DNA of 52,615 nt from positions 1-52,615 of the IMG/VR virus record IMGVR_UViG_3300045790_003108; one strand, given 5' to 3'. Below are positions 1 to 52,615 of this stretch, in pieces; the first letter of the stretch is position 1, and every line of letters starts with the position of its first letter. The position numbers and the translations under genes are program-made. The DNA comes from a virus. The notes under the pieces were generated by a model. That model did no database searches. It was not told the DNA's origin and was given only the letters and a program-made list of their open reading frames with translations.

Positions 1-396
1 TTGGAAGTATCATTACAGTTTAGCGCATCACTTGAAGCCGGGATAAAAAAACTCGGCAAAGATGTAGAGCCCTTAAAAAAAGATCTTAAGACTTATTTCA
101 CCACGCAAGAGAAGCCCCATTACATAGGTAAAGACGCTCCTTTTTTGCGGCCTGATAATATTCAAGATTCTGAGGTGCATCACCTTCATATATATATTGA
201 AGGTGTATCTTGCCCTGATAAGTGGGAAAGAAATAAAACCTCTGATTCCTATATCGTCTATACCTATGGATATATGAATGAAGAGGCGCATTACGTATTT
301 GCCGTAATCCATGATAATGCACATGAGAAGTGCAAAGATTATGGCTATATGCGGGGCCTCAAGCAAACTGCTGATGACTTTAGAAATAGAAATTAA
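1..396 (+). CDS. YafO-family mRNA interferase toxin (orphan)
   Basis: 131 aa from a TTG start. The protein follows the E. coli YafO pattern along its whole length: a short N-terminal strand and helix, a central G-(K/R)-D-A motif (GKDAPF, about residues 43-48), an HLHI strand, a Y.YGY..EEAHYVFAVI core near residues 88-104, and a C-terminal basic helix ending DDFRNRN. Known YafO proteins are ribosome-dependent mRNA endonucleases neutralised by YafN. The start is chosen because joining the window ends places AGGTGA seven bases upstream and a TGA just before it. No YafN-like gene is adjacent; the preceding gene is a 50-aa zinc-finger protein. It is the last gene before a terminator. Family call good, activity inferred. 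Confidence 0.68.
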   Translation: MEVSLQFSASLEAGIKKLGKDVEPLKKDLKTYFTTQEKPHYIGKDAPFLRPDNIQDSEVHHLHIYIEGVSCPDKWERNKTSDSYIVYTYGYMNEEAHYVFAVIHDNAHEKCKDYGYMRGLKQTADDFRNRN

Positions 397-405
397 TTAT
401 CTGAT

Positions 406-429
406 AGCCCTCTTAATTGAGGGCTTTTT
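406..429 (+). terminator. Rho-independent terminator ending the rightward operon
   Basis: Perfect 7-bp stem AGCCCTC / GAGGGCT with loop TTAATT, followed by five T on the plus strand. It lies ten bases after the YafO-like gene and just before the stop of the convergent antirepressor gene, so it closes the rightward operon. Confidence 0.88.
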
Positions 430-434
430 GTTTG

Positions 435-1175
435 TTATGCTGCGTGCTCTTGATCTCGCTCGCTCCAAAGTTTTTGAAGTTTGGCGAGCCCTTTACCTGT
501 AACCAATGCTGTTACTGATTGCTTAAGGCCGTGATCTGGGTGCTCCCAACTTCCAAGCTTAACATCAAGATAGCCTGATTCAATTTTTGTTTGGTAAGGC
601 TCGTTACGTCTTGAGATCCAGCCTATTTGACGAAGGAACGCAAATAACCGCCGCTGGCCTGTACCAATAATCTTTGCGGCTTGCGCTACACTTATTGCAT
701 CAGGCGCGACTTCAACTTGCTTGGCAAAGGCTACGCGCGGCGCTTCCTCTTCAAGTTGATGCTCAAGGTTTAGTTTTTCTTGCTCAAGCCTAATACGATC
801 CTCTTCTGATTGCATGGCCAATTGCAAAATATCCATGCGCGATAAGTTTTCCGCTGGGGCTTGGCGCTTGTTCAGTTCGTCACGCATTTCAAAGAATGCT
901 TTGATCAGTGCTTTTTTGAATGCTTTAACCGTATCGTTGTTTCTAAAGTACGTTAATAGCAAGGCTGATTGCTGCTCGTTGAGCATTGCGTACTCTGTGG
1001 GTCGGCCTCCAGTACTTTCGGATTTGAAATCCAGAAGTCCAAACTCCTCCAAATCACTGGCATTCTGGCGGATCACTTTTATTACCGATGCATGCGGGTT
1101 GCCCACACCTTCAGCAATTGCCAGCGAGGTGGTGATCGGGCAATTTGTATCATTTAAGGTCACGATGCTATTCAT
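435..1175 (-). CDS. Phage antirepressor, Rha N-terminal plus KilAC (ANT) C-terminal domain
   Basis: 246 aa. Residues about 10-105 match the phage Rha regulatory domain (LAIAEGVGNPHASVIKVIR, then GRPTEYAMLNEQQSALLLTY and a helix ending AFFEMRDEL). A coiled linker follows at about 110-150. The C-terminal KilAC/ANT domain covers about 155-240 (SVAQAAKIIGTGQRRLFAFL, then GWISR and VTGKGLAKLQKLW). Proteins of this type bind and inactivate phage repressors or act in lytic regulation. Its start overlaps the stop of the 90-aa gene by ATGA. It lies downstream of two Arc-type genes, the same logic as P22 immI, where Arc and Mnt control Ant. The target repressor is unknown. Confidence 0.85.
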   Translation of the reverse strand: MNSIVTLNDTNCPITTSLAIAEGVGNPHASVIKVIRQNASDLEEFGLLDFKSESTGGRPTEYAMLNEQQSALLLTYFRNNDTVKAFKKALIKAFFEMRDELNKRQAPAENLSRMDILQLAMQSEEDRIRLEQEKLNLEHQLEEEAPRVAFAKQVEVAPDAISVAQAAKIIGTGQRRLFAFLRQIGWISRRNEPYQTKIESGYLDVKLGSWEHPDHGLKQSVTALVTGKGLAKLQKLWSERDQEHAA

Positions 1176-1444
1176 TGGATGGTCCTCATTGGCATTGATT
1201 CAAATTTAGCTTGCATATCGCCAAGGCGATCAGATACGAGCCACAATAAATTAGAAATCTGCTCTTTGGGGAACCCTTCTATATTGTCGTTACCCACCAT
1301 AAAATCTACGAGCGATTTAGTTTGTGTTAACAGGCGATCAAAGTCATCGTAACTGTCATTGGTCATGATATTTGCTTTTACGAGTAATTCACTTTCATTT
1401 ACTCGTTGTGCGTTATCTTGGTTTTTTGCTATATTAGAAGGCAT
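1172..1444 (-). CDS. Unrecognised 90-aa protein of the antirepressor operon
   Basis: 90 aa, acidic and helical, with no motif I recognise. It starts at an ATG with a strong site (AAGGGG, five bases spacing) and its stop overlaps the antirepressor start by four bases, so the two are probably translationally coupled. It lies between the Arc-type repressor genes and the antirepressor and should be controlled by the same promoter. It may modulate the antirepressor, but nothing in the sequence shows this. Confidence 0.7.
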   Translation of the reverse strand: MPSNIAKNQDNAQRVNESELLVKANIMTNDSYDDFDRLLTQTKSLVDFMVGNDNIEGFPKEQISNLLWLVSDRLGDMQAKFESMPMRTIQ

Positions 1445-1482
1445 AAAGACCCCTTATCAATGCTTCGATGGTGTTTTTATTG

Positions 1483-1508
1483 GCCTCAACTGTTCCAGCA
1501 GTTGGGGC
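1483..1508. other. Hairpin in the antirepressor leader
   Basis: Inverted repeat GCCTCAACTG / CAGTTGGGGC (10 bp, one G-T or A-C position) with loop TTCCAG, in the gap between the second Arc-type gene and the 90-aa gene. There is no clear T tract after it on the minus strand and only a weak one on the plus strand. It could be an attenuator or an RNA target ahead of ant, by analogy with RNA control in P22 and P1 immI, but this is inference. Confidence 0.4.
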
Positions 1509-1518
1509 TTTCATTTTA

Positions 1519-1668
1519 TTAAGCTGCTTTAGTTTGCTCATTCATTTTTTCCTTTATCCACATTTCAATTTGCTTGTTCTGTGAACGGCCATTTTCTTCT
1601 GCCTGCTCTTTTACAAACTCTCGCATTTCTTCTGGTATTCTTAAGCCAAATATTTTGTGCTTTCTCAT
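1519..1668 (-). CDS. Arc-type ribbon-helix-helix repressor (49 aa)
   Basis: A very short gene. The protein starts MRKHKIFGLRIPEEMREF and continues VKEQAEENGRSQNKQIEMWI. This is the Arc fold: a DNA-contacting beta strand (KIFGLRIP), helix A, an ENGRS turn identical to P22 Arc, and helix B. The ATG at 1668 is preferred because AAGGA lies about seven bases upstream; the ATG at 1674 is too close to it. It follows the other Arc-type gene by 12 bases and probably represses the antirepressor operon at the operator near 1873-1898. Confidence 0.78.
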   Translation of the reverse strand: MRKHKIFGLRIPEEMREFVKEQAEENGRSQNKQIEMWIKEKMNEQTKAA

Positions 1669-1680
1669 AACCATTTCCTT

Positions 1681-1854
1681 TTAAGTTGTTTGCATTTCTA
1701 ACGCGCCACTTTGATCAGCGCGAAGTCTTTTTTCATCAAGTATAAAATTAAGCTCAGCTGTTAGTGATCGGCGGTTCTTTTTAGCCTGCTCTTTTAGCCA
1801 TTCGTGATTAGCTGGTACGACTCTGAACTTAACTTGTGCATATTGGTGTGACAT
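1681..1854 (-). CDS. Arc-type ribbon-helix-helix repressor (57 aa)
   Basis: 57 aa starting MSHQYAQVKFRVVPANHEWL, with AGGAG eight bases upstream of the ATG; the longer open frame upstream has no such site. Strand QVKFRVVP, helix NHEWLKEQAKKN, turn RRSL and helix TAELNFILDEK make an Arc/MetJ-type dimer fold. It is the first gene after the divergent promoter and operator, so it is probably autoregulatory and controls the antirepressor. It is not closely similar to the neighbouring 49-aa protein, so the two may act on different sites, as Arc and Mnt do in P22. Confidence 0.75.
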   Translation of the reverse strand: MSHQYAQVKFRVVPANHEWLKEQAKKNRRSLTAELNFILDEKRLRADQSGALEMQTT

Positions 1855-1872
1855 ATTATTGCTCCTAAAGCT

Positions 1873-1898
1873 CAATAGAACCACAACTGGTTCTATTG
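1873..1898. promoter_or_regulatory. Mnt/Arc-like operator: perfect 11-bp inverted repeat
   Basis: CAATAGAACCA, spacer CAAC, TGGTTCTATTG, a perfect palindrome. A further half site, GTGGTTCTAT, lies at 1915-1924, overlapping the -35 of the leftward promoter. Layout and size resemble the P22 Mnt operator (TAGGTCCAC-type palindrome). Three ribbon-helix-helix proteins are encoded within 100-350 bp, so one or more is the likely ligand. The palindrome is seen directly; the ligand is inferred. Confidence 0.72.
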
Positions 1899-1899
1899 A

Positions 1900-1929
1900 A
1901 TAATGGCACCGCATGTGGTTCTATGTCAA
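1900..1929 (-). promoter_or_regulatory. Leftward promoter of the Arc/antirepressor operon
   Basis: On the minus strand TTGACA (1929-1924), 18-base spacer, CATTAT (1905-1900). The -35 is consensus and the -10 matches at four of six positions. The inferred start falls inside the palindromic operator at 1873-1898, so repressor binding would block it. Confidence 0.6.
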
Positions 1930-1954
1930 CAACATTAAAAAAATATTTTTATTC

Positions 1955-2716
1955 ATGTCTAATAAACTTCAATTTAAAGTGCGTCTTGATGAGTCGCTTC
2001 ATGGAAAAATAAAGTCAGCAGCAGACAAAAATAACCTAAGCGTAAATGCAGAAATAGTAACTCGCTTAGAGAGCTCTCTTTATGAAGAAAATGAGGGGAA
2101 ATTAAAAAATGACGAGATAACAAGGCGCTTGAGAGAGTACCAGAAAGAGCATCTCAGCAATGCGGCCACACTATTTGAATCTCTTACAGAGCAAGTTAAG
2201 GGGGTTGTAAGTAAGGCCGACACCTTACATCGTTATATTCTGCCTGCAATTTGCCAATCAAACTGCATACGTCTTAATAGCTCAGGCACTACACATGGAG
2301 ATAAAGAGCAGCTAGCCGCTTTTGCTTTGTCATTTCCGCAATCTAAACGTGTATTAATTGCCGCTCGTGACGGAAGCTCAAACTACAGTGCATTAACCAC
2401 CGTCTTTTATTCCGAAAACTATACTTTCATTGCCGATCAAACGGTGATGACTGTTGAGCGCTTACCAAGGGAGCGAGAGGTTTTAGATTTATTCCAAGAT
2501 CTCGATGAGCGCGGCCTCCTTGATGTTGCTGAATTTGCCACCACTCGCGTTAAGCAAACTCGCGATTTACCCGTAGAGCAAGCGATTGAAGAATTAGAGC
2601 AATACGAAACCAAACCAGTACGCTCTAATATTTACGAATTTTTAAGCCTGTTTTTCCGTGAGCCAGAGCAGGTTAAGCCTGATTGGTTTGTTGACGAATG
2701 GAAAAAATTGAATTAA
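1955..2716 (+). CDS. Arc-like ribbon-helix-helix protein with long C-terminal extension
   Basis: 253 aa from the ATG at 1955. Residues 1-45 are an Arc-like domain (strand LQFKVRLD, helix ESLHGKIKSAADKNN, turn LSVN, helix AEIVTRLESSL). A coiled-coil-like helix follows at about 55-100, then a mixed alpha/beta region I do not recognise and an acidic C terminus. No good Shine-Dalgarno is seen before this ATG (an A/T tract lies there), so the start rests on domain fit. It is divergent from the Arc-type genes and shares their control region. It may be a second repressor of the lipoprotein genes downstream. Function otherwise unknown. Confidence 0.7.
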   Translation: MSNKLQFKVRLDESLHGKIKSAADKNNLSVNAEIVTRLESSLYEENEGKLKNDEITRRLREYQKEHLSNAATLFESLTEQVKGVVSKADTLHRYILPAICQSNCIRLNSSGTTHGDKEQLAAFALSFPQSKRVLIAARDGSSNYSALTTVFYSENYTFIADQTVMTVERLPREREVLDLFQDLDERGLLDVAEFATTRVKQTRDLPVEQAIEELEQYETKPVRSNIYEFLSLFFREPEQVKPDWFVDEWKKLN

Positions 2717-2745
2717 ACATTTTGTTAAATAGATGGAGTTTTAAT

Positions 2746-3069
2746 ATGAAGTTATACGTTATTTTTATATCATTATTACTGGTCAGTTGCGTAACGATTC
2801 CAGAGCTAAAGCCTGATGCCAATAATGTTAAAGTCGTATCATCTGACAAAGCAATAGCCAACTGCAAATCGTTAGGGCTGGTTTATGGTTACAGCGATAA
2901 TGGCTTTGAAGGTTATGCTGGCGCTGGAGGGGTAAGTCAACGCCACTCCGTTTACGACGCGCAAAACAAAGCTTATGATTTAGGGGCCGATACAATATTA
3001 ATTATAAATACAAATCCTAGGACTGGCGGCACAGACACTGCAGCAGAAGCATTTAAATGCAATTCTTGA
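2746..3069 (+). CDS. DUF4156-type lipoprotein
   Basis: 107 aa. The signal peptide MKLYVIFISLLLVSC ends in a lipobox (LVSC), predicting a lipid-anchored envelope protein. The rest follows the DUF4156 pattern: short strands, a central Gly-rich segment (GYAGAGGVSQ), a helix with N-K-A and GADTILI, and a second Cys near the end. The start is set by GGAG eight bases upstream of the ATG; the frame extends further upstream without a site. It pairs with the next lipoprotein gene. A related lipoprotein lies at 44443. Probably a lysogenic-conversion gene; function unknown. Confidence 0.75.
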   Translation: MKLYVIFISLLLVSCVTIPELKPDANNVKVVSSDKAIANCKSLGLVYGYSDNGFEGYAGAGGVSQRHSVYDAQNKAYDLGADTILIINTNPRTGGTDTAAEAFKCNS

Positions 3070-3101
3070 ATAAGTTGCAAACAATAAAAGGGATGATATA
3101 T

Positions 3102-3938
3102 ATGAAATTAATAATAAGTATGTTTTTTATAGCTGTTCTTTCTGGTTGCGCATCAAGTGGATATAAAAGTTTTTATAAGCCAATTTTAGATGTTAACAAT
3201 CTAAGTGAAGTTAAAATGTTAGGCCCAGACGAAGAGCCAAAGGTGCTTACTTCAAATGATCTTAAAAAAGATATTTACACATTGCGGTCAAAAAACTATA
3301 TCGCGATAGGCTCCTCATCATTTAATGGCGGGAAAGAGAGTATTGAAAATGCTGTGGACCAAGCAAAAGAAATTGGCGCTACAGTTATCCTTGCCAAGTC
3401 TAACTACACCAACACGCAAACAACAACCTCTACACTGCTACTGCCCAATAATAAAACCACTTACCATAACGGCCTGACAAGCTCTAACTCAACTTACTCT
3501 AACAACTATGGAAAAAAGATTGGGAGCTCTTCTAGCAATGGATCATACATAGGCACTTCAACCGAATATGGAACTCAAGCGGTTCCGTTTACCTCCAATC
3601 AAAGAAGACACGATCAGTCTGCTGTTTTTTTTGTCAAAAGCACAAAAAAATTGCGCTTTGGACTAGGGGTTACTGAAATACCACAAGAAATAAGAAGTAA
3701 AATTGAAAGGAACACTGGAGCAATGATAGATATTGTTTTTGAAGATAGCCCTGCCTTTTATGCAAACCTTCTGCCTGGTGATGTAATAATATCTATAGGC
3801 GATATAGAAATAAAAGATCCGGATCACGGCGTTAAAGTAATGAACTCTACCCCAACAGGACAGCAAAGTTCTGCGTTCAAAATAATTAGAGATAAAGAAG
3901 AAAAAAACATCACTATTAATTTCGAGGGGCTTTTATAG
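3102..3938 (+). CDS. Lipoprotein with C-terminal PDZ-like domain
   Basis: 278 aa. Signal peptide MKLIISMFFIAVLSGC with lipobox LSGC. Residues about 20-110 hold a mixed domain that includes a helix with A-x-E-x-G-A-T-V-I-L, similar in kind to DUF4156 proteins. A low-complexity Ser/Thr/Asn region at about 110-170 follows. The C terminus, about 200-278, looks like a PDZ domain (SPAFYANLLPGDVIISIGD then a final FKIIRDKEEKNITI strand). The ATG at 3102 has GGGATGAT upstream. It is the last rightward gene before the convergent late operon. An envelope-exposed protein of a lysogen, perhaps in superinfection exclusion; this is inference. Confidence 0.7.
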   Translation: MKLIISMFFIAVLSGCASSGYKSFYKPILDVNNLSEVKMLGPDEEPKVLTSNDLKKDIYTLRSKNYIAIGSSSFNGGKESIENAVDQAKEIGATVILAKSNYTNTQTTTSTLLLPNNKTTYHNGLTSSNSTYSNNYGKKIGSSSSNGSYIGTSTEYGTQAVPFTSNQRRHDQSAVFFVKSTKKLRFGLGVTEIPQEIRSKIERNTGAMIDIVFEDSPAFYANLLPGDVIISIGDIEIKDPDHGVKVMNSTPTGQQSSAFKIIRDKEEKNITINFEGLL

Positions 3939-3984
3939 CCCCCTCATCCCAATCTAACCGCTAATCATTTTTGATTATGCGGTT
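3924..3984. terminator. Two hairpins at the convergent gene ends
   Basis: GAGGGGCT / AGCCCCCTC (3924-3945, one bulge) and AACCGCTAATCA / TGATTATGCGGTT (3956-3984, loop TTTT, one bulge) sit between the stop of the PDZ lipoprotein and the end of the polyvalent protein gene. Neither has a long T tract, so they are probable but weak terminators for the two converging transcripts. Confidence 0.42.
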
Positions 3985-6900
3985 AAATCGGCTTCTTACC
4001 TCCCTTGCTGATTCATTATCCATTATTAACTGCGCTCGCTTCACTGCGCTTTCAAATGAGCGGTCCGATAGATTTACTGGCGGCACTTGCTCACGCAGTA
4101 AAAAGCCAACATTGCGCTTACTAATCCCCGCTAGCAATAGTATTTGCATCACTTGCCTGCGACTTGCTCCCCCTGTTTGAGCTGCTTTGATTAAGCGTGA
4201 CATTTGCTTAAACGCTTGCTCTTGCTTTGTTTTAGCTCGTGCTTTGGCTGCGCTTATTTCATCATCAGATACTTTGTTAGGGTCCCTCAGTACGCCGCTT
4301 AGCTCTTTTCTGGCTTCGGCTATGGCACTGTTAAAGTCAAACGTGCGGTAGTATAAGCCGACCTTTGGATCAAAGGTTGAGCTTCGAAATCCTGCAAGCG
4401 CCAGCATTTCATCCGACAGACTATAAGGCTTACCCGTTGAGCGCTTAACATCTGTTGCAGCCATGCCAATACGCCACGCATTATTTACTGCTCCAGGCGC
4501 TAAACCTAATGCTAAATGCCCAGCAATATCAGCGCTTTTGCGTATAGCCGTATCGTTTTCTTTATATACCTGTCCGCCGCTTTGCTTTTTGTTGCTGATC
4601 ACCTCAAGTATTTTGCCTGTACTAATATCAGTGCCTAAAAATGGCGATACCATATCGCTAAGTGATGAGGCAATAGCCTCGTTAACAGGTTGGTCGCGCA
4701 TCATGGCCTCTATTGGGCGTTTCCAGTAGGCGTATGGATCTAAAAACGACATATCAAAGTAACGTAAATTATTGTCGCTATCTCGGCCAGCATAAATAAA
4801 GGTTGAGTTTTTTTGCCATGGCGGAGCTAAATCTCTTAGCGCCTCTTCCTCATCATCGGTCACGCCAAACATGGCTGCGCTCAATGCTGATAGTGCAAAC
4901 ATACCGCCACTTGCTAAGCTCATGCCTACAATTCGTTTTGCGCCCATTTCGCGTATTTTTGGGTTGTCTGATTTTATTTCACTGGCTGCAAGCTTCATCA
5001 TGTTGCCTGTCGTTCTAATAACTTCAGCAGGAAACGATACAAACGTGCCAGCCAGTGGGAACCGTGATAACCACGCCCCCGCTTTTCCTACTCGGCTATA
5101 TGTTGGGTAGGTGTTTTGTATCCTCTCAGCTGCTAGCGATTCTGCCTCGCTCTCTTTCATGCCTGTACGGACGAGTGCGGCTTTTTCATTTTCAAAGCCT
5201 ACTATCTTCCAAAAGTCATCGCCAAAGCGATAAAAGCCTGTTGCTTTAGCAGTTAGCCAGCGCAAGTTTTCAAAGGCGGCTCCGCTTCTGCCTTCAAGCA
5301 TTTGGTTTATTTTGCCATCAGTCATCACCTTGACTATATCGCCTGCATTAGCTGAGTCATAAAGCACGCCTAATTTAATTAAGCGTTTTATGTAATCAGA
5401 TTCGCCATCGGTTACTTTTTCTTTAACTTGTGCGTTAAATGCTGCAACGGCTTGCTTCATGTATTTTTGATTAAAGTGTCCATTGGCAACGGTGAAAAAG
5501 TACGCCGACATAACATTACGCATGGCTGTTGTGGGTGACAGCACAGTTTTGCCGAATTTAATAAAGCCGTTTATTTGTATGGCCTTGTCTAGCCACCCCT
5601 CACCACGCTCACCGCCCATCGCATCTTCAAACGCTTCTTTTATTTCTGGCGTTGTCCACATGCCATTTAGTGGTGCGTATACTTCTGATGCTTCACCGGC
5701 GAGCTGCACTGTGGCATTAGGTGGTCGGCTGTCTTTTTCAAAAATGAAATTGTTAATGCCCATATCGCGTATTGTGCTTAGGAGTTTATCATTAGCGATC
5801 ATAGCTGACATTTTTGATACAGACTTAGCGTAGTTAATGCGTGGGTCTGCGTATTCACCTAGCAAAGCTCTGATCTCAGGTGATATGTCTTTGCGTGGTA
5901 TTAGTGTAGATAAGTCTTTAGAGCCTAGCTTACTTTCAGCAATAAAAGATCCCAAGCTGTCGTAAGCGGTGCCTGTTTTAACCATTTCGTTCATAGTTAC
6001 TTGGGCTTTTTGCTGTGCTTCTTTTGCTGTTGCGCCGTCTTTTTCATATTGCTGCATTAAGTATGCACGGGCATCATCAATTACCTTAGTCGGTATTTTT
6101 TCAAACCATTTAGGATCGTCAAATGCTTTATAGCTGCGGTTTAAATATTTGCCCATGTTACCTAGCATTTTTTCAAGGCGAGCCGACTCTTTAGGGTCAA
6201 TATCGCCATCCTCTGCAAATCGCTGATGAAGCTTGTTATTGACGCTTGCTACGTAGTCTTTTGTTAGCCCATCGATATGCTCGCGCATCAGTATGAGCGT
6301 GTCTCGCTCATTTTGATTAAGCGCCTTTCCATCATTTTCACCCGTTAAAAACTCGTGGTATTTGGACCATTGCTCATCGGTTAATCTGTCAGGGTTTATT
6401 TTAGCGCTTTTCATAGCTGAATTTAGCTTCCCTACCAGCATAGATACATCAAACTCATGTACAGCTACATCGCGATCACGGCCTCTCTTAGCTTGCTGGA
6501 CGGTTTCAGGTAAGTTTCCACCTGGCATAAACCAGCGTGAAAGCTGGCGTTTTATTTTATCTCCTGCGGTTTTGTCGGTTTCGCGTAGCTGTGCATTTAA
6601 TGCGTCCCATTCTGGCACGCTTGATTTTTCAAAGCGGTCGCCGTTAAGCGCTTTTTTTACTGATTCCGCTATTTTGTTTGGTGCTTTGCTAGTGTCGTTA
6701 TTGGCTGTGCGGCTGAATTTTTTATCGGATTGACTATAAGCCATTTCGTTTTTACTAGTGGCTACTGGCTCTCGCTGCGCTTTAAAGCCTTTTACAATAC
6801 TTTGTAGCATGTCCCGCATCGCTGTTAATTCATCATCCTCACGGTAAGCTACACCAAGCTTATCAAGCTGTGCACGTATAAAGCGCTTTAGCGCATTCCA

Positions 6901-9900
6901 CCAATACTTAACCTCACCTTTGCTTGGTTCGTTTTCTACAAAGCGTGCAAAAATTTCTTCTGCTTTAACGTCCTCGCTTGCATCCCAATAATCTTTGTTC
7001 GCATCTTTCCAGTATTTCTCAAACGCTTTACGGCCTTTGGTCTTTTTAATACGATCAATAAATTCTTGCTTAGCTTCTTTACCAATAACAGTATCAAGGC
7101 CACCATGAGCAATAGTTTCATGTGCTAAAGTCTGTTTAAGATCATCTATACTATCCATGTTTTCAGCAATGATATAAACAGTATTGGACATTTCGCTATA
7201 AGCGCCTTTGACTGTTGCGCCGTCCAAGCTCATGCGCCATAGCTTTTCAGCGGTGGCGGTATCTTCTAGGATATTAACAGTTATGCCGTTAGCGCCTTTC
7301 AGTGACGTTATGAAATCATCTGCTATCGCTTGCGCTTGCTTGGCGTTTACGCCATTAGCTTTTTTACTGGGCTTTGATTTTGAAAATAATCGTATCCCCT
7401 CACTGGTGTTTTCACTTTCAATTGTGTCGAACAAGGTTTGGTAAGCAGGATTTATTTTTTCTTGCTCAGCTTTGTTTGGGTATGGATAGGTACTATTTGA
7501 TTCTAAACCTAGCGATTCCGCAGCAGTCCACGCTTCATCAAGCACTACATTTGCAAGGTAATCGTTAGTTATGCCTTGCTGCTTTAATTTATCTATAATG
7601 TAAGTTTCAAATGATCGCGCTGTCATTTCGATAGTCGTTGCCCAATAAGCTTTAGAGCGCCTGGTATCTAATTGCTTTGAGCGCTCAGGCAATCCGCTTT
7701 GCACGATGGCATTTCTTACATGTTTAAAAGCGTTTGCCATTTCAGGGCGAATTTCATCTGTGGATAGCGTGTATGGCGACTCAGTTATAAACTCTGTGTT
7801 AGGCCTTTGCTTGCCAAAGTAGTTATCCAGTGCGTGCCACCATTCGTGCGCTAGAGAACCTGCACCGGCTTTTTTAGTAAGATTAATAACAACGCTGTTT
7901 GGTTCGTAATGTGCAGCTGCAGGATTTTTGCCACCCTTACCTCGCGCACCAAATGCGAGCCCTAGCTTACCGTTTAAACTTAATGCTTTTGGTGGTAAGT
8001 CTAATGCTTCAGCTAAATCCATTAGTCCATCGTAAGCTTGGTTTAGATTCTTTTGGCGCTTAGCTTGTTCTACCCAATTGCCAAACTCTACACCTCTAAA
8101 GCCAAACGTTTCACCAAACGTATCAGGCGTTACATTTTCAGCATAGCGTTCTGGTCCTATGCGTTCAGCATTAACCGGCTTACGCATACTAGGTGTTTCT
8201 TTTATTTTCTGTAGCGTTTGCTCGACTTCTTCGCGATTATTTTTAAGGTGATCTCTGGCTGCACCTAAATCATCAAATGACTTTATTTTTAAAACACCGC
8301 CTGCACCTTTCCAGCCAAGGTAAATATCTTTAGTGTATCGATCACGGTAAACACTTATTTTGCTTTTCTTGCCACTTGTCGCATTAGCGTTGTCAGCCTG
8401 TTCGGCTTTGATTACTTTAGTTAGCAGTGCCTGTACGTTACTTAACGTTTCGCTAGCGCCATCATAAACAGGACGCCCATTTCGCTCTATAAAGTAAAAC
8501 ACCTTACTAGGCGAGTATGTTTTACCGCCAAATATAGAAAAACTACCAGAAGAAATTCGGTAATCTGCAACGTTTTTTAAGGTGTCAATATCAGCCTTTG
8601 CAATAGAAGGTATAGCGTCAACAACAGCGGCTAGCTTTGAGCTATGATTACGCATTCTTTGCATAACGCTTGCTACGTTACGATCACCACTCATTAAGTC
8701 TGCGGCAAATGACTTTAACGTATTAACTTTTTCAGCCCATCTTGCAACCTTACGAGCAACTCGTGGCTTTGATGGTATTTCACTTCTCATTGCAGCAATT
8801 AGCGCTGCTGACTCCGCATTAGCTCCTTTTTCTACAAGCTCTTTGTAGTTAGGCTCAGGCCATGCTTTGCTTAATGGTAACTCAGTCGTGCTTTTCTGAT
8901 CTTGTATTGCCTCACTAAAACCACCCCATGCATCTTTACGTGCGCCGCCTAGCTTTTCGCCAAAGTCATCAATGCTTTCTTGTAGGCTAGCTTGTTCTTT
9001 CTTGTTTGATGGTTGCTTGACTGTTGCTTGACTATTTTCCGCTGGGATCGTGTCGCTATTAAGTTGCCCTGGCCTCTTTGATTCAGGCAAAGAAAAACCG
9101 CTTTTAGGCGGTTCTGTTTTTTTTATTTTCTGATTTGAACTATCTGGGATTTCCGGATCGTTCGTTTTCTCTGTAGATTTTGGCTCTCCTACTGTTTCTG
9201 TACTAGGTGCGGACTTTTCATCTTTAGGTGCGGATATTGAATCGCGTATTTGTTGAGCTGGTTTTTCTGCTTGAAACGTATCATCAATGCCAAATTCTTT
9301 ACGCAGTTCACTGTACGCTTGGCGATTAATGCTTTCTGGCGTATCGCTATTAAACTCTTGATACGTTTCAAACGACGATTCAGCTAGGGCTTTATCAATG
9401 GCTGGTTCATAACCTTCTTCTATTTTAGCCATGGCAACATCAAAGCCTGGCGAGCCCTTTTTTAGCCCCTGTTTCTTAGCTTCACTTTGCAGCCACTTGC
9501 GCTTAGTGGTTTTTAGTATTGGCGGGAGCTCTGCTGATTGTTCAGAGTTTACCGATTCTTGTTCAGTTAATTTACCATTATCGGCAGTTTCAATGCCTTT
9601 TCGTTCAATTAATTTACCATTATCACTATTTAATTTACCAAGTGCGGCGGCTTCTTCATTGCCAGTGGCAGTTAATTTACCAGTGCCGCCCTGCGTTTCA
9701 GTGCTTGGCATTTCTTTTGCCAATGGCACTAGTTGTTCAATTGGCGCATTTAAGCGGATCACTTTTACTGGCTCGCCTTTTTCGCGGGCGGCTAACCATT
9801 GGTGATGGCCGTCTAATACATAGTTGTCATTCGATACCAGTATAGAGCGGTTGCCGCCTTCAAACTCTTTCGCTTGCTTTACTTTTGCTGGCGAAAATTC

Positions 9901-12120
9901 TTGCTGTGTCGGCTTTAATGAACTTGCGGGCACTTCATCTTTTTCACTGACTATGTCACGCGCTTTCATAAAGCTAACCATGGCACCACGGTTTTCAGCT
10001 TTGATTTGCGGCATTTCTGATCGTGGTATATTTTTGGTGCCGCTTTCTTGTGTAAAAGACTGCCATTCATCATTTAGCATTTTGCCTGCTATTTCAGGTG
10101 CTTGTTCTATGTCAGCGACACCAGTGTCGTCAACATCATTGCTCACTAGCTCTTGCTGGGCAGGCTGTGGCTTACTGGCATTGTCCGTACTTATATCCGG
10201 AGCTGTATTAGGTGCGGTACTTGCATCGCTTTTGACGGTCCAGCCAAAGCCATTATCAAAACTAACTGCCTTAGTTTTTTTACCTGCTCTGCGTGCTGCG
10301 CGTGCTTCTTTGCTTAATAAGGCATCACGCTTGGTTTTAAACGGTTCGCCACTTTTAGCAACGTTTACACCGCTTTCATTACCTGCAAAAACAATATCTT
10401 TTTGAGGTAATAAATTTTGCGAGTCTTTACCGGCTTGTTTGATCTGCTCTGCTGCTCGCTGTTTTGGTCGGCCATCTTCACCAAAAATAATATCCTTTTG
10501 ATCAATACCTTTAGGCTGTGACTCAAGATCAGCTTGTGCCTGCTCGCGCATTTCACGGTTTTGGGTTTGCTCTGTCGTTGGGAGCTTGCCTTGCTCTGGC
10601 ACTACTTGGCCGTCTATTGGTGCATTGTCTATCCCTTGCGCGTTTTGAGCGTCTGGGCCTAATAACTCGCCTTCGTGTTGGTATTTAATAGGACTAAAGC
10701 GATCCTCTGGCGTTGGTGACTTGTCAAACGCTGCCGCTTTTACTCGCTCGTCTACAGTAGGTGCGTTGTTGCCTGCTTCTAAGTCTCTTAGCGACTGTTG
10801 CGCTGGGCTTGTAAGCATATCACCATACTGGCCGGCTGCTTTTGCTGTCTGGTCAAATCCTGCTTGTCTTGCGGCTGTTGGCGCATCGTAATCAATATCA
10901 TCATTTTTAAATACAGGCGTTTCGGCATCTTCTGGTGTTGTTTGCGATTGCTCTGTTTCTTGTGATCCCGGCTGATTTTGTTGGGCTGCGGCTGTAAACA
11001 AAGGATCGTCAATGCCGAATTTTTCTTTCATTGTACGGGCGACTATTGCGGACGCTTCAACCTCTGTAAAGCCTTGCTTAATTGCTGAGTCGTATTGCTG
11101 CTTTTTAACTGTTTCAATGGCTTCTTCTGGCGTTGCGCCTGCTTCTACAAGCTGATCGGCACCGTTTTTAACTGCTTCTGCTGATTTTTGCTGATAACCC
11201 ATTACTTTTTGCGCCGTTTCTGAGCCCGTGCGCATCACACCACCAACCGTAAGGCCGCCTACGAATGCTTCGTCTAGCCCTTCAAATTCATCAATGCTTT
11301 TGCCTGCACCCCATTGCGCTAAGGCTTCTTGCCCTGTTTCGGTTAATCCCTCGCCTACGGCACCTTTAAATAATCGCTTTACAAAGCTTGGATCGCGTAC
11401 AGCGTCAACAAGCTCACCCTTGCCCATGCGCTTAGCTGTTTCGACTACGCCATCTTTTAAAATGTCCTTACCAAGCTGGCCCATGCTAACTTTGATACCT
11501 AAGCGCTCAAGCAGCATTTGCCCTGAACCTGACGCGACAGCTCTCGCTGCATTCTTTTCATCTTCTGGCTGTTTCTCGTAAGCTTCTTGGGATAAGCCTC
11601 CGGCAAGCGTAGCTGCGCCAATTGGGTTTGCCGCTGCGGCCATATAAGGTAATGAGCCCGCAACCAACTCACCTGCGTAATTACCAAAATCTTTTAATCC
11701 ACCAATGTCTTTGTATGATTTAACTGTTGGTTCGTATGCCTTTTGTTCTTCAACATTTCGTTCAATGCCTTTTTCAGCCCACTGGTCAACTTCTGCACCT
11801 GGTCTAAGCTTATCAGCAAGCCAGCTATCAAAAGGTCCAGGCTTTAGTACGTTAAGCTCTCGCTTTGTAGGCTCTGGCTTCTCACCAATAACATCTGTTA
11901 ACCCCTCAGCCGCGCGATAACCTATCTCTTGCAACTTATCAACGCCTGCTCCTAGCGCTGCGGACATGCCTGATTCTGGCTCCGACACAGCTTCGGTCTT
12001 TATTTCGCTATCACCAATAAGTCCGCGCTTAACAGCTTCATCATAAGCCTCTTTTTGAGGTCCTTTTAATAAGCCGCGCTTGTCAGCCTCTTGCAGTGCA
12101 AGTAATCTTTCATTGTTCAT
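3961..12120 (-). CDS. Giant polyvalent protein, probable DNA-ejection/internal virion protein
   Basis: 2719 aa. Seen in order: a charged N terminus; an Ala/Gly-rich hydrophobic region about 140-330; long disordered acidic segments; a ParB-like motif (VLDGHHQWLAA) near 770; a conserved LPD1-like block (FGFRGVEFGNWV, then GARGKGG, INLTKKAGAGSLAHEWWH) with a zinc-peptidase HEWWH near 1425; a second HExxxH (AHETIAHGG) near 1666; and an LPD38-like region about 2200-2590. The family (large polyvalent proteins) is known for phage proteins delivered into the host with the DNA. It is the last late gene, after smaller ejection proteins, which fits the end of a podovirus ejection module. Individual enzyme activities are inferred. 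Confidence 0.85.
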   Translation of the reverse strand: MNNERLLALQEADKRGLLKGPQKEAYDEAVKRGLIGDSEIKTEAVSEPESGMSAALGAGVDKLQEIGYRAAEGLTDVIGEKPEPTKRELNVLKPGPFDSWLADKLRPGAEVDQWAEKGIERNVEEQKAYEPTVKSYKDIGGLKDFGNYAGELVAGSLPYMAAAANPIGAATLAGGLSQEAYEKQPEDEKNAARAVASGSGQMLLERLGIKVSMGQLGKDILKDGVVETAKRMGKGELVDAVRDPSFVKRLFKGAVGEGLTETGQEALAQWGAGKSIDEFEGLDEAFVGGLTVGGVMRTGSETAQKVMGYQQKSAEAVKNGADQLVEAGATPEEAIETVKKQQYDSAIKQGFTEVEASAIVARTMKEKFGIDDPLFTAAAQQNQPGSQETEQSQTTPEDAETPVFKNDDIDYDAPTAARQAGFDQTAKAAGQYGDMLTSPAQQSLRDLEAGNNAPTVDERVKAAAFDKSPTPEDRFSPIKYQHEGELLGPDAQNAQGIDNAPIDGQVVPEQGKLPTTEQTQNREMREQAQADLESQPKGIDQKDIIFGEDGRPKQRAAEQIKQAGKDSQNLLPQKDIVFAGNESGVNVAKSGEPFKTKRDALLSKEARAARRAGKKTKAVSFDNGFGWTVKSDASTAPNTAPDISTDNASKPQPAQQELVSNDVDDTGVADIEQAPEIAGKMLNDEWQSFTQESGTKNIPRSEMPQIKAENRGAMVSFMKARDIVSEKDEVPASSLKPTQQEFSPAKVKQAKEFEGGNRSILVSNDNYVLDGHHQWLAAREKGEPVKVIRLNAPIEQLVPLAKEMPSTETQGGTGKLTATGNEEAAALGKLNSDNGKLIERKGIETADNGKLTEQESVNSEQSAELPPILKTTKRKWLQSEAKKQGLKKGSPGFDVAMAKIEEGYEPAIDKALAESSFETYQEFNSDTPESINRQAYSELRKEFGIDDTFQAEKPAQQIRDSISAPKDEKSAPSTETVGEPKSTEKTNDPEIPDSSNQKIKKTEPPKSGFSLPESKRPGQLNSDTIPAENSQATVKQPSNKKEQASLQESIDDFGEKLGGARKDAWGGFSEAIQDQKSTTELPLSKAWPEPNYKELVEKGANAESAALIAAMRSEIPSKPRVARKVARWAEKVNTLKSFAADLMSGDRNVASVMQRMRNHSSKLAAVVDAIPSIAKADIDTLKNVADYRISSGSFSIFGGKTYSPSKVFYFIERNGRPVYDGASETLSNVQALLTKVIKAEQADNANATSGKKSKISVYRDRYTKDIYLGWKGAGGVLKIKSFDDLGAARDHLKNNREEVEQTLQKIKETPSMRKPVNAERIGPERYAENVTPDTFGETFGFRGVEFGNWVEQAKRQKNLNQAYDGLMDLAEALDLPPKALSLNGKLGLAFGARGKGGKNPAAAHYEPNSVVINLTKKAGAGSLAHEWWHALDNYFGKQRPNTEFITESPYTLSTDEIRPEMANAFKHVRNAIVQSGLPERSKQLDTRRSKAYWATTIEMTARSFETYIIDKLKQQGITNDYLANVVLDEAWTAAESLGLESNSTYPYPNKAEQEKINPAYQTLFDTIESENTSEGIRLFSKSKPSKKANGVNAKQAQAIADDFITSLKGANGITVNILEDTATAEKLWRMSLDGATVKGAYSEMSNTVYIIAENMDSIDDLKQTLAHETIAHGGLDTVIGKEAKQEFIDRIKKTKGRKAFEKYWKDANKDYWDASEDVKAEEIFARFVENEPSKGEVKYWWNALKRFIRAQLDKLGVAYREDDELTAMRDMLQSIVKGFKAQREPVATSKNEMAYSQSDKKFSRTANNDTSKAPNKIAESVKKALNGDRFEKSSVPEWDALNAQLRETDKTAGDKIKRQLSRWFMPGGNLPETVQQAKRGRDRDVAVHEFDVSMLVGKLNSAMKSAKINPDRLTDEQWSKYHEFLTGENDGKALNQNERDTLILMREHIDGLTKDYVASVNNKLHQRFAEDGDIDPKESARLEKMLGNMGKYLNRSYKAFDDPKWFEKIPTKVIDDARAYLMQQYEKDGATAKEAQQKAQVTMNEMVKTGTAYDSLGSFIAESKLGSKDLSTLIPRKDISPEIRALLGEYADPRINYAKSVSKMSAMIANDKLLSTIRDMGINNFIFEKDSRPPNATVQLAGEASEVYAPLNGMWTTPEIKEAFEDAMGGERGEGWLDKAIQINGFIKFGKTVLSPTTAMRNVMSAYFFTVANGHFNQKYMKQAVAAFNAQVKEKVTDGESDYIKRLIKLGVLYDSANAGDIVKVMTDGKINQMLEGRSGAAFENLRWLTAKATGFYRFGDDFWKIVGFENEKAALVRTGMKESEAESLAAERIQNTYPTYSRVGKAGAWLSRFPLAGTFVSFPAEVIRTTGNMMKLAASEIKSDNPKIREMGAKRIVGMSLASGGMFALSALSAAMFGVTDDEEEALRDLAPPWQKNSTFIYAGRDSDNNLRYFDMSFLDPYAYWKRPIEAMMRDQPVNEAIASSLSDMVSPFLGTDISTGKILEVISNKKQSGGQVYKENDTAIRKSADIAGHLALGLAPGAVNNAWRIGMAATDVKRSTGKPYSLSDEMLALAGFRSSTFDPKVGLYYRTFDFNSAIAEARKELSGVLRDPNKVSDDEISAAKARAKTKQEQAFKQMSRLIKAAQTGGASRRQVMQILLLAGISKRNVGFLLREQVPPVNLSDRSFESAVKRAQLIMDNESAREVRSRFNRIIKND

Positions 12121-12123
12121 GTG

Positions 12124-13314
12124 CTATTTCTCTCCAGAGCTGCCGTAGATAAAACTCATTAATTCATCATCACTAAAGTCAGCATATCCTTTGTTTCCAC
12201 TCCCTCCCTCTGGGGGGGCTTCTACGGCTTGTTTGCCATAAATCTCACCAAGCTTATTCTTACGCTGCTCAAATTGGCTCCTAACTGCCGCTATCGCTTT
12301 CTTTTTATCCGCCTCTTCATCTGAACCTTTTTCAGGTTTTCCATAGTTGTATTCTATTTCAGCAAGGGCACTCGATTCGTCCTCGATTATTTTTACCCTT
12401 GCCTTTCGGTACTCGGACTCTTGAGGGGCTTCTTTTTGCTGTACGCTTCTTCTTCCAAAGTTTGCAGCAACTTCGGTCCCCATTTTGTCCCAGTATTCAG
12501 GGCGCTCTATCATATCTGCCATCATTGCGCGTGTTTTGATGGTGCTAACCAACTCTTTAGGCGTATAGGTCATTACAGGATCATCGCCCTCTGACGTTCG
12601 GCCCTTAGTCATTGGCTTTACTTTTTTTGAGCCATTTTCATAGGTAACTTGTAACGCCAGGGCTACGCTCCCATCTTCACGTTCTGCCGGCACAAAACCA
12701 GCAAACTCAACATTAGCAATTTTTGACTTTACAGCTTCGTCATACTGGCCAATGGACGCTTTTATTTTGTCGCCAAACACGCCATCAAATAGCTTGATGG
12801 TTTCAGGGGAGTTGGCTTGTGCCATATTTCCACTTTTAATAACGGTATCAAGCTTTGTGCTTAATCCTTTTACCGCTTCACGATATTCAGGTTTCATGTA
12901 AGTACGCGGGTCCATGCCTTTGTTGCGCGAAAGCACATCGTTTAAATCTTCCGGTATCCGGCCTGTTTCTCTGAATGACTGCCACGCTAAAGGTATTGCT
13001 GGCTGGTCTTTTTCCCATATATCTTGTTGCGTTTTATAGTTTTGCTCCCACTGCCTTTGTTGCTGGTTAGCTTCTAGTGTTTTATTGCGATATTCACTAT
13101 TTTGATTAGCTTGGTTTTCACGAAACTTAACGTCCTGCTTGCGGTTTTGAACGCGCTCATTATCAAGCTGAGCTTGTCTGTCTAACCCGTCTTGATAACG
13201 CTGATCGTTTCGCTTATCCATATCAGCAAGGCGAGCTTTATTGTCCTTGCGTGCTTGATGGCGCTCCATCATTTCAAAGCCCTTTAACGCCCCGTCTACA
13301 AATGCGCCTGCCAT
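12124..13314 (-). CDS. Probable internal virion/ejection protein (396 aa)
   Basis: 396 aa. Residues about 15-110 are very rich in Gln, Asn, Arg, Lys and Asp and should form a long coiled helix; the rest is mixed, with an acidic C terminus ending YGSSGEK. No family recognised. Its position directly upstream of the polyvalent protein (stop to start three bases apart) and downstream of small membrane-active proteins suggests an ejected structural protein, as with the P22 gp7/gp16/gp20 or T7 gp14-16 clusters. Function inferred from order only. Confidence 0.65.
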   Translation of the reverse strand: MAGAFVDGALKGFEMMERHQARKDNKARLADMDKRNDQRYQDGLDRQAQLDNERVQNRKQDVKFRENQANQNSEYRNKTLEANQQQRQWEQNYKTQQDIWEKDQPAIPLAWQSFRETGRIPEDLNDVLSRNKGMDPRTYMKPEYREAVKGLSTKLDTVIKSGNMAQANSPETIKLFDGVFGDKIKASIGQYDEAVKSKIANVEFAGFVPAEREDGSVALALQVTYENGSKKVKPMTKGRTSEGDDPVMTYTPKELVSTIKTRAMMADMIERPEYWDKMGTEVAANFGRRSVQQKEAPQESEYRKARVKIIEDESSALAEIEYNYGKPEKGSDEEADKKKAIAAVRSQFEQRKNKLGEIYGKQAVEAPPEGGSGNKGYADFSDDELMSFIYGSSGEK

Positions 13315-13324
13315 ACATTACCCC

Positions 13325-13582
13325 TTAAAGTGAACCAGCAACTAAACCAATAGCGCCGCCAATAGCCGCACCCCAAGGTCCACCAACGGCCCCTATTTCC
13401 GCGCCGATCATTGCGCCAGCCATAATACCCGTACCTGTAGCGCTTATCTGTGCGCTTTTCTTTTGCTGGTCTAAGTTTTCGTTAGTCATATCGCGGTTTT
13501 GTTCCATATCCGACAACGTTTTAAGTGAACCAGTGGCCTTGTTCTTCGTGCTTTGGCCGGCCTGTAAGATTGAATAAGCCAT
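13325..13582 (-). CDS. Small Gly/Ala-rich, probably membrane-active virion protein
   Basis: 85 aa. The N-terminal half is polar; the C-terminal half is a glycine-zipper-like hydrophobic segment (GIMAGAMIGAEIGAVGG, then GAAIGGAIGLVAGSL) able to insert into membranes. It overlaps the preceding gene by one base. Set among ejection genes, it may help form the trans-envelope conduit. No family name can be given. Confidence 0.65.
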   Translation of the reverse strand: MAYSILQAGQSTKNKATGSLKTLSDMEQNRDMTNENLDQQKKSAQISATGTGIMAGAMIGAEIGAVGGPWGAAIGGAIGLVAGSL

Positions 13583-14016
13583 TATTTACCACCTATATCA
13601 GCTAGAGACTGAGGCGCGCCGCCTTGCCCCGTTAAGATTGAATTTTGTAAGTCGTCTACTGACTCGCGTGTTTCGTTGTTTACTGAGGCCGTTGTTAGGC
13701 TTTTTAATAAACCTGTATTGGCGCTGCTTTGCTTTGTTTCATCTGGCGTTAAGCCGTATCGCCCCAAGCGTTGCGACTCGGCCACTTTCGATTGGTTGAA
13801 AGAAGTGCTTATATTTTTTTCATTGCGCGCCATCTGTTCATTTAGCAACTTGTCGCTTGTCGCTAAGCCAAACAATTCCTCCTGGACCGGCAAGAAGCGC
13901 GTTTTATAATCTTCAAATTGCTGGCGAGTTAGATCGGCTAAGGCGTTTTGATATTTATCGGTTCTAATGCTTGAGCTATCAACACTGTAAATATCGTAAT
14001 CAAATTCGTCTTCCAT
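13582..14016 (-). CDS. Small ejection-module protein (144 aa)
   Basis: 144 aa, polar and helical. The core FEDYKTRFLPVQEELFGLA resembles EWAYYQKSIVPFENQVIDEA of the next upstream gene in spacing and pattern, and both continue with a Ser/Asn/Gln-rich helical part. The two genes may be diverged paralogues. Packed tightly with neighbours (one-base overlap downstream, nine bases upstream). Role inferred as an internal virion protein. Confidence 0.65.
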   Translation of the reverse strand: MEDEFDYDIYSVDSSSIRTDKYQNALADLTRQQFEDYKTRFLPVQEELFGLATSDKLLNEQMARNEKNISTSFNQSKVAESQRLGRYGLTPDETKQSSANTGLLKSLTTASVNNETRESVDDLQNSILTGQGGAPQSLADIGGK

Positions 14017-14025
14017 AGGTTTCTC

Positions 14026-14658
14026 CTATACGGTCCAGTTGTTGGGGTCGTTATTTGGCGTGCCAGTGATCACGTTATCCATATCAGCAAGGCCAGTATT
14101 CGCAGGCAAGTTGTTGTAATAACTACCGGCTGCACCTGCAACCGCGCCAGCCGCACCTAAAATAGAGTCGCTTTGTTGTCTGCTATTGCTTGCATCGTTA
14201 AACGCTTTTTGCTGTGAACTTGATGCAATGTCACTGAGTGTTGCTGTCGCTTCCTGTGACTGCCCTTGCCCCATAGCCATAACATTTGCCATCTTGCCTG
14301 TGTAACGTTCTTGCCCTGCAACTTGTGAGCGTGATTTTGCATCGCTTGTTACTGACGCTTCGTTGTCGGCCATATCACTAACAACGTTTTTAAACTTGCC
14401 GCTATTTGGGTTTATGCCGTTCGCTTCCATGCTAGAAAGTGCGTTATTACTGGCATCTGAAAAGGATTTTTTATAACCAAGATTTGTATTCTCGGCTATG
14501 TCATCGTAAACGCTTTCGTCATTGGCTTGCTTTGCTTCGTCAATAACTTGGTTTTCAAACGGCACGATGCTTTTTTGGTAGTAAGCCCATTCTTCGCCGT
14601 ATACTTTGGCAAGCTCTTTTTCGTACTCTGTTTCTTTGACTTCGTTGGACTTACCCAT
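14026..14658 (-). CDS. Ejection-module protein (210 aa)
   Basis: 210 aa starting MGKSNEVKETEYEKELAKVY, with AGGGGA upstream; a longer frame to 14688 has no site and would overlap the previous gene. The N-terminal helix contains AYYQKSIVPFENQ; the middle is rich in Ser, Asn, Gln and Ala; a short Ala/Gly segment (ILGAAGAVAGAAGSYY) lies near residue 170. It is like the 144-aa neighbour in layout. Probable internal virion protein; no family recognised. Confidence 0.65.
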   Translation of the reverse strand: MGKSNEVKETEYEKELAKVYGEEWAYYQKSIVPFENQVIDEAKQANDESVYDDIAENTNLGYKKSFSDASNNALSSMEANGINPNSGKFKNVVSDMADNEASVTSDAKSRSQVAGQERYTGKMANVMAMGQGQSQEATATLSDIASSSQQKAFNDASNSRQQSDSILGAAGAVAGAAGSYYNNLPANTGLADMDNVITGTPNNDPNNWTV

Positions 14659-14663
14659 GAATC

Positions 14664-15080
14664 TTAATCCCCTAAAAAGTGTCGCCACACGGTTAAACCA
14701 TCACGCACGCCAGCGTGAGCCCAGCCATGAGAGGGAGCCACTTTGTTAAACCCGCGTCTAGCGGTTGCAAATTCGATAAATTGAGCCTTGCCGCATTTAG
14801 CAAGTCTAATGATGTGATGTAGGTAACGCTGCGTAGCATTCCCGCCGTGGCATGACGCTACTGTTATCTCGATAAAGGTTTTGTTTTCAATGTGACGAGG
14901 CCACAAAATAAAAAAACCATCTGGCACCAAAAACAAAAAAGCCCACTCGTTTGAGCAGGCTTTGTCGATTTCTTGGTATAGGTATGGGTCGTTTGCAATA
15001 TTACCTATTCGAGTTATTGGCTCTTTAAGCCGATCACGGTGTTTAGACCATGACACGCATTGCAGGTGTGACTTTTCCAT
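14664..15080 (-). CDS. Unrecognised 138-aa protein opening the ejection cluster
   Basis: 138 aa with a compact alpha/beta appearance: FLFLVPDGFFILWPRH, then IEITVASCHGG and a helix, then FIEFATARRGFNKV. The pattern (strand, long helix, strand with a late F-x-K-V) is compatible with a GNAT-like fold, seen in some podovirus virion proteins such as T7 gp13, but key motifs are not clear. It is the first gene after the 1347-aa fibre and after the AAACCCCCCAA motif. Start uncertain because the Shine-Dalgarno is weak. Confidence 0.55.
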   Translation of the reverse strand: MEKSHLQCVSWSKHRDRLKEPITRIGNIANDPYLYQEIDKACSNEWAFLFLVPDGFFILWPRHIENKTFIEITVASCHGGNATQRYLHHIIRLAKCGKAQFIEFATARRGFNKVAPSHGWAHAGVRDGLTVWRHFLGD

Positions 15081-15102
15081 TATGTAGAAATACTAACCTA
15101 TA

Positions 15103-15113
15103 TTGGGGGGTTT
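15103..15113 (-). promoter_or_regulatory. AAACCCCCCAA motif upstream of the ejection genes
   Basis: In a 38-bp gap of the late operon the minus strand reads ATAAACCCCCCAATATAGG. The 11-mer AAACCCCCCAA also occurs in the putative late promoter at 34571-34583. An upstream AT-rich stretch follows but no confident -10. It may be a site for a late regulator or an internal promoter. Confidence 0.35.
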
Positions 15114-15118
15114 ATCCA

Positions 15119-18100
15119 TTACCCTAAAGAGCTTCCTTTTTTGAATAGTTGAAATAATACGTCTTGAGCTGAAACGGTTGGGTATTTTCGGCCAAAAACG
15201 CCGCTGTCTACAGACTGAGCATTGGTAGAGATCATTATTTTAATGTTGTAAGTTGTATTTGCGTTTATTGTTACGGTTATATCTTCAATGCCGCGATCTT
15301 CACCAGTGCCAGCGCCGCCGCCCAAATAGGTGCCGCCAGTAGTTCTTACCGCTACTGAGCTTGTTCTGTACTGGTTTTCTCCACCATCACCCACGCCAGG
15401 TATGTTTGTTGCTACTTTTCTTATGTATAAAACTCTTTTGAAGCTTGCGCTGGCAATACTGAGTGTTGCAATCTGTGTTTCGCTACTATCTATGTTTTCA
15501 CTTTGTACTGACTTGGTTATTGTATCCGTAACATCACCGCTTAAATTCTCCGCATAAACAGTGCCGTAAAAGCTCGCGTTCTGACCAAACAGGGAGTTTA
15601 TGTACGCCGTATCTATTTGCGCGCTACCAATGGCCCCATTAGCAATATACGTAGTTACATTTGAACTCAAGATTTTACTAAGTCCTGCGAATGGACCAAG
15701 CGAAGGTTTGCCGGTTACGCTGTCATAAGCAAGTGAATTTAAGTAGGCTAGCGAGCCCAATGCCGGCTTTCCTGTCACTTCGTTGTAAGACAATGAATTT
15801 TTAGAGGCTAGACTTCCAAGTGTAGGCTTTCCGCTCAGATCGTTATAGCCTAGATCACTTAAAAACGCGAAAGTTCCTAGATTTGGCCTACCGCTAAGTT
15901 CGTTATAACCAAGCGAGTCTTTAGAAGCTAAATTACCTAGCCCGGTAACTTTGGATGAAGGTATTGCGCCGGTGGATGACATTACAACGTTGCCGTTATT
16001 ATCCTTAATAGTAACTGACTCTAGTGTCGCGCTCTTTGCTAGCATGTTTCCGCCAGGGTCAATTGAAAAATTACCGCTACGTGCGCCGTTGCTTGGATTG
16101 TAATTAATTGACGGTGTTGTGAGTGTTGAACCAACAAGCAAGCGATTTGCAAGCAGATCGTCAGTAACAAGGCTTTTTATAAATGCCTCGTCAATAATTG
16201 CAGTATTAATAACTGTTTTGCCTTCCGACACCGCAAAGACAGGTGTTAAGTTAGTAGGATCTTGATCTGTTATTATAGAAAACTTAGCGCCTTTAACTGC
16301 GAATATAGGCTCAACACCATCATTAACAAGGCCAAGACTCGTTGTGAGTCCATTTACAGTAGACTTAACACCCCATAATGCACTGTACTCGCCTTGGTTC
16401 GTTGCGACTGTCTCGCTTACTGTTTGTAAAGATGAGCGAACCTCGCCCACCTCTGATAGCAATGTCTCAGAAGCCGTTGCTATTGCCTGATTTGATTCCG
16501 TTTTTGTTGTGTAGTTGCTAATAAGAAGCGCGCCAATACTATCACCTTCGGGATCTTCGATAAGTGACCTAAGTACGTTAGTTGCCGAGCTTATTGCGCT
16601 ATTTGTATCAGACTTTGTGTAATAATTTAATTGTAAATTCGCGCCTATGCTGTTGCCTTCGGGATCTTCAATAGTTGCACGTAGCGCAGTATCCGCACTG
16701 GCTATTGCTTCGCCTACTTTTGCGCTAGTTAAGTAGTTATTCAAAAGATCGGCTGAAACGCCTGCAATATCACTATCTAGCTTTTCTATTAGCTCTGCGG
16801 TTGTCTCGGTATTGCTAGCAAATACTGTTTGTAACTCATAAAGTGTTGAGTTATTTTCGCCAAGCGCGGCATTCAAAACAGTTAATGACTCAGCAAAAGC
16901 GCTTTGTTCATTAGCAAAAACATTTTGCCTTTGTATTATATCTGCTTCTGATATGGTCCTTCTTTCTTGCTCCAAGTCGTTAGCTAAAGCGTTTTCTATT
17001 ACGGCTATAGCGCTTGTTTCATACTCTGCCCTTAATTGCTGGTTTGTTGTTGCGCTTGACTGCTCAGCATCGGCTTTAGTTTCATACTCGTTAAATAAAG
17101 TTGCCCCAATACTATTCCCTTGCGGATCTTCAATTTCGCTTTTTAGTATTGTTGTGGCTTGGCTTATCGCTTGATCTGTCTCTACAGAGGTTAAAAAGTT
17201 TTCGTAAATATCAGAGGTAGCCCCTTCTATTGCGCTTTGCAGCGTGCTTGTTGCTTGGCTTATGGCGCTTTCTGTATCGACTTTCGTTAAATAATTAACT
17301 TCAAGGAATGCCTTGTTTTCATCTACCTTTGTATTTAGCTGTAGAATGTCACTTGCTGTTGAGCTGGTCGCGTCAGAGAATGCCGCGCTTAACTGCGTTA
17401 ATTTTGATTCGCTTTCGAGAAAGTTTGTTTCAATAACCGTGATTGATTGCGCTAACGCCTCTGTTTGGCTGGTTGTAGCCTCTTGGGTCCTTAGTATGCT
17501 GGCGGTAACAATTCTTTGTTGGTCTGCCTGCTGATCATTAGCTAGCGCGTTTTCAATAACAGCTTGTGCTAACGGCTCGTTTGCAAGCTCAACTTCACTG
17601 CTTAGCTGAAATATAGCTCTTGATACTGCTTCTTCTACGCTGGCCTTTGTGCTGTATTCGTGAAATAGCGTAGCGCCTATGCTGTTACCCATAGGATCTT
17701 CAATTTCTGACTTTAGCAATTGAGCCGATGATGTTATTGCGTTATTGGCCTCTACTTTGGTGTAGTAATCTTGCGTGAGTGTCGCGCTTACTTCTTCGTC
17801 TATCGTTGTTTTAAGCTGTGTTGTTGCTTGGCTAATTGCTGAATTAGTTTCTACCGTGGTGCTATAGTCTTGCTTTATGAGTGCGCCTAAGCTTTCCCCG
17901 TCTGGATCTTCTATCTCGCTTTTTAACTGCAGGCCATAAGCTGATATTGCATTGTCTGTAGCAGTTGATGTGTAGTAATCATTAAATAGCGTAGCGCCTA
18001 CGCTGTCGCCTTCGGGATTTTCAATGGCCGATTTAAGTGTTGAGGTTGCGGCTGCAATGACTTCATCGGCTGTTGCTTTCGTGTAATAGGTATTTGCAAT

Positions 18101-19162
18101 GTCGCCACTTAACGCGGTTCCATTTTCCTCTATCATTACCTGTATGGTTTCTGCTGCAGCTGCTATGGCTTCATTTGCTTCTGTCTTTGTTAAAAACTCG
18201 GCTTCTATGCGAGCATTAACATTACCAAGCTTAGATTCAAACTCGTACAGCTTAACCGCATTCGCCTCCCAATTTAGATCGCCAACAAGCGCGCTTTCAA
18301 TTAACTGTCTAGCTAATGAATCCGTATCAAAGTCGAGTGCTTCAACTCTGTCTATCGCGTCCTCGGCATCTTGTTTTGCCTGCTCCGTAATAGTATCTAG
18401 GCTTTCTATGCGCTCTTGTATGCTGGGAATATCAATTAAATGCTGGTCAACATCGGCGCGTAACTCGTCTATATCTAAATCAAAGTTATCTATGTCGACT
18501 TTTAATGCTGGTATTTCATTAAAAGCAACATCTTCAATTAAGTATTCCAGCCCCGGTATTTTATCGACTGCCGTTGATAGAAAATCACTCAAATGCGATT
18601 TCTCTATAAGCCCGCCAATTTCACCAAGTATAAGCTCTGCCGACTTCTGTGTTTTAGCGAGCACACCGCTTGCGCCCTGCGTTGGTCCTTTTACATCGGC
18701 AATATTTACAAAGCGAACCCAATAGTAATATTCAGCTCCCATATTTACAGTATCGCTAAATACGTCCGCAACTTCTGTCGCTATTAGCGTGGCACTGTTA
18801 AATGAGTCTGTTTCGCTGCGCCATATTTCAGCGTAAGCATGGCCTCTATAGGTGGGGTGATCCCAGCTAACGGCTATAAATGTAAAGCCACCTGTGGCCG
18901 ATAGGTTGACAGGCGCGTGCGGTCTTTCCACGCCACCTGTTGTAATTGGCAGTCCACCATCATTGGTGCCGCCACTCGCATTATTAATAAGTGCTTGGCG
19001 CTTCATATCATCAAGATCAACAAGGTCGCTCATTAATAAAGCTCTGTTATTACCTCGCTGGCCTGTTAGCAGCTCTATATTTTCAGTAATAGCGCTACTA
19101 GTGGGATCTTGCCGGCCTTTTCTTACTATGCCAGGGAACGTGCCTTTTTTTAATTTTGCCAT
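15119..19162 (-). CDS. Long tail fibre / host-specificity protein (1347 aa)
   Basis: 1347 aa. A fibronectin type III-like domain lies near 80-170 (PHAPVNLSATGGFTFIAVSW). Then a long coiled-coil shaft with repeated units of the form EDPEGNSIGATLFNEYYTK followed by a short helix (AISxAxxxLKSEIE), at least eight copies between about 340 and 880. A DUF1983-like segment near 900-1040 (FAVKGAKFSIITDQ, VSEGKTVINTAIID) is typical of lambda J-type C termini. A four-unit NELSGKPxLG repeat follows near 1070-1155, then a Ser/Thr/Gly-rich tip. It abuts the stabilisation protein by one base. Probably the lateral fibre binding the host surface. Confidence 0.8.
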   Translation of the reverse strand: MAKLKKGTFPGIVRKGRQDPTSSAITENIELLTGQRGNNRALLMSDLVDLDDMKRQALINNASGGTNDGGLPITTGGVERPHAPVNLSATGGFTFIAVSWDHPTYRGHAYAEIWRSETDSFNSATLIATEVADVFSDTVNMGAEYYYWVRFVNIADVKGPTQGASGVLAKTQKSAELILGEIGGLIEKSHLSDFLSTAVDKIPGLEYLIEDVAFNEIPALKVDIDNFDLDIDELRADVDQHLIDIPSIQERIESLDTITEQAKQDAEDAIDRVEALDFDTDSLARQLIESALVGDLNWEANAVKLYEFESKLGNVNARIEAEFLTKTEANEAIAAAAETIQVMIEENGTALSGDIANTYYTKATADEVIAAATSTLKSAIENPEGDSVGATLFNDYYTSTATDNAISAYGLQLKSEIEDPDGESLGALIKQDYSTTVETNSAISQATTQLKTTIDEEVSATLTQDYYTKVEANNAITSSAQLLKSEIEDPMGNSIGATLFHEYSTKASVEEAVSRAIFQLSSEVELANEPLAQAVIENALANDQQADQQRIVTASILRTQEATTSQTEALAQSITVIETNFLESESKLTQLSAAFSDATSSTASDILQLNTKVDENKAFLEVNYLTKVDTESAISQATSTLQSAIEGATSDIYENFLTSVETDQAISQATTILKSEIEDPQGNSIGATLFNEYETKADAEQSSATTNQQLRAEYETSAIAVIENALANDLEQERRTISEADIIQRQNVFANEQSAFAESLTVLNAALGENNSTLYELQTVFASNTETTAELIEKLDSDIAGVSADLLNNYLTSAKVGEAIASADTALRATIEDPEGNSIGANLQLNYYTKSDTNSAISSATNVLRSLIEDPEGDSIGALLISNYTTKTESNQAIATASETLLSEVGEVRSSLQTVSETVATNQGEYSALWGVKSTVNGLTTSLGLVNDGVEPIFAVKGAKFSIITDQDPTNLTPVFAVSEGKTVINTAIIDEAFIKSLVTDDLLANRLLVGSTLTTPSINYNPSNGARSGNFSIDPGGNMLAKSATLESVTIKDNNGNVVMSSTGAIPSSKVTGLGNLASKDSLGYNELSGRPNLGTFAFLSDLGYNDLSGKPTLGSLASKNSLSYNEVTGKPALGSLAYLNSLAYDSVTGKPSLGPFAGLSKILSSNVTTYIANGAIGSAQIDTAYINSLFGQNASFYGTVYAENLSGDVTDTITKSVQSENIDSSETQIATLSIASASFKRVLYIRKVATNIPGVGDGGENQYRTSSVAVRTTGGTYLGGGAGTGEDRGIEDITVTINANTTYNIKIMISTNAQSVDSGVFGRKYPTVSAQDVLFQLFKKGSSLG
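15690..15945 (-). repeat. Four tandem ~20-aa fibre repeats
   Basis: Inside the 1347-aa fibre gene, four units of about 60-63 bp encode NELSGRPNLG, NDLSGKPTLG, NEVTGKPALG and DSVTGKPSLG, each separated by xxLASLxSLxY-type spacers. This collagen-free phage fibre repeat is common in tail fibres and is likely to form a trimeric shaft; tandem identity makes it prone to length change. Confidence 0.75.
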
Positions 19163-20772
19163 TAAGCCGCAACCTCTCTCATGGTTGTTGCAATAGAAAC
19201 GCTGTGTATTGTGCCTTTGCCATAAACCTCAAATGACCACTTATCACCGCGATTAGGTGGCAATCTAAATGCCATACTGGGTATTTGCCCTGGCGCTAAA
19301 TGCAATATCTCTACTTCATCGGCGTAAATGCGAACCCCTGAAAGCTCTGTATCGACTCCTTTTACCATTGCACATGCAAAGCTTAGGTCGCTCGCTGAAA
19401 AGTCCTTAGACTTCCATTCATAGCTTGTAAGCTCGTTAGACTCACCCCATTTGCTCAAGTCCGCGCCTTGGCAAATATACAGAGTGTCATCAACAAGGCT
19501 GTTAAATCCGCAATCAGCTTTGGCCGTAAAGTGTCTAAAATCACCGGTATTCGGATCAAAAATAAACGCCTTGTCTAAGTTGGCTCCATAAAAAGCTAAA
19601 TAGCGGCCCTCTTGGTGGTACGCCTCTATTGTTTCTGGTTCGTATTCTTGCCACTGCTCACGCGTTATTATCTGGTTAGTTAGCATGGTTAACCCGCCAC
19701 TTGTTAAACCTATCAAACCGTCAGGGCTTGCATATATGAGCGTGCCGTTTGCGATTACCGCTGAGCGTGCGCTTGTGCATGATTGATTAGACTCTAGCTT
19801 TTGCCCGGCCATTGAGTCAGGGCTTATGCCACTAAATAAATACGGGTAGCCTTTTGTTAAAACCGCTAGCGTATTGCCTAGTGCTGCAACGGTTACAATT
19901 TCATGCTCGGTTGTTAGCTGGTAACCGCTCGGCCAAGCATAAGGAAGGTACGACTCACTAAAGCAAACAGTGCTATCAAAAAAGCCGGCCAAAATACCGT
20001 TTGCCATCGACGTTAAGCCTTTCATGTTTTCGTTCGGCATTTCATAGTCGTAAGTATCAAGCGATGATCCTAGCTCGTCTGTTGGAATATCATCAACAAA
20101 TTGGTTTTGTGATATTGGTATCTCTGCCACAAATAAATAATCTGCTATGCCTCCTCCGGTTGCCGTTCTGTATATTCTGCGATGCGTAATGTTTGACGCA
20201 TTTACATTTGGCGGAGATAAAGCAAGCGTTACGTATGTACCTTCTTCGTCCGGGTATCTAATATCAAGACGTTGTGACGCTTCGCCCGGCGGCCCTTCTT
20301 CACCCTGCTCAGTGACAAACGTGTGCGTGTAGTAGCGTGTTTCATCATCGTTAGGATCTATTTCATCGGTAGCCGCATCTGTCACCACTGCAATTATTGG
20401 CACTTCGGGCGATTGAACGCCAAGGCGGTAAGCACTAGCCGGCATATTAGAACCGCTAAAAATAGCGTTGTTAGTTACTTTTGGGTAGCCATCACCCGTA
20501 AAGTAAACGCGTTGCCAAGGGTCGTTTGCAATTGGGCTCGCTACGGCATTAACTGCTTTATTCCATGAAAACCAATACTGATCTAAGTAATGGTAAATTG
20601 TTTTTGCGTTCGAGATCACCGATACGTCTGTCAACTCAGGAAGTCTTAAAGGCGATAGGTTGCCATTATCAAAATGACAACCATAAGCTTTAGATGCTGA
20701 TTCATTGGGAAGTAATCGCGGATCGATTTTAGGCCGTTCACCGGCAAAAGTTTTTACGGATATTGCAGGCAT
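19162..20772 (-). CDS. Tail hub / packaged-DNA stabilisation-type protein
   Basis: 536 aa, rich in beta strands, with repeated W/Y/G-containing strands (YWFSWNKAV, WQRVYFTGDGYPKV, AFYGANLDKAFIF, GDFRHFTAK) as in the beta-propeller stabilisation or tail-tubular B-like proteins of podoviruses. Its position between the papain-like protein and the long fibre, downstream of the head adaptors, fits a tail-tube or hub protein. The start has a weak site (AAGCGAA) and there are 45 noncoding bases upstream with nothing notable. Family assignment from pattern only. Confidence 0.65.
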   Translation of the reverse strand: MPAISVKTFAGERPKIDPRLLPNESASKAYGCHFDNGNLSPLRLPELTDVSVISNAKTIYHYLDQYWFSWNKAVNAVASPIANDPWQRVYFTGDGYPKVTNNAIFSGSNMPASAYRLGVQSPEVPIIAVVTDAATDEIDPNDDETRYYTHTFVTEQGEEGPPGEASQRLDIRYPDEEGTYVTLALSPPNVNASNITHRRIYRTATGGGIADYLFVAEIPISQNQFVDDIPTDELGSSLDTYDYEMPNENMKGLTSMANGILAGFFDSTVCFSESYLPYAWPSGYQLTTEHEIVTVAALGNTLAVLTKGYPYLFSGISPDSMAGQKLESNQSCTSARSAVIANGTLIYASPDGLIGLTSGGLTMLTNQIITREQWQEYEPETIEAYHQEGRYLAFYGANLDKAFIFDPNTGDFRHFTAKADCGFNSLVDDTLYICQGADLSKWGESNELTSYEWKSKDFSASDLSFACAMVKGVDTELSGVRIYADEVEILHLAPGQIPSMAFRLPPNRGDKWSFEVYGKGTIHSVSIATTMREVAA

Positions 20773-20817
20773 AGGATTCGCTTATTTTGTAAGTGTTTTT
20801 TGAGGAAGGTTTAAAAC

Positions 20818-21228
20818 TTATTCTATGGGTAGGCTCATGGCGTAACAGCGCTGAGGTGTAAAGCGCCCTACAAAGTCTAGGTTTACGTAATCAAGACAAT
20901 ACGCTACCAGCTCAGAGCAAAACCACTTATGCGGATCATTCCAAGCACTAAAGTAATGGCCAATAGCACCGCCAAAATCATATTTTTGACCTAAAAGCTC
21001 ATTCGCATCTGTAGAGTTTCCATTCATCACGCGTATTTCGTGATCAGGGTAGTCGAGCTTGAATTTTTTAAGCGGCTCCTTAATAACGCCCTTAAACGCT
21101 TTTGCATGTATAACGTAGTCAATGCCCTGTTCTTTCACAATGACACCGCAATGATGCCACTGTGACCATGTAACCAACTTTATCAGCAAGCTAAACGGCA
21201 TGTTGTTTGTGCAAAAAATCACTCGCAT
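20818..21228 (-). CDS. Permuted papain-like (YiiX/NlpC-type) cysteine enzyme of the tail
   Basis: 136 aa. An early His (WHHCGVIV, about residue 28) and a late Cys (KWFCSELVAYCL, about residue 107) in this order are the hallmark of circularly permuted NlpC/P60 or YiiX-like enzymes. The ATG at 21228 is preferred because GGAG lies eight bases upstream; a GTG nine bases further upstream is the alternative. Probably a tail-associated amidase or peptidase acting on peptidoglycan during entry. The substrate is not shown by the sequence. Confidence 0.65.
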   Translation of the reverse strand: MRVIFCTNNMPFSLLIKLVTWSQWHHCGVIVKEQGIDYVIHAKAFKGVIKEPLKKFKLDYPDHEIRVMNGNSTDANELLGQKYDFGGAIGHYFSAWNDPHKWFCSELVAYCLDYVNLDFVGRFTPQRCYAMSLPIE

Positions 21229-21229
21229 G

Positions 21230-22000
21230 TTAAGCACTCCAATCTAAGCTATCGATAAAATTCTTTATTTCGGTTTCATCGTTTAACTCGTCAAGCGCAT
21301 CTTTAAAGTGGCGTGCTTTATAGACTAAAAACTTTTTACGGTTCGCGATAGCTAGACCAAGGCCGCGCATATCTTCTGCGGTCATTTCAATTTCTTGGTT
21401 GTCGCGAGTAAGCCAAATAGTATCGCTACCTGTAACTACTGCGCCCATAATATCCTCACGCGATTGCGCACCCGCTTGGAATGTGTAACCGTTGTACTCA
21501 ATATCTTCGTCATTCAACGCATCGCGAGTTGCGTTAATGCTATCTTTAGCGCTCTGTTTTTGCTCTAAAAGCAAATGATCCGCGTCTATCGTTATAGCGC
21601 CTTGCTCTACCTGCTCTTTGAGCTTGGCCCATATATCGACTATTTCATCTTTGTACTTTTGCTGTTCTTCAAAAACGTCTTGATCTTCAAAAACAGGGCG
21701 GTCCTCAATAACATCTTCAAATAGAGGTTCGCCACCCTTGCCTAACACTTGATTTCCTTCTTCATCAAGTACAGGCGTTTCACCAACCTTTACGCTTTCA
21801 GTACCAACCTGCACTTGCTTAGTACCTACCTTTACTTGCTCTGTGCCATCGGGTACTTGAATTGTTGAGGCCATGCCCTCGCGAATAAAGCCAGAGTGGA
21901 CAGCATTGCCATCGTTATAAATCCAGCCTATTGAACCGTCCTCGTTTTGCTTATATTTATCGATTAGCAAAAAATCGTTGTCATTTATGAATTTTAGCAT
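21230..22000 (-). CDS. Tail fibre assembly-type protein with DUF4376 domain
   Basis: 256 aa. The middle holds a repetitive segment (QVKVGTKQVQVGTESVKVGE) of six-residue VKVGTE units. The C terminus, about 155-250, matches DUF4376: ARDALNDEDIEYNGYTFQAG, then WLTRDNQEIEMTAEDM, LGLAIANRK and a final ARHFKDALDEL helix. This domain is found in phage proteins coded just after tail fibres. Here it follows the 470-aa fibre by one base overlap, so a chaperone or a small fibre partner is likely. Confidence 0.7.
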   Translation of the reverse strand: MLKFINDNDFLLIDKYKQNEDGSIGWIYNDGNAVHSGFIREGMASTIQVPDGTEQVKVGTKQVQVGTESVKVGETPVLDEEGNQVLGKGGEPLFEDVIEDRPVFEDQDVFEEQQKYKDEIVDIWAKLKEQVEQGAITIDADHLLLEQKQSAKDSINATRDALNDEDIEYNGYTFQAGAQSREDIMGAVVTGSDTIWLTRDNQEIEMTAEDMRGLGLAIANRKKFLVYKARHFKDALDELNDETEIKNFIDSLDWSA

Positions 22001-23412
22001 TAGTAATTCACCATAATTTTTGAGGATTCTGTTTCACCAACCAATTCAACGTAGCTGTTTTGCACCAAGCCTGTTGATGTGTACTCAACAAGACCTATCT
22101 TTGTTCCGCTGTAAGGCTTTAGTAAAAGATCGCTTCCAGTTAAACCAGTGGCAATAGATGTGTTATTTGCTTTTATTGTAAATGTTCCTGTTACAGTTAT
22201 ACTCGTAGGAACGGAATTGCCCGCTAAGGGCAAGGCAAGCCTAGCTACCGTGGCGCTAGGACAGATACCTATTGCTATAACATCATTAGCTAAACCACCA
22301 AACTCCTTAAAATTAGTGTTGCCGCTGTGGTAGGTTTCCTGCCATTCTTGCCAGTTACCACCTGCTTTTACTCTTTCCATATGAATTAACGAGCCGACAC
22401 CTGCTCTAAAAGCCATTTGCTTTGCGCTATTACTATCATAGTTTATAGATATAACTTCCCAAGGTGCTGAGTAGGGTGCCCCTCCTGCCACAGCATCCCC
22501 GCTGGATATGCGATACATACCGTTTACATTTATATCATTTAAACTTGAAACTATGGCTCCTACCCCTCCTAAGCCAAAATCACCTACCTTTGTAATCCTG
22601 CCTGGCGTATTGTCATAATAAGTAGCAGTAATATGGGAATAAGTTAAAACCTCGCTCCACTCCGTCCAAACGCCACCCTCTCTTGTTCTGAAGTATATAA
22701 ACTTATCGACTGTGGTAGGCAGAGACTCTATGGCTATCTGCGAAGCTCTATCATTGCCGGTATCTGTTCCATAAGAATTGTGGATAAGGGAATATTGTCT
22801 ACCTGGTAATGGCGCTCCAATAGTGTTACCTAATAATGACTGGTAAAAACCATTGACAGTTAAAGAGTCGAAGTTAGAGGTAAGTATAGCGCCAGCTCCC
22901 AAACCACCATAACCAACGGTTAGTACCTTGTTTGCGGTAGTATCTGCCACATTAGATACGACATCAGCCTCAGCCGCCGTCCCGGTTAACTCTTGAATTT
23001 TATTAACCGTTTTAACAACGTGAGCAATTCCATGACTATCAGTAAGCGTTGCTGTTTCATCTTCTGAGGTTAGCCAGTTTCGCAATTCATCTAAAAACAA
23101 TTGCTTTTGGTTAAACTGTACGGCTATTTGGCCGGCTATGCGTGTAAGTATGGTTCCCGAAGTATTTCTTAGGATTGCATATTCAACATCGCTTGCTGTT
23201 GCGCCTTCAAAGCCACGATCTAGTGTAATGCTCGTATCGTCATTTACAGATATAACCTCATACCAGGTCTTTGCGTCGATGGTGAACGCATCACCAATAG
23301 CGATTGCAATTACATCGTTTTGCCAATTACTGCCAACACCTACAATAGCTGCGCTACCATTTGTTACATTTACTGTTCCTACGCGATACCACGCGCCTGC
23401 GCTTGCTGCCAT
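22000..23412 (-). CDS. Tail fibre/spike protein with pyocin-knob-like repeats
   Basis: 470 aa. The N-terminal about 110 residues form a head- or tail-binding domain (GTVNVTNGSAAIVGVGSNW, then FTIDAKTWYEVISV). At least two knob-like units follow, each with VGDFGLGG or VGYGGLGAG, an N-GFY or N-GMYR turn and EWSE/EWQETYHSG ends (about 165-270 and 275-370). The C terminus is a beta domain (TITV-type strands) ending KIMVNY. The pyocin-knob motif (W-T-EW) is known from tail fibres binding glycans. Followed by the DUF4376 protein. Confidence 0.75.
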   Translation of the reverse strand: MAASAGAWYRVGTVNVTNGSAAIVGVGSNWQNDVIAIAIGDAFTIDAKTWYEVISVNDDTSITLDRGFEGATASDVEYAILRNTSGTILTRIAGQIAVQFNQKQLFLDELRNWLTSEDETATLTDSHGIAHVVKTVNKIQELTGTAAEADVVSNVADTTANKVLTVGYGGLGAGAILTSNFDSLTVNGFYQSLLGNTIGAPLPGRQYSLIHNSYGTDTGNDRASQIAIESLPTTVDKFIYFRTREGGVWTEWSEVLTYSHITATYYDNTPGRITKVGDFGLGGVGAIVSSLNDINVNGMYRISSGDAVAGGAPYSAPWEVISINYDSNSAKQMAFRAGVGSLIHMERVKAGGNWQEWQETYHSGNTNFKEFGGLANDVIAIGICPSATVARLALPLAGNSVPTSITVTGTFTIKANNTSIATGLTGSDLLLKPYSGTKIGLVEYTSTGLVQNSYVELVGETESSKIMVNY

Positions 23413-23413
23413 G

Positions 23414-24067
23414 TTACTGCCCCTTCTCTTGCGCCATCATTGCAACGTCTGCTTGGCTTTTCTCGCCTAGCTGACTTTTAAATGCGTTCATGTGCATTTG
23501 GCTCTTATTCGGATTGGCCGCATATTCAGCATCTTTCATGTATGAGCGGTATAAAATCCATTCAATGATCGCGTTAACGTAAATATCATCTAATGCAATG
23601 ACTTCGCCCGCTTCATTATCTGCCAAGCTAATAGCCGGCGGCGCTTTTGAATAAACAAGCGTTAGCTTTACGTTTTCTATAACGCCTGGGTAAACATAAA
23701 ACGTTTTGGGGTTGCGCTCGTCATAGATATACAACTCAACTTCGCTTGCTTCTTTACCCGCATACCATGTGTCGTAGTTATCATCTAAAACTTGGCGATT
23801 GTATGGCCCGCGTATCGCACGCCCCGACTCATTGCGAGTCACATCAATAAGTTTTAATGCGTCAACCGGCAAAAACTGCTTAGTACCTTCTACACACGCA
23901 AAATCATCGGTGTCTACAGTGAAAGAGTCAGGACGGCGCAATACAATTGCACGCTGCGCGTCATTTAGATAATTAAGCAATTCTTCTTTGGTCCAACGTG
24001 TAAAGTTAGGATCGTTAAGGAGCTTATTAACCCGCATTAAAATTTCATTTGAGGAAACAATAGCCAT
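23414..24067 (-). CDS. Head-tail adaptor protein (DUF6682-like)
   Basis: 217 aa. Starts with a helical region (RVNKLLNDPNFTRWTKEELLNYLNDAQRAIVLRRPD) characteristic of phage adaptor or T7 gp11-like proteins that sit below the portal, then a beta domain (FYVYPGVIENVKLTLVYSKAPP) and a closing helix (AIIEWILYRSYMKDAEYA). One-base overlap with the 186-aa gene upstream. The architecture and position after the capsid genes support a tail-tube attachment role. Confidence 0.75.
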   Translation of the reverse strand: MAIVSSNEILMRVNKLLNDPNFTRWTKEELLNYLNDAQRAIVLRRPDSFTVDTDDFACVEGTKQFLPVDALKLIDVTRNESGRAIRGPYNRQVLDDNYDTWYAGKEASEVELYIYDERNPKTFYVYPGVIENVKLTLVYSKAPPAISLADNEAGEVIALDDIYVNAIIEWILYRSYMKDAEYAANPNKSQMHMNAFKSQLGEKSQADVAMMAQEKGQ

Positions 24068-24627
24068 TAGTAAAACACTCTTTGTTGTGTAGGTCTTTGC
24101 TCGTCTAGTGCCTCGATAGCAACTTGAAAAGCATCGCGGTAGCCATCGGTAAAACGGCGTTTAAAGTAATCAGACTTTGCCAGATCAGTCCATGCAGTAT
24201 TAGGCATCATCAACAACGTTGACGCGGCACCATCTGCAATAGCATCTGCCCACCGGTTAACGATGGTATTATCAGCATCAAAGTCATTAGGTAGCATGAA
24301 TTGCGGGGCGATATGGTAAAACACACGTACTTTAGGTGTTGTGTTGATCACGGTTACTGCGCCATTTGACGATACCAAGTAGTCATCTGAGCTTTTTAGC
24401 TCGCTACCATTATCATCTAAAATAAAATCAACACTCACAAATACGTGATTATCATCAATGTTAAGTTCCCCGCTTTGCCCTTTCTCAATTTCTTGAGTGC
24501 GAGCTAAAAAACGAGACTCATAACAAAACTTTTGATAGGCGCGACCTAGCTGGTCTTTCGCCATTTGGTCAAGAACGCCCCCGCAGCGTTCGCGAACTAA
24601 CGGGATCAAGCTAGATAATTGCGCCAT
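24067..24627 (-). CDS. Probable head-completion/adaptor protein (186 aa)
   Basis: 186 aa. N-terminal helices (LIPLVRERCGGVLDQMAKDQLGR) with Arg/Lys, a beta middle (VFVSVDFILDDNGSEL, TPKVRVFYHIAPQF) and C-terminal helices (FKRRFTDGYRDAFQVAIEAL). Similar layout to the 217-aa neighbour, so both may be stacked adaptor rings. No specific family recognised. It abuts the 217-aa gene by one base. Confidence 0.65.
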   Translation of the reverse strand: MAQLSSLIPLVRERCGGVLDQMAKDQLGRAYQKFCYESRFLARTQEIEKGQSGELNIDDNHVFVSVDFILDDNGSELKSSDDYLVSSNGAVTVINTTPKVRVFYHIAPQFMLPNDFDADNTIVNRWADAIADGAASTLLMMPNTAWTDLAKSDYFKRRFTDGYRDAFQVAIEALDEQRPTQQRVFY

Positions 24628-24629
24628 GA

Positions 24630-25085
24630 TTATTCGCCCTGGTCTGTATTTTCGCTAGCAACAGAAGCGCGGAACGCATCACGTACTTTTTTACAGTATG
24701 CTGGCACTGGCTTTTTAGCACCTTCAATAGTTAAGTCGTGCGCTTCAACGAATGTACTAAGTTGATTTGAGCTGTACTTGCCTAAGTCGATTTCTTCGCC
24801 ATCAACGATGATTAACATGCTTGCATCAAGCGCTTCTTGCTTTTCAGCTTCTTCGCGTGCAATGCGTTCTTTTTCGGCCTGTTCTGCTAAGAACTTTTGG
24901 CGCTCGATATAGGCTTTAGCATCTTTTTCAGCAACCCAAACTTCATTAAAGTCTAAGAATCGTTGAACAAGCTCAGACGGTACAGCCGTTGGTTCGCCTT
25001 GCTTGAAAATAGTGCGGGTATTACATACGGTGTCTTTTTTAAAAGGCTTCTTACCGATATAAACGATATTTGTTGTATTGCTCAT
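24630..25085 (-). CDS. Small head protein with HeH/SAP-like C terminus
   Basis: 151 aa. N-terminal strands (NIVYIGKKPFKKDTV), a charged Glu/Lys helix (KFLAEQAEKERIAREEAEKQ), then a C-terminal helix-extended-loop-helix-like stretch (LGKYSSNQLSTFVEAHDL, then a basic helix). Such ends are seen in head proteins of other podoviruses. It starts right after a terminator hairpin at 25100-25125. Role is inferred from its location between capsid decoration and adaptor genes. Confidence 0.6.
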   Translation of the reverse strand: MSNTTNIVYIGKKPFKKDTVCNTRTIFKQGEPTAVPSELVQRFLDFNEVWVAEKDAKAYIERQKFLAEQAEKERIAREEAEKQEALDASMLIIVDGEEIDLGKYSSNQLSTFVEAHDLTIEGAKKPVPAYCKKVRDAFRASVASENTDQGE

Positions 25086-25099
25086 GGATATTCCCCAAT

Positions 25100-25125
25100 A
25101 AAAAAGCCCCGCAATAGCAGGGCTT
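25100..25125 (-). terminator. Intrinsic terminator inside the late operon
   Basis: Minus strand AAGCCCTGC / GCGGGGCTT, loop TATT, one mismatch, followed by TTTTTT. It lies between the 126-aa decoration-type protein and the 151-aa head protein in the direction of transcription. It should reduce read-through, unless antiterminated. Confidence 0.82.
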
Positions 25126-25149
25126 GATTTAAACGTGTATCGAAAAGGC

Positions 25150-25530
25150 TTAGTAACCTTTGTATCGGTACTCTAATTGAAGTAAAGCTTCGCCGGTTGC
25201 TGCAGACGAACCCGTATTTTTAACAACTAAATCGCTTGGGCCTTCATCACCAATGTAAACCGGTTTAATGAATGCGCCACTATTACCCGCCGATTCAGTG
25301 TCAAACTCAGCTAAGTCGGTGGTATCGCCTTCACGGCTTACAACTTGAGCAGTTAGCTTAGTGCCAGTGCCTAGCGCTTCATTCACAATGCGAACGCCTG
25401 TGATTTGCGTGCCAATAGGTAAAGAATCAGTGACAACCTTTGTCGCCTCAGTAGCTAAAGCAGCAAGCGAAATTGTTACCAGGTGAAGCGATAGATTACC
25501 GGCGGCACCTCTATAAAATGTTTCTTTCAT
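25150..25530 (-). CDS. Probable capsid decoration/stabilising protein
   Basis: 126 aa beginning MKETFYRGAAGNLSLHL, chosen over a TTG five codons upstream because GGAT lies at suitable distance. A beta-rich protein (TQITGVRIVNEALGTGTKLT, then LQLEYRYKGY) of the size of head decoration proteins. It directly follows the major capsid gene and is bracketed by two terminators, so its expression may be set separately from the adaptors. Function inferred from position. Confidence 0.6.
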   Translation of the reverse strand: MKETFYRGAAGNLSLHLVTISLAALATEATKVVTDSLPIGTQITGVRIVNEALGTGTKLTAQVVSREGDTTDLAEFDTESAGNSGAFIKPVYIGDEGPSDLVVKNTGSSAATGEALLQLEYRYKGY

Positions 25531-25557
25531 AATTTTATCCAATTACTAAAAGTTAAA

Positions 25558-25582
25558 ATAAAAAGCCGGATTTCTCCGGCCA
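25558..25582 (-). terminator. Intrinsic terminator after the major capsid gene
   Basis: Minus strand GCCGGA, loop GAAA, TCCGGC then TTTTTATTTT. A 6-bp GC-rich stem with a GNRA loop and a T tract, starting ten bases after the end of the capsid gene. In high-level late transcription this could set the relative amount of capsid to decoration protein. Confidence 0.85.
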
Positions 25583-25589
25583 AAAGGGC

Positions 25590-26804
25590 TTACTGTAGAG
25601 ATACCGCAGTATCAAGGACCATTGTGCCGTAATCGTTCACGCGACCTGTTTTGTCAGAGAAGCGTACTTTCTTACAACCATTCATCCATACGATAGCGGT
25701 TTCGTTTGCGTTGCCGTGGTCGGTTTTCTCTGTAGTCATAGAGAAGTGCGAACCTGAATCAGACTTACCATAAGCATTCGCAAGCGCTTGACCACCAAGA
25801 AGGATTGCACGATCGATAGTTGTACCCGCTTCAACAGTTTTAGTTGTCGCTAACTTATCGTTGTTCGATACAGTCACTTGATCACCCGCAAAGAAGCGTA
25901 CAGGCTTACGATATTGACGAACAAGAATGTTGCGCCACATGATCACATCACCTTTAAATACAGGGTGATTGAAGCCTTGTCCGCGTTTAATAGCGCGTGA
26001 TTGAAGCTCTTGTAACTTTTTATCAGTCGCAGAAGCCCAAAGGTCACGCCATTGGCGCGGTGTTACGAATAACAAGAAGAACGGCGACTCGTTAGCCATT
26101 TGGTCAGCTTCAAAGCTAATGTGCTTCATTGGATTAGCTTGCTCTTCCAAAATAAGCGCTAAGTCGTCCAGCTTTTCAAGCGTCATAATATCCGCAGCAT
26201 CAATCGCTTCAAAGCTAGTCGCATCACCACCAAACTGGTGACGGTCATACGTTGGAGCCATCACATCGTTAACCATAATTTCTTTAAATTCTTCATGGTT
26301 TTCAAGTGGAATGATGATGTCATCAGGAGCAAATGAACCGCGCGCACCGGCCAGGTGATACATAGCAACTTCATCTTTAAGATCGTTGTAGTAGTTACCT
26401 AGCAACGTTTTAGCTGTGCTAAGCAAGTTGTGCTTAGTACGCTTTTGCGACATTTTACCGCCGCTATCAACCATCTTACGACCTTGGTCAATACGCAATT
26501 CAAATACTGTTTTGCTCAAGCTTTCGCCACGGCCTTCCAGTTTTTTATCGCCCATTGTTGGTAAACCGCTTAGGTTGTGGAATAAATCCATTTCAACCGA
26601 ATCACCGGCTTGGCTTTGCAAGTCGTTGATCATAACCACTGGCGCGCCCTTTTCAGTTTGCTTTTTGCCGTGGGCCATATCAGCTTTAGCCGCTTTTGGG
26701 GCAGAACCGGTTAACATGTTCACGAACGTATTTTGACGGCGTGTATGTGTAAACAGGGCAGCGCCAAACGCTTTAGCCGCTTGTGCTTTTGTAATTGTGC
26801 TCAT
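25590..26804 (-). CDS. Major capsid protein, N4_gp56 / DUF4043-type
   Basis: 404 aa, highly soluble, with the signature of the N4_gp56 family: HTRRQNTFVNMLTG near the N terminus, SVEMDLFHNLSGLPTMGDKKLEG and the LRIDQGRKMVDSGGKMSQKR block at about 75-125, then FLLFVTPRQWRDLWASAT and MWRNILVRQYRKPVRF at about 240-300. A HK97-like fold is expected. It follows the scaffold gene by nine bases. It is bounded downstream by a terminator. Codon use and length support a major structural protein. Confidence 0.85.
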   Translation of the reverse strand: MSTITKAQAAKAFGAALFTHTRRQNTFVNMLTGSAPKAAKADMAHGKKQTEKGAPVVMINDLQSQAGDSVEMDLFHNLSGLPTMGDKKLEGRGESLSKTVFELRIDQGRKMVDSGGKMSQKRTKHNLLSTAKTLLGNYYNDLKDEVAMYHLAGARGSFAPDDIIIPLENHEEFKEIMVNDVMAPTYDRHQFGGDATSFEAIDAADIMTLEKLDDLALILEEQANPMKHISFEADQMANESPFFLLFVTPRQWRDLWASATDKKLQELQSRAIKRGQGFNHPVFKGDVIMWRNILVRQYRKPVRFFAGDQVTVSNNDKLATTKTVEAGTTIDRAILLGGQALANAYGKSDSGSHFSMTTEKTDHGNANETAIVWMNGCKKVRFSDKTGRVNDYGTMVLDTAVSLQ

Positions 26805-26813
26805 TTTAATTTC

Positions 26814-27827
26814 CTAGAGAAAATCTGACGCGCTTTCAAGCATCGCTTCAATTTGCGCTTCGGTCATACCTTCCATTTCTGCTGTGATAGTCGCAGCATC
26901 TTTGTCCAGTAAGTTTGCGTTAGCGCTCATATCGCTGGCTTGTGTGCCTACGTCAGTGGGGGTATTTGGGATTGGTGCAGAGTTTGCGTTGCTTGGCTTA
27001 GGCTTGTGCTGTTCACCAAAGGCGCTTTGTACGCGCTTTTCAACTTCTTTAAATCGCTCTGCTACAGATTTGTTTGCAAACGATGGGTCTTTTGCGAGCT
27101 TGTCATCAATAACCTTTGCCATATCCCACTTATCAACGTCACTTTCCATCCACTGTTTTAAGTGCTGTGAATTAGAAAACGCGTCTTGCACTTCATTTTG
27201 TGAAGTAGGTTGTTGTGGTGCCGGCTGGTTTTTGGTGCCGTATTGCTGAATTTGGTTAGCAAGTTCACTAACTAATTCGCCTAGCTCTGGATATTCGTCC
27301 TTTATGCGTTCCATTAGCTCAGGATCTTTAAGCATTTCACCTGGTAGTTTGCGTGGATCTATTCCAGCCTCTTTAAGTTGGCTGCTATGTAGCTCGGCTA
27401 CACGTTTAGATTCTGCAAACTGGCTTTCAAGTTCTGCTTTTTCGGTGGCTAGTCTTTCGCGTTCGGCTTCGGCTGCTGCTACACGCTCTCGCGTTTGAAC
27501 AAGTACGTCATACGGTAAACTGTGCTGACCGTTCTTGCTGCTTACGCCCGTTGCCTTAACGTAGTATTCGCCGTCAATTTCAACAAAACCTTCTGGTGCT
27601 TCACCTTCTTTGGTTGACGACTCCCCTTCTACGTCTGTTTTAGCTGGTGTTTCGCTTGTTTCCTGCTTTGGCTCTGCCGCTGGTGTTTCTTGTTTGATTT
27701 CTACTACAGGCTCTTTTTCGCCATCTTCGCCACCAAACAACGTATCACCATCAATATCAAGACCAGCTAGTGCCGCCTCGATTTCTTCGTCAGTGCCGTT
27801 TGCTAATATCTCGTCTAGTTCGTCCAC
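26814..27827 (-). CDS. Scaffolding protein
   Basis: 337 aa from the GTG at 27827 (VDELDEILANGTDEEIEAAL), which has GGGGT six bases upstream; the longer frame to 27938 runs back through a terminator and is unlikely. Very acidic and Pro/Glu/Thr-rich N terminus, a coiled coil at about 120-170 (RERVAAAEAERERLATEK), then helices, and a short C-terminal helical end. This size, composition and place immediately upstream of the capsid gene are typical of phage scaffolds. No protease domain seen. Confidence 0.72.
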   Translation of the reverse strand: MDELDEILANGTDEEIEAALAGLDIDGDTLFGGEDGEKEPVVEIKQETPAAEPKQETSETPAKTDVEGESSTKEGEAPEGFVEIDGEYYVKATGVSSKNGQHSLPYDVLVQTRERVAAAEAERERLATEKAELESQFAESKRVAELHSSQLKEAGIDPRKLPGEMLKDPELMERIKDEYPELGELVSELANQIQQYGTKNQPAPQQPTSQNEVQDAFSNSQHLKQWMESDVDKWDMAKVIDDKLAKDPSFANKSVAERFKEVEKRVQSAFGEQHKPKPSNANSAPIPNTPTDVGTQASDMSANANLLDKDAATITAEMEGMTEAQIEAMLESASDFL

Positions 27828-27913
27828 TTTATTACCCCATCGACCATTTAACGTATGGTTACGAAAATTAAAATTTAGGCGTATCGCTGCCCTTGCGAGT
27901 TTTGTGCATCGCA

Positions 27914-27945
27914 CAAAAAAGCCGCCTTGATTTCTCAAAGCGGCT
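27914..27945 (-). terminator. Intrinsic terminator upstream of scaffold/capsid
   Basis: Minus strand AGCCGCTTTGA, loop GAAA, TCAAGGCGGCT, TTTTTT (11-bp stem with one G-T pair). It separates the portal/RyR-domain genes from the scaffold. It sits 30 bases after the 66-aa gene ends. The region 27828-27913 between it and the scaffold start shows no convincing promoter. Confidence 0.9.
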
Positions 27946-27975
27946 TCATTTCTGCGTAGTACGTGTTTTTGTGAC

Positions 27976-28176
27976 CTATTGATTTGCCCATATTCTGCTT
28001 GCCAGTGTTTCGGCGTAGGCTTCCATAAATCCAGCCTGCTTAATCATTCTTGCCTGTTCCAAATCATCAAGCGTGTTAAATATCTCATTGCCATGAATGA
28101 AAGCGTTAAGTGCTTTTATCTTAGCGGTTAGCCCTTTGTGTTCGTCTTTCATTCTTTCTACGTGGTTATTGCTCAT
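27976..28176 (-). CDS. Small phage protein, crAss001_48-related type
   Basis: 66 aa: MSNNHVERMKDEHKGLTAKI, KALNAFI, then DDLEQARMIKQAGFMEAY and a final ASRIW helix. This H-V-x-R-M..E-x-x-x-L..F...L...Q pattern is a widespread small phage helical-hairpin family, annotated in many genomes as crAss001_48-related, without known function. Overlaps the RyR-domain gene by four bases. Confidence 0.6.
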   Translation of the reverse strand: MSNNHVERMKDEHKGLTAKIKALNAFIHGNEIFNTLDDLEQARMIKQAGFMEAYAETLASRIWANQ

Positions 28177-28571
28177 TTATCTTGCTCCGCGTGAATGGCT
28201 TGTTTAACTACGCTATGGAATAGCGCATCTTTGACTTGCTGTTTTTCAGGCAAGTGATGAAATGGCTTCAGGTGCTCATGCGTTTTGTTTTTGATTGAGC
28301 GTTTAGGTCCGTACTTCCAGCCGGCAACAATCATTTTTGCAACCCAAGCGTCATGCCATGCTTTAGCATCAGCATCGATATTGATAATTAAAAACGCCAC
28401 ATGCTCAATAACACCGTCTTTTTCTGGCTGCTCTAGCTCATGCCAATGCTTTAATGGCTCACGAATTACCGCTGCGTAAGCTTGATTAACTTCGTGACAC
28501 ATTTTTGCAATGGCTTGTATTTGTTCAATGTGATCTTCTGGTATGTGGTCTATGCTCTCTAGCTGCTTCAT
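28173..28571 (-). CDS. RyR-domain phage protein
   Basis: 132 aa. Residues about 30-110 show the RyR pattern: AHxxH-like LxLNIDADAKAWHDAWVAKMIVAGWKYG, then KNKTHEHLKPFHHLPEKQQ. In RyR-domain phage and bacterial proteins this W-x-x-x-x-x-x-G-W-x-(Y/F)-G and K-x-H-x-x-L-x-P-(F/Y)-x-x-L signature is diagnostic. The role in phages is unknown. It sits between portal and scaffold and overlaps the 66-aa gene. Confidence 0.78.
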   Translation of the reverse strand: MKQLESIDHIPEDHIEQIQAIAKMCHEVNQAYAAVIREPLKHWHELEQPEKDGVIEHVAFLIINIDADAKAWHDAWVAKMIVAGWKYGPKRSIKNKTHEHLKPFHHLPEKQQVKDALFHSVVKQAIHAEQDK

Positions 28572-28573
28572 TG

Positions 28574-30670
28574 CTACACCTGTATTGCGTCTAGTTGCTG
28601 TTGAATGTTTGCTTGTACGTTTGATTTCATTGCCGCTATTTCAGCATTGCTTCTGCGTACTTCACTTAAAATCTTTTCAGTTTCAGCTATCAACTTGTCG
28701 TCTTTAACTTCTTCTGTTTCAGTTTTCTTCTGTAATTCAATAATTTTTACTTTTAGCTGTTCTCGCTCAAGAGTTAGCTTTTCAAGATTGCCTTGAATTT
28801 CTTGCATTTGTAGCTGTTCCATTGCCTGTGCTTTTTCAGCTTGGGCTTTTGCTTGTGCAAGTTCTTCTTCGCTCATATCTTCTTGCGGCTTAGGAATGTT
28901 TAACGCCTGGCGTAGAGTAGCTAAAAATTCCTCTTTATTCGGTAGGTCCATTAGTTCAACGAACATAGGCATTGTCGCTGCTTGTGCTTCTGGCGGTATT
29001 TGCGCCATTACATTGCTTAATAGCGTTGCTTGTTGTTGTCGATACGTTGGCGTAGCTTTAACAGGCGCTAATGCTAAGTGGCCTTTCCATCGTGCAACAT
29101 CGTTATTGCGCTTGCCTTCTTCATTAGGCTGATTAAGTACAATTTGCTTGCGCTTGGCCTTGTCATTACGGTTAACGGTTACCTGTACGTTGTTTTGAGG
29201 TTTTAGCGCTTCGATAATGTAAGCAAGTAGCAAGTCGCCCACTCTGTTACGTGAGAAATGAAAGTTATCGTTTAATTCAGCAAGTGTTGTTGTGCCTTGC
29301 TCAACCAAGTTAGAAATAGCAACACCGCTTGTCGCGTTACTGTCTTGCCCTAACATGGAATTATAAACGCCGGCTGTGTCCTGAATTAACTTCATATCGT
29401 TTTGCATGAGGTTAAATTGCTGCGCTGCTATGCCTACATCGTTTTGAATGCTTAACGCGTCAGAGGCTTTTAGTTTATTTTTACGCTCCGGGTTTAATGG
29501 TATATAACCGTCCGGCTTTTCAACTTCTTCTTTTAATCGTGAGTTGCTTAGCTGTGTAGCATCTTCATCAGCAACAATTCTGCGTGCTTGTAACAGATAG
29601 TTAAGGCGTATAACACGCGCATTAATGCCGTCTTGCGCTGGCACCATGCGGCTAATAAGGCCGTAAGGTTCGCCGCTTGCATCTTTTTGGTAGCCAATGA
29701 AAGGCACTAAGTTATACATGCCGCCCGGCGCTTCACTTGGTCTATCAATGATACGATGAGGACCAACAAACCACGCTTCACGAACGTTAGGGAAAGAAGC
29801 GTACTCAAGTTGTACTTTACCGCTTTGCACTGCCGCTTGGTGTATTTGATTCGTTTTATCGTACTCAATAATGCGCCCGTCACTCATTTTGATAACGTGT
29901 GCACGCTTCCATACTTTGTAGTAGATAACCTGCAGTAATACGCGGTTACGAGTTTGGTCTAGCCACTCGCTTTGTCCGCGTGTCCAACTTTGACTGTCGT
30001 GCCATGCTGAATGTAACGCGTGTTCTTCTGTGTGCTCTTTATCAACTGTATTGTAAAAATCTTCCCACAAATTAACTGAGTTTTTTAAAATCTCTTTGTG
30101 ATCAGGGAAAGTTGCAAGCGCTTCGTCCAGATCCATCCATTTTTTACGTAGCATCCAACGTGCATCGCTGCGATCTGCCTCTTGTGCGTTCCAATCCCAC
30201 CACACTTCGCGGCGGTGAATAAACTTAACACGATAAGGTGCGGCAAAAGGAATAGGGTTTTTTGTGACTTCTACCCAGCCAATGCCAGCTTTTAATTGAC
30301 TAGCATACGCATCTGAACAAGCGCGATCAGCATGAGATAAACGCCACGCATCCTTAAATTTCTCATTTAAGCCTTTTGCTAGATCTTCGCCGTTCTCATC
30401 ATCGGCCACAATCATTAAGTCAGAGCGCGAGCGTGCTTCTAAACCAAGTACACCATCAATAGTCGGTCCAATCATGTTGTGCACTATTTCTGGCTGGCCG
30501 CGATCCTGTAATACTTTTCTAACAGCTTCACTTAATTGGTCGCCATCATAATAAGCACACGCTTTAGTTGCTGGTGTGCGCCAATCCGGTTGACTATCTA
30601 TATCGCCTAGTAGCGTTAACAGCTTATCTAGCGTAAAGCCGTCTTTATTTGATTTTACGTGATCAGCCAT
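28574..30670 (-). CDS. Portal protein, P22-like
   Basis: 698 aa. N-terminal half with EIVHNMIGPTIDGVLGLEAR, RVKFIHRREVWWDW and DARWMLRKKWMDLDEAL, then YNLVPFIGYQKDASGEPYGL and RRIVADEDAT; these follow the P22-like portal family (length about 700). The C-terminal helical, coiled-coil region at about 560-698 (AQAKAQAEKAQAMEQLQMQE) is the barrel-like extension. It forms the dodecameric DNA entry ring at a capsid vertex. It follows the terminase large gene by three bases. Confidence 0.85.
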   Translation of the reverse strand: MADHVKSNKDGFTLDKLLTLLGDIDSQPDWRTPATKACAYYDGDQLSEAVRKVLQDRGQPEIVHNMIGPTIDGVLGLEARSRSDLMIVADDENGEDLAKGLNEKFKDAWRLSHADRACSDAYASQLKAGIGWVEVTKNPIPFAAPYRVKFIHRREVWWDWNAQEADRSDARWMLRKKWMDLDEALATFPDHKEILKNSVNLWEDFYNTVDKEHTEEHALHSAWHDSQSWTRGQSEWLDQTRNRVLLQVIYYKVWKRAHVIKMSDGRIIEYDKTNQIHQAAVQSGKVQLEYASFPNVREAWFVGPHRIIDRPSEAPGGMYNLVPFIGYQKDASGEPYGLISRMVPAQDGINARVIRLNYLLQARRIVADEDATQLSNSRLKEEVEKPDGYIPLNPERKNKLKASDALSIQNDVGIAAQQFNLMQNDMKLIQDTAGVYNSMLGQDSNATSGVAISNLVEQGTTTLAELNDNFHFSRNRVGDLLLAYIIEALKPQNNVQVTVNRNDKAKRKQIVLNQPNEEGKRNNDVARWKGHLALAPVKATPTYRQQQATLLSNVMAQIPPEAQAATMPMFVELMDLPNKEEFLATLRQALNIPKPQEDMSEEELAQAKAQAEKAQAMEQLQMQEIQGNLEKLTLEREQLKVKIIELQKKTETEEVKDDKLIAETEKILSEVRRSNAEIAAMKSNVQANIQQQLDAIQV

Positions 30671-30673
30671 CTG

Positions 30674-32407
30674 TTATCGTGCCATCCAAGAGTTAGGGTT
30701 ATGGGGTGCTGGTGTATTGTCTTTAATTAATCGCTTAGGCATTCTTACTCGCATTTCTTGCGCAATTGCATAGCTCATTACCTGATCATCAAACCCGCCA
30801 GGCTGTGCGCCCATGCGACCTTTTTTGTCGTAAACAAATGTATTGAGTTCATTAACTGTGCCGCGCCAAACAATGCCGTCTTTATCGTGAGTAAGCAGTT
30901 CGTCTAGCCCGCTGGTTAGAATTGGCTTTGATTGTGCGCTTGTGTGCCAGCCTACCTTGCGCGTTTCTTCGTCCGTATCTTCGCGATCAATGTGTTCTTC
31001 CATGTAAATCCGGCTCGTTGTGTAAATCTCAACAAGCTCTTGAAGTGTCGCATGACCGTGATTGTTTCGCTCAACGCCAATATAGGCCTTGTTATACATA
31101 AGTCCGATATGCTTGTTTATGTGTGCAAACCGCTTAGGGTCTATATGACCGAACCAATGTGCTACCTGTCGCCCATCCGATTTGGCAACAACGTCTAATG
31201 AGCTTCTATCTCCGTGTTCAAGTCCTTCTGCTACGTCACTTCCTATTGCGTAGTCCTCGTTTTCGTCTGGTAATTCCCATATCAGCAGGTAGCCGAGTGT
31301 TGATTGGGCCAGCTTATCGCTACCTTTGGCGTTTAAATCAACCTTGCCGTTCATTTTCTTCATGTTGCCGGTGTATGGCTCAAGATCATAAACGAGTAAC
31401 GGCTTAACGCAGCGCCCTTCGACACGCATTAAATCGTCACTATCAAATACTTTGCGGCCTGATGTTAAAAAAGCCTCCATCGGTGTAGATGGATATTCCT
31501 GCTTCATCTTGCCTTTTTGGTTGCGTTCCTTGCCTATGTACCAGCTAATTTGCTCGTCTGTGAGTATTGCGCCGTTAGCTTTCTCAACCGCTTTAAAGTA
31601 TTTAGCTTTTTCCTTTGATAGCTTTAAGCCACCCGGCGGTACTGCTGCTACATACTTGGGATCATCAAACCAAGGATAAAAATGAAATTTAAAGTCTTGC
31701 GGACCAAGCATTAAGCCTGACGCTAAAAGCTCCATCGCATCGACTGACATATCAAAGAAGTTACCGCTTGCGCCTTCTGCTGTTGACTCTATAAAAATAT
31801 AAGAGCCTTCATGTACCGCATTCAGTGAGCCCGACTGAACCTCGTCTGCTCGTAATGGGTAGTTAGCGCATATTTTGCCGTATTCAGATACGTGTAAAAC
31901 CTGCAGTGTTCCCGAACGAAAAGAAACCGCAACTCGAATCCATGAGTCATTATTAAACTTAATGCCGGTGCCAGTTTTACTTTTAACTGAGCGCTTACCT
32001 GTTTTTAACCAACTTGGTAGTCGCTCGTAGGGATACAATATCTTTGATGAGAATATTGCCCCCGCTTCGTCCTTGCCCTGGGCGATTACCCCGCACTGCC
32101 TGTTGTCGTTAAACATGGCATGATCCAGGATAAAAACTTGTATTGCTGTACTAAACCCCAATTGACGCGCTTTTAAGATGATGTTTAAAAACCACATCGT
32201 CATAAACAACACGGTTTGCGCTATACGACAACGAAATAAAACTTCACGGCCTTTCTCGTCCGCAATGATGTATAAGTTGTTTATTCGCCACCACCAACAA
32301 TCAAGGTATGGCTCGCAACGCTCTAATAGCTCAACTTCGTCTAGTTCAAAGCGTTCTTCTGGTGTTAACCAGGTGCTTTTAGGGTATTTAGCTAGTTTGG
32401 GTTGCAT
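30674..32407 (-). CDS. Terminase large subunit
   Basis: 577 aa. N-terminal ATPase domain with a Walker A-like LKARQLGFST near residue 80 (typical Terminase_6 deviant), an acidic HVSEYGK Walker B/coupling motif near residue 170, and IESTAEGASGNF motif III. C-terminal RNase H-like nuclease has YAIGSDVAEGLEHGDRSS near 400 and GVERNNHGH near 455, with metal-binding Asp and Glu. It packages DNA into the prohead together with the upstream small subunit and the portal. One-base overlap with the small subunit. Headful or cos mode not evident from sequence. Confidence 0.92.
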   Translation of the reverse strand: MQPKLAKYPKSTWLTPEERFELDEVELLERCEPYLDCWWWRINNLYIIADEKGREVLFRCRIAQTVLFMTMWFLNIILKARQLGFSTAIQVFILDHAMFNDNRQCGVIAQGKDEAGAIFSSKILYPYERLPSWLKTGKRSVKSKTGTGIKFNNDSWIRVAVSFRSGTLQVLHVSEYGKICANYPLRADEVQSGSLNAVHEGSYIFIESTAEGASGNFFDMSVDAMELLASGLMLGPQDFKFHFYPWFDDPKYVAAVPPGGLKLSKEKAKYFKAVEKANGAILTDEQISWYIGKERNQKGKMKQEYPSTPMEAFLTSGRKVFDSDDLMRVEGRCVKPLLVYDLEPYTGNMKKMNGKVDLNAKGSDKLAQSTLGYLLIWELPDENEDYAIGSDVAEGLEHGDRSSLDVVAKSDGRQVAHWFGHIDPKRFAHINKHIGLMYNKAYIGVERNNHGHATLQELVEIYTTSRIYMEEHIDREDTDEETRKVGWHTSAQSKPILTSGLDELLTHDKDGIVWRGTVNELNTFVYDKKGRMGAQPGGFDDQVMSYAIAQEMRVRMPKRLIKDNTPAPHNPNSWMAR

Positions 32408-33081
32408 TACTGACTAACCACGGTATCTAAACCGCCTGTGCGTTTATCAATGAAATCATCAAGCTTACTAGTGCCGCCAGCTTCTTTACGTGCTTTGGCT
32501 GCTTCATGCTCTGCAATTTCCGCCTGATGTTTACCGCGCTTAGTAGCATTAACAAGTGCTTTTGTTTGCTGTTTGATGCGTGTTGTTTCAGCAATCAACT
32601 TACCGCGTGCTAAAGAATCTGTTTCTATGCTTGATAGCGTTTTAGTTATCGACTCTGCGCGTGTAATGTTTCTATCAAGTGCGTTTTCTGCTTTGAACAA
32701 CGACTCATAAAGCCGTGTTCTTGCGTCATTGTCAGTGTCAGGATCATCTAATAGATTTTGAATACCTGGCAAAGCTTCCATGACCATGTGAATGCGTGCA
32801 CGACAAAGATCAAGTTCATCTTCTAAAGTGGTAGCTTCAACAAGTTCGTTAACATCGCCATTAAAATACTTTGAATAACCGCCATGCCTAAAGTTAGGCG
32901 CTCTTGTGAGCTTTTGCCCTTCATCTTTTACTACTTTGCGCGGCGCCGCTCTTGATGTTCTTATATGCTTTCGCGCAGTGCTGTAGTTTAATTTGTTGTT
33001 ATCGCAAAAATCACGCAACGATATTTTTGTTTCGCCATGCTCTTTTTGGAATAGCTCGTTTAAATCGCCCCATTTTGACAC
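32407..33081 (-). CDS. Terminase small subunit
   Basis: 224 aa from a GTG that overlaps the holin stop (TAGTG). N-terminal part reads like a winged-helix or helix-turn-helix DNA-binding domain (ISLRDFCDNNKLNYSTARKHIRTSR, about 20-45), then a long charged helix region (about 90-200) for oligomerisation, and a short C terminus. It precedes the large subunit as usual. It should recognise the packaging start site. Family P22- or T4-like cannot be fixed from the sequence. Confidence 0.75.
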   Translation of the reverse strand: MSKWGDLNELFQKEHGETKISLRDFCDNNKLNYSTARKHIRTSRAAPRKVVKDEGQKLTRAPNFRHGGYSKYFNGDVNELVEATTLEDELDLCRARIHMVMEALPGIQNLLDDPDTDNDARTRLYESLFKAENALDRNITRAESITKTLSSIETDSLARGKLIAETTRIKQQTKALVNATKRGKHQAEIAEHEAAKARKEAGGTSKLDDFIDKRTGGLDTVVSQ

Positions 33082-33353
33082 TACTTGCCACCGTTAGAGT
33101 CCTTGAGCTCACTAAGTGCTTGCTCGTCATCTTTTAAAAGCTCTGCCATTCTGGCTCGATGAAACTCAGCATCTTCCTCTCTTTTTTGCAAGTCGAGTGT
33201 ATATCGCTTGCTCTGACTGCGCCAATTGATAAAAAACGTAGCGGCTGTAAAAATTATGCCGAGTATTAGCGCTATTGTGTTTAGCGATAAAAGTCCGCCT
33301 GCAGCGGTGCCAATACTTGCGGTGTAACTTGCTACTGTTGTTGATTTATCCAT
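33081..33353 (-). CDS. Holin
   Basis: 90 aa from the ATG at 33353 (MDKSTTVASYTASIGTAAGG), which overlaps the Rz1 stop as ATGGATAA; a longer frame to 33395 has no site. Two hydrophobic segments (about 8-25 and 22-45, IGTAAGGLLSLNTIALILGIIF then FINWRSQ) followed by a charged cytoplasmic helix (RYTLDLQKREEDAEFHRARM) match small class II/III-type holins. It controls timing of lysis. The start is set by overlap and by the topology. Confidence 0.72.
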   Translation of the reverse strand: MDKSTTVASYTASIGTAAGGLLSLNTIALILGIIFTAATFFINWRSQSKRYTLDLQKREEDAEFHRARMAELLKDDEQALSELKDSNGGK

Positions 33354-33627
33354 TGTTCTCACTGGCCCACTGTTTGATTCGGTTAATGTTTTCATTGCAT
33401 TGGTCTACTAATGCCTCTAAAAGTTGTGCATAGCTAAGCAAGTCCGCATTGTCTGCTATGACTGTTTGATTGACTTCGCAAGGGGATAAATATTCGCTTG
33501 GTGGCGTAACATACTTGTACTGAGTTTGAACAATAATCTCAGTTACAGTTTGCGGTTCTTGTGTACTTGAGCAAGCTGATAGCATCACAAGGAATACTGT
33601 TATTAGCCCATTTTTTAACAGTTTCAT
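33346..33627 (-). CDS. Rz1-like spanin lipoprotein
   Basis: 93 aa. Signal peptide with lipobox (MKLLKNGLITVFLVMLSAC) then a Pro-rich/Thr stretch and a short helix, as in outer-membrane Rz1 lipoproteins. It starts inside the Rz reading frame, in a different frame, with GGGAG seven bases upstream of the ATG. Works with Rz to fuse inner and outer membranes at lysis. Confidence 0.82.
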   Translation of the reverse strand: MKLLKNGLITVFLVMLSACSSTQEPQTVTEIIVQTQYKYVTPPSEYLSPCEVNQTVIADNADLLSYAQLLEALVDQCNENINRIKQWASENNG

Positions 33628-33964
33628 TGTGCGACTCCCTCAAGCTGTCGATTTCAAATTGTGTTACTGCGAGTTCAGACGTAATTATTTCTATTCTGCG
33701 CTCGTATTCGCTGTTGATGCGTGAGATTGAATCACGTTCACGCATTAGTTTTTGGTTCTGCTGCTCTGATAGCTTGACGCTTTGAGATAGGTACTCCGCT
33801 TGAATTGATAGCGTTTCGAGTTGAGCGTCTTTTGTTTTGATTGTTGTGTGCGCTGCGTTTAAATCACTTTCTGACTGCGCAAGCTGGTACGTTGCGTAAG
33901 CTAGTGCGAGCAATAACGCGAGTATCAATGCTCTTTCAATGCTGCTGAATAGTGTCGTTATCAT
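33539..33964 (-). CDS. Rz-like inner-membrane spanin
   Basis: 141 aa from MITTLFSSIERALIL (an ATG seven codons upstream at 33985 is possible). An N-terminal transmembrane helix (ALILALLLALAYATYQL) and a long periplasmic coiled coil (SESDLNAAHTTIKTKDAQLE through EIDSLRESHNETV) are diagnostic of Rz. It overlaps both the lysozyme gene upstream and Rz1 downstream. Together with Rz1 it forms the spanin bridge. Confidence 0.82.
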   Translation of the reverse strand: MITTLFSSIERALILALLLALAYATYQLAQSESDLNAAHTTIKTKDAQLETLSIQAEYLSQSVKLSEQQNQKLMRERDSISRINSEYERRIEIITSELAVTQFEIDSLRESHNETVKKWANNSIPCDAISLLKYTRTANCN

Positions 33965-34439
33965 TTTTAGCACTGTTAACACCATCTAAACACATTTTAC
34001 GCTCTTGCTCTCTGCGAGTGATTAAGCCCGGTAATTTTTGGCCCTTCGCATAAACCCAGCGTGGTAATTCATTACATGCACGTAAGCGTTGACCTTCGTT
34101 TAAATAACGTAACAATGAGCTTCGGCGGAAATTGGCTGTGCCAACATTGTAATGAAATGACAAGTAAGCAATGTGCTCGCCTTGACTTAGCTCTACGTTC
34201 ACAGCGTCCATTAGCATGCTGTTATGCTCGTCCAAGTCTTGAGCCAACAAGCCTAAGCATTCATCTTCTGTGTAGGCTTTTCCCGCTATAGCTGTTTTAG
34301 TATGACCATAGCAAGCCGTTTCAATGCCAACTGGATCTAAATAACCTGTTAGCTCTTTACCTTCAAACGTTGCCACTGTTACGCCAGCTGCAGCAAGTAC
34401 ACCAGACAAACCAAGTGCGATTAACTTTCCTGCTTTCAT
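33936..34439 (-). CDS. Lysozyme endolysin (GH24), probable SAR type
   Basis: 167 aa from the ATG at 34439, with AAGG upstream. An N-terminal weakly hydrophobic Ala/Gly helix (AGKLIALGLSGVLAAAGVTVA) immediately precedes the catalytic region, as in signal-arrest-release endolysins. The triad is visible: Glu in TFEGK, Asp in YLDPV and Thr in IETACYGH with spacing E-x8-D-x5-T. Later AYLSFHYNVGTANFRRSS and ITRREQERKMCLDG match T4/P22-type lysozyme. The upstream frame runs through a terminator, so it is not the start. Confidence 0.88.
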   Translation of the reverse strand: MKAGKLIALGLSGVLAAAGVTVATFEGKELTGYLDPVGIETACYGHTKTAIAGKAYTEDECLGLLAQDLDEHNSMLMDAVNVELSQGEHIAYLSFHYNVGTANFRRSSLLRYLNEGQRLRACNELPRWVYAKGQKLPGLITRREQERKMCLDGVNSAKNDNDTIQQH

Positions 34440-34462
34440 TGTTAGCCTTTTGTTTCGCGCAT

Positions 34463-34488
34463 AAAAAAGCCCGGCTGTTAAACCGGGC
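34463..34488 (-). terminator. Intrinsic terminator just upstream of the lysozyme gene
   Basis: Minus strand GCCCGG, loop TTTAACAG, CCGGGC, TTTTTT. It lies 24 bases before the lysozyme start and is the second of two strong terminators before the lysis and late genes, the arrangement expected for the lambda tR'/P22 tR site of Q action. Confidence 0.92.
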
Positions 34489-34507
34489 AAAGCAAGTAGC
34501 ATAGAGC

Positions 34508-34543
34508 AAAAAAAATCCGCTCAGTCATAAACTAAGCGGATTT
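34508..34543 (-). terminator. Intrinsic terminator after the membrane-protein gene
   Basis: Minus strand AAATCCGCT, inner AGT..ACT pairing, AGCGGATTT, followed by eight T. Perfect 9-bp stem. It ends the short HumD/membrane-protein transcript and, together with the terminator at 34463-34488, guards the late operon. Confidence 0.93.
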
Positions 34544-34557
34544 CTTCAACATGTGAA

Positions 34558-34586
34558 AAGATATATCAATCTTGGGGGGTTTGCAA
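34558..34586 (-). promoter_or_regulatory. Putative late promoter (PR'-like) upstream of tandem terminators
   Basis: Minus strand TTGCAA (34586-34581), 17-base spacer containing ACCCCCCAA, TATCTT (34563-34558); TATATC at 15 bases is an alternative -10. A short leader then meets two terminators before the lysozyme start. This is the lambda PR' logic. Prediction only. Confidence 0.45.
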
Positions 34587-34592
34587 GCTCTA

Positions 34593-35477
34593 TCACTCTC
34601 GCTCTGGCTCTTTAAAAAACGGCTTTAGATATTTCATGGTTTCACTCTTTATGTGGTCTGCATCTTCTCGACCCACAAGCCCTATAGATTGAAGAGCAGT
34701 CATAACCATGATTATATCTAGCATGAAAAAATGCATATTGAATATATCATCAGCATCTGAGTTTGCCCTAACAAAAATACCTATTGCGAGCAATCTTTCC
34801 ATCGAGCCTTTTAATGTAATCTCAATATCTCTCTCACTCATATCCGGCTTTAAATTTTTTAAAATGCGTGTATTTATTGGAGGATTACAACAGTCAAATG
34901 CCCGTTCTTTTGACTCTAATGTCAAGTTGCCCATTTCTACAGGGGTATTCTCTGGAAACGTTTTTCTATATAGCCGCCCATAAATAATAGTCACTCTTTC
35001 TTTATCAGTGCTTTTAATTACCCTAAATACACTTTTAGACGATTTAATTATTTGGTTCAAATGCTCTTGAAACTGCTTTGTATGCTCCATATAAAGCATA
35101 AAGTTCTCTTTCTTTAAAGATAGGTTTAGCTGTGATTCGTATCTTTCCGCCTGCTTTCGAGCAAGTAAAAGCTGCTCATTCGACAATTCCTGCTGGGCGC
35201 GTGCCAAACTTAATTGCTCACTGATTTGTAGGCTTCTTGTATATAATCCTATCAACGTAGTTGTAGTTACCATAAAAAGAAATGAACCAAATGGTACTGA
35301 GAAAGCTTTATCAACTTCTTTCCAATTACTTGGGTTAGTAACATCAAAGCTTATGTATTTACCAATACTAATCAGTTGGATTAATAATAAGGCGATGGGC
35401 ATCATCCACGTAAGATGAAACGAAACAGTAAACGCACGATCCCATTTTGAAGTTGGTAGTTGTATTGTCTTTTCCAT
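34593..35477 (-). CDS. Membrane protein with coiled coil, unknown function
   Basis: 294 aa. Two transmembrane helices near the N terminus (about 17-38 VSFHLTWMMPIALLLIQLI and about 60-80 FGSFLFMVTTTTLIGLY), a coiled coil (ISEQLSLARAQQELSNEQLL, about 84-125), then a soluble cytoplasmic helical domain. No family recognised. It follows the UmuD'-like gene by six bases and is followed by a terminator, so the two form a separate two-gene unit outside the lysis operon. This layout fits an accessory gene (moron), for instance in exclusion, but there is no direct evidence. Confidence 0.65.
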   Translation of the reverse strand: MEKTIQLPTSKWDRAFTVSFHLTWMMPIALLLIQLISIGKYISFDVTNPSNWKEVDKAFSVPFGSFLFMVTTTTLIGLYTRSLQISEQLSLARAQQELSNEQLLLARKQAERYESQLNLSLKKENFMLYMEHTKQFQEHLNQIIKSSKSVFRVIKSTDKERVTIIYGRLYRKTFPENTPVEMGNLTLESKERAFDCCNPPINTRILKNLKPDMSERDIEITLKGSMERLLAIGIFVRANSDADDIFNMHFFMLDIIMVMTALQSIGLVGREDADHIKSETMKYLKPFFKEPERE

Positions 35478-35483
35478 ATATCT

Positions 35484-35858
35484 CTACAATTTATCCTTAA
35501 TATTTCGGCGGAACATGCGAACAGACCGGCTTACTACTCCTTCCAAAGTGAACTCGTCACCATCTTTGAGTTTGTAAGGTTCGTATTCATCGCTCGCGGA
35601 CAATAATTGATTATTTCTAATGTCAGCAATTTTGCAAACAAACTGACCGTTTAATACAGCAACAACTACATCGCCTGGCTTTACGTCTAAGCTCCTATCA
35701 ATCAAAAGCACATCACCATCAAATATACCAATACCTTCCATTGAGCGACCGCTAGCAACGCCATAAAACGTAGCGTCTTTATTCTTTTCAAGCAAGCCAG
35801 TTAATCCATCTGGCAACTGTGCGTAATCGTTGGCTTTGTTAACGTTACTTTCCATCAT
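35484..35858 (-). CDS. UmuD'-like S24 protein (HumD-type)
   Basis: 124 aa. The S24 active site is present: Ser in SGRSM (residue 39) and Lys in FVCKI (residue 76), 37 apart as in UmuD (S60, K97). Also GIFDGDVLLIDRS and PGDVVVAVLNGQF, as UmuD. The segment carrying the Cys-Gly cleavage site of UmuD is missing, so the product resembles processed UmuD' directly, as phage P1 HumD does. No umuC-like gene is present. Strong GGAGGTGAG upstream of the ATG. It may form UmuD'2C with host UmuC, or regulate SOS; inferred. Confidence 0.78.
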   Translation of the reverse strand: MMESNVNKANDYAQLPDGLTGLLEKNKDATFYGVASGRSMEGIGIFDGDVLLIDRSLDVKPGDVVVAVLNGQFVCKIADIRNNQLLSASDEYEPYKLKDGDEFTLEGVVSRSVRMFRRNIKDKL

Positions 35859-35945
35859 TATTGCAACTCACCTCCATAAACTTTTTGAGTGCCTTTCGCT
35901 TAAGTCGTATTAAGAAAACTTAAACCTCATTTGTTCCTATTTAAA

Positions 35946-35974
35946 AGTATAAAGTGATGTTAAGCAATATGAAA
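35946..35974 (-). promoter_or_regulatory. Weak promoter for the HumD-like gene
   Basis: Minus strand TTTCAT, 17-base spacer, TATACT (35951-35946), about 90 bases before the start codon, flanked by TGTTC at 35981 and GGAACA at 35937 on the same strand. Good -10, poor -35, so it would need an activator or is regulated by the TGTTCC-binding factor. No LexA-type CTGT-N8-ACAG box was seen. Confidence 0.3.
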
Positions 35975-36126
35975 AAGAACATTGAGCCGATAAACAGGGC
36001 AAATCGTTATAATTCCCCTTCAATTGTTCCGCTAAAACAGAACATCAACTAAATATCAATAACTTACAACTTTGATTGTTCCGTCATTTGTTCCGCGTTG
36101 TTCACCCTAAATTTATCAATAAACAA

Positions 36127-36158
36127 TAAAAAACGCCCTTAATTAGATTAAGAGCGTT
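36127..36158 (-). terminator. Intrinsic terminator ending the early leftward operon
   Basis: Minus strand AACGCTCTTAAT, loop CTA, ATTAAGGGCGTT, TTTTTT; 12-bp stem with one mismatch. It lies about 100 bases after the last early gene and inside the TGTTCC array, separating early from the HumD/late segment. Confidence 0.88.
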
Positions 36159-36253
36159 ATTTTGTTCCGGCGTTGTCCCGTTATGTTCTTTAATGTTCCA
36201 CTAAATACTTATCTATGAGCATTGGATATTTAATTATTATCGCCGTCATTATC

Positions 36254-36811
36254 TTATTTGGTTTTATTAGCATGGGTTTTACCTGTATATAAATTATTGT
36301 AAGCGTCTACTAGCTCGGTTATTTTTGATTCTATTATATTAGGGTCCCCTTCCCCTTCAATAAGTGCGGTCATTAAATAGCAATTAACCTCTGTAAAGGC
36401 CCCTTTGCGTATTTCTTCTCTTGAGCCCATATAAGACTCGCAAAACCTATCAAAAACGGCTGTAATTTCATTTAAGGCGCTTTCTGCGTTATGTTTCTTT
36501 AGTATTCCAATGATCCCATATTCATCTACAGGTTGCTTATGAGTGTTTGGCTCTTCTGCCATAAACTCATAAAAGCCTTTAAAGCTTTCGTCAAGCTCCC
36601 AACTCATACAACACCCGCATGAATTAACAACCCTTTTAAATAACAGTTCTACAGTGTATGACTCGGCTTGCTCAAGTTCACGCCTTGCGGTAATGGGCTT
36701 TAAGTCTTCGGGGTCTTGCCAAATCACCTTGTAAAAGTCACCCATCCAATTTCTAGGGTCTGGTAATCCCTCTTTCATTTCTTCTATTTGCTCTTTGGTT
36801 GGTCGCTTCAT
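36254..36811 (-). CDS. Unrecognised 185-aa protein ending the early operon
   Basis: 185 aa from MKRPTKEQIEEMKEG, chosen because GGGAGG lies just upstream and the preceding stop is three bases away; the longer frame to 36916 runs through the repeat gene. Acidic, mostly helical, with a CGCC motif at about residue 68. No family recognised. It lies downstream of Q in the early operon and ends before the terminator at 36127. Confidence 0.65.
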   Translation of the reverse strand: MKRPTKEQIEEMKEGLPDPRNWMGDFYKVIWQDPEDLKPITARRELEQAESYTVELLFKRVVNSCGCCMSWELDESFKGFYEFMAEEPNTHKQPVDEYGIIGILKKHNAESALNEITAVFDRFCESYMGSREEIRKGAFTEVNCYLMTALIEGEGDPNIIESKITELVDAYNNLYTGKTHANKTK

Positions 36812-36812
36812 T

Positions 36813-37157
36813 TTATCGACCTCCCATAATATTGCCGTTCTTTGTAGTCGCATCGCCCTGGACGCTTCCACACATAATGTTGCCGTTCTTAGTTTCCACA
36901 TCACCGCTAACGTCATGGCATGAAATATTGCCGTTTTTAGTGGTTGCTGTGCCGGCTGTTCCGTTTACTGTTATATCAGCATCTTCGGTCATTATGTTTT
37001 CAACGTTGCCTTCTATGACAATGTTTATGGTTTTTTCTTCGATAGTGTCTAAATCTTTTATATCAACACCACCAATAGTAACTTTGTTATTGCTTATACA
37101 CACACTGCCACGGCCTGAGTGTGTAATTGTTTTGCCGTTTATTGTTATCTTGTTCAT
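36813..37157 (-). CDS. Beta-solenoid-type repeat protein of the early operon
   Basis: 114 aa. After an N-terminal strand region (INGKTITHSGRGSVCISNNK) the C-terminal half repeats a unit of the form VxGDxxTKNGNIxC three to four times (KNGNISCHDVSGDVETKNGN, then IMCGSVQGDATTKNGNIMGG). Such short G-N-I strands stack as a right-handed or left-handed beta helix. Similar proteins occur in many enterobacterial prophages, with unknown role. It overlaps none but is tightly packed with neighbours, 2 bases after the 80-aa gene. Confidence 0.65.
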   Translation of the reverse strand: MNKITINGKTITHSGRGSVCISNNKVTIGGVDIKDLDTIEEKTINIVIEGNVENIMTEDADITVNGTAGTATTKNGNISCHDVSGDVETKNGNIMCGSVQGDATTKNGNIMGGR

Positions 37158-37159
37158 GC

Positions 37160-37402
37160 TTATCTCGCTCTTGCTTTAGCGTATTTGCTTATGTTCATGC
37201 TTTCTACAATCCACGTATCAACACCAAATATTCTACGCCTAACAAATGTCACTGTGCTTTGGTCTAAATACGTTGTCTTGCCTGCGCTGCTAACTGATGG
37301 TTCAAGTATGTTATGCAATATGACCTGTATGCTGTTATACCTAAACGTTTCGGGGTCCGGCAATCTTGAAACCGCATTAGCTAACTCAACTGCCGTTATC
37401 AT
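37160..37402 (-). CDS. Small unrecognised protein after Q
   Basis: 80 aa, starting by ATGA overlap with the Q-like gene stop. Alpha/beta pattern with DQSTVTFVRRRIFGVDTWIV in the second half. No family recognised. Its coupling with Q suggests co-regulation with it. Confidence 0.62.
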   Translation of the reverse strand: MITAVELANAVSRLPDPETFRYNSIQVILHNILEPSVSSAGKTTYLDQSTVTFVRRRIFGVDTWIVESMNISKYAKARAR

Positions 37403-37962
37403 GCTGCTTCATCCCCCATCTTTAAGCGTATGTTTTTAAAGATGGCGCTTTCCCATTCCGATATAAGCCTAAGCAATTCCTTTGTTACTTCATCATGCGC
37501 ACTTGAATAGCTTTTATGTCCGATGCCTATAATCTTGCATCTACTGCGATTAGATAAAGGCTTGCGTCCGGTGCCGTGGCATTTAGTGCATATCAAAGCG
37601 TCTAGGTTGGTGGCCTTTTGCCCTGGAGCTAAACCGCTACCATCACATTCACCGCAAACAGGCTGAACAAACTCATAAACGGATGCCAGTACAATGCCGT
37701 TAAGCGTTTCTGGCTTTATTTTGTATTGGCGTATCTTAACAAACAGCGTTATGTGCATAGTAAGCGAGCGTACAACACGATTAAGTCTTGTTTCCTCGCC
37801 TACATAGCGAAAGTAAGCCCAATTGGTCGGGCAAGATGGTAAGCCGGCTAAAGCATGTGCTGCTGTTCGCCAATCAATAACGTCTTGCCCACTACCACCA
37901 AACGTGCCAGTGAGATTAAGTGTTTTAGTTGTAAGCTTTGCAAGTAGCTTAATTGGTTGCAT
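37399..37962 (-). CDS. Q: Late antiterminator Q-like protein with Zn ribbon
   Basis: 187 aa. N-terminal FGGSGQDVIDWRTAAHALAG and later CGECDGSGLAPGQK...CTKCHGTGRKP form two C-x-x-C pairs near residues 113-138, as in the zinc-containing 82/21-type Q families (DnaJ-like C-x-x-C-x-G-x-G pattern). The C-terminal helical part follows. Its position at the end of the early operon and before lysis genes is that of Q. It should load at the late promoter and read through the terminators before lysis and those inside the late operon. Confidence 0.75.
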   Translation of the reverse strand: MQPIKLLAKLTTKTLNLTGTFGGSGQDVIDWRTAAHALAGLPSCPTNWAYFRYVGEETRLNRVVRSLTMHITLFVKIRQYKIKPETLNGIVLASVYEFVQPVCGECDGSGLAPGQKATNLDALICTKCHGTGRKPLSNRSRCKIIGIGHKSYSSAHDEVTKELLRLISEWESAIFKNIRLKMGDEAA

Positions 37963-37963
37963 A

Positions 37964-38158
37964 TTATCTCACCCCCATACGTTTAAATATAGCAATAACT
38001 TCGCTGTGAGCCTTAAAATCTGCGGGTTTAGCAAGTAAACCTTCAAGCGCTAAACACGGCCAAGATAAATCAAAAGTTTCAATTCCACCTCGCTTTAGCA
38101 TCCACCCGTAAACATGCTGTGCGTGAGTCATTCTTAGCTTTAATGGTTTATCATCCAT
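37964..38158 (-). CDS. Small unrecognised protein between RusA and Q
   Basis: 64 aa, starting MDDKPLKLRMTHAQHVYGWM, with two short helices and a W/F-containing middle. No family recognised. Packed between the RusA and Q genes, with 2-base and 1-base gaps. Confidence 0.62.
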   Translation of the reverse strand: MDDKPLKLRMTHAQHVYGWMLKRGGIETFDLSWPCLALEGLLAKPADFKAHSEVIAIFKRMGVR

Positions 38159-38160
38159 TA

Positions 38161-38532
38161 TTAAATTTCCTCAATGCTTAGCGTTACCTTGCCGCCTTTA
38201 ACTATTCCGCAATGGATCATGCGATAGTCTTTTATTTGCGTATCATCTAAGTAAACGCCAGCTTTTTGCAGTGAATCAAAAAGCGACTTACATAAGTTGT
38301 CTATATCTCTGCGGCGATTATCTGGCACATAAATGTTGACGGTCATTTTTATATCGCCAGCTAATTTTTTATTGGCCTTTTGCTCTCTCACTAACCAAAA
38401 TACATGCTCTGAAAACACCTTTCCTTGGTCGCTTACACGCGTAACTACTCGGCTTTTACCGGCTACGCGCTTTACAGATGATTTCCAATAGTGGTTAACT
38501 GTTGGTGGGTACGGCAAAGTTAAGTTAATCAT
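38161..38532 (-). CDS. rusA: RusA-family Holliday junction resolvase
   Basis: 123 aa. Starts INLTLPYPPTVNHYWKSS (the canonical RusA opening), then YVPDNRRRDIDNLCKSLFDSL with the metal-binding Asp pair and YLDDTQIKDY. Length, motif order and context (NinB, DUF1364, Q) match RusA of lambdoid phages. It cleaves Holliday junctions made in recombination. Overlaps the DUF1364 gene by four bases. Confidence 0.92.
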   Translation of the reverse strand: MINLTLPYPPTVNHYWKSSVKRVAGKSRVVTRVSDQGKVFSEHVFWLVREQKANKKLAGDIKMTVNIYVPDNRRRDIDNLCKSLFDSLQKAGVYLDDTQIKDYRMIHCGIVKGGKVTLSIEEI

Positions 38533-38831
38533 TTAGCCACCTTTATCAATTCTTGCTCGAGTAAAAGCTTTTGCGTTCTAACCATGCCCTCGTAAGCGTA
38601 AACAAGTATCTCGCTTGCGCTGCCTTGGCGTACACGCCTATCAATTACATCGTGACACGCTGAACATGCGTAAGTTGCGTGAATATCATCGCACTTCTGC
38701 CCCATGCCTGAACCCTTGCCAACATGAGCAAGTACAACTGTTTCGGGGTTGCGGTTGCATACGCCAGGCATACGCACTTGGCATTGCTGGCCGCGTGCAC
38801 TATTGCGTATTTTTTTACTAATGAGCGACAT
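38529..38831 (-). CDS. DUF1364-type nuclease-like protein of the nin region
   Basis: 100 aa. The protein begins LISKKIRNSARGQQCQVRMP and has CNRNPETVVLAHVGKGSGMG, then DDIHATYACSACHDVIDRRV. Two C-x-x-C/H pairs with His are consistent with an HNH-like (zinc) nuclease fold, the DUF1364 family found in lambdoid nin regions next to RusA. Probably acts in recombination; activity not shown. Confidence 0.75.
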   Translation of the reverse strand: MSLISKKIRNSARGQQCQVRMPGVCNRNPETVVLAHVGKGSGMGQKCDDIHATYACSACHDVIDRRVRQGSASEILVYAYEGMVRTQKLLLEQELIKVAK

Positions 38832-38833
38832 TG

Positions 38834-39568
38834 TTAGGCGGCTTTTCTAATTTCTACTAATACAGTAGCTATATTAGTTCCGCTTTCCTTAAACTCGCCT
38901 GTTTTTATGTCTGTTACTATTGCACCGACAGAATCTAACCACTCCCTAAATGCTACTTGCTTTTTCTGCGAGCCATTAATCCAGCTTTTACACATGATAG
39001 AAACCAACAAACCATCACCGCCTAGAAACTTATACATATGCAAAACATGATCAATATCTTGGTTTTTTGTAAAAGGTGGATTGGCAACTATTCTTTCGTA
39101 TTTTATGTGATCTTCTGGTTTAACTTTTAAAAAATCCGTCGGTATTAAATCCATGTCGTATTTTCTGTTTAACACTTTTATGTTTTCGGGCATCAATTCA
39201 ATCATGCTAGTGTGCGCGCCTATCTCAGCTATTGCGTCTACAATAGCCCCCTGTCCTGCGCTTGGCTCTAAAACGGTCATATCACAAGTAATACACGCCC
39301 TCTTAATTATCAAATCAACAACCGCTTTAGGTGTAGGGAAAAACTGAAACTTTTTCTTGTCGTTTATAGCTTCACCGCCAACCAATCTATCCTTTACGTT
39401 CTGTGCATCATCAGTAAATAAAAAGCCACATTTCTTATATTTACCTCCTGCCAATGTCAGCGCCTTTTTTACTGCTGGGTAATTGGCAAACTGCTCATCG
39501 GTTGGTAACTCCAATCTATTGCCGTTTACTATCATTTTATTTATAGAGTTAATTAATTCTGTAGTCAT
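38834..39568 (-). CDS. Class I SAM-dependent DNA methyltransferase
   Basis: 244 aa. Motif I (VLEPSAGQGAIVDAIA, near residue 95), motif II (SMIELMPENIKVL) and motif IV NPPF (IVANPPFTKNQDIDHVLHMY) mark an N6-adenine (or N4-cytosine) methyltransferase with gamma-type order. The target recognition part is short. A long N-terminal region (about 1-75) is unusual. No restriction partner is seen, so self-protection or antirestriction is possible. Upstream is a 121-bp gap with an attC-like half and a promoter-like TTGACA-17-TAAAAT that overlaps the start codon. Confidence 0.78.
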   Translation of the reverse strand: MTTELINSINKMIVNGNRLELPTDEQFANYPAVKKALTLAGGKYKKCGFLFTDDAQNVKDRLVGGEAINDKKKFQFFPTPKAVVDLIIKRACITCDMTVLEPSAGQGAIVDAIAEIGAHTSMIELMPENIKVLNRKYDMDLIPTDFLKVKPEDHIKYERIVANPPFTKNQDIDHVLHMYKFLGGDGLLVSIMCKSWINGSQKKQVAFREWLDSVGAIVTDIKTGEFKESGTNIATVLVEIRKAA

Positions 39569-39603
39569 TTTATTTTTTCTCTCTCAGTAAGTGTCAAGCA
39601 TCC

Positions 39604-39641
39604 GCCTAACAACAATTTCAAACGGACTGCCAACAGTTGGC
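39604..39641. other. attC-like half site (superintegron-like)
   Basis: Within the gap 39569-39689 the plus strand reads GCCTAAC (RYYYAAC), AACAATTTCAAACGGACTGC, CAACAGTTGGC. This is the same order and nearly the same spacing as the 5' half of Vibrio-type attC sites (TAACAA...TCAA..GGACTG.CAAC..TGGC). The matching 3' half with GTTRRRY is not visible. It could be a relic of a gene cassette or a chance hairpin; the sequence GCCAACAGTTGGC is itself palindromic. Confidence 0.35.
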
Positions 39642-39689
39642 TAACCCCGCTCCTCGCATTTGCGCCAACTTTATGTCAACGCGCTTAAA

Positions 39690-40133
39690 TTAAGGGTTTG
39701 CATCCCCATAAATCGCCAAGGTGTATAAATCATCTGGTTGCGGTAGCAAAAGCTCTAAGTATTCAGCGCAGTATTGCTCTAACCAATTTAGATACTCGCA
39801 AAACTCTTTTGTGTTTAGCTTGCGCGTTCGCTTGCGCACGATAATTGGTTCCTCGTTGCCGGCTTGAATAACTTTTACACCAAACTTTCTACGCACAAAT
39901 ACTTCGTGTACGTCCTCTGAGCTATTTTCTTGCCCGTAGTGCTCACGAAAATAATCAGCAATTATCTGGTTCCACATCCAAAGCAGTCTGTTTTGAGCTA
40001 AAGAGCGCTTAGCCTTATGCTCTTTAAACTCAATGACAACGTTTTTGCCTTGCTTTAAAAGCGCCCTTACCGCCTGCCCTATTTGGGGCATGAAGTATTG
40101 GGCGTTAGTAGTGGTCACTACTTTCTTTGCCAT
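39690..40133 (-). CDS. ninB: NinB recombination protein
   Basis: 147 aa. The features of NinB/Orf are visible: KVVIEFKEHKAKRSLAQNRLLWMWNQI, then HEVFVRRKFGVKVI and ELNTKEFCEYLNWLEQYCAE-type helix. NinB is a lambdoid ssDNA-associated recombination mediator that can substitute for host RecFOR with lambda Red. Placed before the methyltransferase and after small early genes. Overlaps the 105-aa gene by one base. Confidence 0.88.
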   Translation of the reverse strand: MAKKVVTTTNAQYFMPQIGQAVRALLKQGKNVVIEFKEHKAKRSLAQNRLLWMWNQIIADYFREHYGQENSSEDVHEVFVRRKFGVKVIQAGNEEPIIVRKRTRKLNTKEFCEYLNWLEQYCAEYLELLLPQPDDLYTLAIYGDANP

Positions 40134-40450
40134 TACGCGGCCTTATCTGCTTTTTTAGCTGGTTCGGCCTTTGCCTCGCTCTCTTGCGCTGCTACCGCTT
40201 CTTTTTGTGCTTGCACTAAAATGTGTGCGCCAATTGATATAAGCGCGTCACGCACCTGGCGGTCTAAGCAGTATTTTTCAGCTAGTACGGCTGTGCACTT
40301 GGTTAAGTTAGAAAATGCTGCGTCATGGTTTACCGCTGCGCCGTCCTGAATTGCTTTTGTAGCCTGCGCTTTTGAATTTGAGATAAACCCATCACAAAAA
40401 ACCTCGCCGGCTGGTGATAACTGAGTAAGTGTGCTTTTTTTGATAGTCAT
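40133..40450 (-). CDS. Small unrecognised early protein (105 aa)
   Basis: 105 aa with an N-terminal mixed part (LTQLSPAGEVFCDGFISNSK) and a helical Ala/Glu/Lys-rich C-terminal tail (AQKEAVAAQESEAKAEPAKK), which looks disordered. It lies between the 143-aa protein and NinB with one-base overlap to NinB. No family recognised. Confidence 0.6.
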   Translation of the reverse strand: MTIKKSTLTQLSPAGEVFCDGFISNSKAQATKAIQDGAAVNHDAAFSNLTKCTAVLAEKYCLDRQVRDALISIGAHILVQAQKEAVAAQESEAKAEPAKKADKAA

Positions 40451-40459
40451 AATTAGCTC

Positions 40460-40891
40460 CTAAGCTGTTTTTCTTGCATTGTTGAATGTTTTTTCTAGTT
40501 GCTCATTAAGTGAGAAACCTTGATTCGCCGGCACCTTCTTTGATGTGAAGTTGCCAGGGCTCGCTTTAACGTCTTGCATACGATTGGCCGCTTGCCTGTT
40601 TTGGCTGTGCGACTTGTTACGCTGTGCATGTTTGTTTTTTGCGGCCTCTTTTTGGTCCTTGATGTACTGCGGTACGCTATCAACGCCACACGCTTTAGCT
40701 GCTTTTGCCATTGCGCGATTAGCTTCTGCTGTTGCAAAGCCTAATTGCTTTGGTGTCGGGTTTTTAATTCCGTCCAAGGCTGCGGCCTTTGCTTGTTGCG
40801 CGTCTGCTAAAGCGGCTTGATAGTGAACGCCTAAAATTTCTTTTAGCGCTCGAATAAATTCTTTTTGATCTTGCTCGTATGATTTAGCCAT
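40460..40891 (-). CDS. Small basic unrecognised early protein (143 aa)
   Basis: 143 aa, basic, Ala/Gln/Asn/Lys-rich: helical N-terminal half and a flexible KHAQRNKSHSQNRQAANRMQ stretch. No known fold recognised. It starts three bases after the P-like gene and precedes NinB genes. It could bind nucleic acid because of charge, but this is a guess. Confidence 0.58.
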   Translation of the reverse strand: MAKSYEQDQKEFIRALKEILGVHYQAALADAQQAKAAALDGIKNPTPKQLGFATAEANRAMAKAAKACGVDSVPQYIKDQKEAAKNKHAQRNKSHSQNRQAANRMQDVKASPGNFTSKKVPANQGFSLNEQLEKTFNNARKTA

Positions 40892-40894
40892 GGC

Positions 40895-41464
40895 TTAACC
40901 TACGTACTTCAAGTAAGCCGGTGGCTCGTTAAACTCGATTTTTAGCGGTATCGGACTTAACTCATTCTTGCCGTACTTATCAGCAAGTTTTGTATATCGG
41001 TCCTTAGCCATCTTTTGCCATGAGCTATCCGCTAGCGTTGCGCGAGCTGCTGCGATTTGCTGGTTAAGCCAATAAACTAAAGGCTCCGACCATTCTTTAT
41101 CCTTGCCGTAATTTTTAATGCGCTGCTCGTTCATTTCAGCAATGCACTGTTCTAGCGTTGGCATTCCGCGTGCCTGTAAGCATAAAATTTTAAATTCGAT
41201 AGGATTTGGTGCGTGTCGTTCCGTTGCTGATCTTAATCGGGCAGCATCAAGCGCCATGCGAACGTGCTTAGCAACGATGCCCATACCGTAAAGCTGGCTA
41301 GCGTACTCATTTGCAAATAACGCTAGGTTACCGCGCCAATTAAAATCGCTGTTTGGGTAGTAAGCTTTAAGTCCTGGTAACACTTCGTCACCAATGATTT
41401 TAATAAGCACGCTGTTTGCTTGTGGCTTATCGCCATGCTGGATTGTTGGTAACTGGTTATTCAT
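40895..41464 (-). CDS. Replication protein P-like (helicase loader)
   Basis: 189 aa, from the ATG overlapping the O-like stop (TGATG). It shows the P-type layout: ALFANEYASQLYGMGIVAKHVRMALDAARL (P family helical region), then PIEFKILCLQARGMPTLEQC and EWSEPLVYWLNQQI. Family Pfam Phage_P (lambda P) is the best fit. Role: loads host DnaB onto the O-bound origin. Directly downstream of the O-like gene as in lambda. Confidence 0.8.
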   Translation of the reverse strand: MNNQLPTIQHGDKPQANSVLIKIIGDEVLPGLKAYYPNSDFNWRGNLALFANEYASQLYGMGIVAKHVRMALDAARLRSATERHAPNPIEFKILCLQARGMPTLEQCIAEMNEQRIKNYGKDKEWSEPLVYWLNQQIAAARATLADSSWQKMAKDRYTKLADKYGKNELSPIPLKIEFNEPPAYLKYVG

Positions 41465-42432
41465 CACAACACCTCGTCGTCATGTGGTGAAGGAATGTGA
41501 GAAAGTGAGTCCTGCAAGTAAGCCAGCTGATCGCCGATGTTGTTTGATGGACGTTGGCCAGTGTTTGAATATTGAGTTTGGTTCGCGTTAGCTATCCAAG
41601 AATATTTAAAACCTTGCCAATTTCTCGTTATGCACTCTGACAAACAATCATCAACACTAAGCCCATGATCGAATGCGATTTGAAATTGCTTACCGAAGTT
41701 GTTGATCACGGTTTGGCTAACACTGGCTTTTTTGGTTTTACGCATTGCTATCCAATCATCAAAAATTTGATTGCTAGGCAGTGCCGGCCAAGTGGAAAAA
41801 TCCAAAGTTTCTAAAAGACTTTTTTTATTTATTTTTTTAGTTATTTCTTTTGTAATAGTTTCTTTCTTTTGTGTTACCCGTTTTGGGGTAAGTTTTTCCC
41901 CGTTTTCGGGTAAGTCGTTACCCGTTTTCGGGTAAGTTTTTACCCGTTTTGGGGTAAGTTTTTCCCCGTTTTCGGGTAAGTCGTTACCCGTTTTCGGGTA
42001 AGTTTTTACCCGTTTTTGGGTAAGTTTGCTTTTACCCGTTTTCGGGTAAGTTTTACCCCATTCTGATACAACAGGATTAACGCCAATGTTTCGGCCATCA
42101 ACACATAAAACGCCTTTTTCAATAAGCGTATTTTTAATCTCGCTAATGTGTGATTGCGAAATTCCTGTTAGCTCACTTAATTGAACGTTGTTGATCCAAT
42201 CAGTTTTTTTATGCCAGCGAAAAGTTTTTCCAATAACTGCGTTTATTATTTGGAACTCTCTCCCGCTTAATTTTACCGGTGGCTTTGCTAGAGTATTAGT
42301 AAGCATGTGCGCAACTCTGTCATAGCCATCTTCAATATCTGCTTTCACATAATCACCTGGTTTATGCTCATGCTGATTCACCTCTTTGCAAGGTGGTTCA
42401 GGAAACTTGTAAACTTCTGCTAAATTAGCCAT
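41464..42432 (-). CDS. Replication initiator O-like protein containing the origin
   Basis: 322 aa. Residues about 45-120 are a winged-helix domain (LSGREFQIINAVIGKTFRWH, then WINNVQLSELTGISQSHIS), the O family N-terminal DNA-binding domain. Residues about 130-190 are a 22-residue repeat (TPKRVKTYPKTGNDLPENGE twice) encoded by iterons (41874-42059). A basic AT-rich-coded linker follows, then a C-terminal domain for P contact. It should bind its own iterons, as lambda O does. Confidence 0.85.
   Translation of the reverse strand: MANLAEVYKFPEPPCKEVNQHEHKPGDYVKADIEDGYDRVAHMLTNTLAKPPVKLSGREFQIINAVIGKTFRWHKKTDWINNVQLSELTGISQSHISEIKNTLIEKGVLCVDGRNIGVNPVVSEWGKTYPKTGKSKLTQKRVKTYPKTGNDLPENGEKLTPKRVKTYPKTGNDLPENGEKLTPKRVTQKKETITKEITKKINKKSLLETLDFSTWPALPSNQIFDDWIAMRKTKKASVSQTVINNFGKQFQIAFDHGLSVDDCLSECITRNWQGFKYSWIANANQTQYSNTGQRPSNNIGDQLAYLQDSLSHIPSPHDDEVL
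41874..42059. repeat. Iteron replication origin inside the O-like gene
   Basis: Eight palindromic units TTACCCG-TTTT-CGGGTAA (or TTCCCCG/GGGGTAA variants) start at 41874, 41896, 41918, 41940, 41962, 41984, 42006 and 42032, with a half unit at 42053. The first seven are exactly 22 bp apart. Next to them at 41817-41873 lies a very A/T-rich tract, a candidate unwinding element. Layout is that of lambda ori (iterons plus AT-rich region inside O). Confidence 0.88.
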
Positions 42433-42451
42433 AATATTCCTCGTTGAATTG

Positions 42452-42493
42452 AAACCCGCTATCGTGCCTCCTAAGCTGATGCGGGTTTTGTTT
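42452..42493. terminator. Possible hairpin terminator between the DksA-type and O-like genes
   Basis: AAACCCGC / GCGGGTTT, 8-bp stem with a 21-base loop, followed by TTGTTTT on the plus strand and only a short T run on the minus strand. Possibly a tR1-like attenuator of early transcription; weak. Confidence 0.3.
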
Positions 42494-42711
42494 TACCTGC
42501 GAGTTGCGTAGTTTCTACTACGTAACTCGCGCATTTCTGCACAACCAATACATAAATTGGTCTTAATAGCCTTTCTACGGGCCTCTTGAATTTCATTACC
42601 GCATTCAATGCAATCATCTGTCGGAGTAACTTCCGGCTGCTTTAAGTTGGCAATCAAGCGTGACTCTGCTTGTTCTATTTCTAATTGCGCTACGTCTGCG
42701 TGATCAGCCAT
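42493..42711 (-). CDS. DksA/TraR-family zinc-finger protein
   Basis: 72 aa. C-terminal CIECGNEIQEARRKAI then LCIGC form the C4 zinc finger typical of DksA/TraR proteins, preceded by a short helix (VAQLEIEQAESRLIANL). Phage and plasmid members are short and lack the coiled coil; they bind RNA polymerase's secondary channel without ppGpp. It may tune host transcription early in infection. Confidence 0.82.
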   Translation of the reverse strand: MADHADVAQLEIEQAESRLIANLKQPEVTPTDDCIECGNEIQEARRKAIKTNLCIGCAEMRELRSRNYATRR

Positions 42712-43236
42712 TTACGCCACCTTTAACGAAGCTTTAGTAATAGCTGGCTCATTAGGATCAGGCCTAACCACCTGCTCAATTTCAGCGATAAGTTGAAGCA
42801 CAGCAGTAATAATTGAATCACCATTTTTTTGAATATCATTAAAATCAGATTGCGTAACGAAGCCTTTTTGACGAGCAAGGCGATACGTTTTAGCAAAGTC
42901 ACCTGTTGTTTCTTGTTGCTTTAAAAGCTGATCCGCAACCTCCTCATCTGACAAACCAGCATCCGGCAAATCTATAATTGTCTTGCCTTCGCTATGGGCC
43001 CAGGCGTTTAAAATGCGACAGTCGTTAGTGATATTCTGAATGGCAATTGCTTCTTGCAGTGTTAATACATGCGAATCAATATTTGTATTTAGCTTATTGC
43101 TAAGTGTTGTTGGTGACTTAGCCATAACGCGCGCAATTTCAGACACATTAAAGTCACTCGCAATACTTGCCGCTGCTTCAAGTGGGCATCGAGCGCTTGG
43201 TTTTGCGTTTCTCGTACTCTTTTTAGATAAAAGCAT
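42712..43236 (-). CDS. CII-family regulator (Phage_CP76 type)
   Basis: 174 aa. N-terminal helix-turn-helix (ASIASDFNVSEIARVMAKSP, with TTLSNKLN), then LTLQEAIAIQNITNDCRILNAWA; this is the phage regulatory CII-like family (PF06892, CP76), different in sequence from lambda CII. Placed right after Cro, as cII is. It probably activates lysogenic promoters. Its binding sites are not identified; the TGTTCC array is one speculation. Confidence 0.75.
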   Translation of the reverse strand: MLLSKKSTRNAKPSARCPLEAAASIASDFNVSEIARVMAKSPTTLSNKLNTNIDSHVLTLQEAIAIQNITNDCRILNAWAHSEGKTIIDLPDAGLSDEEVADQLLKQQETTGDFAKTYRLARQKGFVTQSDFNDIQKNGDSIITAVLQLIAEIEQVVRPDPNEPAITKASLKVA

Positions 43237-43247
43237 TTATAGTTTTC

Positions 43248-43454
43248 CTATGCTGCTGACTCAGGTTGCTCATCTTCGTATAAAGACAGATCAACTTTTA
43301 ATTGTCCGCCTGTAATAAGCTGAAGCTCACAGGCTCTGCCTTTTGGCAATCGACCTGCCTCTACCCACGGGGTGATCGCGCCGCGAGTTAATTTTAAAGC
43401 TCTGGCTAGTGCCGCTTTAGTTTTGTAGTAATCAATAGCGTCTTGAGTTTTCAT
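43248..43454 (-). CDS. Cro-like repressor
   Basis: 68 aa with a short HTH (YYKTKAALARALKLTRGAIT, PWVEAGRLPKGRACELQLIT) typical of Cro/YdaS-type phage regulators. It is the first leftward gene, divergent from the CI gene, with AAGGAG upstream and a strong promoter. It should compete with CI for the 20-bp operators between the genes. Confidence 0.82.
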   Translation of the reverse strand: MKTQDAIDYYKTKAALARALKLTRGAITPWVEAGRLPKGRACELQLITGGQLKVDLSLYEDEQPESAA

Positions 43455-43478
43455 AAAGCGCTCCTTAGTTTGTGATTT

Positions 43479-43556
43479 TTGTATAATAGGTTATACAAGG
43501 AAATTGTTCAACACAAATAAACAAACTTTAAATACAATGTATAGATAACTAAACAC
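43479..43556. promoter_or_regulatory. CI/Cro operator region between the divergent genes
   Basis: A 20-bp operator TTGTATAA-TAGG-TTATACAA (43479-43498) is a perfect 8-bp inverted repeat and covers the -10 of the cro promoter. A second site of the same geometry, ATGTATAG-ATAA-CTAAACAC, lies at 43537-43556 near the CI start. Between them TTGTTCAACACAAATAAACAA (43504-43524) may be a degenerate third. The same motif recurs at 44807-44887. Confidence 0.78.
43483..43511 (-). promoter_or_regulatory. Leftward early promoter (PR-like, cro)
   Basis: Minus strand TTGAAC (43511-43506), 17-base spacer, TATTAT (43488-43483), near-consensus. The -10 overlaps the perfect operator at 43479-43498. It drives cro, the CII-like, DksA, O, P, nin and Q genes. 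Confidence 0.85.
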
Positions 43557-43568
43557 TTTTGGATTGTT

Positions 43569-44210
43569 ATGAGTTTCTCAGAAAGATTAATATCTCGAAT
43601 GAATACCTTGGGAGTAAAAGGAAGTGAACTAGCCAGGCAGCTTGGTACTGGTAGAGCTTCTGTTAGTCATTGGCGAACTGGTCAAGTCGCTCCATCTAGT
43701 GAGAACCTATTAAAACTATCGAAAGCATTGAGATGCAATGCTAGGTGGCTTGCGTCCGGCGTTGGCACACCAGAAGGGAATGTAGAATTAGAGCTTGGGC
43801 CAGATCTAAGAGGTAAAGCTCCTTTAATATCTTGGGTTCAAGCAGGAAAATGGAAAGAAATAGATATGGCAGGCTTGCGCCAAACTGAAACGGTGTTTTA
43901 TCAGCACACTGCAAATGTCAGCGATGAGGCGTTTGCGTTACGCGTCAAGGGTGACAGTATGACCTCTTTTAATGGAGGTAAATCAATTCCTGAAGGTTCG
44001 GTTATTATTGTCGATCCCAACGTACCAGCAGAGCATGGCAAAGTTGTTGTTGCGCGGCTGGAAGAAAGCAACGAGGCAACATTAAAGCAACTGGTTATTG
44101 ATGGCGGGGTTAAATACTTAAAGCCTTTCAATAGCAGTTATCCAACAATGCCGATAAATGGTAACTGCACAATTATTGGCGTGGTTAAGCAGCTGATTCA
44201 AGATTTTTAA
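43569..44210 (+). CDS. CI-like repressor, LexA/S24 type
   Basis: 213 aa. N-terminal HTH about 5-60 (VKGSELARQLGTGRASVSHW) and a C-terminal S24 domain. The cleavage site Ala92-Gly93 (SWVQAGKW), catalytic Ser130 (VKGDSM) and Lys173 (EATLKQL) are all present, so RecA-stimulated self-cleavage and SOS induction are expected. The ATG has a weak GGAT site. It is divergent from cro and next to operators. Two small exported proteins follow in the same direction and are probably expressed in the lysogen. Confidence 0.92.
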   Translation: MSFSERLISRMNTLGVKGSELARQLGTGRASVSHWRTGQVAPSSENLLKLSKALRCNARWLASGVGTPEGNVELELGPDLRGKAPLISWVQAGKWKEIDMAGLRQTETVFYQHTANVSDEAFALRVKGDSMTSFNGGKSIPEGSVIIVDPNVPAEHGKVVVARLEESNEATLKQLVIDGGVKYLKPFNSSYPTMPINGNCTIIGVVKQLIQDF

Positions 44211-44234
44211 CTTTACTAAAAAAGGCAGTTAGTA

Positions 44235-44426
44235 ATGAGTCAAAAAATAAGAAACATAGGAACCGCGATCGCGATTTTATCCTTCATAGCAATAGTTGGC
44301 GCGCACACCTATTTAACACCTAAAAATGCAAATGAGTGCATCCTAGCGAATATTGAAAATGCAAATTCAGATATGGCAGCAAAGGCCATTGTTCACTCTT
44401 GCAATAATTTATACAGCAAAAAATAA
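44235..44426 (+). CDS. Small exported or membrane-anchored protein of the CI operon
   Basis: 63 aa. A single hydrophobic N-terminal segment (IGTAIAILSFIAIVGAHTYL) followed by a small Cys-containing part (NECILANIENANSDMAAKAI, then HSC). The pattern with E-C-I-L and a second Cys near the end resembles small prophage-encoded secreted proteins, but no named family. It follows CI by 24 bases. AAAGGCAG lies upstream. Possibly an immunity or exclusion factor. Confidence 0.62.
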   Translation: MSQKIRNIGTAIAILSFIAIVGAHTYLTPKNANECILANIENANSDMAAKAIVHSCNNLYSKK

Positions 44427-44442
44427 TAGTCGAGGTTTAAAA

Positions 44443-44745
44443 GTGAATAAAAACATATTGCCAGTTATATTAATTTTTACTGTTACTGGATGCGCCTCAA
44501 GCAAAGCTGTAGGCACAATTAAAGAAGCCAGCGCAAAAAATGTAGAGTATTGCGATTATATAGCCAATGTTAGCGGCACCTCTGGCTGGGGCGGGCTCGC
44601 TGCTTCTTCCGGGATTGAAAACGCTAAGGAGCAAGCAAAACAAAAAGCGATTGATTCCGGAGCCACACATATCGTATGGCAAAATATTAATGGTGGTTAC
44701 TCGCCTAGCGTTTCAGCCAACACGTATAAGTGCGAAACAAAATAA
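44443..44745 (+). CDS. DUF4156-like lipoprotein of the CI operon
   Basis: 100 aa from a GTG with GAGGT upstream. Signal with lipobox (LPVILIFTVTGC), then IANVSGTSGWGGLAASSGIE, KAIDSGATHIVWQ and YKCETK at the end. It follows the DUF4156 architecture of the lipoprotein at 2746. As a gene right behind CI and before a terminator it should be expressed in lysogens, a likely lysogenic-conversion gene changing the envelope. Confidence 0.7.
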   Translation: MNKNILPVILIFTVTGCASSKAVGTIKEASAKNVEYCDYIANVSGTSGWGGLAASSGIENAKEQAKQKAIDSGATHIVWQNINGGYSPSVSANTYKCETK

Positions 44746-44775
44746 ACCGCTGACAACAGTGCTTAACACCCCACT

Positions 44776-44799
44776 GCGCCTATCAAGGCGCTTTTTTTT
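44776..44799 (+). terminator. Terminator of the CI operon
   Basis: GCGCCT, loop ATCA, AGGCGC, eight T. It ends the CI/lipoprotein transcript, just upstream of the second operator cluster. Confidence 0.92.
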
Positions 44800-44806
44800 G
44801 CCTCTT

Positions 44807-44887
44807 TTGTATAATTAATTAAACAATTCTATTGACCGACCTGTATAAATGGTTATACTCATCATCATTGTATAAAGAATTAAACAA
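44807..44887. promoter_or_regulatory. Second CI/Cro operator cluster (three sites)
   Basis: Three sites of 20 bp with identical geometry: TTGTATAA-TTAA-TTAAACAA (44807-44826), CTGTATAA-ATGG-TTATACTC (44841-44860), TTGTATAA-AGAA-TTAAACAA (44868-44887). Starts are 34 and 27 bp apart. The middle site covers the -10 of the promoter. This is a lambda OL-like triple operator with the motif found at 43479. Confidence 0.85.
44832..44859 (+). promoter_or_regulatory. Rightward early promoter (PL-like)
   Basis: TTGACC (44832-44837), 16-base spacer, TATACT (44854-44859). Start of transcription falls near 44866, between two operators. It drives the recombination operon. Confidence 0.87.
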
Positions 44888-44900
44888 AGTTGGGGTTTAT

Positions 44901-45194
44901 ATGGATAACAATTCTCAAACACCTAGTCGATTGTCACTAGAAGTAAAAACGCTTATAGCAACGCTTACGGCTGAGTCATTCAACTTTAGAAGCCGCGTGC
45001 ATGTAAACGTTGTTACCAATGCAAATGACCCATCTATTAGTGTTTTTATTTATGTTGACGGCAAGTGTGAAAAGTCTTTCTTAACAATGCTTAACGAAGA
45101 AAATGCGGCAACAGAATTAAAGAAAGTGCTTGATGCGACAAGAGAAAGCAAGCGCATAGGCACTTACACCCTACCTACTCTACTAGCGAGCTAG
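44901..45194 (+). CDS. First gene of the rightward operon, unrecognised
   Basis: 97 aa from the ATG at 44901 (GGGGT upstream); the longer frame to 44832 starts inside the promoter. Sequence begins MDNNSQTPSRLSLEVKTLIA with a mixed strand/helix pattern (VHVNVVTNANDPSISVFIYV). No family recognised. Position just after PL corresponds to early regulators or host-takeover genes in lambdoid phages. Confidence 0.68.
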   Translation: MDNNSQTPSRLSLEVKTLIATLTAESFNFRSRVHVNVVTNANDPSISVFIYVDGKCEKSFLTMLNEENAATELKKVLDATRESKRIGTYTLPTLLAS

Positions 45195-45198
45195 ACCA

Positions 45199-46137
45199 AT
45201 GAGCAACGCAAAAACATCAGCAGAGATCCAACGCTTATTAGCCGACCCATTTGAAGCGCACGATATTGAATGGCGTGTTCAACAAAGCGGCGTATCTGGC
45301 AAGAGCAAGCCGTGGGTAATGGTTATTCCTTACATCACTAATCGCGCTATTCAACAACGCTTAGACGATGTTGTCGGCATTGATGGATGGAAGAACGAAT
45401 ATAAAGAAGCAGCAGGCGGCAAAGGTTACTTGTGTGGCTTAAGTGTTCGCTTTGGTGAGCAATGGATCACTAAATGGGACGGCTCAGAGTATTCGCAAAT
45501 TGAAGCATTAAAAGGCGCTTTATCTGGCGCTATGAAGCGTACAGCGGTGCAATTTGGCATTGGTCGCTACCTTTACTCACTTGACACCGAGTTTGCAACA
45601 TGTGCACCGGTTGAAAGCCGATTTGTAGCTAACGGCGAGTTTATCAACATACCGCTTAATAAGAGCAATAAAAACGGCCCTCGCATGAGTGCAGAGTGGT
45701 TCCCGCCTGAATTACCTGATTGGGCGCTACCTAAAGCTAAGTTTGATAAGTACCTAGATGCTATCGAGCAAGCAACCAGCTTATTAACACTGCGCGAACA
45801 TTACGAACAAGCTTATAAATTTGCCGCTGTCGTTAATCGCATTGATATACGCGATAAAGCAATTGAAATAAAAGATCGCAAAAAAGCAGAGCTTGAAGCT
45901 AAAGAGCAAGAAAACACCTTGAAAGAAAACAAGAAGTTTCACACCTGGCTTAATCAATCTATCAAAGATCGCATTGTAACTGCGGAAAACGAATCAGTAT
46001 TAAATTTGAACCATAAGCACTTATTACAAGAGCTAAAAGGTCATTGTCGAGCAACCAAAGTAGATAGCAGTAACTTTGTAGCTCAAGTCAACCAAGCGCA
46101 TACAGAGGCGCTAAACAAACTTAAAAACGGAGTATAG
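45199..46137 (+). CDS. Rad52-type single-strand annealing protein
   Basis: 312 aa. N-terminal about 1-150 follows Rad52/22: QRLDDVVGIDGWKNEYKEA, LCGLSVRFGEQWITKWDGSE, then EALKGALSGAMKRTAVQFGI and GRYLYSLD. These blocks are diagnostic of the Rad52-like annealing family in phages. The C-terminal half is a charged helical region. It anneals complementary ssDNA in RecA-independent recombination. An expected exonuclease partner gene is not recognised next to it. Confidence 0.88.
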   Translation: MSNAKTSAEIQRLLADPFEAHDIEWRVQQSGVSGKSKPWVMVIPYITNRAIQQRLDDVVGIDGWKNEYKEAAGGKGYLCGLSVRFGEQWITKWDGSEYSQIEALKGALSGAMKRTAVQFGIGRYLYSLDTEFATCAPVESRFVANGEFINIPLNKSNKNGPRMSAEWFPPELPDWALPKAKFDKYLDAIEQATSLLTLREHYEQAYKFAAVVNRIDIRDKAIEIKDRKKAELEAKEQENTLKENKKFHTWLNQSIKDRIVTAENESVLNLNHKHLLQELKGHCRATKVDSSNFVAQVNQAHTEALNKLKNGV

Positions 46138-46140
46138 AAA

Positions 46141-47364
46141 ATGACTGTCAATAAAATTGAAAAAGAAGTTAACGGCGAATTAGTTGAGTTAGTTGAATCA
46201 ACTCAAATTATACCGTTTGTTTTTTCTGAAAGCGTAACAGAAACCACGCTTAAAGATTTACGCAAGCAGTACCCGCGTAAGTTAAAGCTTGATATGAGCA
46301 ATGATGATGATTTTAAAGAAGCGCGCAAAATTAGAACTGAGCGCAACAAAATTACAAAAGCGATAGACGAGAAGCGTAAGACTTATTGCGCCGAAGTTAA
46401 AGAGTATGCCGACAAGCTGATCGGTGACATTGATAAAATTTACACCCCTTACATTGAAGCGTTTGAAACAGAAGATAAGCGCCGCAAAGAAGAAGCCGCA
46501 CGCATCGCAAAAGAGCGTGAAGTCTTTTTAAATAAGCAGCGTGAAGAAATAGCGCAAATGAGCAGCTTTGTTGACCAATGCAAAAATCAAGGTTCACAGT
46601 TTATTGCTGACACAATCGAAGCCGTTGATCTTGTTGATACCGAAGCGTTCGACAAAGAGCTTATTCACGAAGCTATCGACACCAAGAAAAACATTATTGA
46701 AGCGCTTAACAGCATGTATCAAGCGGCTAAAGCAGCCGAAGCGGTAGCGGCAGAGCGCGAGCAGTTACGCATTCAGCAAGAAGCCATTGCACAGCAAGAG
46801 CGCTTACAAAAGCAAGCGCAAGAAATTGGCGAACGCATTAATAACCTTCGCAATGATCCAATGAATTACTTCGATAAATCTAGCGCAGAGATAGCCGCTC
46901 GCATTGAGAAGTTAGACCAGTTCACGCCTACCAATGAAAAGTTTGGTAATCGCCTTGATGAAGTTATTCAAGTGTTAGCTCAAGTTATTCAGCAGCTAAA
47001 AATGATGCACCAACAAAAGCTACAACTTGAGTCTGTAGCCGTTACTACTGCGCCAGAGCCGCAAGCTCAAGTAAGCCAAGAACCGGTTGAGCAAAGCGCA
47101 CCTATTGAACAGCAAGAGCATGAAGCGCTAACCGAAGTAAACCGCATGTTAGACCAAGACGAGCCTTTGTTTGGCAATGAGTTTAAGTCAGCAGTGTTTG
47201 AAAATACAAGCGCGCCTACAGGTTATACGCCTCTTTCATTATGGCCTAGCAGCCAGGACCGCGCAGACAATGACGAGCTAGACCGTGTTTGTGACCAATT
47301 AGACATAGCTGAAAGCTACATCGAAGTATTAGAGCAGCGTTTAAACAAAGCGCACGCAGCATAA
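46141..47364 (+). CDS. DUF1351-like coiled-coil protein of the recombination operon
   Basis: 407 aa. The N-terminal 1-110 has TTLKDLRKQYPRKLKLDMSN and RTERNKITKAIDEKRKTYCA, a DUF1351-type pattern often adjacent to annealing proteins. Long coiled coil at about 110-280 (RKEEAARIAKEREVFLNKQR) and a disordered acidic C terminus follow. It begins 3 bases after the Rad52-like gene. Possibly a recombination cofactor; the family has no known activity. Confidence 0.7.
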   Translation: MTVNKIEKEVNGELVELVESTQIIPFVFSESVTETTLKDLRKQYPRKLKLDMSNDDDFKEARKIRTERNKITKAIDEKRKTYCAEVKEYADKLIGDIDKIYTPYIEAFETEDKRRKEEAARIAKEREVFLNKQREEIAQMSSFVDQCKNQGSQFIADTIEAVDLVDTEAFDKELIHEAIDTKKNIIEALNSMYQAAKAAEAVAAEREQLRIQQEAIAQQERLQKQAQEIGERINNLRNDPMNYFDKSSAEIAARIEKLDQFTPTNEKFGNRLDEVIQVLAQVIQQLKMMHQQKLQLESVAVTTAPEPQAQVSQEPVEQSAPIEQQEHEALTEVNRMLDQDEPLFGNEFKSAVFENTSAPTGYTPLSLWPSSQDRADNDELDRVCDQLDIAESYIEVLEQRLNKAHAA

Positions 47365-47380
47365 GTTTCCAACTCCGACC

Positions 47381-47410
47381 GAGCAAGCGCCTTCGGGCGC
47401 AAGCTCTTTT
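47381..47410 (+). terminator. Partial terminator with UUCG loop
   Basis: GAGC-AA-GCGCC, loop TTCG, GGCGC-AA-GCTC, TTTT. The AA/AA internal loop and short T run suggest a leaky terminator or RNA stabiliser between the 407-aa and 79-aa genes. Confidence 0.65.
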
Positions 47411-47422
47411 AATGAGGTTTAT

Positions 47423-47662
47423 ATGAAAGATTTAAGAGTTCCACAATTAAGAATGGTCGAGCATTTGCGCTGTGATGATATTCACAATGGATTGGCAACG
47501 GTTAAAGCATCTAAGTTCCAGGGCTCAGAAGGTTGGACGTTACCGGGCTGCAAATTCACTCAAAATAGAGAAGAAGCAGAGCATGTTTGCAAAAAAATAA
47601 ACAAGTTAATTCATAAAAACGGCGGAATTAAGCCAGCAATGAAAGTTAAGCGCGCAGCGTAA
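47423..47662 (+). CDS. Small unrecognised basic protein
   Basis: 79 aa, starts MKDLRVPQLRMVEHLRCDDI; basic, with two short helices and a Gly/Trp middle (GWTLPGCKF). No family recognised. GAGGTTTAT upstream. Placed right after a leaky terminator in the recombination operon. Confidence 0.6.
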   Translation: MKDLRVPQLRMVEHLRCDDIHNGLATVKASKFQGSEGWTLPGCKFTQNREEAEHVCKKINKLIHKNGGIKPAMKVKRAA

Positions 47663-47671
47663 GGATTTAAA

Positions 47672-48430
47672 ATGAGCAACAACGAAGAAAAAGTATTTGA
47701 ACCAACAATCGATCCAAGCAGCACAACAGTTCAAGAAATGTTTGGCCGTATTTTAAATGAAAAAATTCAAGCTGGTGCGCTAGAAGTGGCAATAAGCAAA
47801 AAGGTCGATTCGCTTATCGAAGATACTGCAGAAAATGTTTTTCGTAGCTACAGCGATTTAGGCAAGGCGCTAAAAGAAAAAATGACCAAGGCAATTATGC
47901 CGCAAATTGAAAGTTTAGACGACTTGCCAACTTATCACGACTTTGTTTTAAACCGCTTAAAAACTGCTGCGCAAGGCTTCTACGACTCACGTTTAACCGA
48001 AGTGCTTGATAAAGAATTTGCAGAAATATTAGCCGAAGTGCCAGAAAAAATAACGCTTTCTTACATTGTCAATTCGCTGCTTGAAGAAGCTCAAGGCGAC
48101 AATGAACCTGAAGGTGAAATAACTCTAATTATAAATGAGGATAATCATTCCAATGATGGCCGTTGGTTATCAGTCTACATAGACAAAGAAGCAGACAAGG
48201 AAAAGTATAACTGCGCCTTTGACTTGCATCTAAGTAAAGACAAGGAAACGGGCAAGTACGAAATTTTGAGCATTAAAGTTGATGATAAAAAGGCTGGCGA
48301 GTCATTAGCTATGGGCCGCTTATATAACATGGAAAAAATACTTTTCAATGTGTACGCAATGAAAGGCCAGATAGAGCTAGACCAAGGGCTTGATGCTGAC
48401 GATTACGAAACACGTTGGGATCACTATTAA
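47672..48430 (+). CDS. Unrecognised 252-aa protein of the recombination operon
   Basis: 252 aa, acidic. Helical N-terminal half (LNEKIQAGALEVAISKKVDS, then EKMTKAIMPQIESLDDLPTY), strand-containing C-terminal half (GRWLSVYIDK, YEILSIKVDDKKAG). No catalytic motif visible, so it is not an obvious exonuclease. It sits between the 79-aa gene and the RdgC fusion; could be a recombination partner. Confidence 0.65.
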   Translation: MSNNEEKVFEPTIDPSSTTVQEMFGRILNEKIQAGALEVAISKKVDSLIEDTAENVFRSYSDLGKALKEKMTKAIMPQIESLDDLPTYHDFVLNRLKTAAQGFYDSRLTEVLDKEFAEILAEVPEKITLSYIVNSLLEEAQGDNEPEGEITLIINEDNHSNDGRWLSVYIDKEADKEKYNCAFDLHLSKDKETGKYEILSIKVDDKKAGESLAMGRLYNMEKILFNVYAMKGQIELDQGLDADDYETRWDHY

Positions 48431-48573
48431 TGATGCACGACTACATGGCAATAACCGGAAACAGCTCAAGCGCACAGGAAAAGCAGAAGCGCAGAGATTT
48501 TATAAAGATGGTAGCAGCAAACAGCGTTCGCGTTTTAGTGGTTGCCATCATCGTTTTAATAACAACTAAGTAG
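48430..48573 (+). CDS. Small single-pass membrane protein (47 aa)
   Basis: 47 aa, begins with TAATG overlap with the previous gene stop. A polar N terminus (MMHDYMAITGNSSSAQEKQK), a basic stretch, then a C-terminal transmembrane helix (VRVLVVAIIVLITT). No family. It lies directly before the RdgC fusion with an 8-base gap. Confidence 0.55.
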   Translation: MMHDYMAITGNSSSAQEKQKRRDFIKMVAANSVRVLVVAIIVLITTK

Positions 48574-48581
48574 GTATAACA

Positions 48582-49724
48582 ATGAAAAACATTCATGTAT
48601 TCGCAGCAGAGCTGCCAGGTATCTCAGTTTTAGAAAGTAAGGTTGAAGAAGAACAAGGCGTTATTTTTACATCGCTAACAGATAACCAGTGGAGCAATTT
48701 GGGCTTTAAAGTAGACCGTCAATTTGTAGCACTGGATAACGGCTACCGCATTGATTTCACCTATAGTGCTAAAGACTACCCTAAAGCACAAGTTTTAGAG
48801 CGCATTAATGAAGTGGCAGACACTTGGCCTCACGAGCCTAGTAAAGAAGAAATGGGGAAAATAGCAGAGCAGGTTAACGCGGACTTTTGCGCTCGCTCAA
48901 TAGTAAAAACAGTTAACTTCTCAGCCTTTTATCACGAAAAAAAGCAAACGCTAATTTTTGATAGCAAAGCAGCATTAGCGCAACGTGCACTAGGTCTGCT
49001 TATAAAGCTGGTTGAATCAGTTGAAACCAAAACACTTCACTGTAGCGGCATTTCCAATTCACTAACAACCAATATGCTTGATCAGCTGAATAATTCAAAT
49101 AGCGAATACGACACCAAGCTTTACTTTGCTGGCTTTGAGGTTGGCGACTTGTTGGTTATGCAAAATAAAGATAAAGACGTTGCACGTTTTAAAGGCGATT
49201 ACCCTACCGAAAATATCAAAGAACTTATCGAGCAAGGTTACGAAATCAAAGAAATTGCTCTTTCAAAAGATGGGCTTTCATTCTACCTAAATCACAACTT
49301 CAAAATTAAAGGCGTAAAAGAGCTGTTTGAAGTTGAAGGAGCCATGTTCGATAACGCTGATGATTATGAAATACATAAGCAAGCGATAGCACTTGAGCTA
49401 ATGACAGGTCATTGCGAGCAGCTAAGAAATGCGTTCGACAAGCAAAGCTCTACCAACGAGCAGGAAGATCTAGATCAAGACGATGGGAACGAGTCATTAA
49501 TTGCCGAACACAATGCAAAGCATAAAGACAGTAACGGCAATGACGCATTTTATGAAGAAGCAAAAGCGTTTGCCATAGAGCAAGGCCAGGTATCCATATC
49601 ACGAACACAGCGCAAATTTAGAATAGGTTACAACCGCGCTGCGCGATTAATTGAGCAACTTGAAGATAACGGCATAGTTAGTGCGCCTGACTATAAAGGC
49701 CAGCGCACTGTTTTAATTAAATAA
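48582..49724 (+). CDS. RdgC homologue fused to an FtsK gamma (winged-helix) domain
   Basis: 380 aa. Residues 1 to about 290 follow RdgC: the DGYRIDFTYSAKDYPKAQV region, SIVKTVNFSAFYHEKKQTLI, FEVGDLLVMQNKDKDVARFK, EIKEIALSKDGLSFYLNHNF and the late LELMTGHCEQL match to E. coli MTGELAAL. RdgC is a ring-shaped DNA-binding protein that restrains RecA. A disordered acidic linker is at about 290-320. Residues about 321-380 are an FtsK gamma domain: ISRTQRKFRIGYNRAARLIE is nearly the FtsK recognition helix that reads KOPS and contacts XerD. No translocase motor is present. I know of no such fusion. Confidence 0.85.
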   Translation: MKNIHVFAAELPGISVLESKVEEEQGVIFTSLTDNQWSNLGFKVDRQFVALDNGYRIDFTYSAKDYPKAQVLERINEVADTWPHEPSKEEMGKIAEQVNADFCARSIVKTVNFSAFYHEKKQTLIFDSKAALAQRALGLLIKLVESVETKTLHCSGISNSLTTNMLDQLNNSNSEYDTKLYFAGFEVGDLLVMQNKDKDVARFKGDYPTENIKELIEQGYEIKEIALSKDGLSFYLNHNFKIKGVKELFEVEGAMFDNADDYEIHKQAIALELMTGHCEQLRNAFDKQSSTNEQEDLDQDDGNESLIAEHNAKHKDSNGNDAFYEEAKAFAIEQGQVSISRTQRKFRIGYNRAARLIEQLEDNGIVSAPDYKGQRTVLIK

Positions 49725-49734
49725 GGAGTAAATC

Positions 49735-50346
49735 ATGGCTAGAGGTATAAATCGAGCAATTCTTATTGGCAACTTAGGCGAAGATCCTGATGTGCGTTAC
49801 ATGCCTAACGGCAATCCAGTAGCAAAAATCAGCCTTGCAACTAGTGACAGCTACAAGGATAAAAACACAGGCCAAATGGTAGACAAAACCGAATGGCACC
49901 GCGTTATTTTCTTTGGAAAATTAGCAGAAGTTGTGGGCGAATACTGCCGCAAAGGTTCACAAATTTACGTTGAGGGTAAATTACAAACTCGCAAGTGGAC
50001 CGACCAACAAGGGCAAGAAAAGTACACGACTGAAATTATCGTCGATGGCTTTACAGGCCAAATGCAAATGCTAGGGCAAAGACAGCAAGGCCAAGCTAGC
50101 AATGCGCAAGGTGGGCAGCAACAAGGTAGTTACGGTCAAAACAACCAGGGCCAGCAAAACAACCAGGGTAATAATAATTACCAGGGCAACAACCAAGGAC
50201 AAAACAAACAGCAACAAGGTGGTTTTGCCCCAAAGCAGAATCAAGGTGTTAGCAATAGCCAATACATGAACGGTGGTCAACAAGGCGGTGCATCTAACCC
50301 TATGGGTCCAGGTGCTAACTTTGATGATGACGATATTCCGTTCTAA
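49735..50346 (+). CDS. ssb: Single-stranded DNA-binding protein
   Basis: 203 aa. OB fold at about 1-112 ([60 protein letters not shown]), Gln/Gly/Asn-rich linker, and the acidic tail DDDDIPF that recruits host replication and repair factors. It follows the RdgC fusion by 10 bases with a good GGAG site. Confidence 0.96.
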
Positions 50347-50363
50347 ATAACAAGGAGAGCCCT

Positions 50364-50996
50364 ATGTTTGAACAATTTAAAGGCAAAAAATTCAACCTTA
50401 TTTATGCTGATCCAGCTTGGCAATTTAGCAATTCAAAAACCGGTGGAACAATGACAAGCGGTGCAAAGCACCAATACAAATCAACAATGAGCGTAGACGA
50501 GCTAAAAGCTATGCCTATTGATGATATTGCGGCGGACGATTGCATATTGGTTATGTGGTACGTAGGTTCAATGCCACAAGAAGCCCTGGACGTTGTTAAG
50601 GCATGGGGCTTTACACTTAAAAATATGAATGGCTTTGTATGGAACAAGCTAACTGTAAATAACAACCCGTTTTTTGGTATGGGCTTTTGGACTCGCGCCG
50701 GTAGCGAGTCGGCCATTATCGCAGTTAAGGGCAAGCCGAAAGTAGCAAGCCGTTCAGTGCGTGCAGTAGGTAATTATGACACCGAAAGCTTAGACGAAAT
50801 ATTAGGCCGTGGCGTATTTTCCGGCGCTTACCCTATCGGACAGCATAGCGAGAAGCCAAACGAGTTTAGAGAAGCGTGTGTTGATTTGGCCGGCGATGTA
50901 CCACGCATCGAGCTATTTTCTCGCAAGCGCGTTAAAGGTTGGTCGGTTTGGGGTAATGAAGTAGGCAAGCTTAATAAAAAGGCAAAAGCAGCCTAA
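50364..50996 (+). CDS. MT-A70-type adenine methyltransferase
   Basis: 210 aa. FNLIYADPAWQF carries a DPAW motif in place of the family DPPW. GHKLMQ-like spacing follows with VMWYVGSMPQEALDVVKAWG and HSEKPNEFREACVDLAGDVPR and a final IELFSRKRVKGWSVWGNEV, all standard MT-A70. Methylates adenine in DNA; protective against host restriction is likely. GGAG upstream. The Pro-to-Ala change may affect activity but is common in phage members. Confidence 0.88.
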   Translation: MFEQFKGKKFNLIYADPAWQFSNSKTGGTMTSGAKHQYKSTMSVDELKAMPIDDIAADDCILVMWYVGSMPQEALDVVKAWGFTLKNMNGFVWNKLTVNNNPFFGMGFWTRAGSESAIIAVKGKPKVASRSVRAVGNYDTESLDEILGRGVFSGAYPIGQHSEKPNEFREACVDLAGDVPRIELFSRKRVKGWSVWGNEVGKLNKKAKAA

Positions 50997-51018
50997 TGAA
51001 ACCACGCACTAAACGCAG

Positions 51019-51039
51019 AGCGCATACCTGGTATGCGCT
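51019..51039. other. Hairpin after the methyltransferase gene
   Basis: AGCGCATAC, loop CTG, GTATGCGCT, a perfect 9-bp stem without a T tract, upstream of the 56-aa gene's site. Not a terminator by itself; may protect or process the mRNA. Confidence 0.55.
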
Positions 51040-51064
51040 AAATCAAGAGTCAGGAGCAATTAAT

Positions 51065-51235
51065 ATGAGCGGCAAAATTGTTTACCAGTGCGCTGTAAAT
51101 GGTGTTGTTGGTAAGGCGGGAAAAGCAATAGCACTTTGCGGAAAGCATAAGTTAAAAGGCGGTTGTGGCGCACATGGCAATACCAAGTGTGAACATAAAG
51201 TTAGAGTACAGAAAGATACAAAGGTGAACCCATGA
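51065..51235 (+). CDS. Small Cys/His-containing protein (56 aa)
   Basis: 56 aa from the ATG at 51065, which has AGGAG eight bases upstream; an alternative start at 50996 overlaps the methyltransferase stop but lacks this site. Contains C-x-N..., LCGKHKLKGGCGAHGNTKC: several Cys and His which could bind zinc. Function unknown. Confidence 0.58.
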   Translation: MSGKIVYQCAVNGVVGKAGKAIALCGKHKLKGGCGAHGNTKCEHKVRVQKDTKVNP

Positions 51236-51486
51236 AAAATGAAAATGCGCCAGCAATGCCACAGCCCATTGCTATGAACGAAACAGAATGCTTGTCAACA
51301 GATGAACACAAAGGCGATCGAACGCTTAGCGGTTTAACTAAGCACGAAACTGTAGCTATGCACATCTTAGCTGGGATATGCGCTAACCCTAACTACGAGC
51401 CAGAGGAGCCAAGGCATTATGATAATGCAACAGAGGATGCTTTAAGGCAGACAGAATCTTTTTTCAAAGGGCTGAAAAATGAATGA
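51232..51486 (+). CDS. Small phage protein of the GLTKxE type
   Basis: 84 aa. The middle GLTKHETVAMHILAGICANP resembles the GLTKREYFA-x-x-x-x-QGLLAN pattern of a common lambdoid early protein of unknown function. It overlaps both neighbours (ATGA at its start and eight bases at its end). Confidence 0.6.
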   Translation: MKNENAPAMPQPIAMNETECLSTDEHKGDRTLSGLTKHETVAMHILAGICANPNYEPEEPRHYDNATEDALRQTESFFKGLKNE

Positions 51487-51685
51487 GCTAGACGCGTTTA
51501 TAACACTTTTAGCAGCGGCCTTATCTATTTCCGTTCTATTTGTTCAGTCTTGGTTTTTAGGTGGCTACTTAGGCAAAAAGATAGCCTCAATTTATTTAGT
51601 GTGGGATTGCAAAAAACGCTTTCCCGAACACCCTGAAATAGTAAAGCCGTACAGGGAACACCTTAATAGTTATAAGCGAGGTTGA
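51479..51685 (+). CDS. Small single-pass membrane protein (68 aa)
   Basis: 68 aa with one clear hydrophobic helix (ITLLAAALSISVLFVQSWFL) and a basic C terminus. No family recognised. It overlaps the previous gene by eight bases. Confidence 0.58.
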   Translation: MNELDAFITLLAAALSISVLFVQSWFLGGYLGKKIASIYLVWDCKKRFPEHPEIVKPYREHLNSYKRG

Positions 51686-51687
51686 TA

Positions 51688-52104
51688 ATGAACAACGCAA
51701 AAATCAAAGCCCTAGCCTTACAGCATGGCTTTAAATTAAAAGAGCAAGAAGGCGGTGAAATGGATTTAAACGAATACGTTTATTCATTCGCCTGGGCTCT
51801 ACTTCAAAGCGGTAAGCCTAACGTATCGCATAAAGACTACTTGGCTGATTTATTAAAGGATGCCGCTAATTGTGTGCCGGAAAAAAGCGTAGGTTATCGA
51901 GTGACTATTTACGCTAATGATGTAAGCGCAGATGAACCACGTTTTCAGTGGGACTTTTTCAACGGTGTTGAGCGTAGCAATTTTGAGTGTCGCATACCTG
52001 ACACACGCGAAGAATTAAACAAAGCCCTTAACAATGCCAAAGGCTGTATGAAGTCGGCTTGTTATAGAGCTATGAACCCTGATTATGCCAAAAAGTTAGC
52101 GTAG
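51688..52104 (+). CDS. Unrecognised 138-aa early protein
   Basis: 138 aa from the ATG at 51688 (GAGGTTGATA upstream; a TTG two codons earlier is in frame). Pattern of helices and strands with SVGYRVTIYANDVSADEPRF and CRIPDTREELNKALNNA. No family recognised. First of the terminal genes; the gene after it uses the TAGGTGATTTATG initiation cassette. Confidence 0.58.
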   Translation: MNNAKIKALALQHGFKLKEQEGGEMDLNEYVYSFAWALLQSGKPNVSHKDYLADLLKDAANCVPEKSVGYRVTIYANDVSADEPRFQWDFFNGVERSNFECRIPDTREELNKALNNAKGCMKSACYRAMNPDYAKKLA

Positions 52105-52614
52105 GTGATTTATGTGTGACTGTAATATTCCAAGTGCATTCAGTGAAAAAATGCGCAAAGCAAGAAAGCCTCACAATTGCTGTGAGTGTTTGGATAAAAT
52201 AAATATTGGTGAAAATTATCAGTATTGTAGCGGGGTATGGGATGGCGAGCCAAATAGTTATAAAACTTGTATTTCATGCTTGAAATTAAGAGAAAACTAC
52301 GAATCTGAAACAGGTGAATGTGCGGCGTTCGGGCATCTAAGAGAAAGCATAAGCAATGCTTTTTATCTTAATTACGGCGTTAAAGAGTTTATCAACGATT
52401 ATCCCGAATATAGCGACGAACTTAAAAAGCTATTTTCGATAAAAAATTAGCATAGGTGATTTATGAAAACTGAAACGTGCGCTTATATCCACTGCGAAAA
52501 GGAAGCAGATTTTATTGATGCGATGGGTGACTTTGTTTGTGAGGAATGTATGGAAAGGGAGGTTCAACATGGCGGTGATTCTTATGATGACTTTCAGTCA
52601 ATAGGTGATTTATG
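52102..52614 (+). repeat. Three copies of a stop/RBS/start cassette TAGGTGATTTATG
   Basis: TAGGTGATTTATG occurs at 52102-52114, 52453-52465 and 52602-52614, each holding a GGTGA site; the first two run into an ATG start codon. The third copy ends on the final bases of the window and supplies the site of the gene that starts at position 1 if the ends are joined. Possibly a relic of gene duplication. Confidence 0.75.
52112..52450 (+). CDS. Cys-rich zinc-binding phage protein (112 aa)
   Basis: 112 aa. Opens MCDCNIPSAFSEKMRKARKP then HNCCECLDKINIGENYQYCS and GVWDGEPNSYKTCISC. The C-x-C and two C-x-x-C pairs form probable zinc ribbons; this MCDC...ARKPH.C.EC arrangement is a known phage and bacterial small family without assigned function. 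Starts from the TAGGTGATTT cassette. Confidence 0.65.
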   Translation: MCDCNIPSAFSEKMRKARKPHNCCECLDKINIGENYQYCSGVWDGEPNSYKTCISCLKLRENYESETGECAAFGHLRESISNAFYLNYGVKEFINDYPEYSDELKKLFSIKN

Positions 52615-52615
52615 A
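52463..52615 (+). CDS. 50-aa zinc-finger protein ending at the window edge
   Basis: 50 aa: MKTETCAYIHCEKEADFIDA, then FVCEECMEREVQHGGDSYDD and a short end SIGDL. Two Cys pairs (C-x4-C and C-x-x-C) suggest a single zinc finger. Its TGA stop is the last codon of the window. The start site is the TAGGTGATTT cassette at 52453. Confidence 0.6.
   Translation: MKTETCAYIHCEKEADFIDAMGDFVCEECMEREVQHGGDSYDDFQSIGDL

What the first reader, a model, noticed from the sequence alone, without database searches (positions are those of the whole stretch)
1..396. Orphan YafO-like toxin as last gene of the rightward operon
YafO is normally paired with YafN. Here no antitoxin is seen and the gene has a TTG start that needs the joined ends for its ribosome-binding site. 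In an early operon, a ribosome-dependent RNase could shut down host translation or act as an anti-phage or anti-defence device. The antitoxin could be host-coded or the neighbouring 50-aa zinc-finger protein.
Basis: partly seen in the sequence, partly recalled or inferred. Interest (0 to 1): 0.5.

Follow-up and report, generated by a model that had tools for sequence, protein, structure and literature searches.

The report
YafO toxin at a prophage edge
A virus gene that looked like a lone bacterial toxin is most likely the second half of a two-gene toxin and antidote-like pair, whose first half was cut off where the virus record was trimmed.

Summary
The gene is real. Window 1-396 matches the YafO toxin family (PF13957, 71.7 bits, cut-off 25), keeps its most conserved residues and models as a RelE-type toxin fold at moderate confidence. 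Against its nearest relative, 20 of 21 differing codons are synonymous. 'Orphan' and 'last gene of the rightward operon' are edge artefacts. The window begins at a start codon, ends at a stop codon, and has no terminal repeat and no integrase. In a relative, the operon continues past the window's right end with another gene. The nearest provirus, whose YafO is 99% identical, has a 179-aa ORF 14 nt upstream. Of 68 viral loci found, 8 records start exactly at yafO, like the window; the other 60 carry an upstream ORF, whole or in part. Phage versions of this ORF are an unannotated family, not YafN. Best reading: a mobile two-gene module at the prophage end, a YafO toxin with a probable non-YafN antitoxin. 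Neutralisation is untested, and for the window's own lineage homology of the upstream ORF to that family is only suggestive.

The parts
1..396 (+). YafO-family toxin gene, 131 aa, TTG start; first base of the record is its start codon
406..425 (+). terminator-like stem, then a T-run, right after yafO; in L001 one stem pair changes from T-A to G-C and stays paired, and this block of similarity to G001 stops at window 432
   Evidence: the scan alone is no better than shuffles: 1 found, mean 1.3
52463..52615 (+).
52603..52615 (+). AGGTGATTTATGA: probable ribosome-binding site and ATG of the next, cut-off gene, overlapping the TGA of the 50-aa ORF; in L101 the same sequence leads into a 96-aa gene
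435..1175 (-). Rha/KilAC-type antirepressor, convergent neighbour of yafO; no match in G001; another ORF (antirepressor-like by my reading, no family search) stands at that place in G410

Best explanation
The gene encodes a YafO-family, RelE-fold toxin, presumably an mRNA-cleaving enzyme that stops translation. It is the downstream gene of a mobile two-gene module, X-yafO, at one end of a linear prophage, reading inward from the attachment-site side and probably closed by its own terminator. The integrase is at the other end. X is a protein of 150-213 aa that is not YafN by family search, helical in the one model made, and most likely the antitoxin; in this window X would lie just outside the record. 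The module is probably kept for prophage stability or for shutting down cells attacked by other phages. Shown: YafO family, predicted fold (moderate), purifying selection, the edge artefact, and tight X-yafO linkage in many contexts. Inferred: that the window's own prophage carries X, that X neutralises YafO, the RNA target, and the benefit.
For: PF13957 71.7 bits against cut-off 25. The seven alignment columns kept in at least 43 of 44 rows (G43, H61, H63, Y87, A107, H108, A124) are all kept in the window. Of the 50 listed structural neighbours of the window model, 49 are titled as toxins or toxin-antitoxin complexes (HigB, YafQ, RelE, YoeB, ParE, MqsR and others) and one as a conserved hypothetical protein; best Z 7.6. 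PF13957 is listed as a BECR-fold family in PMC11980606 (passages). Record edge. L001 has a 179-aa ORF 14 nt upstream of a 99% identical YafO. Of 68 viral loci, 8 records begin exactly at the yafO start codon; of the other 60, 57 have an ORF of 178-213 aa ending between 8 nt past and 16 nt before the yafO start, and the remaining 3 (L035, L046, L074) hold X wholly or in part. All 6 annotated phage records read and all 3 plasmids read have such an ORF of 150-205 aa. The pair sits in 17 upstream contexts (49 loci) and 24 downstream contexts (63 loci). X and YafO distances correlate, r 0.90 over 36 distinct pairs, 0 of 2000 permutations as high. In E. coli, 49 of 50 records with a match hold at least 80% of the two-gene query; the one partial match lies at a record's first base. 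A read-through fusion of X and YafO from L020 models with pLDDT 81.9 and pTM 0.79, higher than I would expect if the two domains were placed at random (inference).
Against: No toxicity or neutralisation data. The window itself does not contain X. The L001 ORF has no Pfam match, only a PHROG match at E 0.21, no useful BLAST match to X of L017 and only a weak profile match to the X family (score 20.8, E 0.015). The window's YafO does not group with the main phage YafOs: its nearest supported neighbour after L001 is the Saccharobesus plasmid YafO, whose 150-aa upstream ORF also matches the X family only weakly. Many X proteins have an apolar, signal-peptide-like N-terminus (25 of 37 reach the 1.8 level, 10 of 20 after dropping near-copies, against 7 of all 52 proteins of phage Y3), odd for an antitoxin of a cytoplasmic enzyme. 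L074 has a frameshifted X beside an intact yafO. X-YafO co-variation is also expected from simple joint inheritance. In plasmids 131 records match the YafO but only 43 match the L017 X; I read three and did not check the rest. The fusion model forces proximity, and neither coordinates nor error matrix were available.
Confidence: 0.67

Rival explanations
1. The record is a circular phage genome, and yafO is a true orphan at the end of the early operon, acting on host translation early in infection.
For: The rightward operon and yafO point the same way, and a plausible ribosome-binding site (AGGTGATTTATGA) stands before the TTG if the ends are joined. In circularised form the prophage ends would meet near the attachment site.
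Against: No terminal repeat; ends exactly at a start and a stop codon; the ATG at the join is out of frame with yafO; L101 shows the continuation in a relative; G001 and G410 have an integrase at the right end of their records and the window none; L001 has a different upstream gene.
Confidence: 0.04
2. The upstream ORF X is not an antitoxin but an envelope or exported protein of a lysogeny accessory unit, for example superinfection exclusion, co-transcribed with a YafO-like effector whose control is elsewhere.
For: Signal-peptide-like N-terminus in many X proteins; no convincing match to a known antitoxin family or DNA-binding domain; L074 keeps yafO beside a broken X.
Against: Some X and X-position proteins (L022, L078, pJN2-26, Saccharobesus) have no strongly apolar N-terminus, so export is not the shared feature; linkage is to YafO, across unrelated contexts.
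Confidence: 0.2
3. The window's gene is a decayed or repurposed YafO without RNase activity.
For: 5 of the 23 conserved columns that fall on window residues carry another residue (L29, I42, I85, H97, D105), and one more conserved column is a gap; it falls well below the NCBIfam YafO equivalog cut-off (52 against 153).
Against: Strong purifying selection (20 of 21 codon changes synonymous); the most invariant residues are kept. HK639-type YafO of L017 also falls below that cut-off (71.3).
Confidence: 0.08

Closest known systems
E. coli YafN-YafO type II toxin-antitoxin module
   Same: YafO-family toxin; elsewhere encoded downstream of and close to its partner; predicted RelE-type fold. YafO cleaves translated mRNA in vivo and YafN restores growth (PMC2814082, passages read), though its ribosome dependence is questioned (PMC8546651, passages read).
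   Different: The partner in relatives is not a short Phd/YefM-type antitoxin but a 150-213 aa protein without a Pfam or NCBIfam family; identity of the window's YafO to other phage YafOs is about 22-31%, L001 apart; carried on prophages and plasmids.
phrog_1651 with phrog_8416 / phrog_22162 (phage protein families of unknown function)
   Same: The window's YafO matches phrog_1651; X of 4 of the 5 phages scanned matches phrog_8416 or phrog_22162.
   Different: These entries give no function; the fifth, L001's upstream ORF, matches neither.
'YafM antitoxin' / YafO of Escherichia phage PhiR40_1 (GenBank PV340560)
   Same: Same two-gene arrangement; the depositors already call the upstream gene an antitoxin.
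   Different: An annotation label only; the one paper naming the phage (PMC13190303, passages) does not mention YafO or YafM. In the 20 E. coli rows listed the X copies are called 'hypothetical protein'.
Unnamed novel YafO partners predicted by SLING in E. coli (PMC10790755, passages read)
   Same: That survey lists 13 partner clusters for YafO_toxin, with a 'known' proportion of 0.08.
   Different: The passages read do not describe these partners; I did not check whether X is among them.

Membership tests
YafO toxin family (PF13957) | profile score above the gathering cut-off | tested here: met
   71.7 bits against 25, residues 31-129 on profile 2-101 of 101
YafO toxin family (PF13957) | most invariant residues retained | tested here: met
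   18 of the 23 columns kept in at least 85% of rows that fall on window residues match (a 24th is a gap in the window), and 7 of 7 kept in at least 43 of 44 rows (the 44 rows include the window and near-copies). Which are catalytic is not known to me.
YafO toxin family (PF13957) | RelE/BECR-type fold | tested here: met
   Model pLDDT 64.8; 49 of 50 listed rows are titled toxins or toxin-antitoxin complexes, best Z 7.6, rmsd 2.8, 98 aligned. Moderate only: Z below 8, best Foldseek E 0.24.
YafO equivalog NF007377 (E. coli-type YafO) | score above curated cut-off 153 | tested here: not met
   52 bits
YafO toxin family (PF13957) | mRNA cleavage and growth arrest | not testable with these tools
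   needs expression
YafN-YafO module | upstream YafN-like (Phd/YefM) antitoxin | tested here: not met
   In L001 the upstream ORF is 179 aa with no Pfam match. In cells, 4 of 8 upstream ORFs scanned match PF02604 at E 0.01 or better, 2 of them above the curated cut-off. The window's own upstream DNA is not held, so this rests on the relative.
type II toxin-antitoxin module | two small co-directional adjacent genes | tested here: met
   In relative L001, gap 14 nt; in 57 viral loci from 8 nt overlap to 16 nt gap. Not visible in the window itself.
type II toxin-antitoxin module | first protein neutralises the second | not testable with these tools
   needs co-expression
type II toxin-antitoxin module | antitoxin has a DNA-binding domain for autoregulation | tested here: inconclusive
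   No such Pfam match in five X proteins; NCBIfam matches of 24 X proteins are weak (best E 0.0084; SoxR at 0.026 in two); the X part of the one model, from L020, is nearly all helical
X family (phrog_8416 / phrog_22162) | profile match of the L001 upstream ORF | tested here: inconclusive
   No match to these PHROGs. Profile-profile score 20.8, above 100 of 100 shuffles (max 20.34) and the highest of 111 phage ORFs, a set that includes the ORF itself (next 18.06).

The most novel reading that the evidence does not exclude
Phage and plasmid YafO toxins form a distinct toxin-antitoxin class in which the antitoxin is a helical protein with an export-like or membrane-associating N-terminus. It would hold an RNase toxin in check at the envelope and release it when the envelope is disturbed, for instance by another phage injecting DNA.
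Probability: 0.1. Interest if true: 0.75.

Novelty: new variant of a known kind. Interest (0 to 1): 0.4.

Why it matters
Papers report YafO on prophages or plasmids as a lone or incomplete toxin gene (PMC10449497 and PMC8151138), or list it with no antitoxin named in the passages I saw (PMC12066637) (passages read). For the two prophages of PMC10449497, D14L and D14C, the records show an unnamed gene 8 nt upstream. If X is the antitoxin, a recurring 'orphan toxin' becomes a complete module with an undescribed antitoxin family that one co-expression experiment can test. The case also warns that virus records trimmed at gene edges can create orphans.

Tried and rejected
Circular genome with joined ends: rejected (one search is weak, as near records may be left out of the collection). 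The 50-aa zinc-finger-like ORF as antitoxin: rejected on position and on G001; G410 cannot decide it, as that record is itself trimmed. Known family for X: in five X proteins no Pfam match better than E 0.09, in 24 no NCBIfam match better than 0.0084, in five no PADLOC match better than 0.02, and PDB sequence matches no better than 0.0083, to unrelated helical proteins. Fold of X: only generic helical bundles (best Z 11.1, which the tool warns is common for such bundles). A clean split of the YafO tree into X-paired and YafN-paired clades was not found (X label needs 6 changes, shuffled mean 6.6), so partner exchange is possible. Relatives of L001's X: none found beyond itself; BLAST against the Saccharobesus ORF gave E 1.1. 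L001 1-3900 has no near match in plasmids. X of L017 finds only HK639 among phages (2 records), so X changes fast. Papers on the pair: the searches (open-access library only, lists capped) gave no description of X in what I read; one paper pairs a prophage yafO with a ydaS-like gene instead (PMC9836087, passage). RNA families in 1-3000 and tRNAs in the window: none. Cellular survey: 5 of 369 and 6 of 42 genomes have PF13957, one genome (G286) in both. In the nine cellular loci whose upstream ORF I read (L086-L090, L094-L097) it is 59-106 aa; L098, L099 and L100 were not resolved. Of 16 phage records, I opened seven: six read, one without annotation not read further. First control for the apolar N-terminus used only 39 of 52 Y3 proteins and had left out the holin and another membrane protein; repeated with all 52 it gives 7, not 3, over the line.

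Full report
Observation. The window's first 396 bases are one TTG-started ORF of 131 aa. It matches PF13957 (YafO_toxin) with 71.7 bits against a cut-off of 25 and phrog_1651, but reaches only 52 bits against the 153-bit cut-off of NCBI's YafO equivalog. Its closest relative, in provirus IMGVR_UViG_2654587552_000001 (L001/G001), is 94% identical in DNA over window 1-432 and 99% in protein. Of 21 codons that differ, 20 are synonymous, so the gene is maintained by selection. A terminator-like hairpin follows at 406-425; the scan alone is no better than shuffles, but in L001 one stem pair is changed on both sides and still pairs.

The window looks like a linear piece. It starts exactly on the yafO start codon and ends exactly on a TGA. 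There is no terminal repeat and no integrase. The 36-base join is found in no viral contig, though the window's own record may be left out of that collection. The last bases, AGGTGATTTATGA, hold the start of a next gene: in relative L101 the 50-aa gene is followed through the same ATGA by a 96-aa gene, two more ORFs and a convergent integrase at the record's end. G001 likewise continues about 2.1 kb beyond its match to window 52114, and its integrase fills the last 1.2 kb. So yafO is not the last gene of the rightward operon; it sits at the other end of the prophage.

The 'orphan' status is an edge effect. In L001 a 179-aa ORF ends 14 nt before the TTG. A scan of viral contigs with a YafO alignment returned 68 loci. 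Eight of these records begin exactly at the yafO start codon, as the window does. Of the other 60, 57 have an ORF of 178-213 aa that ends between 8 nt inside yafO and 16 nt before it. The remaining three hold X in part (L035, cut by the locus edge), broken by a frameshift (L074), or intact beside a yafO whose start my script did not place (L046). Many loci are near-copies: the 57 give 36 distinct pairs. Six annotated phage records and three plasmids that I read all show the same arrangement, with ORFs of 150-205 aa. I opened only part of the hits: seven of 16 phage records (one without annotation) and three of the 131 plasmid records; 43 plasmid records match the L017 X. In E. coli, 49 of 5426 genomes hold a match, and 49 of 50 matching records hold at least 80% of the two-gene query. 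By contrast, cellular YafO loci have short upstream ORFs of 59-106 aa in the nine loci read. Of eight such ORFs scanned, four match Phd/YefM at E 0.01 or better, two of them above the curated cut-off.

What X is. X of four of the five phages scanned falls in phrog_8416 or phrog_22162, both of unknown function; L001's does not. Those tested have no convincing Pfam, NCBIfam or PADLOC family. A read-through fusion of X and YafO from L020, with an alignment of 40 rows, models with pLDDT 81.9 and pTM 0.79; its X part is nearly all helical. I have neither coordinates nor an error matrix, so the interface was not seen, and fusion forces nearness. X and YafO keep together in 17 upstream DNA contexts (49 loci) and 24 downstream contexts (63 loci), and their distances correlate (r 0.90), as expected for partners but also for simple joint inheritance. 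Many X proteins have an apolar, signal-like N-terminus: 25 of 37 reach a fixed threshold, or 10 of 20 after dropping near-copies, against 7 of all 52 proteins of phage Y3 (the 3 of 39 came from an incomplete control). Several lack it. I cannot reconcile this with a simple cytoplasmic antitoxin.

Limits for the window itself. The L001 upstream ORF aligns only weakly with the X family: profile score 20.8, above all 100 shuffles (maximum 20.34) and the highest of 111 phage ORFs, a set that contains the ORF itself (next 18.06). The YafO tree joins the window and L001 with a Saccharobesus plasmid YafO, among cellular YafOs, on long branches, and does not separate X-paired from YafN-paired YafOs cleanly. 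So in this lineage the partner could be another, fast-changing protein in the same position.

Mechanism. E. coli YafO cleaves translated mRNA and is countered by YafN (PMC2814082, passages), with its ribosome dependence questioned (PMC8546651, passages). PF13957 is classed with the BECR-fold toxins (PMC11980606, passages). The window model agrees: of 50 listed structural neighbours, 49 are titled toxins or toxin-antitoxin complexes, best Z 7.6, at moderate model confidence. I therefore read the module as an RNase toxin with an upstream antidote near the prophage's attachment site. Its use in prophage maintenance or defence against other phages is inference. The 50-aa ORF is not a good antitoxin candidate: it lies at the far end of the linear prophage, and G001 has yafO without a match to it. 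G410, which has the 50-aa gene and no match to window 1-1168, does not decide the matter, because its record is trimmed too.

Novelty. Toxin family and gene order are known. PhiR40_1's depositors already label the upstream gene an antitoxin, and an E. coli survey lists mostly unknown partners for YafO (PMC10790755, passages). What I did not find described, in the open-access papers I could search, is the X family as the regular partner of phage and plasmid YafO. I score it as a new variant of a known kind.

Noticed in passing
window 435-2716: Exchangeable cassette beside yafO: Rha/KilAC antirepressor, two small Arc/RHH-like ORFs and a larger Arc-like ORF. G001 lacks it, so the giant gene follows yafO directly; G410 has a different ORF (antirepressor-like by my reading) at its edge.
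   Followed up: partly
window 3961-12120: Giant 2719-aa ORF on the minus strand with DNA similarity to phage vB_Pun_Y3, in the part of that genome that holds a 'DdrB-like ParB' giant protein and an 'ADP-ribosyltransferase'.
   Followed up: no
L074:2288-2859: X gene broken by a frameshift beside an intact yafO, while L075 has the intact pair: sequencing error or a natural X-minus case.
   Followed up: partly
L108 (Klebsiella plasmid p397-1): X-yafO pair flanked on both sides by insertion-sequence transposases.
   Followed up: no
L040, L041, L045, L054, L055, L056, L059, L076: Eight other provirus records start exactly at the yafO start codon: a repeated trimming artefact.
   Followed up: yes
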